From contig NZ_CAMYMD010000059.1 in the NCBI RefSeq assembly GCF_947259555.1, positions 124,001 through 188,000 of the forward strand: a stretch of DNA of 64,000 bases. Direction: 5' to 3'. The position numbers were made by a program, and so were the translations under genes. Below are positions 1-64,000 of the stretch, piece after piece (position 1 is the stretch's first letter; the number at the start of each line of letters is the position of its first letter). This DNA is from an uncultured Roseovarius sp. Its GTDB lineage: Bacteria; Pseudomonadota; Alphaproteobacteria; Rhodobacterales; Rhodobacteraceae. The notes under the pieces are model-generated. The model worked only from the letters and a program-made list of their open reading frames with translations. It was not told where the DNA came from and did not search any database.

Positions 1-2
1 AG

Positions 3-362
3 GTCGAGACATCGCACGCCACCGATCCAAACACACCGCACGGCCTGACACAGGCACTTGAAGCGATGATTGCGGACTTGGAGGAACACATGCGCCGCGA
101 GGAGGAGGATGTCTTTGCCACGCTCGCGACCGGAGATGCGTCGGCAGGCGAAGGCATCGCCGGACTGCGGCATGATCACGAAGGACACGAAGCGGCATTG
201 AACCGGATCGCGGCGATCACGCATGGCTTTCGACTGCCCAGTTATGCCTGCCACAGCTGGGCTCGTCTCTATGCCGGTCTGGGTAAGCTGGCCGAGGATC
301 TCGACGAGCACAGATATCTCGAAGACAGTGTGCTCTTTCCACGTCTCCAGGCCGGACAATGA
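3..362 (+). CDS. RIC/YtfE-type di-iron repair protein, C-terminal part
   Basis: The reading frame is open to the left edge, so only the last 119 codons are present. The visible part carries the conserved C-terminal hemerythrin-like pattern of the RIC (ScdA/YtfE/DnrN) family: an H...REEEDVF stretch, then RHDHEGH, then an AC-W-LY segment and a final DEHRYLEDSVLFPR, which together supply His and Glu/Asp ligands to a di-iron site. RIC proteins repair iron-sulfur clusters damaged by NO or oxidants. Its stop overlaps the next start codon (ATGA), so it is translationally coupled to the folate gene. Its place ahead of ubiTUV, nnrS and nar genes fits a nitrosative-stress role. The N-terminal domain cannot be judged. 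Confidence 0.82.
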   Translation, partial: VETSHATDPNTPHGLTQALEAMIADLEEHMRREEEDVFATLATGDASAGEGIAGLRHDHEGHEAALNRIAAITHGFRLPSYACHSWARLYAGLGKLAEDLDEHRYLEDSVLFPRLQAGQ

Positions 363-1045
363 CCGACAGGCGCAAATATGCCTCGCCGCCCTGCATGGCG
401 GATGAGGTGGACCCCGCCTATTTCGACCCATCTGGCGTGGATGCAGATCAGGTGCGGGACGTGGCGCGCTGGCGTAGGGCGGAGCGGCAGCGGCTGGCCA
501 GGCTCCGCGACGACCTCGGGCAGGCGGGGCGCGCGCGAGTTTCCGAAGAAATCGCTAAACATCTTGCCGGGGTGCTGGAGGCGCGCGGGGCAGGGCAGGG
601 CACGGTTCTGTCGGGCTATTGGCCGATCAAGGGCGAGCCCGACCTGCGCCCGCTTTTGAAGGAGTTGCACGGCGCAGGCGTCACCATCGCCCTGCCGGTG
701 GTGGAGACGCGGGCCGCACCGTTGGTCTTCCGCCGCTGGACGCCAGAGACGAAGATGGTGCGTGGCGACTGGAACATTCCTGTGCCCCCGCCCGAGGCCG
801 AACTTCTCACGCCCGACATCACCCTGGCGCCCTGTCTCGGCTGGTCCGATGGGTGTTATAGGCTGGGCTGGGGCGGCGGGTATTTCGATCGCACGCTGGC
901 CGTGCTCGACCCGCGCCCCATCGTCATTGGCATCGCGCTTTCCTCTGCGCACCTGCCGACGATTTATCCGCAACCCCATGACATCCCGCTCGATCTCATC
1001 GTGAACGAGGCGGGTGTGTCCACCGAAAGAACGTCCAACTCATGA
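359..1045 (+). CDS. 5-formyltetrahydrofolate cyclo-ligase
   Basis: 228 residues. The family fold converts 5-formyl-THF to 5,10-methenyl-THF using ATP in the cytosol. The signature LGWGGGYFDR near residue 172 is the nucleotide/folate-binding motif of this family, and a basic N-terminal helix (RRAERQRLARLR) is also typical. About 45 residues precede the usual domain start, so the protein is slightly longer than the compact ~190-residue forms. The ATG overlaps the RIC stop and the gene's own stop overlaps ubiT, which places it firmly inside an anaerobic/NO-stress operon. Why a folate salvage enzyme sits here is not evident from the sequence. Confidence 0.88.
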   Translation: MTDRRKYASPPCMADEVDPAYFDPSGVDADQVRDVARWRRAERQRLARLRDDLGQAGRARVSEEIAKHLAGVLEARGAGQGTVLSGYWPIKGEPDLRPLLKELHGAGVTIALPVVETRAAPLVFRRWTPETKMVRGDWNIPVPPPEAELLTPDITLAPCLGWSDGCYRLGWGGGYFDRTLAVLDPRPIVIGIALSSAHLPTIYPQPHDIPLDLIVNEAGVSTERTSNS

Positions 1046-1572
1046 CCGACAGTAGTCAAAGCGTTTACCCGACCCGATTACCCGGCAGCGGGCTTTTCTC
1101 GCGGCTGGCGTGTGGTGCTTTGCAACCGCTCCTGTCGCGTGTTGCGCGGCGCATCGCTGCGCGGCACCCGTCGCTTTTCGCGCGGCTCGGGCCGCATCAG
1201 GGCACTGATTTCCTGATCGACCCGGTCGACATGCCTTTCGCCCTGCATCTTCGGCCCGACCCCGAAGCTCTGGTATTCCGGGTTGTGCCGCGCGATGCCG
1301 CGCCGCAGGCAGGCGCCACCATCCGGGGGCGATTCATGCTGCTTCTGGAACTGGTCGATTCCGAGGAAGACGGCGACGCCGCCTTCTTCTCACGCGATCT
1401 CGAGGTGACGGGCGATACCGAGGCGGTGGTACGGCTGCGCAATGCGCTCGATGATGTCGAGGGCTCCATCGCCGAGGAGACGGCGGCGATGTTCGGCCCG
1501 CCGGGTCGCGCCATCCTCGCGCGGCTCAGGCGCGGCTATTCCAATGACACGAACGAACAGGAGGTCGTATGA
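1042..1572 (+). CDS. ubiT: Anaerobic ubiquinone accessory factor UbiT (SCP2 domain)
   Basis: 176 residues with an SCP2-like sterol/lipid-binding domain. The segment around residues 55-140 (GTDFLIDPVDMPFALHLRP, GRFMLLLELVDSEEDGDAAFFSRDLEVTGDTEAVVRLRNALD) is the characteristic UbiT core. In E. coli UbiT works with UbiU and UbiV to make ubiquinone without oxygen, presumably binding the hydrophobic intermediates. The immediate downstream neighbours are ubiU and ubiV with 4-base overlaps, which makes the assignment secure. The pathway would supply quinone for the nitrate reductase encoded downstream. Confidence 0.88.
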   Translation: MTDSSQSVYPTRLPGSGLFSRLACGALQPLLSRVARRIAARHPSLFARLGPHQGTDFLIDPVDMPFALHLRPDPEALVFRVVPRDAAPQAGATIRGRFMLLLELVDSEEDGDAAFFSRDLEVTGDTEAVVRLRNALDDVEGSIAEETAAMFGPPGRAILARLRRGYSNDTNEQEVV

Positions 1573-2567
1573 GCCTTGCCGAACTAATCTGCCCCGCAGG
1601 CACCCCCGCAGCACTCCGCACTGCCGTCGATGCGGGCGCAGACGCGGTCTATTGCGGTTTTCAGGATGCCACCAACGCGCGCAATTTTCCGGGGCTGAAC
1701 TTTACCCCCGACGAGTTGGCCGAGGCGGTGACCTATGCCCATGCGCGCGGCACCAAGGTGCTTCTCGCGCTCAACACCTACCCGCCGGCGGGCAAGGTCG
1801 ATCTCTGGCGGCAGGCGGCGGATCTGGGCGTGCGGCTTGGGGTGGATGCCTTCATCGTGGCCGATATGGGCGTCGCCGATTACATCGCGCGCACCCATCC
1901 GCAGGCGCGGCTGCACCTGTCGGTGCAAGCGGCGGCCTCCTCCCCTGAGGCGATCCGCTATTATTGCGAGCATTTCGGCGTGCGGCGCGTGGTGCTGCCG
2001 CGAATCCTGACCATTCCGGAAATCCGCCAGATCAAGCGCGAGATTCCCTGCGAGATCGAGACCTTCATCTTCGGCAATCACGGGCTGATGGTCGAGGGGC
2101 GGTGCAGCCTCACGAATTACCTCACCGGGCAGTCGACCAATATGGACGGCGTCTGCTCGCCCGCCTCGGATGTCGAATATGCCCGGCACGAGGACGGCGC
2201 GATGTCGTCGCAGCTTGCGGGCTTTACTATCGACCGGTTCGGGCCGCAGGAAAAGGCGGGCTACCCCACGATCTGCAAGGGCCGCTACACCGCGCCGCAT
2301 CGGCCCGAGGGCTATTACGCCTTCGAGGAACCGGTAAGCCTCAATCTGTCGCGGCTCTTGCCGGACCTGATCGAGGCGGGCGTGCATGCCTTCAAGATCG
2401 AGGGGCGGCAGCGGTCAAAATCCTACGTTCGCGGCGTGGTGCGCGCATTCCGGGCGGCTGTGGACGATATCCGGGCAGGGCGGCAGGCCAACATGGCCGA
2501 TCTGGTCGCGCTGACCGAGGGGCAGAAACAGACGCAGGGCGCGTTCGAGACGAAGAAATGGCGGTAA
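1569..2567 (+). CDS. ubiU: O2-independent ubiquinone hydroxylase subunit UbiU (U32 family)
   Basis: 332 residues, peptidase-U32-type TIM barrel starting LICPAGTPAALRTAVDAGAD. UbiU and UbiV form a heterodimer, each with a 4Fe-4S cluster, that hydroxylates ubiquinone precursors without oxygen. The expected cluster region is present: EGRC (Cys179), GVCSP (Cys196) and TICKGR (Cys236). The usual first ligand, seven residues before the EGRC cysteine, is replaced: the local sequence is FGNHGLMVEGRC, giving Gly172 with His171 beside it, so only three of the four canonical cysteines are seen. The gene overlaps ubiT by four bases and is followed at once by ubiV. Confidence 0.92.
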   Translation: MSLAELICPAGTPAALRTAVDAGADAVYCGFQDATNARNFPGLNFTPDELAEAVTYAHARGTKVLLALNTYPPAGKVDLWRQAADLGVRLGVDAFIVADMGVADYIARTHPQARLHLSVQAAASSPEAIRYYCEHFGVRRVVLPRILTIPEIRQIKREIPCEIETFIFGNHGLMVEGRCSLTNYLTGQSTNMDGVCSPASDVEYARHEDGAMSSQLAGFTIDRFGPQEKAGYPTICKGRYTAPHRPEGYYAFEEPVSLNLSRLLPDLIEAGVHAFKIEGRQRSKSYVRGVVRAFRAAVDDIRAGRQANMADLVALTEGQKQTQGAFETKKWR

Positions 2568-2572
2568 AAGAC

Positions 2573-3484
2573 ATGACGAAACTGACCCTTGGCCCCATCG
2601 CCTATCACTGGTCCGCCGAGACGCGGCGCGATTTCTACGCGCGCATCGCCGACGAGGCGCCGGTGGACGAGGTCTATCTCGGCGAGGTGATCTGCTCCAA
2701 GCGCGCGCCCTTCCACGAGGGCGATCTGCCCGAGACCATCGACCGGCTGGAGCGTGCCGGCAAGACGGTGATCGTCTCTACGCTCGCCGAGGTGATGCTG
2801 ACGCGCGAGCGTAAGGCGACCGCCGATCTGGCGGCGATGGAGCCCCCCGAGATCGAGGTGAACAACGCCGCAGGGCTTTATGCACGGGGCGCGCGCCCGC
2901 ACCGGATTGGTCCATTCATGAATGCCTATAACGAGGCAACGATCGCATGGATGGCCGGGCAGGGCGCAACCCATGTCTGCCTGCCTGCGGAACTGCCGGG
3001 CCCTGCGATCGCCGTGGCGGCGCAGGCGGCGCACGATCTGGGGTTGGGGGTCGAGGTGCAGGTCTTCGGCCGCGCCTCGCTCGCGGTTTCGGCGCGCTGC
3101 TATCATGCCCGCGCGCATGGCCGGACCAAGGACAATTGTCAGTTCGTCTGCGAGGAGGATCCCGACGGGATGCCGCTCAGGACGCGCGACGACGCGCCGA
3201 TCCTGCGGGTGAACGGCATCCAGACCCAATCCGAGAGCTATCTCGGCCTCCTGCCCGAGTCGGGCCAGTTGGTGGCCGATGGTGTGACGCACCTGCGGCT
3301 CATGCCGCAGGCGGTCGACATGGTAGCGGTGGCGGAAGTGTTTCGCGACGTGCTGCATGGGGGACTGGCGGTTGAAGAGGCGGATAACCGACTTTGCTTG
3401 CTCACCGGGTCCTCGACCCTGAGCAACGGCTTTTATCACGGTGCGGCGGGCTATCGCCGGATCGCCATGGCGGCGCAGACATGA
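2573..3484 (+). CDS. ubiV: O2-independent ubiquinone hydroxylase subunit UbiV
   Basis: 303 residues from the ATG at 2573 (MTKLTLGPIAYHW); an in-frame ATG at 2558 overlapping ubiU is the alternative. The U32-type protein shows all four UbiV cluster cysteines: Cys41 in EVICSKR and the C-x12-C-x3-C pattern in ARCYHARAHG...NCQFVC. The partner UbiU is encoded directly upstream. Together with UbiT it would let ubiquinone be made during denitrifying growth. The short spacing and common strand make ubiT-ubiU-ubiV a single unit, probably read through from the RIC and cyclo-ligase genes. Confidence 0.92.
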   Translation: MTKLTLGPIAYHWSAETRRDFYARIADEAPVDEVYLGEVICSKRAPFHEGDLPETIDRLERAGKTVIVSTLAEVMLTRERKATADLAAMEPPEIEVNNAAGLYARGARPHRIGPFMNAYNEATIAWMAGQGATHVCLPAELPGPAIAVAAQAAHDLGLGVEVQVFGRASLAVSARCYHARAHGRTKDNCQFVCEEDPDGMPLRTRDDAPILRVNGIQTQSESYLGLLPESGQLVADGVTHLRLMPQAVDMVAVAEVFRDVLHGGLAVEEADNRLCLLTGSSTLSNGFYHGAAGYRRIAMAAQT

Positions 3485-3505
3485 CGGCGCGAGGGAGACG
3501 ATCAA

Positions 3506-4714
3506 ATGGCGACAACGACGGCTGAACGGATGCGCGCATGGCGCGGTCCGGCGATCCTGACCTACGGATTTCGCCCGTTCTTTTTCGGGGCGGCGGTGTG
3601 GGCGGCGCTGTCTATGGTGCTCTGGGTGCCGATGCTGTCGGGGCGTGTGAGCTTGCCGACGGCCTTCGACCCGGTCAGCTGGCACGCTCACGAATTCCTG
3701 TTCGGCTATCTTGGTGCGGTGGTCGCGGGGTTTCTGCTGACTGCGGTGCCGAACTGGACCGGTCGCCTGCCGCTGGTGGGCTGGCCGCTGGGCGGGCTTG
3801 CCGTGCTGTGGCTGCTGGGACGACTGGCGGTGGCGCTCTCCCTGGCCTTGCCGCCGCTCTTTGTCGCCGTGGCCGATCTGGCCTTCCCGGTGGTTCTCGG
3901 AGCGGTGATCCTCCGCGAGATCGTCGCAGGCAAGAACTGGCGGAACCTGATCGTGCTGGCAATGCTGGCGGTCTTCGCGCTTGCGAACGCGGTCTTTCAT
4001 TTGGAGGCTGCGCGCGGTGATTACGCCGCACAAGGCTATGGTCTGCGGCTCGGCCTTGGCGCGGGCATCATGATGATCGCGGTGATCGGCGGGCGCATCG
4101 TGCCCTCCTTCACCCGCAACTGGCTGGCCAAACGCGGGCCGGGGCGTCTGCCGGTGCCGCCGATGCAGACGTTTGACAAGCTGTCGCTGCTGGCGCTGCT
4201 GGCCGCGCTGCTGGCCTGGGTCGCAGCCCCGTATCATGCTGCAAGCGGCCTCGCCCTGCTGCTTGCGGGGCTGATGCATCTGATCCGCCTTGCCCGCTGG
4301 GCCGGAGATCGGACCCTGGCCGAGCCGCTGGTGACGGTGCTGCATATAGCTTATGCCTTTCTGCCGCTTGGCGCGCTTGCGCTCGGTGTCGAAATCCTGT
4401 CGCCCGGCGGTCTCGGAATGGCCGGGGCGCAGCATCTGTGGATGGCTGGCGCAACAGGGTTGATGACGCTGGCGGTGATGACCCGTGCCACGCTGGGGCA
4501 TACAGGTCAGGCTTTGAGCGCGGGGCCCGGCACCATCGCGATCTACATAGCGCTCGTGCTGGCCGTTCTGGCCAGGGCTGCTGCGGGTCTCTGGCCCGAC
4601 CAGGCGGCATGGCTGCACGGTCTGTCGGGTCTGACCTGGATCACGGCGTTCGGTGGCTTCGCACTGCTCTACGGTCGGGTTCTGCTGCGCCCGCCCGCCG
4701 CAAAGCCGGTCTGA
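3506..4714 (+). CDS. nnrS: NnrS family heme-copper membrane protein
   Basis: 402 residues, about 12 hydrophobic helices. The family hallmark is the N-terminal YGFRPFFFGAA followed by WHAHEFLFGYLGAVVAGFLLTAVPNWTGR, which contains candidate heme ligands. NnrS proteins are linked to NO metabolism in denitrifiers and protect cells from NO stress; the biochemical activity is not settled. Start chosen at 3506 because a GGGAGA ribosome site sits at the right distance. Twenty-one bases separate it from ubiV, and nnrU follows eleven bases later, the usual pairing in alphaproteobacterial denitrification clusters. Confidence 0.93.
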   Translation: MATTTAERMRAWRGPAILTYGFRPFFFGAAVWAALSMVLWVPMLSGRVSLPTAFDPVSWHAHEFLFGYLGAVVAGFLLTAVPNWTGRLPLVGWPLGGLAVLWLLGRLAVALSLALPPLFVAVADLAFPVVLGAVILREIVAGKNWRNLIVLAMLAVFALANAVFHLEAARGDYAAQGYGLRLGLGAGIMMIAVIGGRIVPSFTRNWLAKRGPGRLPVPPMQTFDKLSLLALLAALLAWVAAPYHAASGLALLLAGLMHLIRLARWAGDRTLAEPLVTVLHIAYAFLPLGALALGVEILSPGGLGMAGAQHLWMAGATGLMTLAVMTRATLGHTGQALSAGPGTIAIYIALVLAVLARAAAGLWPDQAAWLHGLSGLTWITAFGGFALLYGRVLLRPPAAKPV

Positions 4715-4725
4715 GGAGATCGCGC

Positions 4726-5388
4726 ATGGGATGGGGCGAATACGCACTGGCCTTCGGGGCATTCTTTCTCACGCATTCGGTGCCGATCCGCCCGCCTGTG
4801 CGGCCCTGGCTGGTGGCGCGCCTTGGGCATGCCGGGTTCGGTCTCATATATTCGGCGCTGTCGCTCGGTGTGCTGGCCTGGCTCATCGGGGCGGCGGGGC
4901 GCGCGCCCTACCTGCCGCTCTGGCCCTGGGCCCCTTGGCAGAACCATGTGGTGCTTATGGTGATGCTGCCGGTCTGCCTGATCCTTGCGCTTGCCATCGC
5001 GCGGCCCAATCCGTTTTCCTTCGGGGGTGCGCAGAACGACCGCTTCGATCCTGCGCGGCCTGGTCTCATGCGACTGACGCGCCATCCGCTCCTTCTGGCG
5101 CTCGCGCTCTGGGCTGGGGCGCACCTGCTGGCCAACGGTGATCTGGCGCATGGGATCCTCTTCGGCACCTTCGCAGGTTTTGCCTTGCTCGGCATGCGCC
5201 TCATCGACCGGCGCAGGCGACGCGAGATGGGCGCAGACTGGAAACAGCTCGACGCAGCGCGCCGCCACGCGCCGCCCCGTCCGATATCGTGGCCCGGCGC
5301 GTGTCTCCGCCTCACCCTCGGTGGGGGGCTCTATGCGACGCTGCTCTGGCTGCATCCGTGGCTGTTCGGGGTGAGCCCGTTATCGTGA
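4726..5388 (+). CDS. nnrU: NnrU family membrane protein
   Basis: 220 residues, about six membrane helices. It begins MGWGEYALAFGAFFLTHSVP and contains the NnrU pattern of a short-chain methyltransferase-like membrane fold with RLTRHPLLLALALWAGAHLLANGD. NnrU is required for normal nitrite/NO reductase expression or activity in Rhodobacter, but its reaction is unknown. A GAGGAGA site lies just ahead of the ATG. It closes the + strand series that starts with the RIC gene. Confidence 0.9.
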   Translation: MGWGEYALAFGAFFLTHSVPIRPPVRPWLVARLGHAGFGLIYSALSLGVLAWLIGAAGRAPYLPLWPWAPWQNHVVLMVMLPVCLILALAIARPNPFSFGGAQNDRFDPARPGLMRLTRHPLLLALALWAGAHLLANGDLAHGILFGTFAGFALLGMRLIDRRRRREMGADWKQLDAARRHAPPRPISWPGACLRLTLGGGLYATLLWLHPWLFGVSPLS

Positions 5389-5470
5389 TCGGAAGATCGT
5401 TCCGTGAGACGCGACCTCGACTGCCTTTTGTGGTAAACTAACCTGCGAAATTGGATATTCGGGGTGCTCT

Positions 5471-5767
5471 ATGCCCGCACTGACGCGCAATACGCTTACC
5501 ATCAACGCATTCGAAGACCGAATGCGCCTACGTCGCCGCATGTTCTCGCGAAACGGGGTCAGTCTCGCGGCGCTGCACGCGACAGGCGATCTGGCTGACA
5601 CCGCGCGCCGGACCGTAGAGACCTGCCTCGCCTGTACCTCCGATGACGCCTGTGGCAGGTGGCTCGAAGCGGGACCGGTCCATACAGGCATCCCCCAATT
5701 CTGCCACAACAGGACTCTGATCGAAGCGCTGCGAAATGATGCGCGGATCAGACTGGAGGACACATAA
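5471..5767 (+). CDS. DUF6455 family protein
   Basis: 98 residues. It has the small cysteine-bearing layout of DUF6455: CLACTSDDACGRWLE then PQFCHNRTLIEAL. Four cysteines in this spacing suggest a metal or disulfide site, but no function is known. Such proteins are common beside denitrification and heme genes in Rhodobacterales. It lies 82 bases after nnrU with its own possible promoter in the gap, and convergent to the AhpD-like gene. Confidence 0.72.
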   Translation: MPALTRNTLTINAFEDRMRLRRRMFSRNGVSLAALHATGDLADTARRTVETCLACTSDDACGRWLEAGPVHTGIPQFCHNRTLIEALRNDARIRLEDT

Positions 5768-5794
5768 ATACCCGGCCCATGCGGACGGGACGCA

Positions 5795-6106
5795 TCACCC
5801 AGTGATATCCTCGATCCAGGTCTTTGCGGCCACCGCGCGTGGCAAGCCGAGCGGGCCGATGGCCAGCATCGCGACTTGGTTGAGAGCCTCCGTTTCGATT
5901 CCCTCCGATTTTGCACGGCGCGTATGCGAATGCACCGCTCCTTCCGATCTCGCACCAATGGCGAGGGCGAGCTTCACCAATCGGATTTCACGCTCTGTCA
6001 GCGGCCCGCATGTGCCGGTTGCAGAGCCGAGAGCGGCATAGGCCTGCCAGATATCAGGGTACTGCTCTGCCAAGTCTCCGGCCGCACCGGGCATTTGCTT
6101 GGACAT
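5795..6106 (-). CDS. Carboxymuconolactone decarboxylase (AhpD-like) family protein
   Basis: 103 residues from the ATG at 6106, chosen because an AGGAGA site precedes it by a few bases; an upstream in-frame ATG at 6133 would overlap the regulator gene. The helical AhpD-like core is visible (EREIRLVKLALAIGARSEGAVHSHTRRAKSEGIE). The catalytic CxxC of true AhpD is absent; only the histidine region remains. It follows the Crp/Fnr gene by ten bases and is probably co-transcribed with it. The role is unknown; family members handle peroxides or act on lactones. Confidence 0.78.
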   Translation of the reverse strand: MSKQMPGAAGDLAEQYPDIWQAYAALGSATGTCGPLTEREIRLVKLALAIGARSEGAVHSHTRRAKSEGIETEALNQVAMLAIGPLGLPRAVAAKTWIEDITG

Positions 6107-6116
6107 GATTGTCTCC

Positions 6117-6824
6117 TTATGCTTTGGGGTCATCTATCAATGGGTTTGGCTGAGCGAAGCGTTCGAGACTGGTCCGGTCTGCAATTCGAACTCTTGTCCC
6201 CGTTGCGGCGACGCCATGGGGATGAAGGCCCTTGAAGGCCCGGCTAAGATGTTCCGGCGTCATGCCGAGCACCGAGGCGAGGCGGCGCTTTTCGAAGCCC
6301 AGCTCGAACTCGGGTTGCCCACCCGCCCGCGCCTGCGCGCGCAGCAGGTAATTTGCCAGCCGTTCCGATGATGTGCGCAGCTTGAGGTCCTTCTGCGCCT
6401 TGATGACTGAGCGATAGCATAGCGCAAGTTCGGTCACGATGGCGCGGGCAAAGTCGCTGTCGGTATCGAATATGGCGCGGACCTCGACACTCGGAATAAG
6501 GGCGATGCGGCTTTTCTCAAGGGTCCGGGCCGACATCAGATAGGGCTGTTCGCGTATCGTGGCGGCGAGAATGAAGGTCGAGACGGGCCGCACGGTCGCC
6601 ATGCTGGTTTCCCTTCCGTTCCACGCCGAAAACAGATCGACCGACCCGGACACCAGCACATGCAAAAAGTCGCTGGGATCGCCCTCTGTGATCAGGTCGA
6701 TCTGCGGCGGAAAGGTTTGCACGAAGGCACCGCGCATCAGCGTCTGGAAATGCTCCTGCGCCATGGCATCGAACAGATGCAGCTTTCGGATATCCTCGTG
6801 GATGAAATCAGGCATCCATGTCAC
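6117..6824 (-). CDS. Crp/Fnr family transcription regulator, Dnr-like
   Basis: 235 residues with an N-terminal cyclic-nucleotide-type beta barrel (EGDPSDFLHVLVSGSVDLF) and a C-terminal helix-turn-helix (KRRLASVLGMTPEHLSRAFKGL). The recognition helix has the E-x-x-S-R pattern of FNR/Dnr proteins that bind TTGAT-N4-ATCAA. It lacks the N-terminal cysteines that hold the FNR iron-sulfur cluster, so a Dnr-type NO (heme) sensor is the better guess. Divergent from narK; a near-perfect box lies 40-53 bases ahead of its start. It probably controls itself and the nar operon. Confidence 0.85.
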   Translation of the reverse strand: MTWMPDFIHEDIRKLHLFDAMAQEHFQTLMRGAFVQTFPPQIDLITEGDPSDFLHVLVSGSVDLFSAWNGRETSMATVRPVSTFILAATIREQPYLMSARTLEKSRIALIPSVEVRAIFDTDSDFARAIVTELALCYRSVIKAQKDLKLRTSSERLANYLLRAQARAGGQPEFELGFEKRRLASVLGMTPEHLSRAFKGLHPHGVAATGTRVRIADRTSLERFAQPNPLIDDPKA

Positions 6825-6863
6825 TTTCCGGCTTTTGTCCTTTCGTGTTTATCGCAGCCGCAA

Positions 6864-6877
6864 TTGACAAACATCAA
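6864..6877. promoter_or_regulatory. FNR/Dnr box upstream of the dnr-like gene
   Basis: TTGACAAACATCAA, that is TTGAC-N4-ATCAA, one base from the FNR/Dnr consensus. It is closest to the - strand regulator start (6824) and may give autoregulation. Confidence 0.7.
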
Positions 6878-6979
6878 GGGCCAAGCTGATCTTTATCTCC
6901 CGGTCATTCGTTTCAGTTAGATTGAACAGTTGATAAATGATAATAAGTCATTCATTTCAAATGATTTTTGGCATTTTAT

Positions 6980-6993
6980 CTGATTCAGATCAA
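6980..6993. promoter_or_regulatory. FNR/Dnr box upstream of narK
   Basis: CTGATTCAGATCAA, CTGAT-N4-ATCAA, one mismatch to consensus. Its centre is about 86 bases before the narK ATG. If it activates from -41.5, the transcript would start near 7028, leaving a leader of about 45 bases. Confidence 0.65.
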
Positions 6994-7072
6994 ATCATGC
7001 GTTTGCCTGGCTCGATAGATTTGACCGAGGGTCTCGAAGGGAGTCCCACGTCAATATGCCGGAGACCTTGCC

Positions 7073-9793
7073 ATGCAGACCGTAGCTTCAGCCTCACCAG
7101 CAGAACAGACACGCGCGTTGGGTTTGAGCACGATCGCCTTCACTGCCTGCTTCGCCGTGTGGACGATCTTTTCCATCATCGGTGTCTCGATCAAGGCCGA
7201 ACTCGGCCTGAATGACACGCAGTTCGGCCTGCTGGTCGCAACGCCCATTCTGACCGGGTCCATCACCCGCCTGTTTCTCGGGGTATGGACGGAAAAGTAT
7301 GGCGGCCGACTGGTATTTCCCGCTCAGATGCTTCTGACAGCCCTCGCGACCTGGGCGCTGACGCTGGCGGATACCTATGTGATGTATCTGGTTGCGGCGC
7401 TTGGCATCGGTCTGGCGGGCGGCTCGTTCATCATTGGTGTCGCTTATGTCAGTCGCTGGTATGACGCGGGTCATCAGGGCACCGCACTGGGCATTTTCGG
7501 TGCTGGCAACGTGGGGGCTGCGGTGACCAAGTTCACGGCACCCTTTGTCCTTGTCGCCTATGGCTGGCACGGGGTGGCCTATGTCTGGGCGGCGGGGCTG
7601 GCCGTTATCGCCGTTCTGTTCTTCCTGCTGGCCAAGGACGATCCCGAACTGGTGGCGCGGCGCAAGTCGGGGGCGAAGGCCCCCTCGCTCGCGCAGCAGT
7701 TCGCGCCGCTGCGGAACCTGCAGGTCTGGCGCTTCTCGCTCTACTATTTCTTCGTCTTCGGGGCCTTCGTGGCACTGGCGCTCTGGATGCCGCATTACCT
7801 GATCGACGTCTACGGCATCGACGTCAAGACGGCGGGCATGGCTGCGGCTTCGTTCAGCCTGTCGGCCTCGCTCTTCCGGGCCTATGGCGGGCATCTGAGC
7901 GACAAGTTCGGGGCCCGTCAGGTCATGTACTGGACCTTCGGCTTCTCGCTGATCTTTCTGTTCATGCTGTCCTATCCGCCGACCGAATACGTCATTGCCG
8001 GCAGGGATGGTCCGATTGCCTTCTCGACCGAAATGGGGCTCTGGCCATTCGTCATCGTCCTCTTTGGCTTGGGCTTCTTCATGAGCCTTGGCAAGGCGGC
8101 GGTGTTTAAGCACATCCCGGTGTATTACCCGGGCCATGTCGGCGCGGTCGGCGGTCTTGTCGGCATGATCGGAGGCCTTGGCGGCTTCGTTCTGCCGATC
8201 ATCTTCGGTGCGGCGCTCGATCTGACGGGGATCTACACCTCCTGTTTCGTGATCCTCTTCGGTCTCGTGGCCATCTCGCTCGGCTGGATGCACCTGTCGG
8301 TCCGCGCGATGGAGCGCAAGGCGCGCGGTGCCGAACTCGATCAGCTTCCGGCCCTGCCCGAGATGCAGGAAATCCACGTCCCCGGCAAGACCGACATGCC
8401 CAAAGTGCTGGAGGACTGGCACCCCGAGGACCCGGCGTTCTGGGAGGAAAAGGGACGCCGGATCGCCAAGCGCAACCTCTGGATTTCGATCCCAGCGCTG
8501 CTGCTGGCCTTTTCGGTCTGGATGGTGTGGTCGGTGGTGGTGGCGCGTCTGCCCGCCATCGGCTTCGATTTCACACCGGGTCAGCTGTTCTGGCTGGCGG
8601 CACTGCCGGGACTTTCGGGTGCAACGCTGCGTATTTTCTACAGCTTCATGATCCCGATCTTTGGCGGGCGGCTCTGGACGACGCTGTCGACCGCATCGCT
8701 GCTCCTGCCCGCGCTTGGGATCGGATATGCGGTGCAGAACCCGGAAACCCCCTATTTCATTTTCCTGACGCTTGCGTTGCTCTGTGGCTTCGGCGGCGGC
8801 AACTTCGCCTCCTCCATGGCCAATATCGGCTATTTCTTCCCGAAGGCCGAAAAGGGCAATGCGCTTGCGCTGAATGCGGGGCTGGGCAATCTCGGCGTCT
8901 CTGTCATGCAGTTCCTGGTGCCCATCGTCATCACGGCGGGTGTGTTCGGGGCCCTGGGCGGTCAGCCGCAGACCATGTCTGACGGTGGTCAGCTCTGGAT
9001 GCAGAACGCAGGCTTTGTCTGGGTGCCCTTCATCCTTGCGGCCACCATTGCAGCCTGGCTTGGCATGAACGACATCGCCGATGCGCGCGCCAGCTTTGCC
9101 GATCAGGCGGTGATATTCTCGCGCAAGCATAACTGGCTGATGTGTGTCCTCTATACCGGTACATTTGGCAGCTTCATCGGCTACTCGGCGGGCTTTCCGC
9201 TGCTGACCAAGCTGGCCTTTCCCGAGATCAACGCGCTCAACTACGTGTTCCTTGGACCGCTGGTGGGGGCGCTGAGCCGCGCAGCGACCGGCTGGATCAG
9301 CGACCGTTTCGGTGGCGGGCGGGTAACCTTCTGGACCTTTGCCGCGATGATCGTGGCCACCTTCGGCGTGATCTTCTTCCTCGGAATAGGCTCCTTCATC
9401 GGGTTCTTCGCCTGCTTCATGGCGCTGTTCCTGCTGACCGGCATCGGCAACGCGTCGACCTTCCAGATGATCCCGGTGATCATGGGCCGCGAGGTGCCGC
9501 GCCTCATGCCACAGCTGGGGCCGGAAGAGTGCAAGCGGCAGATTGCCATGGAATCGGGCGCAATCACCGCCTTCACCTCGGCCATCGCAGCCTATGGCGC
9601 CTTCTTCATCCCCAAAGCCTACGGCACATCCATCGCGATGACCGGAACGGCCGTGGGTGCGCTCTGGGGCTTCCTGATCTTCTACGCGATCTGTGTGGCG
9701 ATCACCTGGGCCGTCTACACCTGCCGGGGTGGCCTGCTTCACGACATCGAACACGCACGCGCGCCGCGCGACTCCACCCAACCCGCCGAGTAA
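7073..9793 (+). CDS. narK: NarK1-NarK2 fused nitrate/nitrite transporter
   Basis: 906 residues, twice the length of a single NarK. Two major-facilitator domains of about 12 helices each are joined by a hydrophilic linker around residues 415-465 (LPALPEMQEIHVPGKTDMP ... DWHPEDPAFWEEKGRR). The first half matches NarK1-type nitrate/proton symport, the second NarK2-type nitrate/nitrite exchange, as known for the Paracoccus fusion. The second half has the GFGGGNFASSMANIGYFFP nitrate signature. It is the first gene of the nar operon, 15 bases ahead of narG, with an FNR/Dnr box upstream. Confidence 0.95.
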   Translation: MQTVASASPAEQTRALGLSTIAFTACFAVWTIFSIIGVSIKAELGLNDTQFGLLVATPILTGSITRLFLGVWTEKYGGRLVFPAQMLLTALATWALTLADTYVMYLVAALGIGLAGGSFIIGVAYVSRWYDAGHQGTALGIFGAGNVGAAVTKFTAPFVLVAYGWHGVAYVWAAGLAVIAVLFFLLAKDDPELVARRKSGAKAPSLAQQFAPLRNLQVWRFSLYYFFVFGAFVALALWMPHYLIDVYGIDVKTAGMAAASFSLSASLFRAYGGHLSDKFGARQVMYWTFGFSLIFLFMLSYPPTEYVIAGRDGPIAFSTEMGLWPFVIVLFGLGFFMSLGKAAVFKHIPVYYPGHVGAVGGLVGMIGGLGGFVLPIIFGAALDLTGIYTSCFVILFGLVAISLGWMHLSVRAMERKARGAELDQLPALPEMQEIHVPGKTDMPKVLEDWHPEDPAFWEEKGRRIAKRNLWISIPALLLAFSVWMVWSVVVARLPAIGFDFTPGQLFWLAALPGLSGATLRIFYSFMIPIFGGRLWTTLSTASLLLPALGIGYAVQNPETPYFIFLTLALLCGFGGGNFASSMANIGYFFPKAEKGNALALNAGLGNLGVSVMQFLVPIVITAGVFGALGGQPQTMSDGGQLWMQNAGFVWVPFILAATIAAWLGMNDIADARASFADQAVIFSRKHNWLMCVLYTGTFGSFIGYSAGFPLLTKLAFPEINALNYVFLGPLVGALSRAATGWISDRFGGGRVTFWTFAAMIVATFGVIFFLGIGSFIGFFACFMALFLLTGIGNASTFQMIPVIMGREVPRLMPQLGPEECKRQIAMESGAITAFTSAIAAYGAFFIPKAYGTSIAMTGTAVGALWGFLIFYAICVAITWAVYTCRGGLLHDIEHARAPRDSTQPAE

Positions 9794-9808
9794 CGAAAGG
9801 AAAGCCAG

Positions 9809-12800
9809 ATGAGCCATCTGCTCGACAAACTGAACTTCTTCCAGAGCAAGGAACTGGAGCAATTCTCGGACGGCTGGGGCCAGACCACGTCAGAGAACCG
9901 CGACTGGGAAGAAACCTATCGCAACCGCTGGCGGCACGACAAGGTCGTGCGGTCCACCCACGGGGTGAACTGCACCGGGTCGTGTTCGTGGAAGATCTAC
10001 GTCAAGTCCGGCATCGTCACCTGGGAGACGCAGCAGACCGACTATCCGCGCACCCGCGCGGGCATGCCCAACCACGAGCCGCGCGGCTGCGCGCGGGGGG
10101 CTTCCTACAGCTGGTATCTCTACTCTGCCAACCGGGTGAAGAACCCGCTCATCCGCGGTGCCCTGATGCGCGCCTGGCGCAAGATGCGCGCCAAGATGAC
10201 GCCGGTGGCCGCTTGGGCCGCGATCCAGAAAGACCCGGCGTTGCGCGCCTCGATCACCACGACGCGGGGCAAAGGCGGCTTCGTGCGCGCCACTTGGGAC
10301 GAGGCGACCGAGATCGTCGCCGCCGCAAATGCCTACACTGCCAAGACCTACGGCCCCGACCGGGTTTTCGGCTTCTCGCCGATCCCGGCCATGTCGATGG
10401 TCAGCTACGCGGCAGGCTCGCGCTACCTGAGCCTGATGGGTGGCACCTGCATGTCGTTCTACGACTGGTATTGCGACCTGCCCCCCGCCAGCCCGCAGAC
10501 ATGGGGCGAACAGACCGACGTGCCGGAATCGGCTGACTGGTACAATGCGGGTTTCCTGATGCTCTGGGGCTCGAACGTGCCGCAGACCCGCACGCCCGAC
10601 GCGCATTTCTACACCGAGGTCCGCTATCGCGGCACGAAGTCAGCAGTGGTAAGCCCCGACTATTCCGAGGCCGCCAAGTTCGGCGATATCTGGCTGAACC
10701 CGCAGGCAGGCACCGACGCGGCGCTGGCGATGGCCATGGGCCATGTGATCCTGCGCGAATACCACCTCGACCGGCAGGCCGAGTATTTCGAGGAGTATGC
10801 CCGCAAATACACCGACATGCCGATGCTTGTGCGGCTCGATGAAAAGCAGGGTCAACTCGTGCCAGGCCGGATGCTGCGCGCCGACGACTTTGACGACAAG
10901 CTGGGTGAGACCAACAACCCCGACTGGAAGACCGTGGCCTTTGACGAGACCTCCGGGCAGGTCGTGGCACCCAACGGATCCATCGGCTTTCGCTGGGGCG
11001 AAGAGGGCAAGTGGAACCTCGAAGAGTGGGCGAAGGATGCCGAGACCAACCTGCGCCTGAGCCAGATCCTTGATGAGGATCACGACGAGGTAGTGGGCGT
11101 TGATTTCCCCTATTTCGGCGGCGTCGCCACCGGCGATTTCGTCAAGTGCGATCACCCCGATGTGCTCACCCGCAACATCCCCGCCAAGCGGGTGAAACTG
11201 GCGGGTGGCGAGGAGGTGCTGGTCGCGACCGTGTTCGATCTCTTTTGCGCCAATTACGGGCTTGACCGTGGTCTGGGCGGGGATTGGGTGTCTGCCGATT
11301 TCGACGACGACATGCCCTATACCCCGGCTTGGGCCGAAAAGATCACCGGAGTGGACCGCGAAAAAATCATCGCCGTGGCACGCGAATTCGCGGGCAATGC
11401 CGAGAAGACCCACGGCAAGTCGATGGTCATCCTCGGGGCCGGTCTGAACCACTGGTACCACATGGACATGAACTATCGCGGCATCATCAACATGTTGGTG
11501 ATGTGCGGCTGCATCGGGCAGGAGGGCGGCGGCTGGTCGCATTACGTCGGGCAGGAAAAGCTGCGCCCGCAGACCGGCTGGCAACCCTTGGCCTTCGCGC
11601 TCGACTGGAACCGCCCGCCGCGGCACATGAACTCGACCTCCGCCTGGTATGCCCATACCGACCAATGGCGCTATGAGACGCTGCGCGCGGGCGAAATCCT
11701 GTCGCCCACGGCACCCGATGGCGATTGGGACGTGAGCCTGATCGACTACAACATCCGTGCCGAACGGATGGGCTGGCTGCCCTCGGCCCCGCAGTTGAAA
11801 ACCAACCCACTGGAGGTGTCGAAACAGGCAAAGAAGGCGGGCAAGGAGATTAAGGACTATGTCGCTGAACAGCTGAAATCCGGCGATCTGCAAATGTCCT
11901 GCGAGGACCCGGACGCGCCCGAGAACTGGCCGCGCAATTTGTTTGTGTGGCGCTCGAACCTGCTCGGGTCTTCAGGCAAGGGGCACGAATATTTCCTCAA
12001 GCACCTTCTGGGCACCGATCACGGCGTGATGGGCAAGGATCTGGGCGAGGAAGGGCAGGCCATGCCGAAAGAGGCCGTCTGGCATGACGAGGCACCCAAG
12101 GGCAAGCTTGACCTGCTGGTCTGCATCGACTTCCGCATGTCCACCACCGCCGTCTATTCCGACATCGTCCTGCCGACGGCGAGTTGGTATGAAAAGGACG
12201 ACATGAACACGTCCGACATGCACCCGTTCATCCACCCGCTGCAGGCGGCGGTGGACCCGGCCTATGAGAGCAAGTCCGACTGGGAGATCTTCAAGGCGAT
12301 TGCGAAGAAATTCTCCGAGGTCGCGCCCGAGGTACTGGGGGTCGAGACCGATATCGTGCAGCTTCCGCTTTTGCACGACACACCGGGCGAGTTGGCGCAG
12401 GCCCATGTCAAGGACTGGAAAAAGGGTGAATGCGACCTGATCCCGGGCAAGACCGCGCCCAACTATATCGCGGTGGAACGGGATTATCCTAACCTTTACA
12501 GGAAGTTCACCTCCATAGGCCCGCTCCTGGAAAAGCTTGGCAATGGCGGTAAGGGGATCAACTGGAACACCGGTGATGAGGTGCAGGCCCTGCGCGACCT
12601 CAACGGCGAGGTTCTGGACGAGGGTGTCTCCAAGGGACAGCCGAAGCTTGAGACAGCCATTGACGCCTGTGAAATGATCCTGATGCTGGCGCCGGAAACC
12701 AACGGCAATGTCGCGGTCAAGGCGTGGGAAGAACTGGAGAAACCCACCGGGCGGCACCACGCGCATCTGGCCGAGGGCGAGCATCACAACAAGATCCGCT

Positions 12801-13555
12801 TTCGCGATATCGCGGCACAGCCGCGCAAGATCATCTCGTCGCCCACATGGTCGGGCATCGAGAGCGACAAGGTCAGCTATAACGCGGGCTATACCAATGT
12901 GCACGAGTTGATCCCGTGGCGCACCCTCACTGGGCGACAACAGCTCTATCAAGATCACCTGTGGATGCGCGCCTTTGGCGAAGGCTTCGTGGGCTACCGC
13001 CCGCCGGTCGACCTCAAGACCATCACCGCCGCCGTCAACAACGACGCGGCCGAGGGCAGCCCGCATGTGGTGCTCAACTTCATCACGCCCCATCAGAAAT
13101 GGGGCATCCACAGCACGTATACCGACAACCTCTTGATGTTGACGCTGAACCGGGGCGGACCGGTCGTGTGGATGTCCGAGGTAGACGCGCAAAAGGCCGG
13201 GTTGGTCGATAACGATTGGGTCGAGGCCTACAACATCAACGGCGCGCTGACCGCGCGAGTGGTGGTGTCCCAGCGGATCAAGCAGGGCACACTGTTCATG
13301 TATCACGCGCAGGAAAAGATCGTGAACACGCCCGGCTCCGAGAAGACCGGCCATCGCGGTGGTATTCACAACTCGGTCACCCGTGCCACGCTCAAGCCCA
13401 CGCACATGATCGGCGGCTACGCGCAGCTTTCCTACGGGTTCAACTATTACGGCACCGTTGGCAGCAACCGCGACGAATTCGTGATCGTGCGCAAGATGAA
13501 GAAGATCGACTGGCTGGATCAGCCCGCAACCGGAAAAGTGGAGGCAGCGGAATGA
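9809..13555 (+). CDS. narG: Respiratory nitrate reductase alpha subunit NarG
   Basis: 1248 residues, full length. The catalytic subunit binds Mo-bis-MGD and one 4Fe-4S cluster and reduces nitrate to nitrite at the cytoplasmic face. The cluster motif H51-x3-C55-x3-C59 with C94 is intact, and the aspartate ligand to molybdenum lies in SFYDWYCDLPP near residue 222. The N-terminus has the vestigial twin-arginine-like helix without a functional signal, as in other cytoplasmic NarG. Its stop overlaps the narH start. Confidence 0.98.
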   Translation: MSHLLDKLNFFQSKELEQFSDGWGQTTSENRDWEETYRNRWRHDKVVRSTHGVNCTGSCSWKIYVKSGIVTWETQQTDYPRTRAGMPNHEPRGCARGASYSWYLYSANRVKNPLIRGALMRAWRKMRAKMTPVAAWAAIQKDPALRASITTTRGKGGFVRATWDEATEIVAAANAYTAKTYGPDRVFGFSPIPAMSMVSYAAGSRYLSLMGGTCMSFYDWYCDLPPASPQTWGEQTDVPESADWYNAGFLMLWGSNVPQTRTPDAHFYTEVRYRGTKSAVVSPDYSEAAKFGDIWLNPQAGTDAALAMAMGHVILREYHLDRQAEYFEEYARKYTDMPMLVRLDEKQGQLVPGRMLRADDFDDKLGETNNPDWKTVAFDETSGQVVAPNGSIGFRWGEEGKWNLEEWAKDAETNLRLSQILDEDHDEVVGVDFPYFGGVATGDFVKCDHPDVLTRNIPAKRVKLAGGEEVLVATVFDLFCANYGLDRGLGGDWVSADFDDDMPYTPAWAEKITGVDREKIIAVAREFAGNAEKTHGKSMVILGAGLNHWYHMDMNYRGIINMLVMCGCIGQEGGGWSHYVGQEKLRPQTGWQPLAFALDWNRPPRHMNSTSAWYAHTDQWRYETLRAGEILSPTAPDGDWDVSLIDYNIRAERMGWLPSAPQLKTNPLEVSKQAKKAGKEIKDYVAEQLKSGDLQMSCEDPDAPENWPRNLFVWRSNLLGSSGKGHEYFLKHLLGTDHGVMGKDLGEEGQAMPKEAVWHDEAPKGKLDLLVCIDFRMSTTAVYSDIVLPTASWYEKDDMNTSDMHPFIHPLQAAVDPAYESKSDWEIFKAIAKKFSEVAPEVLGVETDIVQLPLLHDTPGELAQAHVKDWKKGECDLIPGKTAPNYIAVERDYPNLYRKFTSIGPLLEKLGNGGKGINWNTGDEVQALRDLNGEVLDEGVSKGQPKLETAIDACEMILMLAPETNGNVAVKAWEELEKPTGRHHAHLAEGEHHNKIRFRDIAAQPRKIISSPTWSGIESDKVSYNAGYTNVHELIPWRTLTGRQQLYQDHLWMRAFGEGFVGYRPPVDLKTITAAVNNDAAEGSPHVVLNFITPHQKWGIHSTYTDNLLMLTLNRGGPVVWMSEVDAQKAGLVDNDWVEAYNINGALTARVVVSQRIKQGTLFMYHAQEKIVNTPGSEKTGHRGGIHNSVTRATLKPTHMIGGYAQLSYGFNYYGTVGSNRDEFVIVRKMKKIDWLDQPATGKVEAAE

Positions 13556-15078
13556 GAGTTCGTGCGCAAATCGGCAAGGTCCTGAACCTTGATAAATGCA
13601 TCGGGTGTCACACCTGCTCGGTGACCTGCAAGAACGTGTGGACGACCCGCGAAGGCGTTGAATACGCTTGGTTCAACAATGTCGAGACCAAGCCCGGCAC
13701 CGGCTATCCCACTGACTGGGAAAACCAGAAACGCTGGAACGGGGGCTGGGTGCGTTCGGCGAGCGGAAAGCTGCAGCCTAAGCAGGGGGCCAAGTGGCGA
13801 ATTCTGGCGAATATCTTTGCCAACCCCTCGATGCCCGAGATCGACGACTATTACGAGCCGTTCGATTTCGACTATGATCACTTGAAATCCGCGCCTGACA
13901 TGGATCATTTCCCGACCGCGCGCCCGCGCTCTGCGATCACCGGCGAGCGTATGGAAAAGATCGAAAAGGGCCCCAACTGGGAGGAAATCCTCGGCGGCGA
14001 GTTCTCCAAGCGGTCGCAGGACTACAACTTCGAGAATGTGCAGAAGGAGATCTATGGAGAGTATGAAAATACCTTCATGATGTACCTGCCGCGCCTGTGC
14101 GAACATTGTCTGAACCCGACCTGTTCGGCGTCGTGCCCCTCGGGCGCGATCTACAAGCGCGAGGAGGACGGCATCGTCCTGATCGACCAGGAGAAGTGCC
14201 GCGGCTGGCGGATGTGCATCTCGGGCTGCCCCTACAAGAAGATCTACTACAACTGGGAAAGCGGCAAATCCGAGAAATGTACCTTCTGCTATCCGCGCAT
14301 CGAGTCCGGCCAGCCGACCGTGTGTTCGGAGACCTGCGTCGGTCGCATCCGTTATCTGGGCGTGATCCTCTATGATGCCGACAAGATCGAGGAAGCGGCC
14401 AGCGCCGAACGCGAGACCGATCTCTATGGCGCACAGATGGATGTGTTCCTTGACCCCAACGATCCGGAGGTGATCGAAGCGGCGCGCCGTGACGGCATTC
14501 CCGAGGACTGGATCGAGGCGGCGAAGGTCAGCCCGGTCTGGAAGATGGCGATGGATTGGAAGGTAGCCTTCCCGCTGCACCCGGAATACCGCACCCTGCC
14601 GATGGTCTGGTATATCCCGCCGCTCTCACCCATCCAGAACGCCGCGCAGGCGGGGCAGATCGCGATGAGCGACCAGATGCCCGACGTGCGCTCATTGCGC
14701 ATCCCGGTGAAGTACCTCGCCAACATGCTAACGGCGGGCGATGAGGAGCCCATCGTGCACGCGCTGGAGCGGATGTCGGCCATGCGGCTTTACATGCGGG
14801 CCCTCAGCGTCGATGGCGTGCGCGACGAGGCGATTGCCGCCCGCGTCGGCATGTCGGGCCGGGTGATCGAGGACATGTACAAGATCATGGCCATCGCCGA
14901 TTACGAGGACCGTTTCGCGATCCCCACGGCGCACCGCGAACAGAACGAAGACGGGGCTAACATTCGCGGCGGCTGCGGCTTTACCGATGGCAATGGCTGT
15001 TCTTCCGGCGAAACCGGCAAGACGACGCTCTTTGGCGGAAAGAAGAAGAATTTTGCCCTTCCGACGGAGACATTCTGA
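13552..15078 (+). CDS. narH: Respiratory nitrate reductase beta subunit NarH
   Basis: 508 residues. It carries four iron-sulfur clusters that pass electrons from NarI to NarG. Cysteine groups are visible: CIGCHTCSVTC near the N-terminus, CEHCLNPTCSASCP, CRGWRMCISGCP and CTFC...CSETCVGR. The tryptophan replacing a cysteine in CRGWRMC is the usual mark of the 3Fe-4S cluster. ATG at 13552 overlaps the narG stop; the stop shares a base with narJ. Confidence 0.98.
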   Translation: MRVRAQIGKVLNLDKCIGCHTCSVTCKNVWTTREGVEYAWFNNVETKPGTGYPTDWENQKRWNGGWVRSASGKLQPKQGAKWRILANIFANPSMPEIDDYYEPFDFDYDHLKSAPDMDHFPTARPRSAITGERMEKIEKGPNWEEILGGEFSKRSQDYNFENVQKEIYGEYENTFMMYLPRLCEHCLNPTCSASCPSGAIYKREEDGIVLIDQEKCRGWRMCISGCPYKKIYYNWESGKSEKCTFCYPRIESGQPTVCSETCVGRIRYLGVILYDADKIEEAASAERETDLYGAQMDVFLDPNDPEVIEAARRDGIPEDWIEAAKVSPVWKMAMDWKVAFPLHPEYRTLPMVWYIPPLSPIQNAAQAGQIAMSDQMPDVRSLRIPVKYLANMLTAGDEEPIVHALERMSAMRLYMRALSVDGVRDEAIAARVGMSGRVIEDMYKIMAIADYEDRFAIPTAHREQNEDGANIRGGCGFTDGNGCSSGETGKTTLFGGKKKNFALPTETF

Positions 15079-15779
15079 TGATGGACCGTACATTGAAAGC
15101 CCTGTCGCTGCTGCTGAGCTACCCCTCAACGGAGTTGCAGGCGGCGATGCCAGAAATCGCGGACGTCCTGGCAACGGATACGCGCATCGACGCAAGCCAC
15201 CGCGCGGCGTTGCAAACGCTTACCGAAAACCTGGGGCAGGGCGATATCTATGCCCTGCAAGAGGGTTACGTGATGCTCTTCGACCGCTCGCGGAGCCTGT
15301 CACTCAACCTCTTCGAGCACGTCCATGGCGAAAGCCGGGACCGGGGCGGCGCGATGGTCAGCCTGATCGAGACCTACCGGGAGGGCGGGGTCGAGCCCGC
15401 CACCTCGGAACTGCCCGATCACCTGCCGGTACTTCTGGAGTTCCTCTCCATGCGGCCCTTTGCCGAGGCACAGGACATCCTCGCCGACGCGGCGCATATC
15501 CTCGACGCGCTCGGCACGCGGCTGGAGCGGCGCGAAAGTGGTTATGCCAACGTTTTCAAAGCGCTGTCGCAGCTTTCTGGAACGCAGCCCGACGCCGAGG
15601 CATTGACCGAGATGCTGGCTCAGCCCGACGACGACCCGACCGATCTCGAGGCGCTCGACGCGGTCTGGGAGGAAACCGAAGTTACCTTTGGCCCAGACCC
15701 GAACGCAGGCTGCCCGCAGGTCCGCGACATGCTGGCGGGCATGGACGCCCCCACCACACCCCTGAACAGGAGCGCATGA
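15078..15779 (+). CDS. narJ: Nitrate reductase assembly chaperone NarJ
   Basis: 233 residues, all-helical TorD/DmsD-type chaperone. It begins MMDRTLKALSLLLSYPSTELQ and has the family segment SLSLNLFEHVHGESRDRGGAMVSL. NarJ binds the NarG N-terminus and is needed for cofactor insertion and membrane docking; it is not part of the final enzyme. Gene order narGHJI and overlapping codons confirm it. Confidence 0.95.
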   Translation: MMDRTLKALSLLLSYPSTELQAAMPEIADVLATDTRIDASHRAALQTLTENLGQGDIYALQEGYVMLFDRSRSLSLNLFEHVHGESRDRGGAMVSLIETYREGGVEPATSELPDHLPVLLEFLSMRPFAEAQDILADAAHILDALGTRLERRESGYANVFKALSQLSGTQPDAEALTEMLAQPDDDPTDLEALDAVWEETEVTFGPDPNAGCPQVRDMLAGMDAPTTPLNRSA

Positions 15780-15780
15780 C

Positions 15781-16566
15781 ATGTTCGGCAATTTCGATAT
15801 CAATTTCATCATCTTCGGGGTCATGCCTTATGTCGCGCTGACGGTGTTCCTCGTGGGCTCCGTAGTGCGCTATGAACGCGACCCCTTCACCTGGAAAAGC
15901 TCTTCCAGCCAACTCTTGCGCCGCAAGCAGCTGGTCTGGGGATCCATTCTGTTTCACGTCGGTATTCTGACGGTATTCTTCGGCCATCTGATCGGTCTCT
16001 TCACGCCGATCTGGGTACTGGATGCGCTCGGTGTTCCCTATGGTCTGAAACAGTGGATGGCGGTTCTGATTGGCGGCCCGGCGGGCATCGCCGCGCTGAT
16101 CGGCTCGACCATGCTGTTGCACCGGCGGCTGGCCGATCCACGCATTCGCGTGACCTCGACCATGCCGGATATCGTCATCATGGGGCTGATCTGGCTTCAG
16201 CTTGCCATTGGCCTTCTGACTATCACGCAGACGCTCCAGCACATGGACGGGGCCGAGATGGTCCGCTTCATGACCTGGTCGCAAAGCGTGGTGACGTGGA
16301 ACGTCAACGCCTGGGTCACGGTGGTGAATGTGCACTGGCTTTACAAGCTGCACATCTTCCTCGGGCTGATCATCACCATCCTGTTCCCGTTCACGCGGCT
16401 GGTGCATATCTGGTCGGGCTTCGCCGCTCCGTTCCGCTACCTTCTGGCGCGCTCGGGCTACCAGATCGTGCGTTCGCGCCGCCGCCGCCCGCTGGACGAA
16501 CGTCGCCGCGCCTTTGACAAGCGGCAGGGCGAGAGCAGCCCCGCAACCACGACCCCGGCGGAGTAA
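15781..16566 (+). CDS. narI: Respiratory nitrate reductase gamma subunit NarI
   Basis: 261 residues with five membrane helices, the di-heme cytochrome b that oxidises quinol. The four heme ligands are placed as in E. coli NarI: two histidines ten apart in FHVGILTVFFGH, and two eighteen apart between YKLHIFLGL and LVHIWSG. The C-terminal tail is basic and cytoplasmic. Electron donor is presumably the ubiquinol made with help from UbiTUV. Confidence 0.97.
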   Translation: MFGNFDINFIIFGVMPYVALTVFLVGSVVRYERDPFTWKSSSSQLLRRKQLVWGSILFHVGILTVFFGHLIGLFTPIWVLDALGVPYGLKQWMAVLIGGPAGIAALIGSTMLLHRRLADPRIRVTSTMPDIVIMGLIWLQLAIGLLTITQTLQHMDGAEMVRFMTWSQSVVTWNVNAWVTVVNVHWLYKLHIFLGLIITILFPFTRLVHIWSGFAAPFRYLLARSGYQIVRSRRRRPLDERRRAFDKRQGESSPATTTPAE

Positions 16567-16571
16567 GTGCG

Positions 16572-17366
16572 ATGAACGTGGCTCTTTTCCCCGATGTCGT
16601 CGTGAACGATGACACCATACCCTCGGCGGCGATTGCCGCCGAGGCCCAGAACCACACCGGTCCGCGTGAAAAGCCCGGCATCGCATGGCGCAAGGCCGCG
16701 CAGGCGCTGGCGATCCGTGCGCTTCTATTGCAGGAGGCAAGGGCACGCGGGCTGGTCCCTGACCCGATGGAACTGGCCCCCGGGCGTTTCGAGACCGAAG
16801 AGGAGGCGCTCATTCGCGCGCTTCTCGATGAGGCGCTGAGCATTCAGCCCATCACCGAGGAAGCGGTGCGTGCCGAATGGTCGAAAGACCCCGACCGCTA
16901 CCGCTCGGCCCCGTTGTGGGACGTGTCGCATATCCTCTGTGCCTGCGACCCGCGCGATGACGAAGAGCGTGCGTCAGCCGAGAGACGGGCAACGGCGCTA
17001 CTTGCCAAGCTGGATGGTGAGGCCAAGGGCTTTGCCTCAGCCGCCCGCGAGAGCGATTGCGGATCGAAGAATGCGGGTGGTCACCTGGGTCAGCTTGGCC
17101 CCGGCGACACCGTGCCGGAATTCGAAGCGGCGCTGCGCCAACTGGATGAAGGTGACATGAGCCCTGCGCCGGTGCTTTCGCGGCACGGCTGGCACATCAT
17201 CCGCCTCAATGCCATCGCGCCGGGGCAGGTGCTGCCCTATGACACCGTCCGGCCCAAGATCGCGCAGGCGCTGGAAAAGGCCGCCTGGGCGCGCGCCTCG
17301 CGGGAGTTCGTCGAGACGCTTGCCGCAGGGGCTGCCATCACCGGCGCAAGCCTCGCGCCGATCTGA
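16572..17366 (+). CDS. Parvulin-type peptidylprolyl isomerase (PpiC/NifM-like)
   Basis: 264 residues. The C-terminal half holds a rotamase domain (WDVSHILCACDP, GGHLGQLGPGDTVPEFEAAL, SRHGWHIIRLN). The N-terminal half is a helical SurA/NifM-like arm, and no signal peptide is seen, so it should act in the cytosol. Its place directly after narI suggests it folds a nitrate reductase subunit, as seen in other alphaproteobacterial nar operons; substrate is inferred. Confidence 0.88.
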   Translation: MNVALFPDVVVNDDTIPSAAIAAEAQNHTGPREKPGIAWRKAAQALAIRALLLQEARARGLVPDPMELAPGRFETEEEALIRALLDEALSIQPITEEAVRAEWSKDPDRYRSAPLWDVSHILCACDPRDDEERASAERRATALLAKLDGEAKGFASAARESDCGSKNAGGHLGQLGPGDTVPEFEAALRQLDEGDMSPAPVLSRHGWHIIRLNAIAPGQVLPYDTVRPKIAQALEKAAWARASREFVETLAAGAAITGASLAPI

Positions 17367-17385
17367 ACCTCGGGCGGCGCGGGTT

Positions 17386-17931
17386 ATGCAACAGTCTAAT
17401 CAAGCACAGGGCGGGGCCGCTCGTACACCTATCGACTCGGCCCTGCCGGCCTCGCCGATCGACTACCTGCATGCCGTGCATCTGTGCAAGCGCGAGCTTT
17501 GCGCCCTGCTGGAACGAATCGCAGATGGCGGCGCCGCCTCCTCGGAAGATATCGAGGCCGCGACAGCCTTCCTGTCGGATGAATTCCCGACACACCTCGA
17601 GGATGAGGAGCAGGATCTTTTCCCGCTGTTGCGCCTGCGGTGCGAGCGGGACGACGATATCGACCGATTGCTTGACAAGCTTATGGACGACCATCGCCAC
17701 GCACATTTCGACGCCACCGGCGTAATAAGGATTCTGAAGTCAGCCGCGTCAGATCTGGGGGCTGATGATATCACTGACCTGCGCCGGTTTGCAGGGCATG
17801 CGAGACGCCACCTTATCCTGGAGAAGGCCGTCCTCATGCCCTTTGCGCGGCTTCGCCTGACCGAGGCCGATCTTGAAACGTTCCGCGCCTCCATGAGGCG
17901 GCGGCGCGGTCTTGAAACAAATACGGACTGA
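17386..17931 (+). CDS. Hemerythrin-domain protein
   Basis: 181 residues. The four-helix bundle ligands are visible: HLEDEEQDLFPLLRLR, DDHRHAHF and HARRHLILEKAVLMP. These are H-x3-E-type motifs that bind a di-iron site able to sense or bind O2 or NO. No repair-type N-terminal domain is present. Start at 17386 gives a 19-base gap after ppiC and three bases before the carbonic anhydrase gene, so it belongs to the nar operon. A role in sensing or buffering O2/NO is inference. Confidence 0.78.
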   Translation: MQQSNQAQGGAARTPIDSALPASPIDYLHAVHLCKRELCALLERIADGGAASSEDIEAATAFLSDEFPTHLEDEEQDLFPLLRLRCERDDDIDRLLDKLMDDHRHAHFDATGVIRILKSAASDLGADDITDLRRFAGHARRHLILEKAVLMPFARLRLTEADLETFRASMRRRRGLETNTD

Positions 17932-17934
17932 CAA

Positions 17935-18552
17935 ATGCTGAACGACCTGCTTGAGCGCAACATCACATGGGCCAAGGCACGCCATATCGAGGATCCGGGC
18001 TACTTCACCAGGCTTGCCGCACAGCAGGCCCCCGAATTCTTCTGGATCGGCTGTTCGGACAGCCGGGTTCCGGCCAACGTGGTCGCCGGGCTCGATCCGG
18101 GCGAGGTCTTCGTGCATCGCAACGTCGCCAATATCGTCCATTCCGCCGATATGAATCTGCTCTCGGCGCTGGAATTCGCGGTCGAGGCGTTGCGGGTGCG
18201 CGAGGTCATCGTCTGTGGTCATTACGGCTGTGGCGGGATCAAGGCCGCGACCGAGGATCTGCCGCATGGCCTTGCCGATCACTGGTTGGAGCCGATCCGG
18301 CGTCTCGCCCGCAGCTATGCCGTTGATCTCGCACAGGAGTCGGATGCCGAGGCGCAGCGCGACAGGTTGTCAGAGTTGAACGTCGTTGAAGGGGTGCGGC
18401 GCGTTTGCGAGACCCCGATCCTGCAAGGCGCGTGGGCGCGCGGGGCAGATCTGCGCGTGCATGGCCTGATCTACGGGTTGAAGGACGGCCTGTTGCGCAA
18501 TCTCGATTGCAGTATCGGGCCGGGGCATTTCACCAAGGAGACAGACGCATGA
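17935..18552 (+). CDS. Beta-class carbonic anhydrase
   Basis: 205 residues. Zinc ligands are Cys40 (in the GCSDSR motif), His96 and Cys99 (CGHYGCGG), with the Asp42-Arg44 dyad. The enzyme interconverts CO2 and bicarbonate in the cytosol. Its stop overlaps the moeA start by four bases and it sits inside the nar operon. Possible reasons are pH or bicarbonate balance during respiration of nitrate; this is inference. Confidence 0.94.
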   Translation: MLNDLLERNITWAKARHIEDPGYFTRLAAQQAPEFFWIGCSDSRVPANVVAGLDPGEVFVHRNVANIVHSADMNLLSALEFAVEALRVREVIVCGHYGCGGIKAATEDLPHGLADHWLEPIRRLARSYAVDLAQESDAEAQRDRLSELNVVEGVRRVCETPILQGAWARGADLRVHGLIYGLKDGLLRNLDCSIGPGHFTKETDA

Positions 18553-19826
18553 CCATCCATCGGGCAATCGAGACTGCGCACTGTGGATGTGACGGGCAAG
18601 ACGCGCTCAAGCGCCTGATAGGCGTGGAGGAGGCGGTTGCCCGAATCAAGAACTGCACAGCACCCATTGAGGGTGTCGAAACCCTGGCCCTCGACCGCGC
18701 GATTGACAGGGTCCTCGCCCGACCGGTCCTGGCGCGGGCGATGGCCCCTTCTTTTGACAATGCCGCAATGGACGGCTACGCGGTCGCGACCTCTGATCTG
18801 ACCGGGGAGGGGCCTTGGTCCCTGCCGGTGGCGGTGCGGGTTCCTGCGGGCGAGAGCGCCGCCCCGTTGGCGCGCGGCACGGTGGCCCGCATCTTCACCG
18901 GCGCACCGGTCCCCGCGGGGTCTAATGCCGTGGTGATGCAGGAAGATGTCACGCGCGACGGGGATGTTATTCAGTTCCTGCGGCACCCTGCGCCGGGTCT
19001 TAACATCCGTGCGGCGGGCAGCGATATAGCCGCGGGCGCAGAGGTGCTGGCCAAGGGTGCACGGCTCGGGGATTGGGCGATCGCCGCTTGTGCCGCGGCC
19101 GGGGTGGATCATGTCGATGTGATGCGCCGGTTGCGCGTCGCACTGCTGGTGACCGGTGATGAGGTCCGGCAGGCGGGCTCATTGCGCAACGCTGCGCAGA
19201 TACCGGATGTGAACGGTCCGATGCTGAAGGCGGCGCTGAGGCGCGCAGATATCGAGCTTGTCGCCACCGAACTCGGGGCCGATAGCCGCGCGGGACTGAC
19301 CCGGCAACTCGGCGATCTCGCCGAAAGGGCCGATCTCGTCATTACCACCGGCGGGATTTCGGTCGGCGAGGAGGATCACGTAAAACCGAGCTTTGCTGTC
19401 TTGGGGGGCGAGACCCTGTTCAGTGGTGTGGCGATCAAGCCGGGCAAGCCGGTCTCGGTCGGTCGGATCGGCACCACTGCCTGGCTTGGCCTTCCTGGCA
19501 ATCCGCTCTCGGCCTTTGTGACATGGCAGATCTTTGGCTTGGCTCTGGTCCGGGCCTTAACCGGTGCGGCCGATACCGGCCTGGTCCAGCGGCACGTCAT
19601 CACCGACGCTGCGATCCACCGTAAGCCTGGTCGCTGTGAGTTCAGGCCCGCCACGCTTGCCGGTTTCGACGTCGATGGCAGGGAGGTCATTAGTTTCGAG
19701 GATGCCACCCATTCGGGCCGTGTCGCGCGGCTGTCGCAGACGGACGGGTTGATGATTCTGCCCGTCGAGTTCGCGCATCTGCCGAAGGGCGCGCGCGTCC
19801 TGTTTCAACCCTTTGCCCGGATCTGA
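18549..19826 (+). CDS. moeA: Molybdopterin molybdotransferase MoeA
   Basis: 425 residues. Family landmarks: SFDNAAMDGYAV near residue 75, ARIFTGAPVPAGSNAVVMQED, TTGGISVGEEDHVK and GLPGNPLSAFVTW. MoeA inserts molybdate into adenylylated molybdopterin, the step needed for the NarG cofactor. A cysteine-containing N-terminal extension (HCGCDGQD) is slightly unusual. Overlap with the carbonic anhydrase gene and the following DUF2478 gene mark it as part of the nar operon. Confidence 0.95.
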   Translation: MTIHRAIETAHCGCDGQDALKRLIGVEEAVARIKNCTAPIEGVETLALDRAIDRVLARPVLARAMAPSFDNAAMDGYAVATSDLTGEGPWSLPVAVRVPAGESAAPLARGTVARIFTGAPVPAGSNAVVMQEDVTRDGDVIQFLRHPAPGLNIRAAGSDIAAGAEVLAKGARLGDWAIAACAAAGVDHVDVMRRLRVALLVTGDEVRQAGSLRNAAQIPDVNGPMLKAALRRADIELVATELGADSRAGLTRQLGDLAERADLVITTGGISVGEEDHVKPSFAVLGGETLFSGVAIKPGKPVSVGRIGTTAWLGLPGNPLSAFVTWQIFGLALVRALTGAADTGLVQRHVITDAAIHRKPGRCEFRPATLAGFDVDGREVISFEDATHSGRVARLSQTDGLMILPVEFAHLPKGARVLFQPFARI

Positions 19827-19837
19827 GGAGCCGCCAG

Positions 19838-20359
19838 ATGAATCTTGCCTACACAATGGCCCCGGGGCGGGGGGATACCGACCTGCTGCTTGCGGGGCTG
19901 GCCGCCGATCTCGACGCGCGCGGCCTGCGATGCTGCGGTACCGTGCAAATCAACACCGCGCGCACTGATGCCCGCGCCTGCGACATGGATGTGCGGGTGC
20001 TGCCCGATGGCCCGGTGCTGCGCATAAGCCAGGATCGCGGGCCTCAGGCGCGCGGCTGCCGGCTCGACCCGGACGCGCTGGAGACGTCTGTGGGGCTGGC
20101 TAAAAGACAGCTCACGTTGGGAGCCGATCTGCTCATCGTCAACAAGTTCGGCAAGCACGAGGCCGAGGGCCGGGGCTTCCGCGACGCGATCGCCGAGGCG
20201 CTGACGCGGGGCGTGCCTGTCCTCGTCGGTCTCAATGAATTGAACCGGGCGGCATTCGACACGTTCGCCGCCGGGCATGCGGTGTGTTTGTCGCCGGTGC
20301 AGGCAGTTCTTACGGAATGGGTGGTTTCAGTTTGCGGACTCCCGGCAGGACAAATGTGA
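19838..20359 (+). CDS. DUF2478 family protein
   Basis: 173 residues. It starts MNLAYTMAPGRGDTDLLLAGLAADLDARG and contains LGADLLIVNKFGKHEAEGRGFRDAIAEAL, the P-loop-like/NTPase-like DUF2478 pattern. These proteins are usually beside molybdate transport or molybdenum cofactor genes. Here it follows moeA and is probably the last gene of the nar operon. The exact function is unknown. Confidence 0.85.
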   Translation: MNLAYTMAPGRGDTDLLLAGLAADLDARGLRCCGTVQINTARTDARACDMDVRVLPDGPVLRISQDRGPQARGCRLDPDALETSVGLAKRQLTLGADLLIVNKFGKHEAEGRGFRDAIAEALTRGVPVLVGLNELNRAAFDTFAAGHAVCLSPVQAVLTEWVVSVCGLPAGQM

Positions 20360-20527
20360 GATAGTGAAACGCATGCAGTGAAACGCATCTTGAAAAGGTG
20401 AGCGTCTTTCGAAGTGTTTGTAGGGATCGCCCGGAGGCAGTTCGGCTAACTTGTCTGCGTCATGGGCCAGCGTCGGTAGGGTGGTTGCAGCCAGAAACCC
20501 GGCGACGAGGGTGAAAGTCTTGGTCAT
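20327..20527 (-). CDS. Small putative secreted protein
   Basis: 66 residues from the ATG at 20527, which has an AAGGAC site. The first 20 residues (MTKTFTLVAGFLAATTLPTLA) look like a signal peptide. The rest is short and its last 11 codons overlap the 3' end of the DUF2478 gene on the other strand, so the gene may be a worn remnant. No family recognised. Confidence 0.4.
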   Translation of the reverse strand: MTKTFTLVAGFLAATTLPTLAHDADKLAELPPGDPYKHFERRSPFQDAFHCMRFTISHLSCRESAN

Positions 20528-20711
20528 TTGACATGTCCTTACGTTAGGTTGCGCCGAAGATCCTTTTCTGATCGCCTCGCCCCGTTTGATGCGGCGTGAC
20601 ACAAAAGGTTCCCAAACACCCCAAGAATATTTTCCAGTGTATTATCGGGCTTTGGCCCTCACCACGCCCAGGAGAGACACCGACCAACATGCGCGTCAGG
20701 TGATCAAGTGG

Positions 20712-21011
20712 TCACGTAGCATCCTCAGCGTCGGGCCCAGTAACGTTCGCACCGGGTCTGGTCTGAACCGGGAATGTCGCCCTTGTCAGAACCTTGCCCG
20801 TTTCATCGACGATCAGCCGACAAGCCCTGTCTCGGTGATAGAAGGTAAGTCGAAAGCGGCCTGCGTCCTCATCGGCACCGGTTTCACAGCGCGAAGTGAT
20901 CAACCCCTCGCGCATCCTCCCCCTGGTTTCCGCTTGGGAGAGACTAAAAGCCTTGGCCAGCACGGCCGCATCGACAACGAACCTGCCCTCCTTGCGATCA
21001 ACAGTTGTCAC
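20712..21011 (-). CDS. DUF6522 family protein
   Basis: 99 residues from a GTG at 21011 that overlaps the upstream stop (GTGA) and has a GGAG site ahead; a TTG at 21026 is the alternative. The pattern GRFVVDAAVLAKAF...MREGLITSRCETGADEDAGRFRLTFYHRDRACRLIVDETG is clearly paralogous to the gene at 61471. Function unknown. It ends the nine-gene rrf2-cco operon, and both copies lie next to an NO-type operator locus. Confidence 0.72.
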   Translation of the reverse strand: MTTVDRKEGRFVVDAAVLAKAFSLSQAETRGRMREGLITSRCETGADEDAGRFRLTFYHRDRACRLIVDETGKVLTRATFPVQTRPGANVTGPDAEDAT

Positions 21012-21241
21012 GAGACGTCTCTCCAATAATTGTTGGCCGCCGCCACGGTCGCGAAATGCGTTGCCACGACCTGGCTGGAGGCGATCAGGGCGTCCGCATC
21101 CTCGGCATAGACCGGGCGCAATTTGTCGCGAACGTCTGGGTCCGGTTGGGTCATCTTGATGGCAACGCGGGCCATCTTGACGGCGAGGTCATAGCCATCT
21201 TGGGGCGTCTCGGTCTTCAGCGTTGGGAGCCAAGGGGTCAT
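21008..21241 (-). CDS. Hypothetical protein in the cco operon
   Basis: 77 residues from the ATG at 21241, preceded by an AAGGTAG site one base after the ccoS stop. Helical, soluble and cytoplasmic by composition (MTPWLPTLKTETPQDGYDLAVKMA...). No family recognised. Tight spacing on both sides supports expression with ccoS and DUF6522. Confidence 0.6.
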   Translation of the reverse strand: MTPWLPTLKTETPQDGYDLAVKMARVAIKMTQPDPDVRDKLRPVYAEDADALIASSQVVATHFATVAAANNYWRDVS

Positions 21242-21242
21242 G

Positions 21243-21419
21243 TTATCTACCTTCCTTTTCGGGTGGATTGTCATCTGAGTGAGTGTCGATCGTAATCACG
21301 CGCCAGGCGTTGCCTTCGGGATCGTCGAACTGGTTGTTTCGCATTGCCCAGAAAAATGCGCATAGCCCGATCACTCCCATGCCGAGCGAGATCGGGATAA
21401 GGATCAGAAGCGAGTTCAT
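21243..21419 (-). CDS. ccoS: cbb3 oxidase assembly protein CcoS
   Basis: 58 residues. One N-terminal membrane helix (LLILIPISLGMGVIGLCAFFW) is followed by the diagnostic QFDDPEGNAWRVI. CcoS is needed to insert cofactors into cbb3 oxidase. The ATG overlaps the DUF2189 stop by four bases. A second ccoS is at 59267-59452. The other assembly genes ccoG, ccoH and ccoI are not in the window. Confidence 0.9.
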   Translation of the reverse strand: MNSLLILIPISLGMGVIGLCAFFWAMRNNQFDDPEGNAWRVITIDTHSDDNPPEKEGR

Positions 21420-22213
21420 GATGTCTCCGCCGCGATGGCGTGCCAGGCGTGCCAGGTTCCGAACCCGAGTACGGGAAAGACAAAGATCAGCCCCAGAAGC
21501 CCGGTTGCGGCGCTGAGTACCATGCCGATGGCGACGATTCCGCCCCATATGAGGCAGGGGCGCAGATTTTGCGTCGTCATGGCAAGGCTCAGGCCAAGCG
21601 CCGTCAGGGCGTCGCGTCGCTCATCTAACAGGATCGGAACCGCGAACAAGCTTAGCGAAAAGGCGAAGGCGGCGAAGAGGCCGCCCACGATGGAGCCCAC
21701 CAGCAAGAGCCCCCAGCCGCGCGGCGTGATGAACACATTGGACAGCGCATCGCCCGCCCCGGGCAGCGGTGCGAACCCGAAGAACAGCGCGTACAGCAGG
21801 TCGGCTGCGCGCAGCCAGAACAGCACCAGCAGTCCCAGTAGCAGACCAGCATAGGCCAGTTGCGCCCCTGAAGCGGGCCGCACCAGCAGCATCTGACGCA
21901 AGGTTGTCGTCTTGCCCTGCGCCCGCCTCTGGCTGAGTGTGTAGAGCCCGATCGCCAGGAACGGGCCGACGATCAGAAAGCCCGAGATCGCGGGAAGGGC
22001 GAGATAGAGCAGCCCCGAGGCTGCCAGCCCCCACAGCACGGCGTAGGACAGCGCGACGAGAAACCCGCCATAGGCCAGGCTTTGACCCGGGGCGGCACGG
22101 AAATCACGCCAGCCCGCGGCGAGCCAGTCGAGCGCGGCGCGCGCAGGCAGGTTTCGCGCGAGCGTCGAGGCGGGGCGTTGCGGCCGGCGAATCGTGGGAA
22201 GCGGTTCGAGCAT
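21416..22213 (-). CDS. DUF2189 family integral membrane protein
   Basis: 265 residues, about six membrane helices after a basic N-terminus with a typical DUF2189 segment (ALDWLAAGWRDFRAAPGQSLAYGGFLVALSY). Members are often encoded near cytochrome oxidase genes in alphaproteobacteria; the role is unknown. It overlaps ccoS by four bases and follows the 55-residue membrane peptide gene by 12 bases. Confidence 0.82.
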   Translation of the reverse strand: MLEPLPTIRRPQRPASTLARNLPARAALDWLAAGWRDFRAAPGQSLAYGGFLVALSYAVLWGLAASGLLYLALPAISGFLIVGPFLAIGLYTLSQRRAQGKTTTLRQMLLVRPASGAQLAYAGLLLGLLVLFWLRAADLLYALFFGFAPLPGAGDALSNVFITPRGWGLLLVGSIVGGLFAAFAFSLSLFAVPILLDERRDALTALGLSLAMTTQNLRPCLIWGGIVAIGMVLSAATGLLGLIFVFPVLGFGTWHAWHAIAAETS

Positions 22214-22225
22214 AATATTGTCCCT

Positions 22226-22393
22226 TCAGCAGGCGCGCCGCGCCGGCCTCGCGACCGGGCTATCGTCGACGGCAACACAGGCAGTCTGCGATGTGAATGC
22301 CGCTGACACCATCGCCGCCTTGTAGGCGAACAGCAGCGCCACGAGCGCAAGCGCGCCGCCTATGGCCAGGCGTTTCTGCATCCGCGCCGTCAT
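22226..22393 (-). CDS. 55-residue single-helix membrane peptide after ccoP
   Basis: A 56-codon frame whose ATG overlaps the ccoP stop in an ATGA junction. It encodes MTARMQKRLAIGGALALV... with one hydrophobic helix at about residues 9-30 and a short tail with two cysteines, one near position 39 and one the last residue. It is too short for most gene callers. The overlap pattern is the same one that joins ccoO-ccoQ-ccoP, so translation is likely. It is not CcoH/FixH, which is about 150 residues. Function unknown; a small accessory subunit or assembly helper of the oxidase is a guess. Confidence 0.6.
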   Translation of the reverse strand: MTARMQKRLAIGGALALVALLFAYKAAMVSAAFTSQTACVAVDDSPVARPARRAC

Positions 22394-23343
22394 TGCGTGG
22401 CCTCTGGGGCAGTGTCACCGGACGCTTGCGCGGTTTCCGCGCCGTCCGCAGCGCCATCGTCCGGCAGGCGCGAAACGTAGAGCGCGAGCGCGTTTATCTC
22501 GGCGTCTCTCAGGCGGTCGGACCAGTAGGGCATCACGCCCTGACGGCCATTTCGCAGCGTCGCCAGCACCGAAGCCGTATCCTGCCCGTAGATCACCGCG
22601 TCGTCGGTAAGGGTCGGTGCCCCGTTGAGCAGCCCGCCCGCGCCCTGATCGCCGTGGCAGGATGCGCAGTTCTCGGCAAACAGCGCCGCCGCCGCGCCGT
22701 CATGATCGGCCGCGCCCGACGGGAGGGCCGCGACATACTCGGCCAGTGCGTGCCGGTCCGACCGCTCCATCCAGTCGAAGGCCGGCATCTGTGCCCAGCG
22801 TGTGTCGGGGTGCTGTGCGTTGATCCCAACCTGCAGAGTCATTGCGATGTCCTCGGGCGTCCCACCCCAGAGCCAATGATCATCGCTTAGAACCGGATAT
22901 CCGGGACCGCCACCACCAGAGCGCCCGTGGCAGGCGGAACAATTGTCCTGATAGAGCCGGTCTGCCGCAGGCATCGCGAAAGCCATCAGCGCGGGATCGT
23001 CGGAAAGAGTTTCAAAATCCGGCGTATCGAAGCGGGTGAGCCAATCCTCGCGCAGGGTCTCAATGGTGCTCAGCCGCTCCACCGCCATCGCCTGCTGATC
23101 GAGGTCGAGCAGCCCGCGTGTATAGTCGCGACCCAAGGGCCAGGCGGGCAGCAGAATCCACGTAACCACTGAGTAAACGAATGTCAGGACCAGGGCCACC
23201 AGCGCGATCTTTGGGAAAGGCGTGTTCAACTCCTTGATCCCGCCCCAGTCATGACCCGTGGTATCGTAGCCACTAACCGGGTCGACGTCGCGGTTACCGG
23301 TATGCGGGTCAGCGTGGTCCAGCTCCTTGGGGTCGGTGGTCAT
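22390..23343 (-). CDS. ccoP: cbb3 oxidase di-heme cytochrome c subunit CcoP
   Basis: 317 residues from the ATG at 23343, which overlaps the ccoQ stop. An N-terminal membrane anchor (FPKIALVALVLTFVYSVVTWILLP) is followed by two cytochrome c domains with CSACH and CASCH heme sites and their distal methionines. CcoP brings electrons from the bc1 complex or soluble cytochromes to CcoO/CcoN in the periplasm. A Thr/Ala-rich C-terminal tail is present. Confidence 0.95.
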   Translation of the reverse strand: MTTDPKELDHADPHTGNRDVDPVSGYDTTGHDWGGIKELNTPFPKIALVALVLTFVYSVVTWILLPAWPLGRDYTRGLLDLDQQAMAVERLSTIETLREDWLTRFDTPDFETLSDDPALMAFAMPAADRLYQDNCSACHGRSGGGGPGYPVLSDDHWLWGGTPEDIAMTLQVGINAQHPDTRWAQMPAFDWMERSDRHALAEYVAALPSGAADHDGAAAALFAENCASCHGDQGAGGLLNGAPTLTDDAVIYGQDTASVLATLRNGRQGVMPYWSDRLRDAEINALALYVSRLPDDGAADGAETAQASGDTAPEATQ

Positions 23344-23507
23344 GTGCGCTCCTCCGCATCTTTGGCGGACAGGATGGATCGGGCAATCCGTTCCTGTTCG
23401 GCCCGCCTGCGCGGATTGTAGGCCCGGATCAGCACGATCAGCATGAAGCCGCCCATCCAGATCGGGCCGAACACCTTGGCGATAATCACAAGTGTTTCGT
23501 GGCTCAT
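23340..23507 (-). CDS. ccoQ: cbb3 oxidase small subunit CcoQ
   Basis: 55 residues. The frame begins MSHETLVIIAKVFGPIWMGG and encodes one membrane helix and a basic cytoplasmic tail (YNPRRRAEQERIARSIL), the CcoQ/FixQ layout. It overlaps ccoO upstream and ccoP downstream by ATGA junctions. CcoQ stabilises the complex. Confidence 0.85.
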   Translation of the reverse strand: MSHETLVIIAKVFGPIWMGGFMLIVLIRAYNPRRRAEQERIARSILSAKDAEERT

Positions 23508-24232
23508 TGAGCTTCCTCCGCGAACATCTTCTGGGGCGCATCGGTCAGCGTCCCCAGCGATTGCAGATAGGCCACCAGCGCGTCCATCTCGGTCAGGCGG
23601 CCCGCATCACCGTCGAAGGCACGCACCGCGACATCTTCGCCATAGCGCGCGCGTACGCCGTCCGCACCCTCGGAATCGGGGCGGCTCTGGGCCAGCGCGT
23701 CGGCCTCTGCATTCGTGATCATCGCCTCGTCATAGGGCACGCCAAGCCGCGCCAGCGCGGCGAGGTTATCCTCGATCAGCGCGGTGTCCAGCGGGCGGGT
23801 CAACCAGGGATAGGCCGGCATGATCGACACCGGAATGACGGCGCGCGGGTCGATCAGATGAGCAACATGCCAGTCGTCGGAGTATTTCTCGCCAAGGCGC
23901 GCAAGGTCGGGACCGGTGCGTTTTGACCCCCACAGCATCGGGTGGTCATAGGCGCTCTCGGCGGCCAGCGAATATGGGCCGTAGCGATCCAGCTCGTCGG
24001 CGAGGCTGCGCACCATCTGGGAATGGCAGACATAGCAGCCCTCGCGGACGTAGATCTCGCGCCCTGCCAGCTCCAGCGGCGTATGCGGGCGCATGTCGTC
24101 GGGGATCTCGACCGTCTCCTCGATGGTGAAAAGCGGCGCGATCTCGACGATGCCGCCCACCGAGGCCACCGCGATGATTGCGCCCACCAGCCCCATCGAG
24201 ACCTTTTCGAGGTTGTAGTGCAGCTTCAGCAT
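23504..24232 (-). CDS. ccoO: cbb3 oxidase mono-heme cytochrome c subunit CcoO
   Basis: 242 residues from the ATG at 24232 (MLKLHYNLEK); an upstream ATG at 24259 would overlap ccoN. One membrane helix is followed by the heme site EGCYVCHSQMVR and the axial methionine region (VSIMPAYPWL). CcoO passes electrons from CcoP to the catalytic subunit. Four bases separate it from ccoN. Confidence 0.95.
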   Translation of the reverse strand: MLKLHYNLEKVSMGLVGAIIAVASVGGIVEIAPLFTIEETVEIPDDMRPHTPLELAGREIYVREGCYVCHSQMVRSLADELDRYGPYSLAAESAYDHPMLWGSKRTGPDLARLGEKYSDDWHVAHLIDPRAVIPVSIMPAYPWLTRPLDTALIEDNLAALARLGVPYDEAMITNAEADALAQSRPDSEGADGVRARYGEDVAVRAFDGDAGRLTEMDALVAYLQSLGTLTDAPQKMFAEEAQ

Positions 24233-24236
24233 CGAC

Positions 24237-25877
24237 TTACTCCGCGGGTTGCGTGGCAAGGGGCCGGTCGGACTCGTCCACCCGGTCGCCTGCGGCGCGC
24301 ATCGTCGCCCGGCAATTCAACGCGCACAGCAGCGCACCGGCGAGGAACAGCCCGCCGCCCAGCGTGCGGGCCGCGTAATAGGGTAGCATCGCCTCGACCG
24401 ACTCGATGAAGCTGTAGCTGAGCGCACCGCCCTCGTCATAGGCGCGCCACATCAGGCCCTGGGTTATCCCCGCATTCCAGAGCGAGACGACGTAGATCAG
24501 CGTGCCTGTGATCGCGAGCCAGAAATGCCATTCGACCGCCTTGGGCCATGCCATGTCGTCACGGCACCAGAGTTTTGGGACCAGGCTGTAGATCGCGCCG
24601 AAGACGATCATCGCCACCCAGCCCAGCGTGCCGGAATGAACATGCCCAACCGTCCAGTCGGTGTAATGCGACAGGGAGTTGACGGGGCGAATGGCCATGA
24701 ACGAGCCTTCGAAGGTAGACAGGCCATAGAATACGGCGGCCACAAACATGAAGCGCAGCGTGGCGTCGTCGCGCACCTTGTGCCAGGCACCGTTCAGCGT
24801 GGCGATGGCGTTACCGGCAGAGGCCCAGCTTGGAACCAGCAGCATGATGGAAAAGGTCATCCCCAAGGTCTGAACCCAGTAGGGCAGGGCTGTATAGTGC
24901 AGATGGTGCGAGCCCGCCCACATGTAGAAAAACACGATGCCCCAGAAGCTGAGAATCGACAGCCGGTACGACCAGATAGGGCGCTGTGCGCGCACCGGCA
25001 GGAAATAATATAGCATCCCCAGAAACCCGGCCGTCAGAAAGAAGGCCACGGCGTTGTGGCCATACCACCACTGGATCATCGCGTCCTGCACACCCGACCA
25101 GATGGTGAAGCTCTCGCCCGAGCCCAGCGTGACAGGCAAGGCGAGGTTGTTGACGATGTGCAGCATCGCCACGACCAGGATAAAGGCCATGTAGTACCAG
25201 TTTGCGACGTAGATATGCGGCTCGGCCCTACGCGCCAGCGTGCGGATATAGAGCACGAAATAGGTCACCCAGACGACGACCAGCCACAGATCGGCATACC
25301 ACTCGGGTTCAGCATACTCCTTGGACTGGGTTTGGCCCATGACATAACCGGTCGCGGCCCAGACGCAGAACAGGTTGAACCCGATCAGCACGAACCACGG
25401 GCTGACGGCATCCACCAGCCGCGCCCGCGACGTGCGCTGCAGCACGTAGAAAGAGGTAGCGATCAGCGCATTGCCACCAAAGCCGAAAATCACCCCCGAG
25501 GTGTGTACGGGGCGCAACCGTCCGTAGCTTGTGGCAGGCCAGGGCGGCGTCGCCTCGGGCCAGTACATCAGAGCGGCGAGCCAGACACCCACGGCCATTC
25601 CGACGACCGCCCAGATCAGTGTCATCACAATGCCGAAACGCGTGGGCGCGTCATAATACCGTGTCAGACGGCTGGCCGATGGTTCCGATTGATCATAGAG
25701 CGAGCCTCCCAGCATGAACACGAGCGCGAGACCGAGGATCATCGCGATAGCACCATGCAGCGCCATCGGTCCCTGCCGAGCGACCCCGGCCATCGCAAGG
25801 CCGAGTACAAGCAGTATGGCCGAAAGCCCCATACCGATCTGGCGTTCTTTGGTTGTCAGCGTGCCAATCATGGCCAT
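24237..25877 (-). CDS. ccoN: cbb3 cytochrome c oxidase catalytic subunit CcoN
   Basis: 546 residues, 12 or more helices. All hallmarks are intact: the low-spin heme His in [16 protein letters not shown], the copper/tyrosine region QWWYGHNAVAFFLTAGFLGM, WAGSHHLHYTALP and the heme pair in SHYTDWTVGHVHSG. It reduces O2 with high affinity at low oxygen; some cbb3 enzymes also reduce NO. A 30-residue extra N-terminal helix is shared with the broken copy at 58815-59270. It lies 45 bases after rrf2 on the same strand, so it may be in one transcript with it. Confidence 0.95.
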   Translation of the reverse strand: MAMIGTLTTKERQIGMGLSAILLVLGLAMAGVARQGPMALHGAIAMILGLALVFMLGGSLYDQSEPSASRLTRYYDAPTRFGIVMTLIWAVVGMAVGVWLAALMYWPEATPPWPATSYGRLRPVHTSGVIFGFGGNALIATSFYVLQRTSRARLVDAVSPWFVLIGFNLFCVWAATGYVMGQTQSKEYAEPEWYADLWLVVVWVTYFVLYIRTLARRAEPHIYVANWYYMAFILVVAMLHIVNNLALPVTLGSGESFTIWSGVQDAMIQWWYGHNAVAFFLTAGFLGMLYYFLPVRAQRPIWSYRLSILSFWGIVFFYMWAGSHHLHYTALPYWVQTLGMTFSIMLLVPSWASAGNAIATLNGAWHKVRDDATLRFMFVAAVFYGLSTFEGSFMAIRPVNSLSHYTDWTVGHVHSGTLGWVAMIVFGAIYSLVPKLWCRDDMAWPKAVEWHFWLAITGTLIYVVSLWNAGITQGLMWRAYDEGGALSYSFIESVEAMLPYYAARTLGGGLFLAGALLCALNCRATMRAAGDRVDESDRPLATQPAE

Positions 25878-25922
25878 GCCAAAATACCCTGTTCCGATGT
25901 TATCATGTCAAATGCTTCTCTG

Positions 25923-26348
25923 TCAGTTTGTTTCAAGCGATGTGAGCGGTGTGAGCGCGATATCGGCGAGCGTGGCGCGATCGAGGTCGGCAAGGAAGGC
26001 CTTCTCTGCAGCCCGTAGGCGGCTTTTCAGCCGACAGCGTCCGTCAAGCGTACAGGCACCTCCATCATTGCTCAGACATTCAACCAAAGGCTGTCCCTCT
26101 TCCAGCACGCGAACAATGGTGCCGAGCCCAATGTCGCGAGCCGGGTGCGCAAGAACCGCACCGCCGCCACCGCCGCGGCGCGTCTCGATGATCCCGGCCC
26201 GGGCAAGACGCTGCATGATCTTCGCCAGGTGGTTACGCGACAGTCCGAACTCGTCTGCCAACTCGGTGGTTGAGAAGGCCCGATCCGGAGAACTGGCCAT
26301 GCGCATCAGCATGCGTAAGCCGTAGTCGGTGAAGGAGGTGAGACGCAT
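25923..26348 (-). CDS. Rrf2 family regulator, NsrR-like
   Basis: 141 residues, winged helix Rrf2 protein starting MRLTSFTDYGLRMLMRMA. Three cysteines follow the recognition fold in the spacing C-x7-C-x5-C (ECLSNDGGACTLDGRC), as expected for an iron-sulfur cluster of the NsrR type. NsrR senses NO through loss of the cluster and derepresses detoxification genes. The closest operator candidate, GGTATT-N3-AATACC, lies directly ahead of its start and is repeated at two other NO loci. NsrR is favoured over RirA or IscR from context, not proof. Confidence 0.82.
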   Translation of the reverse strand: MRLTSFTDYGLRMLMRMASSPDRAFSTTELADEFGLSRNHLAKIMQRLARAGIIETRRGGGGGAVLAHPARDIGLGTIVRVLEEGQPLVECLSNDGGACTLDGRCRLKSRLRAAEKAFLADLDRATLADIALTPLTSLETN

Positions 26349-26366
26349 TTAGCTTGATCTCGCTCT

Positions 26367-26391
26367 TAATCGGTATTTATAATACCTATTA
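26367..26391. promoter_or_regulatory. NO-locus palindrome, copy A
   Basis: Core GGTATTTATAATACC (6-3-6 perfect) extends to an 11-3-11 inverted repeat with one mismatch. It sits in the 85-base gap between rrf2 (start 26348) and the hemoglobin gene (start 26434), so it can serve both. Equivalent sites are at 44580 and 61370. Confidence 0.68.
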
Positions 26392-26433
26392 TCAGACGTA
26401 CCGTCAAAAACAAGAGCATATCACGAGATTACC

Positions 26434-26889
26434 ATGAAAACCGACGAAAATTCACCACAGAGCATCTCTGCCCGGCCTGCGATGACTGCCGCTATTACGG
26501 AGGAAACAGGTCTCACCGGGGAGATTCTGCACGATCTGGTCCATGAACTTTATGCGAAGATTCGGGGCGATACGATGCTCGGGCCTATCTTCGCCGAACG
26601 TGTCACCGAATGGGGGGCGCATCTGGATCGCATGGTTGCGTTCTGGTCTTCCGTCGCGCTCATGACTGGGCAATACCACGGTCGCCCTGTGCCAGCGCAC
26701 ACGGCTCTGCCAATCGACGGTGCGCATTTCGCACGCTGGCTAAACCTCTTTCGGGAAACCGCGCAAGAGGTCTGTCCGCCTGCGGGCGCGACCCATGTCA
26801 TTGAACGAGCCGAACGAATTGCCCGTTCGCTTCATATGGCCGTCGTTCAGGCAAAATCCGTCCCCGATGCCGTTCCATCTTTCCGGTGA
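26434..26889 (+). CDS. Group III truncated hemoglobin
   Basis: 151 residues. The family block DRMVAFWSSVALMTGQYHGRPVPAHTALPIDGAHFARWLNLFRETA is present, with the proximal histidine in the PAHTALPI region. Such globins bind O2 and NO and are thought to help remove NO. A paralog is at 60867-61319. It is divergent from the NsrR-like gene with the palindrome between them and is followed 15 bases later by the RIC remnant. Confidence 0.9.
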   Translation: MKTDENSPQSISARPAMTAAITEETGLTGEILHDLVHELYAKIRGDTMLGPIFAERVTEWGAHLDRMVAFWSSVALMTGQYHGRPVPAHTALPIDGAHFARWLNLFRETAQEVCPPAGATHVIERAERIARSLHMAVVQAKSVPDAVPSFR

Positions 26890-26904
26890 GAAAAGGAGCC
26901 CCCG

Positions 26905-27402
26905 ATGTCCGATACCGTCCTGAACCACAATGCCGGCGAGCTGACCCAGCATATCGAGACGCGTTATCACGCGCGGCACAGGGAGCAGTTGCCCAGCCTT
27001 ATCAGGCTTGTCGAGATGGTCGAGGATCTGCATGAGCCCGACCGTGACGTACCTGAGGGGCTAATCGCCATTCTCCGCAGGATGATCGGCGAGATGGAAG
27101 TTCCCATGAAAAAGTAAGAACTCATGGTATTTCCACTCCTCCGCAAGGGCGGTGGGGCACCGCTGGCCGAGCGGATCGCTTCCATGCGCGCCGACCATGA
27201 TGACCACGACCGCGACCTTGCCACGGTCCGCCGTCTGACTGGCGATTTCACCCTGCCCGAGGGGGCCTGCACGCCTTGGGTGACGCTTTACGAGGGGCTT
27301 GCAGAGTTCACCTGCGACCTGATTGAGCATACGCCCCGGAAGAGGCCGGCCAAAACGGCCGGGCAATTTTCTTCATGCCGCGGCGTTATGAGCATCAACT
27401 GA
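26905..27402 (+). pseudogene. Decayed RIC/YtfE-type iron-sulfur repair protein
   Basis: Two in-frame pieces (26905-27117 and 27124-27402) match one RIC protein: HIETRYHARHREQLPSLIRLVEMVEDLH, then GEMEVPMKK-stop-ELMVFPLLR, then ADHDDHDRDL and ACTPWVTLYEG. The expected EMExHMKKEE has a GAA to TAA nonsense change, and the ligand His is read as Pro. After DLIEH the normal LEN-LFPR ending is missing and unrelated sequence follows from about 27345. So the gene has a stop, a lost ligand and a lost 3' end, right at the island boundary. An intact or partial relative is at the window's left edge. Confidence 0.78.
27344..27370 (+). terminator. Hairpin with short T run at the island edge
   Basis: CCGGCC-AAAAC-GGCCGG (27346-27362) followed by GCAATTTT. 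Would end transcription from the hemoglobin/RIC side. Confidence 0.5.
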
Positions 27403-27648
27403 CTCGTTGTAATGACTCACGATCCGCTCGTTGAACTCGTTCTCGAGCCAGTCGAAACCGTGGGATTGGACGAGGTTTGAGATCGCCTTCAGCTCGTCGA
27501 CCGTCTTGCTCGCAGCGGCTTTCCAGAGTGGTCCGTCGATCATCCTTCCGCCTCGGCTCGGGATCTGATCCGGCATGCGGTTTATCCGCGCGAGGATGTC
27601 GTCTAAGAAGGTAGATACGAACTCGGGTGTGTTGCGATTTTTCGTCAT
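27373..27648 (-). CDS. Hypothetical island protein
   Basis: 91 residues from the ATG at 27648, chosen for the GGAGAC site. Sequence MTKNRNTPEFVSTFLDDILA... is helical and soluble, without signal or membrane helix. No family recognised. It is the distal gene of a three-gene - strand set (28251 to 27373) at the left edge of the accessory island. Confidence 0.55.
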   Translation of the reverse strand: MTKNRNTPEFVSTFLDDILARINRMPDQIPSRGGRMIDGPLWKAAASKTVDELKAISNLVQSHGFDWLENEFNERIVSHYNESVDAHNAAA

Positions 27649-27724
27649 TTGGGTCTCCAGTTCTGGGGTGTGTGCAGAGCACATAGAGACGGGATCCGGC
27701 CGCTCAAAACGCGGCCGGCACCCT

Positions 27725-27979
27725 CTAATGCAGCTCTTCATATGCAAGCGCGCGCATCCAATTCGGCGCGCCGCATAGGTGGATCAGTTCGCCGAGTTGG
27801 CGGGCGATATTGTCGATTTCCCAGGCACCCTCTACCTCCGATCTCCAGATATTGTCCCGGTAGTAGACAGCGACATGACTGGTCAGGATTTCGGTAGTGA
27901 ACGATGCACTGGATAGGCCGTCCTCGCTGGTTATATCGAACAGGATCAGGCCGAGGTCGGTGTTGATGTAATGTCTCAT
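27725..27979 (-). CDS. Hypothetical island protein
   Basis: 84 residues from the ATG at 27979, which overlaps the upstream gene's stop (ATGA). Sequence MRHYINTDLGLILFDITSEDG... has a beta-rich look, small and cytoplasmic. No family recognised. The overlap supports it as a real member of the three-gene set. Confidence 0.58.
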   Translation of the reverse strand: MRHYINTDLGLILFDITSEDGLSSASFTTEILTSHVAVYYRDNIWRSEVEGAWEIDNIARQLGELIHLCGAPNWMRALAYEELH

Positions 27980-28251
27980 TCGTCGAGCTGATCGACGGCC
28001 CACTGAACTGCGTCTCTGAGACAGTTCTGGCAGATGAAATTCGACGGCAACGCGCAGATTGAGTCGATAAGGCGGTCCCTGATCGGCTCCTTCTGTGCTG
28101 TAGCGCTGAGCCGCAGGACCTCGGCCGGCTCGCCAGGGCGGGCAACGACGCAGTGCCCCGGCAGCACGACGACGTCGTAACGCTCGCCACTATCTGAGGT
28201 AATGTTGAAGCGGCAGCCGCCGTCGAAGGGTGCGAAATTGTAGTCGAACAT
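27976..28251 (-). CDS. Hypothetical island protein
   Basis: 91 residues, start at 28251 with a GGAGA site. MFDYNFAPFDGGCRFNITSD... ends in a helix with CQNCLRDAV. The CxxC could bind metal or form a disulfide. No family recognised. First gene of the small - strand set; its promoter would lie in the 28252-28360 gap. Confidence 0.58.
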   Translation of the reverse strand: MFDYNFAPFDGGCRFNITSDSGERYDVVVLPGHCVVARPGEPAEVLRLSATAQKEPIRDRLIDSICALPSNFICQNCLRDAVQWAVDQLDE

Positions 28252-28724
28252 GTGTATCTCCTGTGGTGTGTGTGAGCGCCTCGGCGCCGGTTTTAACCAC
28301 ATGCCTTCGAAGAAATTTTTTCTGAAACGAGCCGGCAAAAACTTTTCGCAACACGTTGAATCTGAATGACTCTTTTTGCCCCCGGCGGGGCGCTTGGGGA
28401 GGTCCAGGAGGGGGCAGTGCGGACGTCCCATCCTGGTGCAGGGTTCATAGGGGCAGGCACACGCTCCTATGCCCGCCGGGAGGCGCCAGGGGGTCTGGGG
28501 GAGCGGCGAGCGATGACCCAGGAGTGGAGAGGTCCAGGAGAGGCGGCGCGATAGCCCCTCTCTTGTGTCCCGCGGAAGGCGGCCCGGCTGGCAGGCCCGA
28601 ACGATGCAATCCTGAACAAGCGCCGAAGGGGCGCAGTGCAGGTTGCTTAGTGAGTATCCACCCCGCACCCAGCAGGAGCGGGATCAGGATTGGGGCCCCA
28701 CCTCCTCCAAAAGGAGCCCCTACG
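28252..28724. other. Non-coding stretch ahead of the relaxase, candidate oriT
   Basis: No convincing gene. It holds a 9-bp inverted repeat with one mismatch around an 8-base loop (CATAGGGGC ... GCTCCTATG, 28446-28471), a 12-base direct repeat GAGGTCCAGGAG (about 28398 and 28527), a GCGCC-GAAG-GGGCGC hairpin near 28621 and two ATCCTG hexamers (28429 and 28609). Relaxase genes usually lie next to their transfer origin, so this is the place to look for nic. No exact match to a known oriT is claimed. Confidence 0.4.
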
Positions 28725-29915
28725 ATGACACAAAAGAAACACCCCCTGGTATTCGGCATGCGATCGCTTTGGCCCGGCCAACTCGTCCGCGTGGAAATGC
28801 ACCAGACTCGGACCGGCGGAGACCTCTCACACATTCGCCCTGGCCGCACACATCTGAACCAGTTCCTGATCGGTGGGCCGGGCTGGAGAGAACAGCTCGA
28901 GGAAGACATCGACCGCGCTTCCGAGCTCAACTATAGGCACGCCTATTCGGCGCGGCGATGGACCCGGAAGCGCAAAAGCGAGGCACAGAAAATCCGACGC
29001 GCTGGCCCGGTCGATCCGTGGAAAAGAGATCGTGCGGAAGGCCCATTGCGAGAGGGCGTCTTGACGGCGAACAAGGTCCATTTTGAGGGAGACACGCCTG
29101 GCTTTCCGAGCGTCGAAAAAGAGGACGCATTCCGCCGGGCAGCTATGAAATTCCTGGTCGATCAGTTCGGCGAAAGCTGCGTAGCGGCCTGGTCGGACTC
29201 CGATGAAGAGGCGTTCCATATTCACTTTGTCGTCGCGCCGTGGGTCGTATCTGAGAGCAAGCAAGCGGGCAAGCAGCGCCGCCTGGAGCCGTCATCAATT
29301 CCGGTCGTGAAGTCCTACGAGGCCGGCCACGACATCGCCGCTGAATACTTCAAATCTGCCGGCCTGGTGCGTGGTGAAAAGCGCGCCCAGGCCCGGCGTG
29401 ATGCCTTCGCGGCTGAGGCTGAAAGCGAGCTGCCGCGGGAGAATGTTCCGTGTCATGAATGGCGCGCAGATGAAGCCGTGAGGCTCTACGAAAAGCGAAA
29501 GAAGGCGGCCAGGGCGTGGCAGCAAGCGAGGCGCAAAGGAGCCGCCGCAAAGCAGACCCAGGAGCGCGTCGAAAGGATGGAAGCGGAGGCGCGCAAGGCG
29601 CGGGCGGAGACCGCGGCACAGGCGCGCCGGGATCGCCAGGAGCGCGAAGCCCGGGCCGCGGAAATCGCTGAGCGTGAGGCAGCCCTGGTCGATCGCGAGG
29701 AGGCCGCAAAATCGAAGGAGGCCGATCTCACCAGGCGCGAAAAAATGATGATCGAGGGCGCCAACAAGTTCATGGAGTTCGGCGACGCAATCCGGGCCGC
29801 GGCGACGAAACTTGGTCTCGGAGATCACCCCATTGTCGCGGGCGGGATGCGCGCTCTCCAGGGCATGCGAGATCTTGTGGTCGCGGACAAGAAGAAGGAC
29901 AAGGCCGCCCGCTGA
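28725..29915 (+). CDS. MobV (Pre/Mob)-family relaxase
   Basis: 396 residues from the ATG at 28725, behind an AAGGAG site. The N-terminal third matches MobV relaxases: EMHQTR (candidate catalytic His), SHIRPGRTHLNQFL, and FGES...SDEEAFHIHFVVAPW. The third motif is normally H-x-D-E-x3-H-x-H; here the first His is Asp (D-x-D-E-E-A-F-H-I-H). The rest, from about residue 240, is a long Ala/Glu/Arg-rich coiled coil. MobV enzymes nick oriT for mobilisation by other conjugative elements. It is the strongest sign that the island came from a mobilisable plasmid or element. Confidence 0.75.
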   Translation: MTQKKHPLVFGMRSLWPGQLVRVEMHQTRTGGDLSHIRPGRTHLNQFLIGGPGWREQLEEDIDRASELNYRHAYSARRWTRKRKSEAQKIRRAGPVDPWKRDRAEGPLREGVLTANKVHFEGDTPGFPSVEKEDAFRRAAMKFLVDQFGESCVAAWSDSDEEAFHIHFVVAPWVVSESKQAGKQRRLEPSSIPVVKSYEAGHDIAAEYFKSAGLVRGEKRAQARRDAFAAEAESELPRENVPCHEWRADEAVRLYEKRKKAARAWQQARRKGAAAKQTQERVERMEAEARKARAETAAQARRDRQEREARAAEIAEREAALVDREEAAKSKEADLTRREKMMIEGANKFMEFGDAIRAAATKLGLGDHPIVAGGMRALQGMRDLVVADKKKDKAAR

Positions 29916-29954
29916 CGGCGCAACAAATTCGTGGTCGGGACCGATATTCTCGGT

Positions 29955-30530
29955 ATGCAAAAGGTCACGCTCAGATACTATCAAGAAGCCCAGATCCAGG
30001 CGATCCGAGAGGCGTTCCGGCGCGGGCTCAAGTCTGTCCTGGTGGAAAGCTGCACTGGGTCCGGCAAGACAACGACGCTGAGCGAACTTTCCCGCTTGGT
30101 CGCAGTCCTGGCGGCAATCGACAAGCTGTGGCGCGTCTGTGTCATCGCACACACCGAGCGCATCTGTCAGCAACTTCGGGAGCGCCTCGAACTATTCGGC
30201 ATCGACGCCGGAATGATAAGAGCAGGCTACCCGGAGGAACTCGACAAGATCGTCCAGGTCGCGTCCATCCAAACGCTCGCAAACAGACTCGATCGTGTGG
30301 GTGACTTCAACCTGCTGATCATCGACGAATGCCACCACGCCTGCGCCGCGAACTACCGCCGGGTCTATGCGCATTTCGAGCGCGCCAGGCATGTCGGTGT
30401 CACCGCGACGCCTGACCGTCTCGATGGCCAGTCGCTCTCCGACATTTACCAGGAGATGATCGTCGGCCCTGCGTTCTCTGTGCTCATCGCCCAGGGCTAT
30501 TCGTATTCTTCACCCGCCCCTGCGCGATGA
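29955..30530 (+). pseudogene. Truncated superfamily 2 DEAD/DEAH helicase
   Basis: 191 residues from the ATG at 29955 (a GTG at 29931 is possible). Helicase domain 1 is well kept: Q-like start RYYQEAQIQAI, Walker A CTGSGKTTT, DEAH-type box IIDECHHA and motif III VTATPDR. The protein stops after LIAQGYSY with no second RecA domain (motifs IV-VI), about 250-300 residues short. The stop lies where a reverse-strand gene also appears cut (see 30484-30564), so this is a recombination junction. It may be non-functional. Confidence 0.7.
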
Positions 30531-30564
30531 GATCTCGGACCGTGGTTTTCTTTTCTTCAGACAT
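30484..30564 (-). pseudogene. Short - strand reading frame cut at the helicase junction
   Basis: 26 codons starting MSEEKKTTVRDLIAQGR, with an AGGAGT site at the right distance from the ATG at 30564. It runs into the 3' end of the helicase gene, where it meets a stop. It looks like the first codons of a longer lost gene. No family can be named. Confidence 0.35.
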
Positions 30565-30601
30565 TGGTAACTCCTGATGTTCGAGCTTCGTTCCTGCTCT
30601 C

Positions 30602-31057
30602 TCAGGGGATACGCCCCGCAGATCTCGGTCCAAAATGGAGGCCCAGGTTTTTCTCAAAGCAGCCCTGGTAGCCGTTTTTGGCTCTCTGTCTGTCTCTCTC
30701 GCAGGTCTTGCAGTTGCCGCGAGTGAGTCTCACACCGTCGCGGTATCGCTTGGTCGGGAAGTCATCCTCGGGCGCTGGCCGACGGCATGTCGTGCATCGC
30801 TTCCACCAGCGGCCGTCCTGGTCAGTCCAGTGGCCGCAGTGCTCGCGCTTGTGATCTTGGGGCAGCAACGCCTCGAGATTCCGGATCTTATTGTTCGTCC
30901 GGTCGCCGTCTCGGTGGTGGATCTGGTAGCCACCCGGGATCGGGCCATGCGCGCATTCCCACACATGCCGGTGCTCGGCGACGATGCGGCCGTCGCGGAA
31001 GCCCAGGTGGATATATCCGTCCTGGCTGATCCAGCGATATTTGACGCGGTGTGCCAT
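30602..31057 (-). CDS. HNH endonuclease, homing type
   Basis: 151 residues. The HNH core is clear: AEHRHVWECAHGPIPGGYQIHHRDGDRTNNKIRNLEALLPQDHKREH. A second half contains a C-x2-C ... C-x2-C set (RCTTCRRP, GNCKTCERD) likely to bind zinc. Such nucleases are common as free-standing homing enzymes in phages and plasmids. It lies between the helicase break and a hypothetical gene on the other strand. Confidence 0.8.
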   Translation of the reverse strand: MAHRVKYRWISQDGYIHLGFRDGRIVAEHRHVWECAHGPIPGGYQIHHRDGDRTNNKIRNLEALLPQDHKREHCGHWTDQDGRWWKRCTTCRRPAPEDDFPTKRYRDGVRLTRGNCKTCERDRQRAKNGYQGCFEKNLGLHFGPRSAGRIP

Positions 31058-31151
31058 ACCCGGGAAGTCGGGCCCGGATTTCGCATCCGCTCCAAATTTT
31101 CGTCACAGTCCGCTGGCAGGTTCGGCCAGAATCAGGAAAGGATTGAGCAGA

Positions 31152-31745
31152 ATGGAAAAAACACTTTACAGATCGACGAATAGTCTCGGTGACTTGTTGG
31201 TTCAGCTCGGCGATGACACAAAGCAAGACTTTACTTGTCATCTATATGACGATGGTGTCGCGGAAGTGCCCGGCCCAGGCTTCAGGATGCGTAGGATCCC
31301 GGACGACATCGCGGCAGAGCGCGGCATCAAGGAGCCGACGGGGAGTGGCGACCTGTTTTTGATCACGCAGTTCTTCAATGACGTTGACAGAACGACATTT
31401 CTTGGCGCGATCTCGGGCCGGTATGAATTTCCGGTGCACGCTGATGAGGAGACTGTCACCGCGATCAAGTCAGAGATGGACAAGCGGTATCTTAGCCAAC
31501 TCGCCGACGCTCTCGCGCGCAACCCCGAAATCTCCGAGCCCGCGACGGGATACACATGGACCGCGCATCCGATCGACAGAATTCCGGGGATCAAAGAAGA
31601 GGGCCGGGCGGCATATGTCGCTCACGATGGCGGAGATCAGTATTTTTCCTTCGATGTGCTCGACGATGGAACCACGGATGTCATGGATAAACCTGGATCC
31701 GGGATCGCGGAAATACTCTTCCTGGAGCTTCACGCTGACGCATAA
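31152..31745 (+). CDS. Hypothetical island protein
   Basis: 197 residues from the ATG at 31152, with an AGGAAAGG site. Acidic and soluble, with no signal or membrane helix. Repeated D/G-rich turns (DDGVAEVPGPGFRMRR and DDGTTDVMDKPGSGIAE) suggest a beta-rich protein, possibly with an internal repeat. No family recognised. Confidence 0.6.
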   Translation: MEKTLYRSTNSLGDLLVQLGDDTKQDFTCHLYDDGVAEVPGPGFRMRRIPDDIAAERGIKEPTGSGDLFLITQFFNDVDRTTFLGAISGRYEFPVHADEETVTAIKSEMDKRYLSQLADALARNPEISEPATGYTWTAHPIDRIPGIKEEGRAAYVAHDGGDQYFSFDVLDDGTTDVMDKPGSGIAEILFLELHADA

Positions 31746-31771
31746 AAAAGGCCCCGGCGCTGGGCCGGGGC
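31744..31771 (-). terminator. Rho-independent terminator of the DUF3987 gene
   Basis: Stem GCCCCGGC/GCCGGGGC (31751-31771) with a 5-base loop. Read on the - strand it is followed by a run of six T, just downstream of the DUF3987 stop at 31815. Confidence 0.75.
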
Positions 31772-31814
31772 AAGTTCACTACCGAGTGCCCATTACCCCG
31801 GAGCCAGGGAACTG

Positions 31815-33602
31815 TCAGGCAGCCTTAGACACCGCCTTTCGCATCCGACGGACACGAGTGGCCGCCTTCGCGATCTCCGCCTTTACCGCCTCACGCTCAG
31901 CACGTACTTTCTCAGCGCGCAGGGCAAAGATCTCATGGACGCGAGGGTTTACGATCCACTTCATTTTGCCGAAGTCCCGCCGAGAGCACCCCTCGGATGG
32001 GCGCACCCACGCCGACATCTCGAGCATTTTCATCGACTGATCAAGGGTCGCCTGATCATTCTTGAGGCCCTTGCGGACGCGGGTGAGATCATAGACTGAG
32101 ACCCTCTCGCGCTTGTTGTCGGGCTTCGATGTATCGTCGCCTTTACCGATACCATGGGTCAGGATGTAGTCCGCAATCCAGCGGCCCTCATCCATCACCT
32201 TATCGCCCTCACCCATGACCTCGGTATAGACCCGGGCTGCCTCGGGCAGGAGGAACTTCGTCAGGAGGCGGTAGGCTTGCCGCGCAGTCGATCCGGAGAC
32301 CGGGGTGGAGCTGGGCCATTTGCCGGACTGGGCGCACTTGATGAAGTGGAAGACCATCGAGATCCTCGCATGCATACCGGCCCATTTATTGAGGTGCAGC
32401 GCGAGACCAGCCGGAACGCCCGGCATACTCTTCATCGCGCTGGTGAAGATCTTGAGATAGCGGCGCACCGCCGCGGCTTGTTTTGAGAAAATGACGGTCT
32501 GTTGGGTGTCTGGCATCAACTCGAACTTGGTCGAGATCGTCCGGACTACATCGACATACTGCTTGACCAATGTCTCATTCGGGGCGTCCTCACTTTCCGG
32601 CAACTCGAAACCGCGCACGATCATGAAGCGAGCCAGGAAGCCGTCCTCGGTGTTTCCCTTGAAGATATCAGCCAGGCGCTTGTCTTGAATGCCGCCCATG
32701 AGCGAGACCGAGAAAGGATCCGCGATGAGTGGCTCCCGTGGCTGACCGTCCTTGACCGCCCCCTTTCGATCGACAGTCACCGGGTCGCCATTGTAAGCGG
32801 AAAGCCACATGGCGCGGTCCTTGTCGCTGGCACCTGTGTATGCTCCAAATGATCCGAACAGGGCAGTCAGCTCGTCCCGCACCATTGTCACACCGGGCTC
32901 GTTCTCGGCGCAGATCGCAACGAGTGCCTCGGTCGTGGCGTCGTCGACAAAAGCGCGCTTGAGGATCGGTGCTTCGGGCTTCTCGGGCATCTCAATTTTG
33001 ACGCCGGCCTTGCCTTCCTTTCGAAGCTCGCGGCGCTGGGCCTTCACATCCTCGCAGGCCTCTTTCCAGATCGCGAACTCGCGACGATACTCCTCCATCT
33101 CCTCTTCGAACTCTGCACGCCACTCTTTCTGAAGGACCAGCAGAGGCAAAGCGCCCAACTTGATGGCCGTGGTCTTCTTGACGCCGGAGTCCCCTGTCAG
33201 ACCCGTCCATGTTATCGGAGGTTCCTTCCAATAGGGGTTCTTCGGCTTGGGCTGCACTTTCCACCCGGCAGGGATAGCGGTGCCAACCGATCCAAGGGCC
33301 GGGATCGCGATCGCGGCAGCGTTGATCCCGTTGATGCGTCCCTGGTCCTTTGCATACTCGAAGATCTCCGGCGGGATCATTGTCGCGTCGAGAACCTGCT
33401 CGCCTGTCAGGTCAATGGATCCGAAGATGTCGAGAGGCTCAACCGCTGACGGAGACCTGTCCGTCTCTTCGGTTTCCCCATCTTCATCCTGATCGTCTTC
33501 TGCATTTTTCCGGATGGTGCGGCTCTCGCCGGCGATCTCTTCCAGGATGTCGTCGTATGAAGCGGCGACATTGCGCTCATGCGCGGTGATGTGCTTTGTC
33601 AT
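31815..33602 (-). CDS. DUF3987 protein (VirE/primase-helicase-like)
   Basis: 595 residues. An acidic N-terminal stretch (about 1-60) is followed by the DUF3987 region: PAGWKVQPKPKNPYWKEPP, a P-loop-like TGDSGVKKTTAIKLG, FVDDATTEALVAIC and DELTALFGSFGAYTG. A helical insert around residues 165-215 is charged and coiled-coil-like. Such proteins are found in phages and plasmids, probably in replication; the reaction is unproven. Own terminator at 31744. The AT-rich repeat region lies directly upstream. Confidence 0.75.
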   Translation of the reverse strand: MTKHITAHERNVAASYDDILEEIAGESRTIRKNAEDDQDEDGETEETDRSPSAVEPLDIFGSIDLTGEQVLDATMIPPEIFEYAKDQGRINGINAAAIAIPALGSVGTAIPAGWKVQPKPKNPYWKEPPITWTGLTGDSGVKKTTAIKLGALPLLVLQKEWRAEFEEEMEEYRREFAIWKEACEDVKAQRRELRKEGKAGVKIEMPEKPEAPILKRAFVDDATTEALVAICAENEPGVTMVRDELTALFGSFGAYTGASDKDRAMWLSAYNGDPVTVDRKGAVKDGQPREPLIADPFSVSLMGGIQDKRLADIFKGNTEDGFLARFMIVRGFELPESEDAPNETLVKQYVDVVRTISTKFELMPDTQQTVIFSKQAAAVRRYLKIFTSAMKSMPGVPAGLALHLNKWAGMHARISMVFHFIKCAQSGKWPSSTPVSGSTARQAYRLLTKFLLPEAARVYTEVMGEGDKVMDEGRWIADYILTHGIGKGDDTSKPDNKRERVSVYDLTRVRKGLKNDQATLDQSMKMLEMSAWVRPSEGCSRRDFGKMKWIVNPRVHEIFALRAEKVRAEREAVKAEIAKAATRVRRMRKAVSKAA

Positions 33603-34219
33603 AATGACCTCAGTGCTCGGTAGTTATCTACTCCTCTTGACGGGAGCAAAAGGGACATGGGTCCCGGCACCGGCATCTCGGAAATCAGATTTTCACAAAA
33701 ATCACATTGGGTACGGTGTTTTTTTGTGAAAGGTGAAAAAACCTCCGTAAAAACAGGGACTTTTTTATTCCGTTGGCGGCGTTCTTCGTCGATTTTTGGC
33801 GTTTCGAGGGCCGTTAAAAATGCCAGTAAAAACAGGGGCTTTTTATGTTTCCACAAAAACAGCACTTGCGCGCGCGAAAGTAGTACTTCAATTGTTTTTA
33901 ACACCCATACCCATAGATCATTAAGGGTATCTGTCTGTCTTCCATGTCATACTGGGGATCCTGTCTCTCACACACGCGCAAGTGCGGAAATTGTGAAAAA
34001 GTCCTAAACCATTGACAATGAACAGGAAATCGAGACGGTCAAAATGGGCGATTTGGCCTGAAATTGAAGTGCTTAGTCCCGAAAACCCCCAGTAAAACCA
34101 GGTTATTTTCAGTTTTTCACAAAAATACGCCCTGCCTTGGTGCGGAAAGTGTGAAATCCTTCGCCCCTCTCAACCTGGCCAATCTCCCAATTCTGAACAG
34201 AAAGGGAGCAACGCCAGCC
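33603..34219. repeat. AT-rich repeat region, possible replication or control locus
   Basis: No real gene. Three related repeats GTAAAA(A/C)CAGG..(T)n lie at about 33747, 33826 and 34092. TTTCACAAAAAT occurs near 33690 and 34115. A direct repeat GTGCGGAAA(T/G)TGTGAAA lies near 33982 and 34140. An 11-base inverted pair, GCACTTGCGCG (33862-33872) and CGCGCAAGTGC (33975-33985), frames the centre. Base composition is far more AT-rich than the flanks. It lies between the divergent DUF3987 gene and three small + strand genes, as a plasmid origin or operator region would. Confidence 0.5.
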
Positions 34220-34555
34220 ATGAGAGACATACAGACAGAGGTGGAGCGCGATCTCAGCCTTATAGCCGGGAACCTCGATAGCGCATTTCCGGACTGCGCG
34301 CCGGTGATGATCATTGCGGTAGGTCAGCAGGGTTTCATCGAGCACCGGGTTATCGCAAATGTGATGGTCGATTATCTCGGTAACGTGACATTCCGAGGTC
34401 CCGTCAACGATAAGGCCCACCTCTTTCTCCACCTCTTCGGCTACCGCGTCGAATGGCACCGCGGCGCGCCCATGACATACACCCTATGCGGATCCGCCAA
34501 GAGTCTGAGCGCGCATGAGAGAATGTCGGCACGCGAGAGGGGGGACCTGCTGTGA
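34220..34555 (+). CDS. Hypothetical island protein
   Basis: 111 residues from the ATG at 34220, behind AAGGGAG. Acidic N-terminal helix (MRDIQTEVERDLSLIAGNLD), then a beta-rich domain and a basic tail. No family recognised. Its stop overlaps the next gene's GTG start, so the three small genes 34220-35147 form one operon ending at the terminator 35156. Confidence 0.6.
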   Translation: MRDIQTEVERDLSLIAGNLDSAFPDCAPVMIIAVGQQGFIEHRVIANVMVDYLGNVTFRGPVNDKAHLFLHLFGYRVEWHRGAPMTYTLCGSAKSLSAHERMSARERGDLL

Positions 34556-34917
34556 TACCCATCGAAGCGCGCATCGACGAACTGGAATCAGACCTGGGCC
34601 GGGTTGCGGCGTGGATAGAACACCGCTTCCCCGAGCTCGGGCGGATCCGGATCCATAGCGCACTCCAAGACCCAGGCGTACCTTTCCGCGAGGTCGCTGC
34701 AGTCCTGGTTGAAGCCAACGGAGAGGGCCTGGACCCAGGCCTGGCAGTCACCGAAGCAAAGCGATGCTTGAAGAAATACGACTGGCATGTTCGCTGGTAT
34801 AGCGGCGAGCCTATCGCCGCCGGGGTGTGGTCAGACGCTGTGCCGCCGCTTCCGATCGACTGGTTGAATACTCTTGTATGGCTCGAGGATGGAAATCCAG
34901 TGTTCGGGCCGGACTGA
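34552..34917 (+). CDS. Hypothetical island protein (GTG start)
   Basis: 121 residues starting at GTG 34552, which overlaps the previous stop as GTGA. Sequence begins MIPIEARIDELESDLGRVAAWIEHRFPELG, with a helical acidic N-terminus and a tryptophan-rich C-terminus. No family recognised. It shares one base with the next gene. Confidence 0.58.
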   Translation: MIPIEARIDELESDLGRVAAWIEHRFPELGRIRIHSALQDPGVPFREVAAVLVEANGEGLDPGLAVTEAKRCLKKYDWHVRWYSGEPIAAGVWSDAVPPLPIDWLNTLVWLEDGNPVFGPD

Positions 34918-35147
34918 TGAAAATAGACCCCGCCCTCATTGAAGTCCATCGCCGACCTCACCCGCATCAATTTCGACACGACGTCAGCTACAACGGCGTC
35001 ATAATAGATGGTCACACGCTCAATGCATCTCCGGATGCTGACACAGATCATCTCAGATGTATCGCTGCAGGCCGACTCCAGGCGTTGCTCGATAGCGAAT
35101 CTGCGCATGAGCGTCTTGCTTTCATACGCAAGACAATGGTCGATTAG
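34917..35147 (+). CDS. Hypothetical island protein
   Basis: 76 residues from the ATG at 34917, overlapping the stop before it. Sequence MKIDPALIEVHRRPHPHQFRHD has a His-rich start. No family recognised. Last gene of the set, nine bases before a strong terminator. Confidence 0.52.
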   Translation: MKIDPALIEVHRRPHPHQFRHDVSYNGVIIDGHTLNASPDADTDHLRCIAAGRLQALLDSESAHERLAFIRKTMVD

Positions 35148-35155
35148 CCTTTTGA

Positions 35156-35180
35156 CCCCGGCCACCGCGCCGGGGTTTTT
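35156..35180 (+). terminator. Rho-independent terminator
   Basis: Stem CCCCGGC/GCCGGGG (35156-35175), loop CACCGC, then TTTTT. Ends the three-gene + strand set; it marks the seam between the plasmid-like part of the island and the efflux cassette. Confidence 0.8.
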
Positions 35181-35239
35181 GCTTTGCAGCAAGCGACCAA
35201 AACCGAGGGGTCCCCATGACGCCCGCGATGCGCGAGGCC

Positions 35240-35863
35240 CTATTTGTCTTGCACATCTGGTGGGTCCTCCTGCGTGCGTAGCAGCGCCGTCTGTAGCTCG
35301 AAGAGACGGAGGCCTTCCTCGACGAGGGGAAAGCCGCGCGCGCCCAGCGTCCACCGGATCGCGACCCCTTGCACCAGCGATGCCAGCAGCATCGCGGCAT
35401 CCTCGGCCGCGACGTCGCGGCGCAGATCGCCCGAGGCCTGTTGATCCCGAAGCGCGGCGACAAGGCGCCCCTGGAACGTGGCGAGAAGCTCGCGAAACAC
35501 GTCCCTTAGTGCGGCATTGTCCACCTGCAACTCTCGCGAGAACAGGATCGAGGGCAGGGCGGGCGTCCTGGCGATGGCGGTCAGTTGCGCCTCGATCAGC
35601 GCCTTCAGGCGCGCGTCTGGCGCGGTGGCCCGTGCCTCGGCCGCACTCCACCGCTGGCGAAGTCGCTCCGCGATGTCCTCGGCGACGGCCAGCCAGAGGG
35701 CGCCTTTGAACGGGAAATGTCGAAAGATCGCCGGCTGGCTGAGCCCGACCGCCCGGGCCACATCCGTCGTGCTGAGACGGTCTGGGCCTGTCTCGTCTGC
35801 CAGCCGCAGCACCTCTGCGACGATCTGGGCCTTTCGATCTTCCGCACTTTTGCGGCCTGCCAT
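35240..35863 (-). CDS. TetR family repressor of the RND pump
   Basis: 207 residues from the ATG at 35863 (MAGRKSAEDRKAQI). An in-frame ATG at 35911 has a better GGAGG site and would add 16 residues, but it would place the palindrome-like GTTAGTGATAGATAAC (about 35877) inside the gene. The DNA-binding domain is standard (LSTTDVARAVGLSQPAIFRHFPFKGALW). Divergent from a small gene and the MFP-RND pair, which it probably controls. Confidence 0.85.
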   Translation of the reverse strand: MAGRKSAEDRKAQIVAEVLRLADETGPDRLSTTDVARAVGLSQPAIFRHFPFKGALWLAVAEDIAERLRQRWSAAEARATAPDARLKALIEAQLTAIARTPALPSILFSRELQVDNAALRDVFRELLATFQGRLVAALRDQQASGDLRRDVAAEDAAMLLASLVQGVAIRWTLGARGFPLVEEGLRLFELQTALLRTQEDPPDVQDK

Positions 35864-35958
35864 GCGCGCCTCTCTTGTTAGTGATAGATAACTTACATAC
35901 ACTTCCGTCATCCGCAACCTCCATTCCGAGTCGTACCTATCCGACAGAAAGGCCGCGC

Positions 35959-36174
35959 ATGCGCCCCGAGACTGCCCCAAACGGCCATTCCGGCCTGCAA
36001 CTCGCACTGCACGGGCCCGTTTGCGCGCTGATTGCGCGGCAATACCTGTCAAAGGATGCGATGTCCGAGGCATGGGATCGTATCGCCAAGGGCCCCGAGG
36101 CCGAGTTCGACCCGCTTGTGTTAACCCACGGGGCAGGCGCGGCGCTCGCGCGGATGCGCCGGGCGCAGGGCTGA
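35959..36174 (+). CDS. Small hypothetical protein ahead of the efflux genes
   Basis: 71 residues from the ATG at 35959. Sequence MRPETAPNGHSGLQLALHGP... is soluble with a helical second half. It lies four bases before the adaptor gene, so it is part of the efflux operon. No family recognised. Confidence 0.55.
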   Translation: MRPETAPNGHSGLQLALHGPVCALIARQYLSKDAMSEAWDRIAKGPEAEFDPLVLTHGAGAALARMRRAQG

Positions 36175-36178
36175 GCGC

Positions 36179-37477
36179 ATGCGGTTTGCGCCTCTCTTCG
36201 CCCTGCCGCCCATCGCGCTCGGGATCGCTGCCGCGGTCTGGATGATTTCATCGGCCCCAGGCCCCGCACAGCTCGAAGGGGAAGCACCGGCCCATCCTGT
36301 CCGCGTCCTCACCGTCGCGGCGCAGGAGATCCGTCCCAGCGCCACCGCTTGGGGCAACCTGCGGGCCGCCGAGAGCTGGGTGGCGGTGTCCGAGGTGCAG
36401 GGCGAGGTGATCTGGCGTCACCCCGACCTTGAGCCGGGCCGCCTGATCCCGGCCGGGACGGAGGTGCTGCGGATCGATCCGGCCGATTACGAACTGGCGC
36501 TGGCGCAGGCCGAGGCCGACATCGACGCCTTTTCCGCCGAAGCCGCGCAACTGACCGCCGAGACCGCCAACACGACCCGTATCCTCGCGCTGGAGCGCGA
36601 ACGGCTGGCGCTGGCCGAGGGCGACCTTGCCCGGACCCGCCGGCTGGCCGAACAGGGCACCGTGCCCCAGGCGCGTCTGGACGAGGCTGAGCGTGCCACA
36701 CTTCTGGCCCGGCGCACGGTGGCGGAGCTGGAAAACACGCTGGCCCTCATCCCGTCGCGCGAGGCGCGGATCGTGGCGCAGATCGCGCGGACGCAGGCCG
36801 CCCTCGACCGCGCCCGAAGGTCGCTTGACCGGACCGCGCTGACGACGCCCTTCGACCTGCGCGTGACCGAGGTGAGCGCCGAACGCTTTCAGACCATAGC
36901 ACCCGGCCAGGTGGTCATCCGCGCCGACGGGATCGCCGCGGCCGAGGTCGTAGCGCATCTGCCGATCGACAGCTTTCGCCGCCTCGTCGCCAGTGTGCCC
37001 GGCGGTGTCACCCTGGGTGACATGATGCGCGACTTGCCTGCCACGCAGATCGACGTGACGCTCAGCCCCTTGTCCGACCCCGCGCAGGAATGGCCCGCGC
37101 GCGTCAGCCGGATAAAGGGGGTGCTCGACATCCGCGTCCGCACCGTTCCCGTGGTGGTGACGGTTGACGAGCCTTACGCCGGCGCGGACCCGCCCCGTCG
37201 TCTGCCGCTGGTCTCCAACATGCAGGTGCAGCTTGCCTTCAAGGGCGCGCCGCGAAACGGGGTCATCGCGATCCCCGAAGCGGCGTTGCACGCCGGAATG
37301 GTGCGTGTCGCCGGCCCCGATGATCTGCTGGAACTGCGCGCCGTCACACCCGCCTTCGCCCAGGACGGGCAGGTGGTGATTGCCGAGGGGCTTACCCCGG
37401 GCGACCGCGTGGTGATCGACGATATCGCGCCCGCCATTCCCGGCATGGTGCTGTCGCCGGTAGAGGCTAAGGAATGA
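36179..37477 (+). CDS. RND efflux periplasmic adaptor (MFP)
   Basis: 432 residues. An N-terminal membrane anchor or signal (LFALPPIALGIAAAVWMIS) is followed by a lipoyl/barrel-sandwich half (AWGNLRAAESWVAVSEVQGEV...), a long alpha-hairpin at about residues 105-210 and the second half. It links the inner-membrane pump to an outer-membrane channel. The stop overlaps the pump gene. No outer-membrane factor is encoded nearby. Confidence 0.9.
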   Translation: MRFAPLFALPPIALGIAAAVWMISSAPGPAQLEGEAPAHPVRVLTVAAQEIRPSATAWGNLRAAESWVAVSEVQGEVIWRHPDLEPGRLIPAGTEVLRIDPADYELALAQAEADIDAFSAEAAQLTAETANTTRILALERERLALAEGDLARTRRLAEQGTVPQARLDEAERATLLARRTVAELENTLALIPSREARIVAQIARTQAALDRARRSLDRTALTTPFDLRVTEVSAERFQTIAPGQVVIRADGIAAAEVVAHLPIDSFRRLVASVPGGVTLGDMMRDLPATQIDVTLSPLSDPAQEWPARVSRIKGVLDIRVRTVPVVVTVDEPYAGADPPRRLPLVSNMQVQLAFKGAPRNGVIAIPEAALHAGMVRVAGPDDLLELRAVTPAFAQDGQVVIAEGLTPGDRVVIDDIAPAIPGMVLSPVEAKE

Positions 37478-40400
37478 TCCGCTGGTTCACCAGCCATCCG
37501 ACGGCAAGCAACCTTCTGCTGCTCCTGTTCCTGGCCGCGGGTGTCTTCGCCGCGCCCGGCCTCTTGCGCGAGACCTTTCCCGATTTCCGCGCAACCGAGG
37601 CCGAGATAATCGTCCCTTGGCGTGGCGCCACGGCGGAGGACGTGGAAAGTGCCATCTGCGCGCCGCTCTGGGACAGGGTGCAGGGCGTCGAGGGGCTCGA
37701 GACCCTGACCTGCACCGCGCAGACCGGCCGCGCCCGTGCTGTCGCGACCATGGCCCCCGGCAACGACGCCCTGCGCTTTGTCAATTCCCTGCGCACCGAG
37801 GTCGCGGCGATCGATACATTTCCGGCCACGGCCGATCCCGCCATCACACGCGAGCTGAACCGGACCGATCCGGTCACCTCCGTCGCCGTCTCGGGCGATC
37901 TGCCGCTGGCCGAACTGGACCTCTACGCCGACGACCTGTCCGACCGGCTGAGCGTCTTGGCCGGGGTGGCGACGGTGACGCGGTCGGGGCTCGGGGCGCG
38001 CACGCTGCGCATCTCGGCGCGCGAGGCGGTGCTGACCAGCCACGGGCTGACGCCCGCGTCCTTGGCCAACGCCATCGCCGCCCAGAACATCGACCTGCCC
38101 GCCGGCACGCTGGAGGGCGCGGGCGCCGACCTGACCCTGCGCTTTGCCGCCGAGCGGGACACGGCGACGGCGCTTGCCACGATCCCGGTGCTGGTCCTGC
38201 CCAACGGCGCGACCCTGACCTTGGGCGACGTGGCCTTGATCGAGGAAAGGTTCGAGCCGCCGCAGGACCGTGCCTTCGTCGATGGCAGGCCGGCCATCCT
38301 GATCGACGTTGCCAAGGCGCTGGACGCCGACGCGCTGGGCGTCCTCGATGACGTGACGGCGCTGGTGGCGGCAGAAACGGCGCGCCTGCCAGACACCGTC
38401 AAGGTTGAGGTGGTGCAGGACGTGACTTCCATCATCCGCGACCGTCTGCTGATGTTGGTGCAGAACGGCGTGATCGGCCTTGTGCTGGTCGTCGCCGTGA
38501 TGAGCCTCTTCTTCCGCCCCGGTTTCGCGATCTGGGCCGCGATGGGCTTGCCCGTGGCCTTTGCCGGGGCCTTCGCCTGGATGGCGTTAACCGGCTTCAG
38601 CCTGAACATGATGACGCTGGTGGCACTGCTCATGGCGATCGGGATCGTGATGGACGATTCCATCGTGATCGCGGATTCGATTGCGGTGCATGCCGCCAAG
38701 GGGGCAACGGTTGAAAACGTGGCCGCTGGCGTTGCCGCCGTAGCGCCCGGTGTCCTCTCGTCCTTCCTGACCACGCTGGCCGTGTTCCTGCCCCTGGCCT
38801 TTCTGGCCGGCGAGCTGGGCGCGGTGCTGGAGGTTCTGCCGGTCGTTCTGCTGGCGGCCCTTGCCGCCTCGCTGGTCGAGGCCTTCTTCATCCTGCCGCA
38901 TCACCTGAAGGGCGGGATGAAAGAGCGCGCGCCGTCACGCTTTCGCCGCCGCTTCGAAGCGGGGTTCGACGCGCTCCGCGAGCACGGCGTGGGGCGTTTG
39001 GCCGATGCCGCGATCCGGGGCCGCTGGCTGGTGGCGGGGCTGGCCGTTGCCGCGCTGATCGTGACGGTCGGCGCCCTCGGCGGCGGCGTGGTCAAGCGCG
39101 AGGCGATGCCCGAGATCGACGGTGACGTGCTGGAAGCGCGGCTGATGCTGCCCGCGGGCGCACCGGTGGCGCGCACGTCGGAGGCTGTCGCGCTGGTCGA
39201 GGCTGCGCTCGACCGTGTGAACGCGCGCCTCACGCCCGAGCAGCCAGACGGACAGGCGCTGGTGATCCGCCATATCACGCGCATGGGGCGCAACCTGTCG
39301 GCCGGCGAGGCCGGCGCCCATGTCGCCACCGTCGCGGTAGACCTTCTGGGGGCCGAGACGCGGACCACCACGCTCGACGAGATCGCCAGCCTCTGGCGCG
39401 CGGAAATCGGCCCGCTGCCCGGCGTCTCCTCGCCGATCCTGACTGAACCGGGCATCGGCCCGCAGGGGATTGCGGTGGAACTGCGCCTGACCCATCCCGA
39501 CATCGCGACGCTGGAGAATGCGGGCCGCGCCACGATGGCCGAGTTGCAGACCTACGCGGGCGTCCGCAACGCGATCCTCGATCTGCGACCCGGCACGCCC
39601 GAGTTGCGGCTAAGCCTGTCGCCAGGGGCCGAGGCCCTGGGGCTGACGGCAAGCGATGTCGCGGCGCAGCTGCGCGCCGCCTTCCTTGGCACGCAGCTTG
39701 CCGAGATCCGGCGCGGCGACCTTGCCTGGGATCTGGAAGTCCGGTTGAACAACGCCGACAGGGCCACCCGCGCCGACCTGACCGAGTTCGAGATCGCATT
39801 GCCTGAAGGCGACACTGTTCCGTTGGGAACCGTGGCCACCCAGACTGAGGGTCGGGGGTGGGGCATCATCACCCGCCGCGACGGTCAGCGCACCCTGACC
39901 GTTTCCGCGGATGTCGACGGACGTGTCGGCAATGCCGACGCGATCACGGCCCGGATGGCCGAAGGATTCCTGCCAGAGCTCGTCGTCACGACCTCCGGCC
40001 TCGGCTTCGAGATTGGCGGGCAGGCCGCGAATTCTGCGGAAACCGTCGGCTCGATCCTGCGGGGCTTCGCGATCGGCCTTGTCGGCGTCTACATTGTGCT
40101 CAGCTTCCAGTTCCGCAGCTACATCGAGCCGCTGATCGTCATGATCAGCATCCCGCTGGCCTTTCTGGGCGTGATCTGGGGGCATGTGCTGATGGGCTAC
40201 AACATCTCCATGCCGTCGCTGGTGGGGGCGGCCTCGCTGGCGGGGATCGTCGTGAACAACGCCATCCTGCTGGTCGGCGTGATCAAGACCCGCCGCGCCG
40301 AAGGCCGTTCCGCCACGGATGCCGCCGGAGACGCCGTCCGCGCCCGGTTCCGGCCGATCGTCGTGTCCGTTTCGACCACCATAATGGGCATGGCGCCGCT

Positions 40401-40548
40401 GCTGCGGGAAACCTCGACCCAGGCGCAGACGCTCAAGCCGCTGGTGATCGCAGTGGTCTTTGGCCTTCTGGCCGCCACGGTGCTGACCCTGCTGGTGCTT
40501 CCGGCGTTATACGCGATGCTCGATGACATGCGTCCGGACAATCGGTGA
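37474..40548 (+). CDS. RND family multidrug efflux permease
   Basis: 1024 residues, full length, about 12 helices with two large periplasmic loops. The proton-relay region in helix 4 reads LLMAIGIVMDDSIVIADSI, with the expected Asp pair. The pump uses the proton gradient to export hydrophobic compounds. It is of the smaller HAE1-like/AcrB-related class common in alphaproteobacteria; the substrate cannot be told. GC content is higher than in the island genes to its left. Confidence 0.93.
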   Translation: MIRWFTSHPTASNLLLLLFLAAGVFAAPGLLRETFPDFRATEAEIIVPWRGATAEDVESAICAPLWDRVQGVEGLETLTCTAQTGRARAVATMAPGNDALRFVNSLRTEVAAIDTFPATADPAITRELNRTDPVTSVAVSGDLPLAELDLYADDLSDRLSVLAGVATVTRSGLGARTLRISAREAVLTSHGLTPASLANAIAAQNIDLPAGTLEGAGADLTLRFAAERDTATALATIPVLVLPNGATLTLGDVALIEERFEPPQDRAFVDGRPAILIDVAKALDADALGVLDDVTALVAAETARLPDTVKVEVVQDVTSIIRDRLLMLVQNGVIGLVLVVAVMSLFFRPGFAIWAAMGLPVAFAGAFAWMALTGFSLNMMTLVALLMAIGIVMDDSIVIADSIAVHAAKGATVENVAAGVAAVAPGVLSSFLTTLAVFLPLAFLAGELGAVLEVLPVVLLAALAASLVEAFFILPHHLKGGMKERAPSRFRRRFEAGFDALREHGVGRLADAAIRGRWLVAGLAVAALIVTVGALGGGVVKREAMPEIDGDVLEARLMLPAGAPVARTSEAVALVEAALDRVNARLTPEQPDGQALVIRHITRMGRNLSAGEAGAHVATVAVDLLGAETRTTTLDEIASLWRAEIGPLPGVSSPILTEPGIGPQGIAVELRLTHPDIATLENAGRATMAELQTYAGVRNAILDLRPGTPELRLSLSPGAEALGLTASDVAAQLRAAFLGTQLAEIRRGDLAWDLEVRLNNADRATRADLTEFEIALPEGDTVPLGTVATQTEGRGWGIITRRDGQRTLTVSADVDGRVGNADAITARMAEGFLPELVVTTSGLGFEIGGQAANSAETVGSILRGFAIGLVGVYIVLSFQFRSYIEPLIVMISIPLAFLGVIWGHVLMGYNISMPSLVGAASLAGIVVNNAILLVGVIKTRRAEGRSATDAAGDAVRARFRPIVVSVSTTIMGMAPLLRETSTQAQTLKPLVIAVVFGLLAATVLTLLVLPALYAMLDDMRPDNR

Positions 40549-41120
40549 GACGCGGAACGCTGTTGCGGAGAGAGGCGTTTTTACACTCCATAGGCAACAG
40601 GAATTGATCAGAAATCCCATAGACCGAAATTTCGTGCCGCGACGCGACTTGCTGCCTTCATCGCGTTGCCAACCCCGGGCGCCAGAAAGGTGCGCTGCGA
40701 AACGCACGAATGACGGCCCTGTTAAGCCGCCTTGCAGCGTTTGTTTGATAGGTGAAGTTCTGGACTGGGCCGTCCGTGATGAGGCGAGACACGCTGCATG
40801 CGCGAATTCGAGGTGGCGAGCCGCGGTCAGTAAGGGCTCGAAACGGACATTGCATTCAGAGCCCTCTGCGCTCATCTGCACCACGAAATGCAAAGGGCTG
40901 GCATCCCGGGGTCCCTGGTAATGCGGAGGGCGAGCGACTTGCAGCGTTCTCGTGCATGAATCGCAAAAATGCCACCGCACAAAAACACCGGCCGCGTTTG
41001 AGCTGATTGGACACATGTCCAGGGCAAAGGCAGGAAATATCATGTCGACAAAGCCCAATCCGAACTCCGTTTCCGAAGCCGCGCTGGTTTGGTGTGCGGT
41101 GCCAGACGTTGACGGAGTGG
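40549..41120. other. Non-coding or decayed stretch after the efflux genes
   Basis: About 570 bases with no supported gene. A short frame at 41042 (35 codons, MSTKPNPNSVSEAALVW) has a weak AGGAA site and may once have been joined to the next frame by a shift. Nothing else was recognised. Confidence 0.35.
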
Positions 41121-41453
41121 ATGAATGCCCTTTGCTCTGTCTTAAATGAAGCACACCGGTCATTTGTGTATTCGCATACGCACTACTTTGGTTTGGACAT
41201 GAAGCGAGAGATCGGTGGATCATTCATCCAGGCGGTGAATATTGGCACATTCCAGCCGCCCAGTCGTCTCAAGCCCAAAGAATGGAACGGTGCAGTGATC
41301 CTGTATGACATGCACGACGGCCAGTTGCAGGCCCATCAGTTCAGCTATGATTGGATTCTCGAGACATATGGCGAGGCCGGTAACGCGCAGGAACTCCATC
41401 AGCGCCGTGCACAAGCCGTGCAAGATCGGGATGATGCACCCCGGGGCGCGTGA
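41121..41453 (+). CDS. Hypothetical protein, possibly a fragment
   Basis: 110 residues from the ATG at 41121. Sequence has a globular look (YSHTHYFGLDMKREIGGSFI, GAVILYDMHDGQLQAHQFSY). The in-frame sequence before the ATG also reads plausibly, so the true start or a frameshift is uncertain. No family recognised. Confidence 0.4.
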   Translation: MNALCSVLNEAHRSFVYSHTHYFGLDMKREIGGSFIQAVNIGTFQPPSRLKPKEWNGAVILYDMHDGQLQAHQFSYDWILETYGEAGNAQELHQRRAQAVQDRDDAPRGA

Positions 41454-41526
41454 TCACGCAACACCTGTCTCCCGATTTCCGGGTGAATTTGGATCGACCG
41501 AACTCCTCTAAAATGAGGAGTCCCAC

Positions 41527-41826
41527 GTGTCGTTTGAATCCAGTCCCACCGAATTTTCCACTGTATGCCCAGAAATCCTGACCGAGCCCGAGGCTGCAGA
41601 GTTCCTGCGCATCGGCCTGACAAAACTCCGTGCGATGCGTCGTGCCGAGCAAATACCGCACAATCCGCAGAAGCCAATCCGCTACCTGAGGTCATCGCTC
41701 CTGGAATGGATGAAAGCTCAGGAGATCCCAGCGAAGAAAGTGGCACCTGATCCAGCACCAAAGCGCTGCACGACCTACAAGACCAATCACAGTAAGGCTG
41801 CCCTTCGGAAGGGAATTCTCGGTTGA
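41527..41826 (+). CDS. Excisionase-like helix-turn-helix protein
   Basis: 99 residues from a GTG at 41527 behind GAGGAG. The domain ILTEPEAAEFLRIGLTKLRAMRRAEQIPHN followed by IRYLRSSLLEWMKAQE is the winged-helix excisionase/AlpA type. The tail is basic. It lies 54 bases ahead of the integrase, the usual pairing that controls integration and excision. Confidence 0.75.
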   Translation: MSFESSPTEFSTVCPEILTEPEAAEFLRIGLTKLRAMRRAEQIPHNPQKPIRYLRSSLLEWMKAQEIPAKKVAPDPAPKRCTTYKTNHSKAALRKGILG

Positions 41827-41836
41827 CCATTCAGGC

Positions 41837-41877
41837 TGCATCTATAGACGTGAGCGAAAGTCACGGAGATAGATGCA
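41837..41877. repeat. Inverted repeat TGCATCTAT/ATAGATGCA ahead of the integrase
   Basis: A 9-base perfect inverted repeat (41837-41845 and 41869-41877) in the excisionase-integrase gap. The same word recurs after the integrase (42745-42783). Confidence 0.6.
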
Positions 41878-41880
41878 GGC

Positions 41881-42657
41881 ATGAAGACAGTCGAGAGGAT
41901 CGGGCACTTCACGATCGCACTGAACCGGAACACTTACCATCTCCGGTGGACGAACAAGAATACGGGAAAGCAGGAATCCGAGAGCTTTGGGCGAGACCAA
42001 GAGCGCGCTGAGAGTGAAGCATGGAAACGAATGGCGGCGCTCGTCTCGCCGGACGACGTGATCGAGCGCCCGAACAACCCGACATTCGAAGAACTCTGGC
42101 ACTTCTATTGTCGCGAGAAGAAGCCGAACTTGTCGGAAGGTCGCGTCCGTCGCCTCGAAGAGGCCTATAAACTCTATTTCAAACCAGCCCTGGCGAAAGT
42201 TCCGGCGAGCGATCTTCCTGACGCAATCCGAAAGATGCGAGATCGAATGCTGAGCGGCTGGACCGGAGATGGTCGCAACAACAGCCGTGGAGTGAGGCAC
42301 CAGCCCATTCATCCCAACACAATAGAAGACCTCGTGAATATCGCGAGGGCCACACTGAATTTCCTGCTCGAGGAGAGGATCATCGTGGGCCCGAGCCCTG
42401 TGCCCACGATTCGAGTGGCGGGGCGGACATCACCGATGGATCGGGATCCAAAGGGGCGGCATGTCAGCTTCGAGGAAATCGGAAAGCTGATCGATGCCTG
42501 CGTATTTCCTCATCACCTTCACATGATGCTGCTTGAACTCGGATGCGCCACCAGGAGCGGTGTGTTTCCAGAGATGCTCACCGATCAAATCCTTTGGGAT
42601 CTCGATGCTATTGACGTGCAGATCACCCGTGAGAGCCCGAATTACAGAATTGGGTGA
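41881..42657 (+). pseudogene. Tyrosine recombinase (integrase), truncated
   Basis: 258 residues. An arm-binding-like N-terminus (FTIALNRNTYHLRWTNKNTGKQE) and SAM-like core-binding domain are followed by the start of the catalytic domain, with the first catalytic arginine in ELGCATRSGVFPEML. The reading frame then ends, so the H-x-x-R box and the tyrosine nucleophile are missing (about 120-150 residues). It cannot be an active recombinase. It marks the right end of the island. Confidence 0.78.
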
Positions 42658-42744
42658 GTCAAAAAAATAAGGGAATAGAGAAAATTTCGCGGAAGCCCAC
42701 GACATCTAAAATGTCAGAACGTATCAGGAACTGTCGCCTGTTTC

Positions 42745-42783
42745 AGATGCAATTTAGATGCAGAGTGGGTAGCGATAGATGCA
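42745..42783. repeat. AGATGCA-type direct repeats after the integrase
   Basis: AGATGCA at 42745, TAGATGCA at 42755 and ATAGATGCA at 42775, all in the same direction. Together with the pair at 41837-41877 they bracket the truncated integrase and could be arm or attachment sites. Confidence 0.5.
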
Positions 42784-42918
42784 GATCACAGGGTCGACTT
42801 GCCTGGGTAGACTCGCCGAAGACGCCACACCGCGATTACGGGTCCGCGATGCGCGCAGAGTGCGCCAGCCGGTAATCGGCAGAAATCCTCCTAAGCCCGG
42901 TAGCCGCGGGTGAAAAGG

Positions 42919-42938
42919 GCGGCCTCAGGGCCGCTTTT
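42919..42938. terminator. Bidirectional terminator between island and hemN
   Basis: GCGGCC-TCAG-GGCCGC with TTTT on the right and AAAA on the left (42913-42938). It can end the hemN transcript on the - strand and any island transcript on the + strand. Confidence 0.72.
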
Positions 42939-42942
42939 CCTT

Positions 42943-43062
42943 CTAATCAAGCCGCTTCAGAAACGCCTTCGCCTCTCGGAGACTGTCGAGCGGATGCGAA
43001 TCCGCTGGACAGTCGCACCGCGCGACCCAAGCGTGAAGGTGGTCATGTTCCAGGCTTTTCAC
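42943..43062 (-). CDS. 39-residue small protein coupled to hemN
   Basis: GTG start at 43062 overlaps the hemN stop in a GTGA junction. The frame encodes MKSLEHDHLHAWVARCDCPADSHPLDSLREAKAFLKRLD and stops just before the bidirectional terminator. It has a CDC and several His, so metal binding is possible. Overlap and terminator position support translation. No family recognised. Confidence 0.5.
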   Translation of the reverse strand: MKSLEHDHLHAWVARCDCPADSHPLDSLREAKAFLKRLD

Positions 43063-44414
43063 GACGCGCGAGAGTAACGCACGCCTTCTGGCACGTGCTG
43101 ATCGAAAGCCGACGCGATCATGCGTGTCAACGAGCGGCCTTCCGGCGCAATCTCAATGCGCTTTCCGGTCAGCTTTGCGAACGGCGCGAAACGAGTGGCC
43201 ACCTCTCTCAGGCAAGATAGAAGTTCCTGTGCGTGTGGCCCGAATTCTTGGCTCAAATCGTCAAGATCCAGTGCGAACGCACACATCAGGTGCTCGATCG
43301 CACGGGCCCGCAACTGGTCTTCGGCGCTCAGCTGGTAGCCACGAGCGCCCGGAAAAACACCTTTTGCGATCCGCTGCTTGTAGGCTGCAGTTGAAGGCGC
43401 ATTCTGGACATACCCGCCCGAAAACCGAGAGATCGACGATGCACCAAGCCCTATGAGGGTTCTGCAGGTGTCGGTCGTGTATCCTTGGAAATTGCGACGC
43501 AGGCGCCCTGCCTCGAGCGCCGTCGTCAGCTTGTCGCCGGGGCGCGCGAAATGGTCGATGCCAATGGCCGTAAGACCGGCTTCGACAAACCGTTCCCCGG
43601 CGCGCGTGGCCAGATTGTAGCGCGCCACATCGCCCGGAAGCGCGTCTTCGTCGATCAGCTTTTGCCGTTTCGAAACCCAGGGAACATGCGCGTACCCAAA
43701 GAGCGCAACGCGGTCTGGAGCAAAGGTCAGAACCTTGTCGATTGTGTCTTCGATGCATGCGAGGCTCTGATGCGGGAGTCCGTAGACCAGATCGGTGTTG
43801 AGAGAGGTAATGCCGGCCGCCCGCAGGTCTTCGACGCAGGCACGCGTGATCTCGAACGGCTGCTGGCGACCGATGGCCTTTTGCACCGCCGGATCGAAAT
43901 CCTGAATACCGATCGAGGCGCGGCTCATGCCTTCGGCAGCCAGGGCGTCGATCTTCGCGCGGTCGACCATGGTCGGGTCGATCTCGACCGAGAACTCATA
44001 CCCCTCAGCCGGGGGGAACACCCGGCGCACCGCTTCGGCGAGACGATGAATCATTTCTGGCGACAGGATCGTGGGTGTTCCGCCACCCCAGTGAAGACGC
44101 CCAATTTTCAAGCCGTCAGGCAAAGTGGCGCGCACCATTTCGAGCTCCGCCTCGAGCGTCTCGATATAGCTTTCAACCGGCCCAAGGGTTTTCGTCCCTT
44201 GTGTGTGACAGGCGCAGAACCAACACAGCCGTTCGCAAAACGGGATGTGAATGTAGACCGAGACGGGTTCTTTCGGATCCAACGCTTCAAGCATGCGGCT
44301 TTGAAAGGATGCGCCGGTGTCAGGCGTAAAGGCCGCCGCGGTAGGGTAGGACGTGTAACGCGGTACGCGCGCATCGAAAAGGCCAAGGGCCCTGAGTGAT
44401 TCTGTATGTTCCAT
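43059..44414 (-). CDS. hemN: Oxygen-independent coproporphyrinogen III dehydrogenase
   Basis: 451 residues from the ATG at 44414 (MEHTESLRALGLFDARVPRYTSYPTA); an ATG at 44483 would give an unusual extension. The radical-SAM cysteines are in CERLCWFCACH, and LHWGGGTPTILSPEMI and FSVEIDPTMV follow as in HemN. It makes protoporphyrinogen without oxygen, which is needed for heme during denitrification. It is divergent from norE, with the NO-type palindrome between them. An 8-base inverted repeat CTCTTTGT/ACAAAGAG lies about 35-70 bases ahead of its start. Confidence 0.95.
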   Translation of the reverse strand: MEHTESLRALGLFDARVPRYTSYPTAAAFTPDTGASFQSRMLEALDPKEPVSVYIHIPFCERLCWFCACHTQGTKTLGPVESYIETLEAELEMVRATLPDGLKIGRLHWGGGTPTILSPEMIHRLAEAVRRVFPPAEGYEFSVEIDPTMVDRAKIDALAAEGMSRASIGIQDFDPAVQKAIGRQQPFEITRACVEDLRAAGITSLNTDLVYGLPHQSLACIEDTIDKVLTFAPDRVALFGYAHVPWVSKRQKLIDEDALPGDVARYNLATRAGERFVEAGLTAIGIDHFARPGDKLTTALEAGRLRRNFQGYTTDTCRTLIGLGASSISRFSGGYVQNAPSTAAYKQRIAKGVFPGARGYQLSAEDQLRARAIEHLMCAFALDLDDLSQEFGPHAQELLSCLREVATRFAPFAKLTGKRIEIAPEGRSLTRMIASAFDQHVPEGVRYSRAS

Positions 44415-44579
44415 ACGCCCCTTTTGAGACGGATTGGAGCAAGCCTCTTTGTCGTAGCACAAACTAAACGCCACAAAGAGCAATCAGGAGCTTTTGGTAC
44501 GCGCGTTGCTTCACTTCCGTTCGGTTCAGGTCGTGGTTCTGAAAGAGCGCAGGTTCAAGTCATCCTTCAAGTTAGTTAA

Positions 44580-44602
44580 AATAGGCATTTACAATACCTA
44601 TT
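44580..44602. promoter_or_regulatory. NO-locus palindrome, copy B
   Basis: AATAGGCATT-TAC-AATACCTATT, a 10-3-10 inverted repeat with one mismatch, between hemN (start 44414) and norE (start 44690). Same core as copies A and C. Confidence 0.66.
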
Positions 44603-44689
44603 ATGATCATCCAGTGAGGTGTCACGACGGTAATCCTTGGATTTAACCGTCTCGCGACGCGCGGAAAGCTCTTGAAAAGGTCTTGCTGA

Positions 44690-45238
44690 ATGACGGATCA
44701 AAATGCATTGGACGAATTGCCCGGCGACCTATTGATGTGGGTTCTCATCATCAGCGAACTGCTGGTTTTCGGGGCCGGGCTCATTGTGTTTCTGTCGGTT
44801 CGAATCACCGATCCGGCTGGCTTTGCGGAGGCGCAGAATTCGCTGGACCGCACGGGCGCTGCGATCAACACGATTGTCCTGATCACCAGCGGCTTTCTGG
44901 CTGCGTTGGCGATCAATCTGCGACGCTCGGGCAAGCGTGGCGGCGCGCGCGTTTCTCTTGTCGGTGCTGCGGTGCTCGGGGGAGCATTCCTGTGGATCAA
45001 GGGCCTCGAATTTGCGTCTAAGGCCGCAAGCGATATCGTCTGGGACACCCACCCTTTTTTCAATTTCTACTTTCTACTGACAGGGTTTCATGCCGCGCAT
45101 GTTGCAGCCGGTGTCATCCTGTTGCTGCTTGTGGCGTGGCGCGATCATGTCGACAACATAGAGGATGCGACCGCGTTCTGGCATATGGTCGATCTGATCT
45201 GGGTACTGCTCTTTCCCGTGGTCTATCTTCTGCAATGA
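44690..45238 (+). CDS. norE: NorE, cytochrome oxidase subunit III-like
   Basis: 182 residues, five membrane helices. The COX3-like pattern is visible (GDLLMWVLIISELLVFGAGLIVF, GFHAAHVAAGVILLLL, WHMVDLIWVLLFPVVYLLQ). In Paracoccus and Rhodobacter NorE and NorF help NO reductase activity but are not part of the enzyme. The NO-type palindrome lies 88-110 bases upstream. norCBQD are not found nearby, so the island or a rearrangement may have split the cluster. Confidence 0.9.
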   Translation: MTDQNALDELPGDLLMWVLIISELLVFGAGLIVFLSVRITDPAGFAEAQNSLDRTGAAINTIVLITSGFLAALAINLRRSGKRGGARVSLVGAAVLGGAFLWIKGLEFASKAASDIVWDTHPFFNFYFLLTGFHAAHVAAGVILLLLVAWRDHVDNIEDATAFWHMVDLIWVLLFPVVYLLQ

Positions 45239-45540
45239 CGCGCCGGTCGCTCTATATCGCCTTGGCCATGCTTGTTCTCCTCAGCCTTGGATCTACCCTG
45301 CTGTCTCTATCGGGGATCTGGGCAAGATGGCCTGTGGCAGCGGCGGTGGTCGTGATGGCGCTTGCCTGGCAAAAGGCCCGGATTATCCTCGGAAAGTATC
45401 TGGGATTGGTACAAGCGCCGGGATGGCAGCGCGGCTTCGACGTGGCCCTGACAGGTTACTGCCTTCTATTGCTTGGGCTCTATCTCGCGCCCCTGGGCGA
45501 GATCGTCCGCATGATCCTGCCGCGGTTAAGAGGTTTATAG
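45235..45540 (+). CDS. norF: NorF, subunit IV-like membrane protein
   Basis: 101 residues from the ATG at 45235, overlapping the norE stop. Three hydrophobic helices, with WQKARIILGKYLGL typical of the subunit IV family. It works with NorE in NO reductase maturation or activity. Confidence 0.85.
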   Translation: MTRRSLYIALAMLVLLSLGSTLLSLSGIWARWPVAAAVVVMALAWQKARIILGKYLGLVQAPGWQRGFDVALTGYCLLLLGLYLAPLGEIVRMILPRLRGL

Positions 45541-45595
45541 AACAAGCCAGGCGGATGTCCGATGATGGCAAGGAAGGTTCCCCGACAAAAGTGTC

Positions 45596-45629
45596 GGCGT
45601 AGCCCCCGATCGGAGTAGGGGCGAACGCC
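45596..45629. terminator. Hairpin between convergent norF and EamA genes
   Basis: GGCGT-A-GCCCC ... GGGGC-GA-ACGCC, 10 pairs with a bulge. There is no T run, so termination strength is doubtful. Confidence 0.45.
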
Positions 45630-45675
45630 TATGACGATTTGCGCGTAGAACGAACCAGCGGCCCAGCTGGCATGA

Positions 45676-46662
45676 TCATCTTGATCTGATACGGCGCGTT
45701 CGGCGCCGTCTCGGACGAATGCGGGCGCGGTTGGCCGGCATCTGCTCCCGCCAGAACACATATAGGCCAGAACTTAGAATGATCCCGATCCCCAGCCAAG
45801 TTAGGCCATCCGGGAATTCTGCGAACACCAGATAGCCCATAGCCGTGGCGCCGATGATCTCGAGATACTGGAACGGCGCCAGCATACCCGCTTCGGCATG
45901 GCGGAAGGCTTCGGCAATCAGGATGAAGCTGGCGGCTGCAAGGCCGCCCGACGCCAGGATCGCGCCCCACGCCCAGCCGGGCAAATTGGCAACCGAGGGC
46001 TCGAGGTGCCCCGTCGAGCCGAGGCTCAGAGAGACCACGAGCATGCCAAGGCATGCGTAGAAGGTGGCACCGCACTGCACGGTCAGGCTTGATCGGTTTC
46101 CGCTGGCCTTTCGCAAAACGATCATGTTCAGCGCATAGCAAAGGGCTGCCAGCAGGGGCAAAAATGCCGCGGGGCCAAACCCGCCACCAGGGCGAATGAT
46201 GATCAGGACCCCGATCATCCCGACCAGAACGGCGATCATGCGGCGCGGGCCGACCCGCTCTCCGAGCAGGGGGCCGACGAGTGCCGTCAGGATCAGCGGC
46301 TCAGCGAAGAAGATCGCGATGGCCGTGGCAATCGGCATGAACGAGAAGGCCCAGATCAGACTGGTCAGGGTCACTATCACCAACCCGCCGGACAAGGCGA
46401 CGATCGGCGAGAACATCGGCCCACGCAGCCGGTGGCGCATCAAGAGAGCGATCGGGGCAAGGCACAGGCCTTGAGCCAGCAACCGGGCGGTGGTGACCTC
46501 GATGGCGGACAGATGCCCCGTCAGAATTTTGGCGAATGTATCACCGATAGGAAGAAGCAGCATCGCGGCTGCCATGCAGATCATCCCGGTCACAGAGCTG
46601 TTTTCGAAGAGCGTGGGACGACGGGGTGCGGTCACATCAAAGGTCATGGTCATCACTCCCAT
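45676..46662 (-). CDS. EamA/DMT family metabolite exporter
   Basis: 328 residues, ten helices in two EamA repeats (AKILTGHLSAIEVTTARLL... and SGGLAAASFILIAEAFRHAEAGMLAPFQYLEII). Later ATGs at 46653 and 46644 are possible starts; the last has GGGAG at a good distance. The C-terminal tail is very basic (RIRPRRRRTRRIRSR). Such carriers export amino acids or nucleotide-like molecules; the substrate is unknown. Not obviously linked to its neighbours. Confidence 0.88.
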   Translation of the reverse strand: MGVMTMTFDVTAPRRPTLFENSSVTGMICMAAAMLLLPIGDTFAKILTGHLSAIEVTTARLLAQGLCLAPIALLMRHRLRGPMFSPIVALSGGLVIVTLTSLIWAFSFMPIATAIAIFFAEPLILTALVGPLLGERVGPRRMIAVLVGMIGVLIIIRPGGGFGPAAFLPLLAALCYALNMIVLRKASGNRSSLTVQCGATFYACLGMLVVSLSLGSTGHLEPSVANLPGWAWGAILASGGLAAASFILIAEAFRHAEAGMLAPFQYLEIIGATAMGYLVFAEFPDGLTWLGIGIILSSGLYVFWREQMPANRARIRPRRRRTRRIRSR

Positions 46663-46801
46663 AGCAAAGAGCCCGAAGATTTCGGGCGAGTGATGTCCGG
46701 GCGTTCAGGACAAGGTTTCAGGATTCAGGATAAATGCGCATTGGAGAGCGACGCCATCGCATCACGCATGACAGGCAAATAGGGGCTTGAAAGGTCAAAG
46801 G

Positions 46802-47077
46802 TCAAGGAGCGGATGCTAATACCAAGGGCAGCATACAGATAAAAATTGAGGTAAGCGACAGCGTGCTTTCGAATGCGAATGGATCGCCGAATACATGGGC
46901 CTTCACATGGGCGAAGATCTGCATGCCGGGACCGGCTTCGGCGAGTGATCCGGGTTTATCCATCGTCAGCAATTGCACAAGTGTAAAGACCCAGCCAATG
47001 AGGATGAGGCCGACGGCCAGAACAACATTGCCCCCGTTGCTGCGCGCGTCAACGCCGGTATCCAGCCGTACCGTCAT
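46802..47077 (-). CDS. Small membrane protein of the mtoX operon
   Basis: 91 residues. Two hydrophobic helices (GNVVLAVGLILIGWVFTLVQLL and LSLTSIFICMLPLVLASA) with a periplasmic-type loop between them. The ATG overlaps the ferredoxin stop (ATGA). No family recognised. It ends the iclR-mtoX-ferredoxin operon; a membrane electron exit for the ferredoxin is a possibility. Confidence 0.65.
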   Translation of the reverse strand: MTVRLDTGVDARSNGGNVVLAVGLILIGWVFTLVQLLTMDKPGSLAEAGPGMQIFAHVKAHVFGDPFAFESTLSLTSIFICMLPLVLASAP

Positions 47078-47427
47078 TTTTCATGTGCCCGCGCCAGCTG
47101 GCCGACGGCATCGGCGCTGGCGAACGGGTTGGCGTAAAGCTTGTCGTGGCTTTCGACGCCCACGTCGAAGACGCAATCCTCGTTAGGGCGGGCCACGCAG
47201 AGCAATACGTAGCCTTCTTCGGATTGGCGCTTGTTCAGTGCCGTGCCCTTGGGCTGGCGGACTGATCCCGAAATAATTCTGGCGGCACAGGTGATGCAGC
47301 CGCCGTACCGGCAGGCGATCGGCAGGACATGGCCCGCCGCCTCCACCACGTCGATGATTGGCTCGTCCTCCCCGACCTCGAAAGACACTCCGCCGCGATT
47401 TCGAAGCGTCACGATGTGTTTGCGCAT
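47074..47427 (-). CDS. 2Fe-2S ferredoxin (plant type)
   Basis: 117 residues from the ATG at 47427, behind AGGAGGTGGAGGG. Cluster cysteines are in CRYGGCITC (C-x4-C-x2-C) and the distant LLCVARP. The basic, PII-like C-terminal tail is longer than in typical ferredoxins. Next to a methanethiol oxidase it could carry electrons for that enzyme, but MTO is described as using O2 directly, so this is inference. Confidence 0.88.
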   Translation of the reverse strand: MRKHIVTLRNRGGVSFEVGEDEPIIDVVEAAGHVLPIACRYGGCITCAARIISGSVRQPKGTALNKRQSEEGYVLLCVARPNEDCVFDVGVESHDKLYANPFASADAVGQLARAHEK

Positions 47428-47485
47428 CCCTCCACCTCCTGAATGGGCCCGGCCCCAACGGGCCGGGAAATCTGGGATTGATTGG

Positions 47486-48850
47486 TCAGATCCAGATATC
47501 AGAAGAACAATCTCCGCCTGGATAGCGCGTTTCATGCGCCCGCGCAGGGCCGTGCGGCTCCTCATTGAAATCGACGAGGAAATTGTCGCGGATCGTCATG
47601 CCACCGTTTTCGTTGTCGCAATCCACGATCAGCATGATGCCCCCCTTGTCCTTCATCGACGGGTAGAACTGGTTGTCCCAGGTCGAGAAGAGTGATGTCG
47701 TGACATAGAGCCGCTTGCCGTCAAGCGACAACTGGATCATCTGCGGCGCGCCGTCGACGGTGCGGCCGTTCACCTCGGGCGCCTTGCCCAGAAGCCCGCC
47801 GATCCAGACCTGGCCGGTCAGCTTGGGGTTGGCCGGATCGGAGATGTCGTACTGGCGCAGATCCCCGTGCAGCCAATTCGAGAAGTAAAGGTACCTGTCG
47901 TCCATCGATACCAGGATATCGGTTATCAGGCTTGGCATCGGAACGGGAAAGCCTTCGACTTCCACGGTGGGCACGTCGATGATCTTGTTGATCTCGATCT
48001 TGCCGTTGTCTTTGTGATAATGAAAGATGTTCGACGCCAGGGCTGCCCCGACGAAACCATGCGTGCTGTCGGGATCGTGGTGGAACCGGGCCTCGAGCGG
48101 GATCATTCCTTCCTCGCCCAGGTCCACGGATTGTTCCACCTTGCGATTCTTGAAGTCCCAAAAATGGATGTGCTGGCCGTAGTTGCCGCGCGCGACGTCT
48201 TCGAGGTCAAAGCCCGGCATGAATGTGTTGGGCGACGCCCATTCTGTCGAGATCATCATGTTGTGGCGCGGCTGATACCAGAAGTCGTAGTTGTACTTCA
48301 TATCGCCCAGGTCTTTTTCCCAGCGCCCGATGATGTTGAACTCCTTGTCCAGATGCAGGAAACCGCCGGGCCCGTTGCCGTCGGCATCGCCCAGCATCGA
48401 CACGATGATGTCGGCACCGAGACAATGCACGGTGTGCGGGGCAGACAGGTTGGTCTTGGCCTTGATTTCGCCACCGTCGATGGTCTTGAAAAGCGTCGGC
48501 TTGCGCGGATCGGTAGCGGTATCGACGATGTAGAAATTGGTGGTGCGGACGCCTGGAATGATCAGGTATTTACGCTCCATGCTGCCATCGGTGTTGCAAG
48601 AGGAACAGGCGTTCCAGCCCATGTGGTGCAACTCGTCTCCGACGACCGGCATTTCTGTCCGATGAATCACCTCGCCGTAGGTTGGGCTGTCCTCGTCAAC
48701 GTCGATCGTGGCCAGGTAGTCGGGTTTCTCGATCCTGGTCCCGGTATAGATGCAGATGGTGTAGACCACCTTTTCGCGCGATGCCTTGATCGCCTCTTGC
48801 GGCGAGGTATAGCCCGGCCCTGCGCAGCAGCTCCCATTGTCTTCCGTCAT
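47486..48850 (-). CDS. mtoX: Methanethiol oxidase (selenium-binding protein 56 family)
   Basis: 454 residues, strongly similar over its whole length to the SELENBP1/MtoX family. Landmarks: GPGYTSPQEAIKASREKVVY, DELHHMGWNACSSC, YDFWYQPRHNMMISTEWA, PGLITDILLSLDD-type (here PSLITDILVSMDD), SNWLHGDLRQYDISDP and the terminal YPGGDCSSDIWI. The enzyme oxidises methanethiol to formaldehyde, H2S and H2O2 and uses copper. Methanethiol arises from DMSP in marine bacteria. There is no signal peptide, whereas the characterised Hyphomicrobium enzyme is periplasmic; the N-terminus is the cytosolic, animal-like type. SCO1 or mauG-like maturation genes are not adjacent. Confidence 0.92.
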   Translation of the reverse strand: MTEDNGSCCAGPGYTSPQEAIKASREKVVYTICIYTGTRIEKPDYLATIDVDEDSPTYGEVIHRTEMPVVGDELHHMGWNACSSCNTDGSMERKYLIIPGVRTTNFYIVDTATDPRKPTLFKTIDGGEIKAKTNLSAPHTVHCLGADIIVSMLGDADGNGPGGFLHLDKEFNIIGRWEKDLGDMKYNYDFWYQPRHNMMISTEWASPNTFMPGFDLEDVARGNYGQHIHFWDFKNRKVEQSVDLGEEGMIPLEARFHHDPDSTHGFVGAALASNIFHYHKDNGKIEINKIIDVPTVEVEGFPVPMPSLITDILVSMDDRYLYFSNWLHGDLRQYDISDPANPKLTGQVWIGGLLGKAPEVNGRTVDGAPQMIQLSLDGKRLYVTTSLFSTWDNQFYPSMKDKGGIMLIVDCDNENGGMTIRDNFLVDFNEEPHGPARAHETRYPGGDCSSDIWI

Positions 48851-48862
48851 GTCATTCCTCCT

Positions 48863-49699
48863 CTAATGTTTACGTCGTGATCGGTTTTCTTGTTGTTGCG
48901 GCGGCTTGAGCAGCGGGATGTCGATTTCCTGAACCTGCGCCATGTTACACAGCTGGATCGCGGCGCTAATCTTGGCGGTGATCTGTATCAGCTGCTCGCC
49001 GATCTCTTTGCGATAGGCCGCATGGAAGCGGCGGGCTGGACCGACCGCGCCGACACTGAACGACGCGCCGATATGGCCGATGAGCACCGGTGCCGCAACG
49101 CTGGAGACACCCATGTCGATTTCCTGATCGCATTCGGCATAGCCCTGTTCCGCGATCTTCGCGAACTCGGCCTTGAGGCGCGCTTTCGTGGATTTCGTGT
49201 ATTTCGTGTAGGCGCTGAGTGTGCCGCCCAGGATCTCCTCCTGAAAGCTTTCCGCGGCAAAGGCGGCAATGGCCTTGGAACAGGAACAAGCATGCATCGG
49301 ACGCGCGCCGAGGCCCGGATGTATGAAACCGCCTGCGGGGTCGTCCGGCGTTTCGACATGGATAATCTCGACCTGTCGGCTGCGAAAGCGGGCCAGAAAC
49401 ACGGTATCACCGAACGCGGCCGCTGCGGCCTTCAACGCCGGTGCACAGGCACGGCGCACGTCGATGTCGGATTTGCCCAGTAGCGCGATGCGGATCAGGC
49501 GCTCTCCGATTACATACTGTGCATTGCCGTCCGGGTCGTCGATCAGCTGATGTTTCGCCAGAGTTTGCAGCAGCCGGTAGCAGGTGGGTCGCGGCAATCC
49601 GGTTGCCTCCTGAACTTCCGCCGCGGTCAGCCCGCGGCCGACAATGGCAACGATTTCAAGAATAGCGATGAGGCGTTCCAAATGCATGGGGAGTCTCAC
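48863..49699 (-). CDS. IclR family regulator
   Basis: 278 residues: winged helix (LTAAEVQEATGLPRPTCYRLLQTLAKHQLI) followed by an IclR effector domain (ARPMHACSCSKAIAAFAAE). It has several cysteines (CSCS). It lies 12 bases ahead of mtoX on the same strand and so is probably its regulator. A 13-base palindrome CTCA-AATTA-TGAG lies about 20 bases upstream of its start. An ATG at 49687 is an alternative start. Confidence 0.9.
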   Translation of the reverse strand: MRLPMHLERLIAILEIVAIVGRGLTAAEVQEATGLPRPTCYRLLQTLAKHQLIDDPDGNAQYVIGERLIRIALLGKSDIDVRRACAPALKAAAAAFGDTVFLARFRSRQVEIIHVETPDDPAGGFIHPGLGARPMHACSCSKAIAAFAAESFQEEILGGTLSAYTKYTKSTKARLKAEFAKIAEQGYAECDQEIDMGVSSVAAPVLIGHIGASFSVGAVGPARRFHAAYRKEIGEQLIQITAKISAAIQLCNMAQVQEIDIPLLKPPQQQENRSRRKH

Positions 49700-49714
49700 G
49701 AATCGAGAAAGTGT

Positions 49715-49727
49715 CTCAAATTATGAG
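49715..49727. promoter_or_regulatory. Palindrome CTCAAATTATGAG before the iclR gene
   Basis: 4-5-4 inverted repeat in the likely promoter of the iclR-mtoX operon; candidate IclR operator. Confidence 0.45.
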
Positions 49728-49739
49728 CCCCTTAATGGT

Positions 49740-50212
49740 ATTGACGCAAGGGCAATCTGCAGCCGAGCCCACTCTCCGCCGGACCCGCCCGCCGCTCAAG
49801 AACACGATCGCCATTGCCTCGGTTGAGATCGCAAGCCTTTGCGAAGCGTGATGGAAAGGATTATCAAGGCGCCATCTCGCCGACGGATCCATCCGCCAAC
49901 TACCTGAATGCTGCGGTGCAAAGTTTGCGGCAGATTCCTGTACCGATGACGCTATCGCCGAAGCACAGGTCGGCGCACCAGTCAGGCTCTCCTGTGTCGG
50001 GGATTGCTGGCAGATCGAGGATTTTCAAGGGCGGACCCTCGGGCAAATGTCAAAAGCATTCGTGCCACTGATTGGAACGAAATTTGTCAGTGGCGAGATC
50101 GTCAGCGCCATCATTCGCCACTTATCGTGGCCGAAGACGTGCGGCGTAGTTGCATTATCTAAACATGCTGTTAGGTTTGGTTTTATGGTTTCTTCAGCGC
50201 ATGCCGTTGTTT
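49740..50212. other. Stretch without supported gene
   Basis: About 470 bases between the iclR promoter and the 3' end of lysR. Short + strand frames (49814, 50047) have no convincing ribosome site or family match. Base composition is lower in GC than the neighbours, which hints at decayed sequence. Confidence 0.35.
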
Positions 50213-51124
50213 TTATCCCGAAATCACTCCCTTTCGCTTCAGAGCGTCAATATCGACGCTGAGGGTTTCGACAAAGCTCCGCGCGACTTGGCTGAGTGGT
50301 TTGTCGCGTGGTGAGAACAACGCGATTTCCCAGTCGATTGTGGGGATCAGGGGCTTTGTGACCACCCGGCGCCGGTCGATCAGAAGCTCCGCGATTGGGT
50401 CAATCACCGCGATGCCCGTGCCCTTGCCGACGAGATCGCAGACGCTCCGCAGGGTGCGCAGTTCGGCAGCGATCGTGCGGCGCACATCGATCGTTTCAAA
50501 CAGATAGTCGATCCGCGTGCGCAGAGGACTGCCCGGAGACAGCTCGACGAAAGGTTCATTGCGGATACGGGGCAGGGGGATGGCCCCGGGCTTGTTTCGC
50601 GGGTGGCCCACTGGCAAGGCGCAGCGCGCCTCGCACCGCCCGAGCGGGGTCACGTCGGCGCCGTAGGCTTCGGTCTCGAGTGTGATGCCGAGTCCGATGT
50701 CGCAGGTTCGTTCCGCGATCATCCGCAAGAGTTCGCCGAGCCCGACATCGACCAACCTTACGCCCACATCGGGGCGGAATTTCTTGAACCGTGCAATCGT
50801 GTCGAGAAGAAACGTATCGCAAAATATCGGCTGGGCGGCGATGACGATGTTGCCCCGTTTCTGGGTCGAGATTGCCTCTGCCTCGGTATTGAGTTCGCGA
50901 AGCGAAGATAGCGTTCGCGAGACGGATTCGTGAAACAGCAGAGCCTCGGGCGTCGGTGCCAGATGGTTCCGCCGACGCTCGAACAGCTTGAAGCCCAGAT
51001 CCTTTTCCAGGCCCGACAGCAACTTGCTGACGAGCGGCTGGCCGACACCCATAGCGTCCGCTGCGGCCTGTGTGCTGCCGTGGCGAAGGTAGGCGTCGAA
51101 GGCCTCAAGTGCGCGGATCTTCAT
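50213..51124 (-). CDS. LysR family regulator of the tct operon
   Basis: 303 residues. N-terminal helix-turn-helix (FDAYLRHGSTQAAADAMGVGQPLVSKLLSGLEKDLGF) and a LysR substrate domain. Divergent from tctC with a 126-base gap holding a clear palindrome. It probably activates the transporter when its substrate is present. Confidence 0.92.
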   Translation of the reverse strand: MKIRALEAFDAYLRHGSTQAAADAMGVGQPLVSKLLSGLEKDLGFKLFERRRNHLAPTPEALLFHESVSRTLSSLRELNTEAEAISTQKRGNIVIAAQPIFCDTFLLDTIARFKKFRPDVGVRLVDVGLGELLRMIAERTCDIGLGITLETEAYGADVTPLGRCEARCALPVGHPRNKPGAIPLPRIRNEPFVELSPGSPLRTRIDYLFETIDVRRTIAAELRTLRSVCDLVGKGTGIAVIDPIAELLIDRRRVVTKPLIPTIDWEIALFSPRDKPLSQVARSFVETLSVDIDALKRKGVISG

Positions 51125-51137
51125 GCTTGCCCCTCAG

Positions 51138-51154
51138 TATTCCGAAAGGGAATA
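51138..51154. promoter_or_regulatory. LysR-type operator candidate
   Basis: TATTCC-GAAAG-GGAATA, a perfect 6-5-6 inverted repeat 14 bases ahead of lysR. A half site CGGAATA occurs 25 bases further toward tctC. Confidence 0.62.
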
Positions 51155-51250
51155 TTAAGGCCCAAATTTGCGCGAATCGGAATATATGTGCAACCCCTCT
51201 GCCCACTATGACCCGGCAGCCCCGCTGCCAAATCCGGAGGAGGTACCCCC

Positions 51251-52222
51251 ATGAAGAAGATTCTCGCATCCGTTGCCGCTACCGCGGTCCTCGTCGCGGG
51301 CGCTGCGTCCGCACAGGACTATCCCAACGAGGCGATCACGCTCGTGATCCCTTACGGCCCAGGCGGTGCGTCCGACCTCGCCGGTCGCGCGCTGGCCGAA
51401 AGCGCGGGCAAGTTCCTCGACGAGCCGATTACCGTCGTGAACAAGCCCGGCGCCGGCGGTATGAACGGCGCACGCTTTGTCTCGCAGGCCGATGCAGACG
51501 GTTACACGCTGCTCCTTGCCAGGGTTGGCATGGCGCTGTCGCCGGCGGTCAACCCGCAGGTCAAGACCGGCTGGGACGAGTACACATTCGTTGGCTCGCT
51601 CGAAGCGACACCGATGATCCTCGCTGTCAAGTCCGATAGCCCCTACGACAATGTCGAGGAGCTGATGGCGGCCATTAAGGATGATCCCGGCGTGATGACC
51701 TACGCCGCCTCGGGCGCGACCGCGATCGACGGCTTCACCGTGCAGTCGTTGCTGTCAGACGCGGGTCTCGACCCGCTCAACGGTGCCACCATCGTGCCTT
51801 ACAAGGGCGGCGGCGCGCTCGCGACCGCACTGCTCGGCGGTCACGTGGACTTTCTTGCAATTTCCGCAGGCTCGCTGATGCCGCATATCGAAAGCGGCGA
51901 CATGAAGCCTCTGGCGGTGTTCTCCCCCGAGCGCATGGACGACCTGCCCAAAGTTCCGACCGTCGGTGAGCTCGGCTACGAGACCGCTGGCCAGATCACT
52001 GGCTGGAGCGCGCTCTATGGCCCCAAGGGTCTGCCGGACTCGGTGCAGGCGAAGTGGGACGAGGTGCTCGACGAGGTTGCCGAGGACGAGACCTGGCTGA
52101 CGCTGGCCGAGCGTCGCGGCTCGATCTCGACCGTGGGTGAGAAGGACATGAGCGCCTACGCCAAGTCGCAGTACGAACTGTTCCGCGGTCTCGCCGACGA
52201 ATTCGGGTATCTCGGAAACTGA
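51251..52222 (+). CDS. tctC: Tripartite tricarboxylate transporter receptor TctC/Bug
   Basis: 323 residues with a signal peptide cut after AGAASA. The Bug fold starts DYPNEAITLVIPYGPGGASDLAGR and contains VVNKPGAGGMNGA and VPTVGELGYE. It binds a carboxylate in the periplasm and delivers it to TctA/TctB. GGAGG lies ahead of the ATG. Confidence 0.93.
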   Translation: MKKILASVAATAVLVAGAASAQDYPNEAITLVIPYGPGGASDLAGRALAESAGKFLDEPITVVNKPGAGGMNGARFVSQADADGYTLLLARVGMALSPAVNPQVKTGWDEYTFVGSLEATPMILAVKSDSPYDNVEELMAAIKDDPGVMTYAASGATAIDGFTVQSLLSDAGLDPLNGATIVPYKGGGALATALLGGHVDFLAISAGSLMPHIESGDMKPLAVFSPERMDDLPKVPTVGELGYETAGQITGWSALYGPKGLPDSVQAKWDEVLDEVAEDETWLTLAERRGSISTVGEKDMSAYAKSQYELFRGLADEFGYLGN

Positions 52223-52263
52223 TCCGTAAGGGCGGCAGCACCAGCAGAGACGGAGGATACGCC

Positions 52264-52752
52264 ATGACCAGCATTGCGCTTCGCGGTCTCGGCATCGCGC
52301 TGTTCTTCGGTATCGTGCTCGGGGTCCTAATCCCGGGCTACGTGCCGAAGCCAGCCTTCATACCGGGCTTTGCGCTGCCGCCTGATTTCTGGCCCCGAGT
52401 GATCGCGATCGCCGGCCTTCTATTCAGCCTGATTGCCGCAGGGCTGGGCTTCGCAGGACAAGGGACACCGGTGCTGCCATCCGAAGTGGCCGACGACGAC
52501 ACGCCAAAGCGCGTGCTTCTGTTCCGGTTCGGAGCGCTCGTCGCCGCCTTGATCGCGTTCGTCCTGCTGACCGACGTGATCGGCTTTCTCGGCGCGGCGA
52601 TGCTGCTGACTGGTGCGGCCATCATGCTGACTGGCGAGCGGCGGCTGCTGGCCTGGGGGGCGGGACTTGCACTGATACTGCCCGTTGGACTGTATGTTTT
52701 CTTCACCGAAGCACTGGGCACCCAGTTCCCGCCGGGACTGCTCTTCAACTGA
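52264..52752 (+). CDS. tctB: TctB small membrane subunit
   Basis: 162 residues, four helices, TctB-type layout (GFALPPDFWPRVIAIAGLLFSLIAAGLGF and the C-terminal FTEALGTQFPPGLLF). Needed with TctA for uptake. 41 bases after tctC. Confidence 0.87.
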   Translation: MTSIALRGLGIALFFGIVLGVLIPGYVPKPAFIPGFALPPDFWPRVIAIAGLLFSLIAAGLGFAGQGTPVLPSEVADDDTPKRVLLFRFGALVAALIAFVLLTDVIGFLGAAMLLTGAAIMLTGERRLLAWGAGLALILPVGLYVFFTEALGTQFPPGLLFN

Positions 52753-52795
52753 AGTCACGCTCGGCCCCCCGGCCGCCCGACAAGGAAGGACGACC

Positions 52796-54286
52796 ATGCT
52801 GAACGAGTTGATGACGGCGCTTCACGCTGTCGCCACAATCCAGAATTTCCTGATCATTGCTGCCGGAATCTGGGGCGGCGTGATCATCGGGGCGATCCCG
52901 GGCATGACCGGGACAATGGCAGTGACGCTCGCGCTGCCCTTTACCTTCTACATGGATCCGGTGCCGAGCATCCTGTTGCTGGTTGCGCTGTACAAGGGGT
53001 CGACATACGGCGGGTCGGTATCGGCGATCCTGATCAAGACTCCCGGCACGGCATCGGCCGCCTGCACCGCGCTCGACGGCTATCCGTTGGCGCAGCAGGG
53101 CAAGGCGGGCAAGGCGCTGAACATGGCGCTCTATTCTTCGGTGGTTGGCGATTTCATCTCGAACATCTCGTTGATCTTCCTCGCCGCTCCGCTGGCGCTG
53201 CTGGCGCTGAAGGTCGGTCCTCCGGAATACTTCATGCTGATGGTCTTCGCGCTGACGACCGTCGCCGGCGTATCGGGCAACTCGTTGCTGATGGGCTTCG
53301 TCTCGGCGTGTCTCGGACTGCTGCTGGCGACCGCCGGCGAAGACATGTACGGTTCGTTCCGCTTCGCGTTCACCGACGACATGCAGGCCGGACTGTCGGT
53401 CGCCCCCGTCTTGATCGGACTGTTCGCTCTACCAGAGCTGATCAAGCTGATCGTTTTCCGCAACCCGCCCAAGGCCCGCATGATGGAGATCGGAGACGAT
53501 CGCGTCAGCGGTCGTGAGTTCCGCAGCGTGGCGAAGTCGCTCTTCCGCGGTAGCTTCATCGGTGTGTTGCTGGGTGCAATTCCGGGCATCGGCCCCTCGG
53601 CTGCTGCGTTCTTCTCTTACGGCTCGGCGCAGCGCGCGTCGCCGCGTGCGGCCAATTTCGGCAAGGGCGAGATCGAGGGCGTCGCGGCGTCGGAATCGGC
53701 CAACAACGGCGCGTGCGGCGCGACGATGATCCCGCTTCTGGCGCTTGGTGTACCGGGCGACGTGATCACTGGTGTGATGCTCGGTGCCTTCATGATCCAG
53801 GGACTGACGCCCGGTCCGCTATTGTTCGAGACCAACATCCACGAGGTTTACATGCTGTTCATCGGCATGCTGCTGTCCTCCGTGCTGCTCTTGTTCGCAG
53901 GCAAATTCACGATGCGCATCTTCACCACGATCGCCAAGATCCCGCCGACGCTCCTGAGCCCGGTTGTGCTGCTCCTGTGCCTCTTCGGCATCTACGCAAT
54001 CGGCAACAGCATGTTCGACGTCGTGGTGCTGCTCGCACTCGGAGTCGTTGGCTTCGGCATGTTCCTACTCGACATCCCGACCGCGCCATTTCTGATCGCG
54101 TTCATCCTCGGACCGATGATCGAAGAGAACCTGCGGCGCGCCCTCGCGACTTCACGCGGCGATCCGACGGTGCTGATATCTTCACCGATTACCTGGATCT
54201 TCGCGGCACTCATACTCTTCGTGATCGCGCTGACCGCGCGGCGCGAGATCGGCAAGGCAAATCAAAGAAAGGCAGACGCCAAATGA
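52796..54286 (+). CDS. tctA: TctA large membrane subunit
   Basis: 496 residues from the ATG at 52796 (an open frame begins further upstream but has no ribosome site; AAGGAAGGA precedes this ATG). About 12 helices; family motifs GAIPGMTGTMAVTLALP and GAIPGIGPSAAAFFSYGSAQRAS, with ASESANNGACGATMIPLLALGVPGD. It carries out the transport step. The stop overlaps the deacylase start. Confidence 0.93.
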   Translation: MLNELMTALHAVATIQNFLIIAAGIWGGVIIGAIPGMTGTMAVTLALPFTFYMDPVPSILLLVALYKGSTYGGSVSAILIKTPGTASAACTALDGYPLAQQGKAGKALNMALYSSVVGDFISNISLIFLAAPLALLALKVGPPEYFMLMVFALTTVAGVSGNSLLMGFVSACLGLLLATAGEDMYGSFRFAFTDDMQAGLSVAPVLIGLFALPELIKLIVFRNPPKARMMEIGDDRVSGREFRSVAKSLFRGSFIGVLLGAIPGIGPSAAAFFSYGSAQRASPRAANFGKGEIEGVAASESANNGACGATMIPLLALGVPGDVITGVMLGAFMIQGLTPGPLLFETNIHEVYMLFIGMLLSSVLLLFAGKFTMRIFTTIAKIPPTLLSPVVLLLCLFGIYAIGNSMFDVVVLLALGVVGFGMFLLDIPTAPFLIAFILGPMIEENLRRALATSRGDPTVLISSPITWIFAALILFVIALTARREIGKANQRKADAK

Positions 54287-55482
54287 AGGACGCATCGAGC
54301 AGAGATATCGCACATGCGCGGCTCGGCGATGCCAAGGCGCATTTGAAGGACCTGATCGGGTTCGACACGGTCAGCAGGAACTCCAATCGCACCCTGATCG
54401 ACCACATGGCCGCGCATTTTGAACGCCTTGGCGGCGAAGTCACGATCCTGCCGGAGGAAAGTGGTCAAAAAGCGAACCTTATCGTGCGCTTCGGGCCCGC
54501 CGACCAGCCCGGCGTGGTGCTGTCCGGTCACACCGACGTCGTCCCGGTACGCCCCGAGAACTGGACGACGCCACCCTTCGAGATGGATGAGCGTGATGGC
54601 CGTCTTTACGGTCGCGGCAGCTGCGACATGAAAGGCTTTGCTGCCTGCGTCATGGCCGCGATGCAGGATATCGCCACGGTCGAGCTGAATCGCCCGCTTT
54701 ACCTCTGTTTCTCCTACGACGAAGAGGTGGGATGTCTCGGCGCGCCGGCGATCGCCCGGCACCTCAAGGCGCTCGAGGTGCCGCCAAGCTTCGCTATCAT
54801 TGGCGAGCCGAGCGAAATGACTCTTGTCACGGGCCAGAAAGGCAAGATCGCGATGCGCGCCACCGTGCGCGGCACCAGCGGCCATTCTTCCTTCGCACCG
54901 GGGCACGTCAACGCGGTCCACTACGCCTCGAAAGCGATCGCTACGATCGCCGAGCGGGCACGCCGCTACGAGGTCGATGGACCGTTCGACCGCGACTTCA
55001 CTGTACCGCACGCGACAACGCTGGTAACCATGGTCGAAGGCGGCGTCGCGACCAACGTGACCCCCGATGAGTGCAGCTTCACCTTCGAACTGCGCTCGAT
55101 CGACGAGACGGCGGCACGCGCCGACATCGACGCGCTCCTCTCCGAGATCACCGAAGAGCTGAACCCCGAGATGAAGACGCAGCATCCGGACGCGGGCATC
55201 ACGTTCGAGCGCATCTTCGCCTACCCGGCGATGGGCGATGCAAGTGGTACCGACGCATTCGACGAGCTGCGCGCGATCATGCCCGAATGGTCCGGCAAGG
55301 TCTCCTACGGTTCCGAGGGCGGCGTCTTTGAGGTGGAAGGCCATATCCCTGCCGTGATCGTAGGCCCAGGCTCAATTAAGCAGGCCCACAAGGCAGACGA
55401 GTTTGTCGAAATCGGACAGATAGACGCCTGCCTCCGGTTCCTCGATCACCTACTCGATGAAGTCGGGAGCCAGAAAGACTAA
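54283..55482 (+). CDS. M20 family acetylornithine deacetylase-like hydrolase
   Basis: 399 residues. Zinc-binding residues are recognisable: SGHTDVVPV, GRGSCDMKGF, the DEEVGCLGAP glutamates and QAHKADEF. The dimerisation domain is in the middle (GTSGHSSFAPGHVNA). It is closest in pattern to ArgE-type deacylases. Because it overlaps tctA, its substrate is likely the acylated amino acid or amide imported by the transporter rather than an arginine intermediate. Confidence 0.88.
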   Translation: MKDASSRDIAHARLGDAKAHLKDLIGFDTVSRNSNRTLIDHMAAHFERLGGEVTILPEESGQKANLIVRFGPADQPGVVLSGHTDVVPVRPENWTTPPFEMDERDGRLYGRGSCDMKGFAACVMAAMQDIATVELNRPLYLCFSYDEEVGCLGAPAIARHLKALEVPPSFAIIGEPSEMTLVTGQKGKIAMRATVRGTSGHSSFAPGHVNAVHYASKAIATIAERARRYEVDGPFDRDFTVPHATTLVTMVEGGVATNVTPDECSFTFELRSIDETAARADIDALLSEITEELNPEMKTQHPDAGITFERIFAYPAMGDASGTDAFDELRAIMPEWSGKVSYGSEGGVFEVEGHIPAVIVGPGSIKQAHKADEFVEIGQIDACLRFLDHLLDEVGSQKD

Positions 55483-55985
55483 ACGTCGGCTTATTTCAAA
55501 CGAAGTAAGGGGTTGACGCCGGGACGATGCCTGTAGCTCGCTTGAACACGTCTCGGGAAGTGGGCGGCCGAACGTATAGATTTTCGGCCTACTACTGATC
55601 GCGAGGAGATGTCACTTGGCAGAGCCTGTGTCACTTCCACGCCCTGCTCGACCCCGGGGCCAGCGACGTCACCCGGCTGGACGCTTGCATGTCGCTCGAC
55701 GGCAGAGCCACAACGACGACAGGAAATTCGGATAATGGGGGTAACGCCCCCGATAAATTGTCGACAGCTGGGACAACGATGAGCGGCTGCGCGGGGAAGC
55801 GATCTCTTGCAGGACGGGCCGGCAAGCGGAAGGTGACGATTCATGAGACCCTCGTTCAACGGGAAGGGAAGGCGCCGAAGCGGCGATTTCAGATATCCCG
55901 GAAGGAGCGTCGTGGCTTCGTCAGCGCATCGAGCGGCTCCTTCCGGGCAAGGCATGGGCTTCAGCAATGCCCCGGGAATGGAGGA
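55483..55985. other. Stretch without supported gene
   Basis: About 500 bases. Frames here lack ribosome sites. One short piece at about 55912-55960 reads WLRQRIERLLPGK, like the N-terminus of IS5-family transposases, so it may hold an IS scrap. A small GGGGG-TAACG-CCCCC hairpin lies near 55736. Confidence 0.35.
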
Positions 55986-56429
55986 TCATTGTGCCTCCAG
56001 TCCTTCAGGGGCATCTTGGGACGCGACGTGGAGCACGGTCAGCACCCGCCGTTTTCCGTCCCTGGTGTCCCAGTGAAGCGATGCTCCCTCGGCCAGGCCG
56101 ATAAGGGCGACTCCGATCGGCGTCAGGATCGAGATCCGACCGCGTGAGATGTCGGCCTCCTCGGGAAAGACCGGCGTTACCTTATTCTCTTGGCCGGTCG
56201 TTTCGTCGCGGTAGGTGACCGTGCGACCGATCGCCACCACGTCCGGCGGAAGTTTCGCAGCCGGAACGATGCGGGCCCGGTTAATCTCGCCGAGCAACCG
56301 ATCGGCAAGTTCCGGGTTTCGCTGGATCGCGCCCGCCGCAAGAGCTTCGAGCTTATCCAGGCAGTCGGCGCCGATGACGACCCTGGGCCGCCGGCCAGTG
56401 CCGCGTGAGGTGGAGCGTTGGTCGTTCAT
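55986..56429 (-). CDS. Rnk-type nucleoside diphosphate kinase regulator (GreA/GreB C-domain)
   Basis: 147 residues. The region from residue 20 (IGADCLDKLEALAAGA...) and the FKBP-like GreA C-domain (GRTVTYRDETTGQENKVTPVFPEEADISRGRISILTPIGVALIGLAEGASLHW) match Rnk. Rnk binds RNA polymerase and affects nucleotide kinase levels. It lies 83 bases behind a divergent paralog on the same strand. It is the most canonical of four related proteins in the window. Confidence 0.85.
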   Translation of the reverse strand: MNDQRSTSRGTGRRPRVVIGADCLDKLEALAAGAIQRNPELADRLLGEINRARIVPAAKLPPDVVAIGRTVTYRDETTGQENKVTPVFPEEADISRGRISILTPIGVALIGLAEGASLHWDTRDGKRRVLTVLHVASQDAPEGLEAQ

Positions 56430-56512
56430 CGAATTCTCCTTTCCGCCCTTTGGTGGCGGGGATGCATTGTGGGTAGCCAGCTTCCTTGACCCGCCAGGAG
56501 CGGATCAGAGCA

Positions 56513-56980
56513 TCAGGCTGCGTCGTGGTCCCGAGACGGACTCACATCCAGCACGACGACCGTCTCGATCTGACCGTCGTCCCGCAGGAGCGGCACCTTC
56601 TGTAGTTTTCGCATCCCGATCAGGGTCGCCCCAAGCAAGGATGCGACAAGAATGTGACCCGGGATCGGGACGGGGTTCATGGTAAGCACGCCGGTGCGAG
56701 CGCCCTCGCCGCTGATCATGTAGATGACGTGGCATCCGGCCACGACGAGATCGGGCGAGGCCGGCTCCGGAGCTCCGCGCGAGATCCGCAGCTTGTGGCG
56801 CAGGAGCCCGTTCAGAAGCGGGGGATTTGGCGCATTCTTGGTTCCGCGATGTCGGAGCAGGCGCTCGATGCCGAGGCGGTCGTTGACAGTGAGAAGAAAG
56901 CCGGTCTCGACTGCGGAGCGTTCGAACAGCGATCGAAAATCACTGCCCGCAGGCAGTTGGGTGAGTCTGGTGATGGTCAT
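56513..56980 (-). CDS. Divergent Rnk/GreA-C-like protein
   Basis: 155 residues. N-terminal helix pair (LLTVNDRLGIERLLRHRG) then a C-domain ending HILVASLLGATLIGMRKLQKVPLLRDDGQIETVVVLDV, the GreA/Rnk beta-hairpin pattern. Middle part is poorly conserved. Related genes are at 61929 and 62786, and the leader of this gene (57070-57112) matches theirs. First gene of a unit with rnk. Role unknown; binding to RNA polymerase is inferred from the fold. Confidence 0.65.
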   Translation of the reverse strand: MTITRLTQLPAGSDFRSLFERSAVETGFLLTVNDRLGIERLLRHRGTKNAPNPPLLNGLLRHKLRISRGAPEPASPDLVVAGCHVIYMISGEGARTGVLTMNPVPIPGHILVASLLGATLIGMRKLQKVPLLRDDGQIETVVVLDVSPSRDHDAA

Positions 56981-57069
56981 GATGTGTCTCCCGGGGCGTC
57001 GAAGCCCACGTTCTCAATTCAAGTATTTTGAGAAAACCCCGGGTGGTCGAAGACACGCTTATGCGCAGA

Positions 57070-57112
57070 CCGCCCGGGGACCCGAGCGGTTCAGAAGCAG
57101 AAACCGAAAAAG
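57070..57112 (-). promoter_or_regulatory. CTGAACCGC-type leader, copy 1
   Basis: Read on the - strand: TTTTTCGGTTTCTGCTT, then CTGAACCGC, then CCCCGGGCGG. The CCGC/GCGG arms can pair. It ends about 90 bases before the start of the Rnk-like gene at 56980. Confidence 0.6.
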
Positions 57113-57264
57113 GTTCTCGTGCGTGACCATTAGGAAAGCTTAGCCATTGGGCGCAAACTGTCAATCTTGGAGTCCGGGCCGGATATGCAACGGTCAAGGA
57201 TGCACAGCTCTTGAGAAGGTGAAGAGGGCGAATTGGTCCACGAGCGGACTTCGACGACAAGGGG

Positions 57265-57480
57265 TCACCGGCGGCGCACCTCGAAGAATGAGCCATGTCG
57301 AACTTCCTGGATCGGCCGGCGACGTGGCAGCGGGATGCTGTTTCCCGATGTCGTGCGCCCACCATCGTCTTCCCAACGCTCCAGGCATCTGGCGCTCGGC
57401 TTCGCCGCCGAAGGTTCTATGTCCGTCGGCCTGAAAAGGTCCGGGAACAGCTCTTCGAAGTCCGCCTTGCAGATCATCAT
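57265..57480 (-). CDS. Small hypothetical protein
   Basis: 71 residues from the ATG at 57480, behind a strong AAAGGAG. It begins MMICKADFEELFPDLFRPTD and ends in a basic region. No family recognised. It is downstream of the DUF1127 gene on the same strand and may be in its transcript. Confidence 0.55.
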   Translation of the reverse strand: MMICKADFEELFPDLFRPTDIEPSAAKPSARCLERWEDDGGRTTSGNSIPLPRRRPIQEVRHGSFFEVRRR

Positions 57481-57578
57481 TTTGTCACTCCTTTCAATCA
57501 CTTCATGGCGAGCCGCTACTCGGCCATTGCCGCGCACCACTGCGGTCCAGTGGTGCGCATTCTCAAGAATAGGACCCG

Positions 57579-57881
57579 CTATGCCGTTCGGCCGCCGCGC
57601 CACCCCGCATTGACATGCACATCCGAAGACACTGGACGCATGCTCAGTTCGCGATCCGTGAGACCATCGACGACGCGCGGGATATCACTGCGATCAATCC
57701 CGATGTCGCGCAGCAGGCGATCGTCCATGCCTCGAAGAGTTTCGATCATTTTCCGGCGTTGCCAGCGGTGGAATGCGGTCCGGAGCCAACGTCGAAACGC
57801 TCCGGGCTTGCGGTTGCGCTGACTGGCCGTTCGAGGGGGTGGGAAGTGAGGGGTATGGGATTTGAAGACGTGGGGGTGCAT
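57579..57881 (-). CDS. DUF1127 family protein
   Basis: 100 residues from the ATG at 57881 (GGAG ten bases ahead; an ATG at 57893 is possible). The C-terminal half is the DUF1127 helix (RRKMIETLRGMDDRLLRDIGIDRSDI). In Rhodobacter small DUF1127 proteins bind RNA and take part in stress and sRNA processing. An upstream element at 58045-58069 matches the Rnk-like leaders. Confidence 0.8.
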   Translation of the reverse strand: MHPHVFKSHTPHFPPPRTASQRNRKPGAFRRWLRTAFHRWQRRKMIETLRGMDDRLLRDIGIDRSDIPRVVDGLTDRELSMRPVSSDVHVNAGWRGGRTA

Positions 57882-58044
57882 GTCATGCTCCATGACGAAG
57901 AAACTGAACCGAGACGCACACACCACGTCAGCTGGGCGACCCGCACAGGCGTGATCTTCCGGCCATATTGGCGCGTTTGCCATTTCGACTGATCTGTAAG
58001 AGATCGAGAAGACCCCGAGGCGCGGACCGGCAAACGGCCTGATC

Positions 58045-58069
58045 CCGCTCGGGGCTACCGGCGGTTCAG
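58045..58069 (-). promoter_or_regulatory. CTGAACCGC-type leader, copy 4
   Basis: Read on the - strand: CTGAACCGC-CGGTAG-CCCCGAGCGG. Almost identical to copy 2 (61817-61841). It lies about 165 bases upstream of the DUF1127 start. Confidence 0.5.
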
Positions 58070-58242
58070 TGTGTTTCCTGCGTTGAGCAGGAACCTCGTA
58101 TGAAGACTGAACATGGTCATCACTAAGATATCGGTAGTCCGCGTCTGTTTATCAAGAAGTCGACGCAGTCTGCGACTTTCTGACACTGTTTGAACTTATC
58201 CAGAAATCCGGGTAACAAAAACCGAGCAACCTGCCGCTGCCA

Positions 58243-58814
58243 AGGCTTTGTTGGACAAATCCCATGCTGATCGGACTTCCCCTTTACCCAGACGCAGTTA
58301 TCTCACGGTTTTCGTGACGGGTCTTCCGAGTGCGGTATAGCCGTTCATGATGGCGATACGGACCTGGACATCGGCGTCCTGGCTATCGAAGTTCCGCGCC
58401 ATGAGGCGCTGCCCAAGCAGTTTCATACAGTGCATCTTGCTCTCGACATGGCTTCGGCGGTGGTGTCCTCTTCAGTTTCGCCAAATCGCGCGGCAGAGGC
58501 ATTTCGACGCCCGCAGGGCCTCGTTTTGCGCGATGGCACCCGCCGTGGTTGGCTTCCAGGGCCTGACATTCCGGCGTGGCGGTATGACGGCATGGGCACC
58601 GGGGTCCGCGATGGCATTGTGACAGTTGCGCGTGTCATAGGCGCCATCGGCGGTGACGCTCCCGATCTCTGATCGGGCGGGATCTGGCCCAGCAGGTCCG
58701 GCAGAACGGGTGCGTCCCCGATGTGGTTAGCGGTAATCTGGACAGCCCGGATCTCCAGAGATTGTTCGTCCATCCCGAGGTGGATCTTGCTCCATCCCTG
58801 CCGTTTGTTGGGGT
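58243..58814 (-). mobile_element. IS5-family element remnant
   Basis: On the - strand the end of an IS5-type transposase is readable in pieces: [46 protein letters not shown], then after a frameshift VTADGAYDT-like sequence and finally RRSHVESKMHCMKLLGQRLMARNFDS ... with its stop at 58298. A TGA lies in frame before RRSHVESK. A terminal inverted-repeat-like GGCTTTGTTGGACAAA is at 58244-58259. The 5' half of the IS and the rest of the interrupted ccoN are missing, so a deletion followed insertion. Inactive. Confidence 0.78.
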
Positions 58815-59270
58815 TGCCAGCCGCGCCCGGCTGGTGCGCTGCATGACATGGTAGGACGTGGCGATGAGGGCGTTGCCGCCGAAGCCGAAGATCACCCCCG
58901 ATATGTGAACGGGGCGGATGCGGCCGAAGCTCGATCAGGCCGCGTCGAAGCGCAGATCGGGCCAGGCAAGTTGCGCCGCGACCCAGACGCCCATGCCCAT
59001 ACCGACGACGGCCCAGAACAGGGCGATCACGAGCCTGGCCTTGGTCGGGTCATCATAGTAGTTGACCGTGCGGTCCTCGGCCGGTTCGGGCTCGCCAATC
59101 GCACGCATGACGAAGAAGGTCGTGATACCGGCTGCAATCAGCACGATCGCGCCGTGGCTCCCCATCGGATCGCCACGACCCGCTGCGGCCATCACCAGCC
59201 CGACAATCGCCATGACGGCACAAATCATGAATGCGATCTGGCGTTCGGCACCTGTCAACCGCTCCATCAT
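58815..59270 (-). pseudogene. Second ccoN, broken
   Basis: The start codon overlaps the ccoS stop (ATGA at 59267). The first 110 residues (MMERLTGAERQIAFMICAVMAIVG...) match CcoN, including the extra N-terminal helix of the copy at 24237. Then DAA[26 protein letters not shown] shows a TGG to TGA nonsense change. After TSRARLA the homology ends at about 58815 in the IS5 remnant. The remaining two-thirds, and ccoO/Q/P, are gone. Confidence 0.85.
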
Positions 59271-59452
59271 CTGGAAACCTCCCGGTCGGTTCTTTGTCTT
59301 GATGGCAGCGGACGGTCCTCCGTCTGGAGGATCCGGCGGGCATCGCCTTCCGAATCGTCGAACTGGTCGGTTTTCATCGCCCAGAAAAATGCTCCGAGGC
59401 CGATTGCACCCATCACCAGCGTTACGGGTATCAGCAGTAGAAGGATGCTCAT
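59267..59452 (-). CDS. ccoS: cbb3 oxidase assembly protein CcoS, second copy
   Basis: 61 residues: helix LLLLIPVTLVMGAIGLGAFFWA then DQFDDSEGDARRIL. The sequence is intact, unlike its ccoN partner. The ATG overlaps the stop of the nitronate monooxygenase frame. Likely a leftover of a second cco operon. Confidence 0.82.
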   Translation of the reverse strand: MSILLLLIPVTLVMGAIGLGAFFWAMKTDQFDDSEGDARRILQTEDRPLPSRQRTDREVSR

Positions 59453-60485
59453 GTCTGCCCCACCGTGGGTGTTCGCCGGTCTGATCTGAGTTGATCATGA
59501 GCCTCGGCGCAAAGGGCGTTCAGGCGCCGCGCCGCCGGGACTATCGCGTCGATCTCACCCGCGCCGGTGCCGCAATAAAGCGGCATCTGTTCCAGGTCTC
59601 CGGTCGTGGTGCGCAGGGGCGAGTCCGTGCTCTGGCGCAGCCGCGGAATGGGGCCGTCGTGGGCGATCACCTCATGTGTGATCCGCTCGGGGTCATGTCC
59701 TGTAAGGGCCGGGTCGAAGGCCTCTGTGACACTATTGCGAAGGACGCGCACGGCCGATCCTTTGGGCCAGTTCAGCACGAAGCCGTCGGTCAGGACGGTA
59801 TCCTCCCCCCGGGCGGTCACGATCCGTTGCTTGTGGTAGTCGTGGGCGAAGGATTCGGCCGTGGCCAGAAAGGCGGCACCGCACTGGACACCCTGCGCCC
59901 CGAACGAGAGCGCCCGGGCCAGCCCCTTGCTGGTGCCGATGCCGCCCGAGGCGACAACCGGCAGCGCCGTGGTTTTCAGCACGGTCCGTAGCAGGCCGAA
60001 TGTCGGAGTGCGCCCGTGAACGTGACCGCCCGCTTCCTGCCCCTGTGCGATCAACACATCCGCACCGGCGGCTTCGGCCTCCCGTGCCGCAGGCAGCGTG
60101 CCGACCTGATGCAGCAGACGTGCGCCTGCTTCCTTCACCTGGGCAAAACGGCCTCGGGCATGACGTCCCAAAAGAACGAGAACACCCCCGCCTCCATCGC
60201 GAGGCAGGTTTCGATCTGCTGGTCCAGCAGACCGGGGTCGGTGGCTGCGGGGATGAGGTTGACCGCAAAAGGGCGGTCCGACAGCCGGCGGTAGGCTTCC
60301 ATTTCCGAGTTGATGAGTGATGGCGCTTCGCGCACCATCCCCAACGTCGGGAAACCGCCCGCATTTGCGACCGCGGCGGCCAGTGCGGCGCGCGCGACGC
60401 CTCCCATCCCGGCCAGGATAACGGGATACTCACATTCCAGCAGATCGCACAGACGGGTGCGAAGAGACCCGGGTTCAAGCGTCAT
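59449..60485 (-). pseudogene. Nitronate monooxygenase-like protein, frameshifted
   Basis: A TIM-barrel 2-nitropropane dioxygenase family protein in two frames. The first 110 residues (MTLEPGSLRTRLCDLLECEYPVILAGMGGV...FFWDVMPEA) end at a stop. The rest continues in another frame as RFAQVKEAGARLLHQVGT...GADVLIAQGQEAGGHV...PVVASGGIGTSKGLARAL. One base lost in the GAGGCCGTTTTGCC stretch near 60165 explains it. FMN-binding parts are otherwise kept. Sequencing error cannot be excluded. It overlaps DUF488 upstream and ccoS downstream by four bases each. Confidence 0.78.
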
Positions 60486-60859
60486 GACTTGCTCCCCTTG
60501 AGCCGCTGCTTCAGGTAGTCCCGCAGGACCACAGCCTGGTTGTGTTCCTGGTCCTTCGCGGCGAAGAGCAGGGTGACGGGGCCGGCTCGGCACCATGCGA
60601 GGCAGCGTTCGATAGCGTCCGTGTTGTCAGCCAACTCGTGCAGGTAGCGGTTGCGGAATTCTCCCCATTTGTCCGGGTCGTGGTCGAACCATTTCCTGAG
60701 CTCGGTGGTCGGCGCGATGTCCTTAATCCAATCATCGTGCCCGAGATCGGCCTTCGAAATACCTCGCGGCCAGATTCCATCCACGAGCAGCCTCGTGCGG
60801 CCCGCGCCGGACGCCTCGTCGTGAACGCGGGCAATATCGATATCGAATTGCTTCGCCAT
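60482..60859 (-). CDS. DUF488 family protein
   Basis: 125 residues from the ATG at 60859. The pattern RLLVDGIWPRGISKADL...DEWIKDIAP-type (here DDWIKDIAPTTELRKWFDHDPDKWGEFRNRYLHEL) is clear DUF488. Function is not established. It sits between a truncated hemoglobin and the nitronate monooxygenase gene, an arrangement seen in NO-stress clusters. Confidence 0.88.
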   Translation of the reverse strand: MAKQFDIDIARVHDEASGAGRTRLLVDGIWPRGISKADLGHDDWIKDIAPTTELRKWFDHDPDKWGEFRNRYLHELADNTDAIERCLAWCRAGPVTLLFAAKDQEHNQAVVLRDYLKQRLKGSKS

Positions 60860-60866
60860 GCGAGGG

Positions 60867-61319
60867 TCAAACCAGTTTCGGGATGCCGGTGCCTTTGGCA
60901 TCCTCGACCGCGAAGTTGAGCGACCGGGCGATGCGTTCGGCCCGCTCGATGACATGGGCGGCGCCTGCGGGTGTGCAGATCTCCTTCGCGGTCTCGCGAA
61001 AGAGTGTGAGCCACCGCTCGAAATGGCCCCAGTCAATCGGCAGACCGACGTGCTTGGGCACCGGGGCGCCATGATAGCGGCCTGTCATAAGGGCAACGGA
61101 GGACCAGAATGCAGTCATCCGCTCCAGATGCGGTGGCCAGTCATCGATGCGTGCCGCGAAGATCGGGCCAAGAAAAGGATCCTGGCGGACCTTGTCATAG
61201 AAGGCATGGACCAACTCGCGCAGCACCGCGTCATCGAGCCCGGTCCGTGCCTCGAGATCGGCTGTGATCTCCGGTCGCACGGAGGGGCTGCGGGGTAGTG
61301 GTGTCTGGATGGAGGTCAT
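60867..61319 (-). CDS. Group III truncated hemoglobin, second copy
   Basis: 150 residues from the ATG at 61319. The core block ERMTAFWSSVALMTGRYHGAPVPKHVGLPIDWGHFERWLTLFRETA is paralogous to the copy at 26434, with the proximal His in PKHVGLPI. First gene of a - strand operon with DUF488, the nitronate monooxygenase frame, ccoS and broken ccoN. The NO-type palindrome (copy C) lies 51 bases upstream. Confidence 0.9.
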   Translation of the reverse strand: MTSIQTPLPRSPSVRPEITADLEARTGLDDAVLRELVHAFYDKVRQDPFLGPIFAARIDDWPPHLERMTAFWSSVALMTGRYHGAPVPKHVGLPIDWGHFERWLTLFRETAKEICTPAGAAHVIERAERIARSLNFAVEDAKGTGIPKLV

Positions 61320-61369
61320 CGGTGTGGCACCGTGGTCGCAGTTGTATTGACGGGGTACGCCTCTCAAGT

Positions 61370-61384
61370 GGTATTGTAAATACC
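61370..61384. promoter_or_regulatory. NO-locus palindrome, copy C
   Basis: GGTATT-GTA-AATACC, a perfect 6-3-6 inverted repeat followed by TATTAA. It lies between the hemoglobin gene (start 61319) and the divergent DUF6522 gene (start 61471). Confidence 0.66.
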
Positions 61385-61470
61385 TATTAAGGCCGAGCGC
61401 AATCGGGCGAAACCGCGCAGAGCCCGACTGGCGGAGATCGGCGCGGGACCAGGGCATTGGAGACGCTGGG

Positions 61471-61749
61471 ATGAGCGAAGTATCCAAAACCGACAGCGGG
61501 TTCGTTGTGGACGCAACCGCCATCGCGCGAGCATTCAAGATCACGGAGGAGCAGGTCCGGCAAGAGATGCGGAACGGCCTCATCAGCAGCCGCTCCGAGA
61601 GCGGGACAGACGAAGACGAAGGACGTTGGCGCATGACCTTCTATCGTGCCGACCGCGCGTTCCGTCTCGTTGGCGACGCACAGGGGGAGGTGCAGTCGCG
61701 AGGAAGCTTTCCCGTCACTCCGCGATCGCGGTCAGTGCGCCGGGATTGA
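61471..61749 (+). CDS. DUF6522 family protein, second copy
   Basis: 92 residues. SGFVVDATAIARAFKITEEQVRQEMRNGLISSRSESGTDEDEGRWRMTFYRADRAFRLV matches the protein at 20712 throughout. Both copies are tied to hemoglobin/cco loci. Its function is unknown; a small regulator is possible. Confidence 0.75.
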   Translation: MSEVSKTDSGFVVDATAIARAFKITEEQVRQEMRNGLISSRSESGTDEDEGRWRMTFYRADRAFRLVGDAQGEVQSRGSFPVTPRSRSVRRD

Positions 61750-61801
61750 CACTCGTTGGACGGCAAGCAATGATAAAACCATGGTCAGGTATCAGATCAA
61801 G

Positions 61802-61844
61802 TTTCGGTTTCTTCTGCTGAACCGCCCTTAGCCCCGGGCGGTTC
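61802..61844 (+). promoter_or_regulatory. CTGAACCGC-type leader, copy 2
   Basis: TTTCGGTTTCTTCTG then CTGAACCGC then CCCCGGGCGGTTC. The arms GAACCGCCC/GGGCGGTTC (61819-61844) form a 9-pair stem with an 8-base loop. It ends 85 bases before the Rnk-like gene at 61929. Confidence 0.62.
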
Positions 61845-61928
61845 GTGGGCGTTCTATACGCAGCGAACTCCCGGGGACATCTCGATAAAAGTTCTGAGAT
61901 TGTCGGAGGCAACTCCAGGGGGGGAAAC

Positions 61929-62381
61929 ATGGCCATACCTGACGTTACGGGATCAACGATACCGTGTCACGGAAAGCCCGAAGCGGGTGACGCGGAATGC
62001 AAGTGCCGCCTGACGAAAGCCGATCGGCTGGGGATCGAGAGATTTCTGAGCTTCGCCGGCAACAGCAGTGTCGCCTACTCCCAGCTTCTGCTGGATACTC
62101 TACACCAGAAACTACAGCTGGCCGTTGCGATAGTGGGTGCGGCACCGTCCGATGTTGCCACGTTTGGCAGCTTCATTTCCTGCGTGGTGGATGAGAAAGA
62201 TATCGAATGCGGGGTTCTCAGTTTCGGCTTGGTGGCGCGTGCCGGAGAAATCCCGATTCACTCCCTCCTGGGGGCCTCGCTCATCGGAATGTCGGTCGGG
62301 CAACGCACTAAGCTGCTATCTGAAGACGGCACAACCCGGTCATTGGTGGTAACCCAAGTGGGCACGCCTTTTGCCGTGTAG
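61929..62381 (+). CDS. Divergent Rnk/GreA-C-like protein
   Basis: 150 residues. It has the LTKADRLGIERFLSF N-terminal helix that resembles LTVNDRLGIERLLRH in the 56513 protein, and ends EIPIHSLLGASLIGMSVGQRTKLLSEDGTTRSLVVTQV, the GreA/Rnk C-terminal hairpin. Two cysteines near the start (ECKC). Clearly one of a paralog set with those at 56513 and 62786. Function unknown. Confidence 0.65.
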   Translation: MAIPDVTGSTIPCHGKPEAGDAECKCRLTKADRLGIERFLSFAGNSSVAYSQLLLDTLHQKLQLAVAIVGAAPSDVATFGSFISCVVDEKDIECGVLSFGLVARAGEIPIHSLLGASLIGMSVGQRTKLLSEDGTTRSLVVTQVGTPFAV

Positions 62382-62785
62382 TGACGGGATGTAATGATTG
62401 TGATCTCGGTCGGAGCGCTCGAGCATCCTACGCGGGAACTATCGGCATCAACTGCTTGCCTGGAGGCGAGACGGCCTCACGGGCTTCATTTTCCGTCTCA
62501 CGTAATAGTTTCCGGCCCGGCCTGAAAGGATCAGCCCAGCGGGTGGTGGTGGCATCCACTGCTCCGAGGACCCACCATAGTTTGACTTGGCGTCGGAAAC
62601 TTCATAGCGTCTCTTGATGTCTGTGTTCTCATGCAAAAACAGAGGCCGGTCTTTTCCGGGATCTCTGCTGAACCGCTCCCTGCCCCGGGCAGGGGGTCGC
62701 ATGCGCTGACCTTTACGCTCGGGGATCTTCTTCACCAACAACTTTGGCGTCTTGAGGCTTGCGTCGAGCAAGCCGAGGAGAAGAT
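62382..62785. other. Intergenic stretch with leader copy 3
   Basis: About 400 bases between two Rnk-like genes. Apart from the leader element at 62654-62693, nothing is supported; short frames on both strands lack ribosome sites. Confidence 0.4.
62654..62693 (+). promoter_or_regulatory. CTGAACCGC-type leader, copy 3
   Basis: TTTTCCGGGATCTCTG, then CTGAACCGC at 62668 and CCCCGGGCAGG at 62683. CCCTGCC/GGCAGGG can pair, with outer ACC/GGT. It ends 93 bases before the Rnk-like gene at 62786. Confidence 0.58.
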
Positions 62786-63283
62786 ATGCGAACATCAAAT
62801 GACGTGGCGACTTTCGCAGGCAGATCAGGCAACCAAGCTGCCGCGATTGATAGCCGGGCGTTCGGAAGCGTCGAGGCCATGCGACCGATCCAATCGTTCC
62901 TGTCCGAGCGGGACTTCTGGCACCTGCAACAGCTGCGGAGGGAGTGTGCCGCTATCGAAGGCGGTGTCTTTTCTCTGCTATCCCACCTGATCCGGGCTAA
63001 GCTTCAGGATGCTCATATTCTGAACCCCGCAGAAGAAGCAGGAAGTGTCGCCACTCTGGGTTCACGTGTGACTTTCTCTATCAGGGAGACGGCACCACTA
63101 TCTCGGACACTCTTTGACGATGGTTTTGCACATGACCAGGAAGGTATCCCGCTCAAGACATTCCTCGGGGTCACCTTGCTCGGAATGAAGGTGGGCCAGA
63201 CGGTGCCGCTTCTAAACGCAAGTGGGACGACGGAGGCGCTCGAGCTTGTTGCTATACCGTGGCAAGTTGAGGCGAGAACGTAG
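62786..63283 (+). CDS. Divergent Rnk/GreA-C-like protein
   Basis: 165 residues from the ATG at 62786, with GAGGAG ahead. A longer N-terminus with low similarity, then LGSRVTFSIRE and LKTFLGVTLLGMKVGQTVPLLNASGTTEALELVAI, the GreA/Rnk hairpin signature shared with the 56513 and 61929 proteins. Followed by a good hairpin terminator at 63328. Function unknown. Confidence 0.62.
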   Translation: MRTSNDVATFAGRSGNQAAAIDSRAFGSVEAMRPIQSFLSERDFWHLQQLRRECAAIEGGVFSLLSHLIRAKLQDAHILNPAEEAGSVATLGSRVTFSIRETAPLSRTLFDDGFAHDQEGIPLKTFLGVTLLGMKVGQTVPLLNASGTTEALELVAIPWQVEART

Positions 63284-63327
63284 CTGAATTGCGCAGGACG
63301 ACGGTTCGTGAGGACCTTTGCAACTTG

Positions 63328-63354
63328 CCCGCCGACTTCAACCAGGTCGGCGGG
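63328..63354 (+). terminator. Hairpin after the last Rnk-like gene
   Basis: CCCGCCGAC/GTCGGCGGG, nine perfect pairs, 9-base loop, then TCGATCCTTTTCC. The T run is weak and displaced by six bases. Confidence 0.55.
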
Positions 63355-63412
63355 TCGATCCTTTTCCATTGCAAGGGTGCAAGCACCTGAGCTGCGAAGT
63401 GCAGGAGGTATC

Positions 63413-63640
63413 ATGACACCGAATATGCGCAGAATGCTCGATGTGGTCTTGACCGCCATTGGCGTCTCGTTGCTGCCTGGCATCTTGAGTGCGGAGATTG
63501 ATGGGCATGGTCCCGATGCATGGCGGGTGACCGGGGTTGCCGCAGATGATGTTCTGAACGCTCGGATGGGACCCGACACCGGATATCCGGTGATCGAGAC
63601 CTTTGCCCATGCAAGCGACACCGCTTCAGGCCGACCCGAT
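63413..63640 (+). pseudogene. Secreted SH3-like protein, 5' part
   Basis: Start at 63413 with a strong AGGAGG site. A signal peptide (MLDVVLTAIGVSLLPGILSA) is followed by an SH3-like segment (DAWRVTGVAADDVLNARMGPDTGYPVIETFAH). From about residue 68 the frame turns into low-quality Arg-rich sequence, so the real gene seems cut near 63610-63640. The frame itself stays open to the window edge. Confidence 0.45.
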
Positions 63641-63810
63641 CTATGGCGCGCAGGATTTCGATGGCGGCGTAAGCGTCCCGCAACCAGATCCCGAACAACC
63701 CATGTTCCGCGGCATGATCACCATCAATGTCGAGATCGAGAATTTCGGGCGGACGCACACCGCCGTCTTCCGGCTGCGCCCAGACACGGGCCGGCCCGGC
63801 GCGCCGTTGC

Positions 63811-64000
63811 GTATCTTCTGCGTCGAACAGCTACGGCGTGCGACACATGGCGCGATGTCTGCACCGCGCTCCATCGACGATTTCGCGTGAGCTGGCGCGC
63901 AATGCGGCAACCCGGAGCGGTGGCTTCGAGTATCGCGCGACGACGGCCCAGTGGCACGCGGAACGCGCGGCCCGCCGCCAGAAGGTGGCCAAGCTGGCAT
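63811..64000 (+). mobile_element. IS30-like transposase fragment
   Basis: A + strand frame at the right edge reads SYGVRHMARCLHRAPSTISRELARNA and then GGFEYRATTAQWHAERAARRQKVAKLA, the N-terminal helix-turn-helix region of IS30-family transposases. Upstream of about 63811 the match is lost, so the 5' end is missing or frameshifted. The rest continues past the window. What lies between 63640 and 63811 was not identified. Confidence 0.55.

Follow-up and report, generated by a model that had tools for sequence, protein, structure and literature searches.

One short element recurs four times in a window of 64,000 nucleotides from an uncultured Roseovarius sp. (contig NZ_CAMYMD010000059.1), ahead of three Rnk-like genes and one DUF1127 gene, which raises the question of what such an element does in front of two different gene families. 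The initial annotation proposed either a structured 5' leader or a shared promoter or operator. Our analysis indicates that the element is very probably a cis-acting leader-peptide regulator. Judging from the sequence, each copy is likely to act as a leader-peptide attenuator for the stress gene whose 5' leader contains it.

The four copies lie where they were originally placed, at 57070-57094 and 58045-58069 on the minus strand and at 61817-61841 and 62668-62693 on the plus strand. The spacing is constant and not, as had been proposed, a range of 6-7 bases: exactly 6 nt separate CTGAACCGC from CCCCGRGC in 4/4 copies. The original estimate of 85-165 bases to the gene was close, with 87-163 bases between the second motif and the assigned start codons (56980, 57881, 61929 and 62786). 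An upstream identity claimed for copies 1 and 2 was wrong, given that TTTCGGTTTCT is common to copies 1 and 3 and copy 2 has GGTTCCTGCTCAACGCAGGAA. When up to one mismatch is allowed, CTGAACCGC-N6-CCCCGRGC has four sites in the whole 3.93-Mb host genome, all of them within this 5.6-kb stretch, and its reversed control has none. A search of the same genome with a 7-nt gap recovered, because of that gap, only copy 4, together with three other matches versus three for the control.

The repeated element is thus real, but its coding nature had been missed. All four copies contain a short, unannotated upstream open reading frame (uORF) of 16-30 codons, close to the end of which CTGAACCGC encodes Leu-Asn-Arg. 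The components of the four leaders (c1-c4) are listed below; the hairpin extents and the c1 boxes were read from the sequence.

57059..57130, minus strand: c1 uORF, predicted leaderless, leader peptide MVTHENLFRFLLLNRSGPRAVCA followed by a stop; boxes TTGACA-N16-TAAGCT end 6 nt before the ATG
57037..57079, minus strand: c1 hairpin P2, CCCCGGG ... CCCGGGG plus an inner GGTC/GACC stem; 5' arm within the uORF, TTTTCTC directly after the hairpin
56513..56980, minus strand: c1-controlled Rnk-like gene, 155 aa, the first gene before canonical rnk
55986..56429, minus strand: canonical Rnk (Rnk_N and GreA_GreB, Pfam above cut-off)
58055..58120, minus strand: c2 uORF, leader peptide MTMFSLHTRFLLNAGNTLNRR followed by a stop; internal hairpin TTCCTGC/GCAGGAA; RpoH-like boxes TTGATA-N16-CGATAT
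58013..58054, minus strand: c2 hairpin P2, CCCCGAG ... CTCGGGG, beginning immediately past the uORF stop; pyrimidine tail TCTTCTC
57579..57881, minus strand: c2-controlled DUF1127 gene (PF06568), 100 aa from the proximal ATG; a longer version of the ORF begins at 57983
61781..61831, plus strand: c3 uORF, leader peptide MVRYQIKFRFLLLNRP followed by a stop; promoter TTGACA-N17-AATGAT
61832..61876, plus strand: c3 hairpin P2, CCCCGGG ... CCCGGGG, immediately past the uORF stop
61819-61844, plus strand: c3 rival hairpin, GAACCGCCC/GGGCGGTTC
61929..62381, plus strand: c3-controlled Rnk-like gene, 150 aa
62617..62709, plus strand: c4 uORF, leader peptide MSVFSCKNRGRSFPGSLLNRSLPRAGGRMR followed by a stop; boxes TTGACT-N17-TAGCGT
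62683..62724, plus strand: c4 hairpin P2, CCCCGGGC ... GCTCGGGG, 5' arm within the uORF; rival hairpin CCCTGC/GCAGGG
62786..63283, plus strand: c4-controlled Rnk-like gene, 165 aa

Canonical rnk lies downstream of the c1-controlled gene on the same strand, a gene order met again in the comparison.

A search of related genomes with a model of the element, as initially suggested, shows that it recurs, with matches in 30 of 295 sampled genomes of the window's family. Plasmids carry some of the copies, a few occur elsewhere in Alphaproteobacteria, and viral contigs contain no match to the element pattern. The proposed grouping of Rnk-like and DUF1127 genes under one element holds well: of 168 distinct copies, 63 stand ahead of a DUF1127 gene and 95 ahead of an Rnk-like gene (158 together), and no search pattern named any gene. 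The remaining ten comprise two pattern matches (L047 at 1917 and L068 at 1999) that show no uORF arrangement and were taken as chance and kept outside the alignments, five with at most 311 nt downstream (in two of which an HMM detects the start of an Rnk-like or DUF1127 gene), and three that are unexplained (L046, L101 and L112). Among 110 non-redundant copies, 101 were used and nine were omitted by hand without a criterion. Twelve loci, namely L076 and eleven weaker or more distant model matches, were inspected individually. The leader layout is present in five (L188, L217, L219, L221 and L076); L189, L190, L191, L218, L220 and L223 have no such hairpin and L222 has the hairpin without a uORF, so that some of the weaker model matches are probably due to chance. 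Most loci were fetched with patterns containing CTGAACCGC and, in one search, also the 3' arm; conservation of those letters is therefore no test.

The uORF and CTGAACCGC share a reading frame in the four window copies and in nearly all relatives, and the uORF's ATG is 12 or 17 codons from the CTG: exactly 36 nt upstream in 81/94 Rnk-type copies, exactly 51 nt upstream in 59/62 DUF1127-type copies, and at one of these two positions in 36 of 40 distinct copies with the exact motif (window and relatives). Frame-specific synonymous change, the mark of coding selection in ribosome-mediated leader-peptide attenuators, is apparent in codons outside the search patterns. In the Rnk type (40 non-redundant copies), the synonymous share of single-base codon differences is 0.59 in the uORF frame, compared with 0.09 and 0.16 in the other two frames; in the DUF1127 type (35 non-redundant copies), it is 0.46, compared with 0.18 and 0.24. 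Conserved residues are His, Phe, Arg and Leu, followed by the Asn and Arg of the motif; the Leu at -1 is kept in 40/40 copies and is encoded by four codons. The presence of LNR or LTR in 142/148 copies is biased by the search pattern, and only the twelve copies with an altered nine-mer are informative: seven retain LNR through synonymous change and five read LTR. The Arg codon is CGC in all twelve, so RNA constraint may act there too. The initial reading of CTGAACCGC as an operator or a purely structural arm is unsupported, because these letters are the Leu-Asn-Arg of the leader peptide.

Upstream of the uORF, the two types carry different promoter-like boxes, sigma-70-like (TTGAC...TAnnnT) in Rnk-type copies and RpoH-like (TTGAAA-N16-CCATAT) in DUF1127-type copies, and a shared promoter was rejected as the common element for this reason. 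What stands of the original pair of proposals is the leader, which lies between the predicted promoters and the genes. Comparison with the RpoH consensus boxes finds RpoH-type boxes at RpoH spacing in the DUF1127 copies (51 non-redundant), and the partial text of PMC10673084 places a DUF1127 gene of R. sphaeroides under RpoHI/RpoHII regulation. Box placement before the ATG is sharp in the DUF1127 type and looser in the Rnk type, whose -10 boxes are weak; a consensus promoter scan of the four leaders flagged only that of c3. Since the promoter-like -10 box stops 6-7 nt short of the uORF ATG, the uORF is probably leaderless, that is, translated from the first base of the message. This placement agrees with an AUG at the transcription start, as in trpL, and puts the short ORF between the predicted promoter and the regulated gene. 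Shine-Dalgarno sequences are not enriched before the uORF (5/64 and 6/51, compared with 4 and 3 in control stretches).

A DNA-binding regulator that reads CTGAACCGC-N6-CCCCGGGCGG as a shared operator or promoter and thereby co-regulates the genes would account for the identical sequence ahead of unrelated genes, for its GC-rich palindromic parts and for 24 divergent leader pairs spaced 236-280 bp apart. Transcription is predicted, however, to start 36-51 nt before the motif, which keeps a fixed reading frame and is flanked by codons in which most changes are synonymous; we consider such an operator very improbable.

The pairing arms noticed at the outset are borne out by complementary arms in the shared leader. 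The GC-rich hairpin CCCCGRG/CYYGGGG (P2) overlaps or follows the uORF end, and a rival hairpin (P1') uses the same 5' arm. P1' pairs CCGCCCG, just past the AA of the Asn codon, with CGGGCGG, and in P2 the partners are CCCCGGG and the distal CCCGGGG. P1' and P2 share one strand. Conservation reaches 89.7% of cells for P1' and 98.2% for P2, partly through the search pattern, which conditions P2 as it does the LNR motif. Forty exact copies were recovered by patterns lacking the 3' arm, and all 40 retain at least 6 of the 7 P2 pairs, a level that composition alone reaches with a mean probability of 0.08. Of the compensating changes that the initial annotation had suggested looking for, P2 and P1' each show two-sided change in one column. 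In the DUF1127 type, P1' is shorter, with the sixth pair broken by G opposite G in 43/50 copies and the fifth being C-A in 6/50.

A purely structural RNA leader, bound by a protein or a metabolite and containing the uORF only incidentally, would fit the conservation of P2, of its inner stem with some compensatory changes, and of the DUF1127-type uORF-internal hairpin with its T-A/C-G exchanges, as well as the constant CGC codon. The strictly placed ATG and the frame-specific pattern of synonymous change argue against it. No Rfam 15 covariance model, rnk leaders included, matches at the gathering threshold in the window and ten further loci, nor does any match at E up to 1 in region 56900-58200. 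We regard this alternative as improbable.

The two types appear to differ in what follows P2. As an intrinsic terminator, P2 was rejected for the Rnk type, which has no U-run after the hairpin (T averages 0.36 over 9 nt; TTTT in 2%); the DUF1127 type weakly resembles a terminator, with a U-rich tail (at least 5 T of 9) in 37%. In a consensus scan, c1 gave a single weak terminator-like site, and c2, c3 and c4 gave none. This tail, together with the selection on the peptide itself, would also suit a trans-acting product, in which transcription stops at P2 and a small mRNA or sRNA acts elsewhere through its LLNR-family peptide or its RNA; rnTrpL/peTrpL of S. meliloti, as portrayed in the available text of PMC7298713 and PMC10117765, offer a precedent in the same bacterial class. 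Yet the Rnk-type main start sits at a near-fixed distance, 108-119 nt after the CTG in 73/84 copies, and the element associates with two particular gene families, two observations that point to action in cis; with the missing U-run of Rnk-type P2, they leave a trans-acting product unlikely.

Two tests lend no support to a ribosome-binding-site switch. In folds with a ribosome blocking different positions of the leader, Shine-Dalgarno accessibility shows no consistent change (Rnk-type mean 0.23 free, 0.31 at LNR, 0.24 at the stop). Complementarity between the post-P2 tail and the Shine-Dalgarno, own versus swapped, shows no significant covariation over that expected from the sequence the copies have in common, with 695/5000 permutations equally good or better in the Rnk type and 2895/5000 in the DUF1127 type; moreover, a segment taken 22 nt beyond the Rnk-type tail as a control pairs almost equally (mean -7.5 versus -8.0 for the tail).

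We suspect that the four controlled genes encode stress proteins acting on RNA polymerase or RNA. The three Rnk-like proteins have no Pfam match at E 0.001 and join Rnk clearly only through profile-profile comparison, with hhalign probabilities of 91-95.5% in single pairwise comparisons. Of the roles originally assigned, polymerase binding (GreA/Rnk fold) and RNA binding (DUF1127), the profile-level homology of the three genes to Rnk is upheld; the binding roles are those suggested by family membership.

Structured leaders ahead of rnk genes are known from Gammaproteobacteria, where they form rnk leader families in Rfam. The leaders described here differ from these in giving no Rfam match (window and ten loci) and in having a leader peptide as a main conserved part. 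In Gram-negative arrest leader peptides such as TnaC and SpeFL, a short peptide with a motif near its stop controls the RNA that follows. Our leaders, compared by description, share this arrangement but are predicted to be leaderless.

TnaC is also treated in the accessible part of PMC12218461 (Kothe et al. 2025), which presents the closest tested case, the uORF-dependent attenuation of the S. meliloti DUF1127 gene duf1127_1. According to its passages on this system, six DUF1127 genes are among the 30 most tetracycline-induced, and the translation-dependent control is proposed to monitor translation capacity. Common to both systems is a short uORF in a DUF1127 leader of Alphaproteobacteria. 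In S. meliloti, however, the 29-codon uORF is not leaderless, having a Shine-Dalgarno of its own and a transcription start 30 nt upstream, whereas here the uORF is predicted to be leaderless, with the -10 box 6-7 nt ahead of the ATG; the same passages report no intrinsic terminator and propose Rho, whereas here hairpins are conserved; the peptide residues they name (C11, A15, T17) do not fit our peptides; and the window element also serves Rnk-like genes. S. meliloti trpL/peTrpL, as outlined in the available text of PMC10117765, resembles the arrangement predicted here in having a leaderless leader-peptide ORF that begins at the attenuator's AUG, but our leaders contain no codon run for one end-product amino acid, their target genes are not biosynthetic, and Rnk-type P2 has no U-run. 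The four motif peptide strings were not found in the literature searched, and among the matches listed only the S. meliloti DUF1127 paper, as far as its accessible part goes, is directly relevant (subscription papers and preprints lay outside the search).

The best reading, in our opinion, is a new leader-peptide attenuator family that links stress proteins of two kinds to the behavior of ribosomes, and the leader probably lets the cell toggle these genes by how well its ribosomes perform. A sigma-70-like (Rnk) or RpoH-like (DUF1127) promoter is predicted to fire at or within 1-2 bases of the uORF A, which would yield leaderless translation of the uORF. Ribosomes would then make the conserved peptide ...RFLLLNRP(xPRAV) or ...RFLLxAGxLLNRR, a step that codon selection supports, and their position on the Leu-Leu-Asn-Arg codons or the stop would select P1' or P2, which would be mutually exclusive. 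P2 would set the output: in DUF1127 leaders its U-rich tail means that it may end transcription, and in Rnk leaders the pyrimidine tract after it can pair with the gene's Shine-Dalgarno, so that it may gate translation. We infer the signal, its direction and the transcriptional or translational nature of the output. The signal would most likely be translation capacity itself, that is, slow, stalled or missing ribosomes; by analogy with the S. meliloti duf1127_1 leader, impaired uORF translation would raise expression, a translation-stress response to which we give roughly even chances.

More tentatively, and in our estimate somewhat doubtfully, LLNR could be a single leaderless arrest-peptide sensor that detects ribosome state in general (possibly free 70S or a stalling ligand) and serves two unrelated stress effectors, two sigma classes and two outputs in a mobile regulon. 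The outputs in this case would be transcription for DUF1127 and Shine-Dalgarno gating for Rnk. If so, the genes would constitute a mobile translation-stress regulon reporting to RNA polymerase and RNA turnover.

The leaders form a compact regulatory family that was unannotated where checked. A putative single peptide sensor beneath two promoter classes makes for a natural comparison. If the attenuator reading is right, it would provide a concrete route from ribosome performance to Rnk-like and DUF1127 proteins, groups that are physiologically poorly understood, and would suggest that leaderless initiation is a built-in sensor in Gram-negative attenuation.

Four copies of the leader element lie in the window where the initial annotation had placed them, as inspection of the sequence confirmed. 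They fall into two classes named after the downstream gene family:

57070-57094, minus strand, leader copy c1, Rnk type
58045-58069, minus strand, leader copy c2, DUF1127 type
61817-61841, plus strand, leader copy c3, Rnk type
62668-62693, plus strand, leader copy c4, Rnk type

The gap described there as 6-7 bases exists, but it is always 6 nt between CTGAACCGC and CCCCGRGC in c1-c4, and the stretch TTTCGGTTTCT, attributed to copies 1 and 2, is actually common to copies 1 and 3. With at most one mismatch, the host genome contains 4 matches to the element pattern, all within one 5.6-kb stretch of the window, and 0 to a reversed control pattern. At the same setting, the pattern matches 70 of the 295 sampled genomes of the window's family, which is probably Rhodobacteraceae judging by the named matches; the reversed control yielded 20 matches in these genomes (counted by hand from the listing), and many of the single-mismatch matches look like chance. 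For comparative analysis, 168 distinct copies were assembled from the window, fetched genome stretches and at least 117 stretches from a pattern scan of named genomes.

Judged by its pattern of conservation, the repeated element is coding sequence. Nearly all of the 168 copies are in frame inside a short unannotated ORF (uORF) upstream of the regulated gene, where the motif encodes Leu-Asn-Arg (LNR); the peptides in the window are MVTHENLFRFLLLNRSGPRAVCA, MTMFSLHTRFLLNAGNTLNRR, MVRYQIKFRFLLLNRP and MSVFSCKNRGRSFPGSLLNRSLPRAGGRMR. The ATG is located exactly 36 nt 5' of the CTG in 81 of 94 Rnk-type copies and exactly 51 nt 5' of it in 59 of 62 DUF1127-type copies, the latter having five additional codons, including a conserved Ala-Gly, that form part of a hairpin (TTCCTGC/GCAGGAA) in which T-A pairs are exchanged for C-G without loss of pairing. 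Among codons 5' of the motif, which are fixed by no search pattern, 59% of the in-frame single-base codon differences in Rnk-type copies and 46% of those in DUF1127-type copies are synonymous, compared with 9-24% in other frames. A search of the collected loci for hairpin plus uORF found LNR or LTR in 142 of 148. As most of the loci were originally retrieved with CTGAACCGC, the evidence lies in twelve copies whose nine-mer has changed: seven are synonymous LNR and five LTR, with Arg encoded by CGC in all. A variant leader in loci L219 (genome G091), L221 (genome G205) and L076 (at 5041) has LLTRTLPRAE in place of LLNR and a rival hairpin CTCTGC/GCAGAG in place of CCCTGC/GCAGGG; in L219, a Rnk-like ORF follows (read by eye).

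Within ~470 nt downstream of 158 of the 168 copies there is an ORF similar to the DUF1127 (63 copies) or Rnk-like and Rnk (95 copies) proteins of the window, as assigned by blastp against the latter (E up to 0.001). In all 63 DUF1127 copies, LNR (LTR in one copy) is followed by one codon and a stop; the peptide extends further past the motif in 83 of the 95 Rnk copies. Divergent leader pairs, 236-280 bp apart, occur in 24 loci (e.g. L045, L058, L165 and L184), and each of the 19 pairs with both genes identified combines one DUF1127 and one Rnk-like gene. The window's three Rnk-like proteins are related to one another, and profile comparison links them to canonical Rnk with 91-95.5% probability. 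Only one of the five DUF1127 matches in the host genome lies behind this leader. Good leaders without a recognisable DUF1127 or Rnk-like gene downstream were seen in L046 (at 1948), L101 (at 4289, minus strand) and L112 (at 4318, minus strand).

The uORF end is overlapped or followed by a hairpin, P2 (CCCCGRG/CYYGGGG), which shares its CCCCGGG strand with a rival hairpin, P1' (CCGCCCG/CGGGCGG). Pairing is kept in 98.2% of cells in P2 and 89.7% in P1', parts of both being fixed by the search patterns. Of the compensating changes that the initial annotation had proposed to look for, two-sided ones were seen in one column of P2 (12 cells) and one column of P1' (6 cells). In Rnk-type copies, the variable base of the shared strand changes together with its two partners: 49 of 63 read C,G,C and 5 of 63 T,A,T, and the T,A,T rows may represent one lineage. 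No such three-way change was seen in the DUF1127 type, where most copies have a broken sixth pair in P1' (43 of 50 with G opposite G) and 6 of 50 have C-A at the fifth. Downstream of P2, DUF1127-type leaders have a U-rich tail and Rnk-type leaders a C/U tract. The C/U tract is complementary to the GAGGAG Shine-Dalgarno sequence in one Rnk subclass (16 to 20 of 20 per pair), and in another, the post-LNR codons pair with CCGGGAG (15 to 18 of 18); neither of two direct tests supported a Shine-Dalgarno switch.

A covariance-model search, also proposed earlier, gave matches in relatives: with the best 12 candidates per genome scored, 30 of 295 family genomes matched at E up to 0.001 (25 at 1e-6 or better, counted by hand from the listing), and 5 of 289 genomes class-wide, host included, at E up to 0.01. 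One of the four non-host class-level matches, G497 from another family, has the same layout, with an LLNR uORF and then an ORF resembling DUF1127 (read by eye); the leader hairpin was looked for in the other three and not found. Among the matches listed from the pattern scan of named genomes are Hyphomonas, Mesorhizobium, Hoeflea and Bauldia, some of them metagenome-assembled. Searching for Rnk-like proteins gave matches in 8 plasmid records. The Alloyangia leaders are plasmid-borne, in the vicinity of genes for cbb3 oxidase and denitrification (ccoNOP, nirK, hmpA, hemN), and those of Leisingera are near type IV secretion genes; in three annotated plasmid stretches, 0 of 7 uORFs overlap a listed gene, the gene table being incomplete. 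Other genes noted in the window are:

47486-48850, minus strand, SBP56 family protein (Pfam selenium-binding protein; methanethiol oxidase relative below the NCBIfam cut-off)
58935-59270, minus strand, ccoN (cbb3 oxidase subunit I), truncated: the frame stops after 111 residues that share 93% identity with Alloyangia CcoN (550 aa)
59267-61749, small redox/nitrogen-stress cluster adjoining the leaders: ccoS (FixS), nitronate monooxygenase (two ORF pieces), DUF488, globin, DUF6522

After ccoN, the sequence at 58.3-58.9 kb resembles transposase remnants (read by eye) where the Alloyangia plasmid has the rest of ccoNOP. The gene order of the 59267-61749 cluster is the same on an Alloyangia plasmid; its globin falls just below the Pfam cut-off.

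The DUF1127 type has a sharply placed, RpoH-like TTGAAA-N16-CCATAT 5' of the uORF ATG, and the Rnk type has TTGAC...TAnnnT with looser spacing; a strict sigma-70 consensus scan of the four window copies flagged only the c3 promoter. According to PMC10673084, one DUF1127 gene of Rhodobacter sphaeroides is regulated by RpoHI/RpoHII. No Shine-Dalgarno enrichment was found 5' of the uORF in either leader type. Given the promoter-like boxes and this lack of enrichment, the uORF is probably leaderless, with transcription predicted to start at the A of its ATG, to within one or two bases.

What the family shows is a conserved coding uORF, which lies at a fixed distance from its motif and close behind promoter-like boxes, together with conserved hairpins where the uORF ends and an association with two gene families. 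We propose that ribosomes on the uORF would select P1' or P2, and that this choice would determine expression. The DUF1127 leader of S. meliloti, as described in PMC12218461, has a Shine-Dalgarno sequence before its uORF and no terminator hairpin, unlike the present family, which we therefore keep apart from it. In that system, repression was lifted when the uORF start was destroyed, and the DUF1127 gene responded to tetracycline with induction; by analogy, translation stress would be the likeliest signal for the leaders described here.
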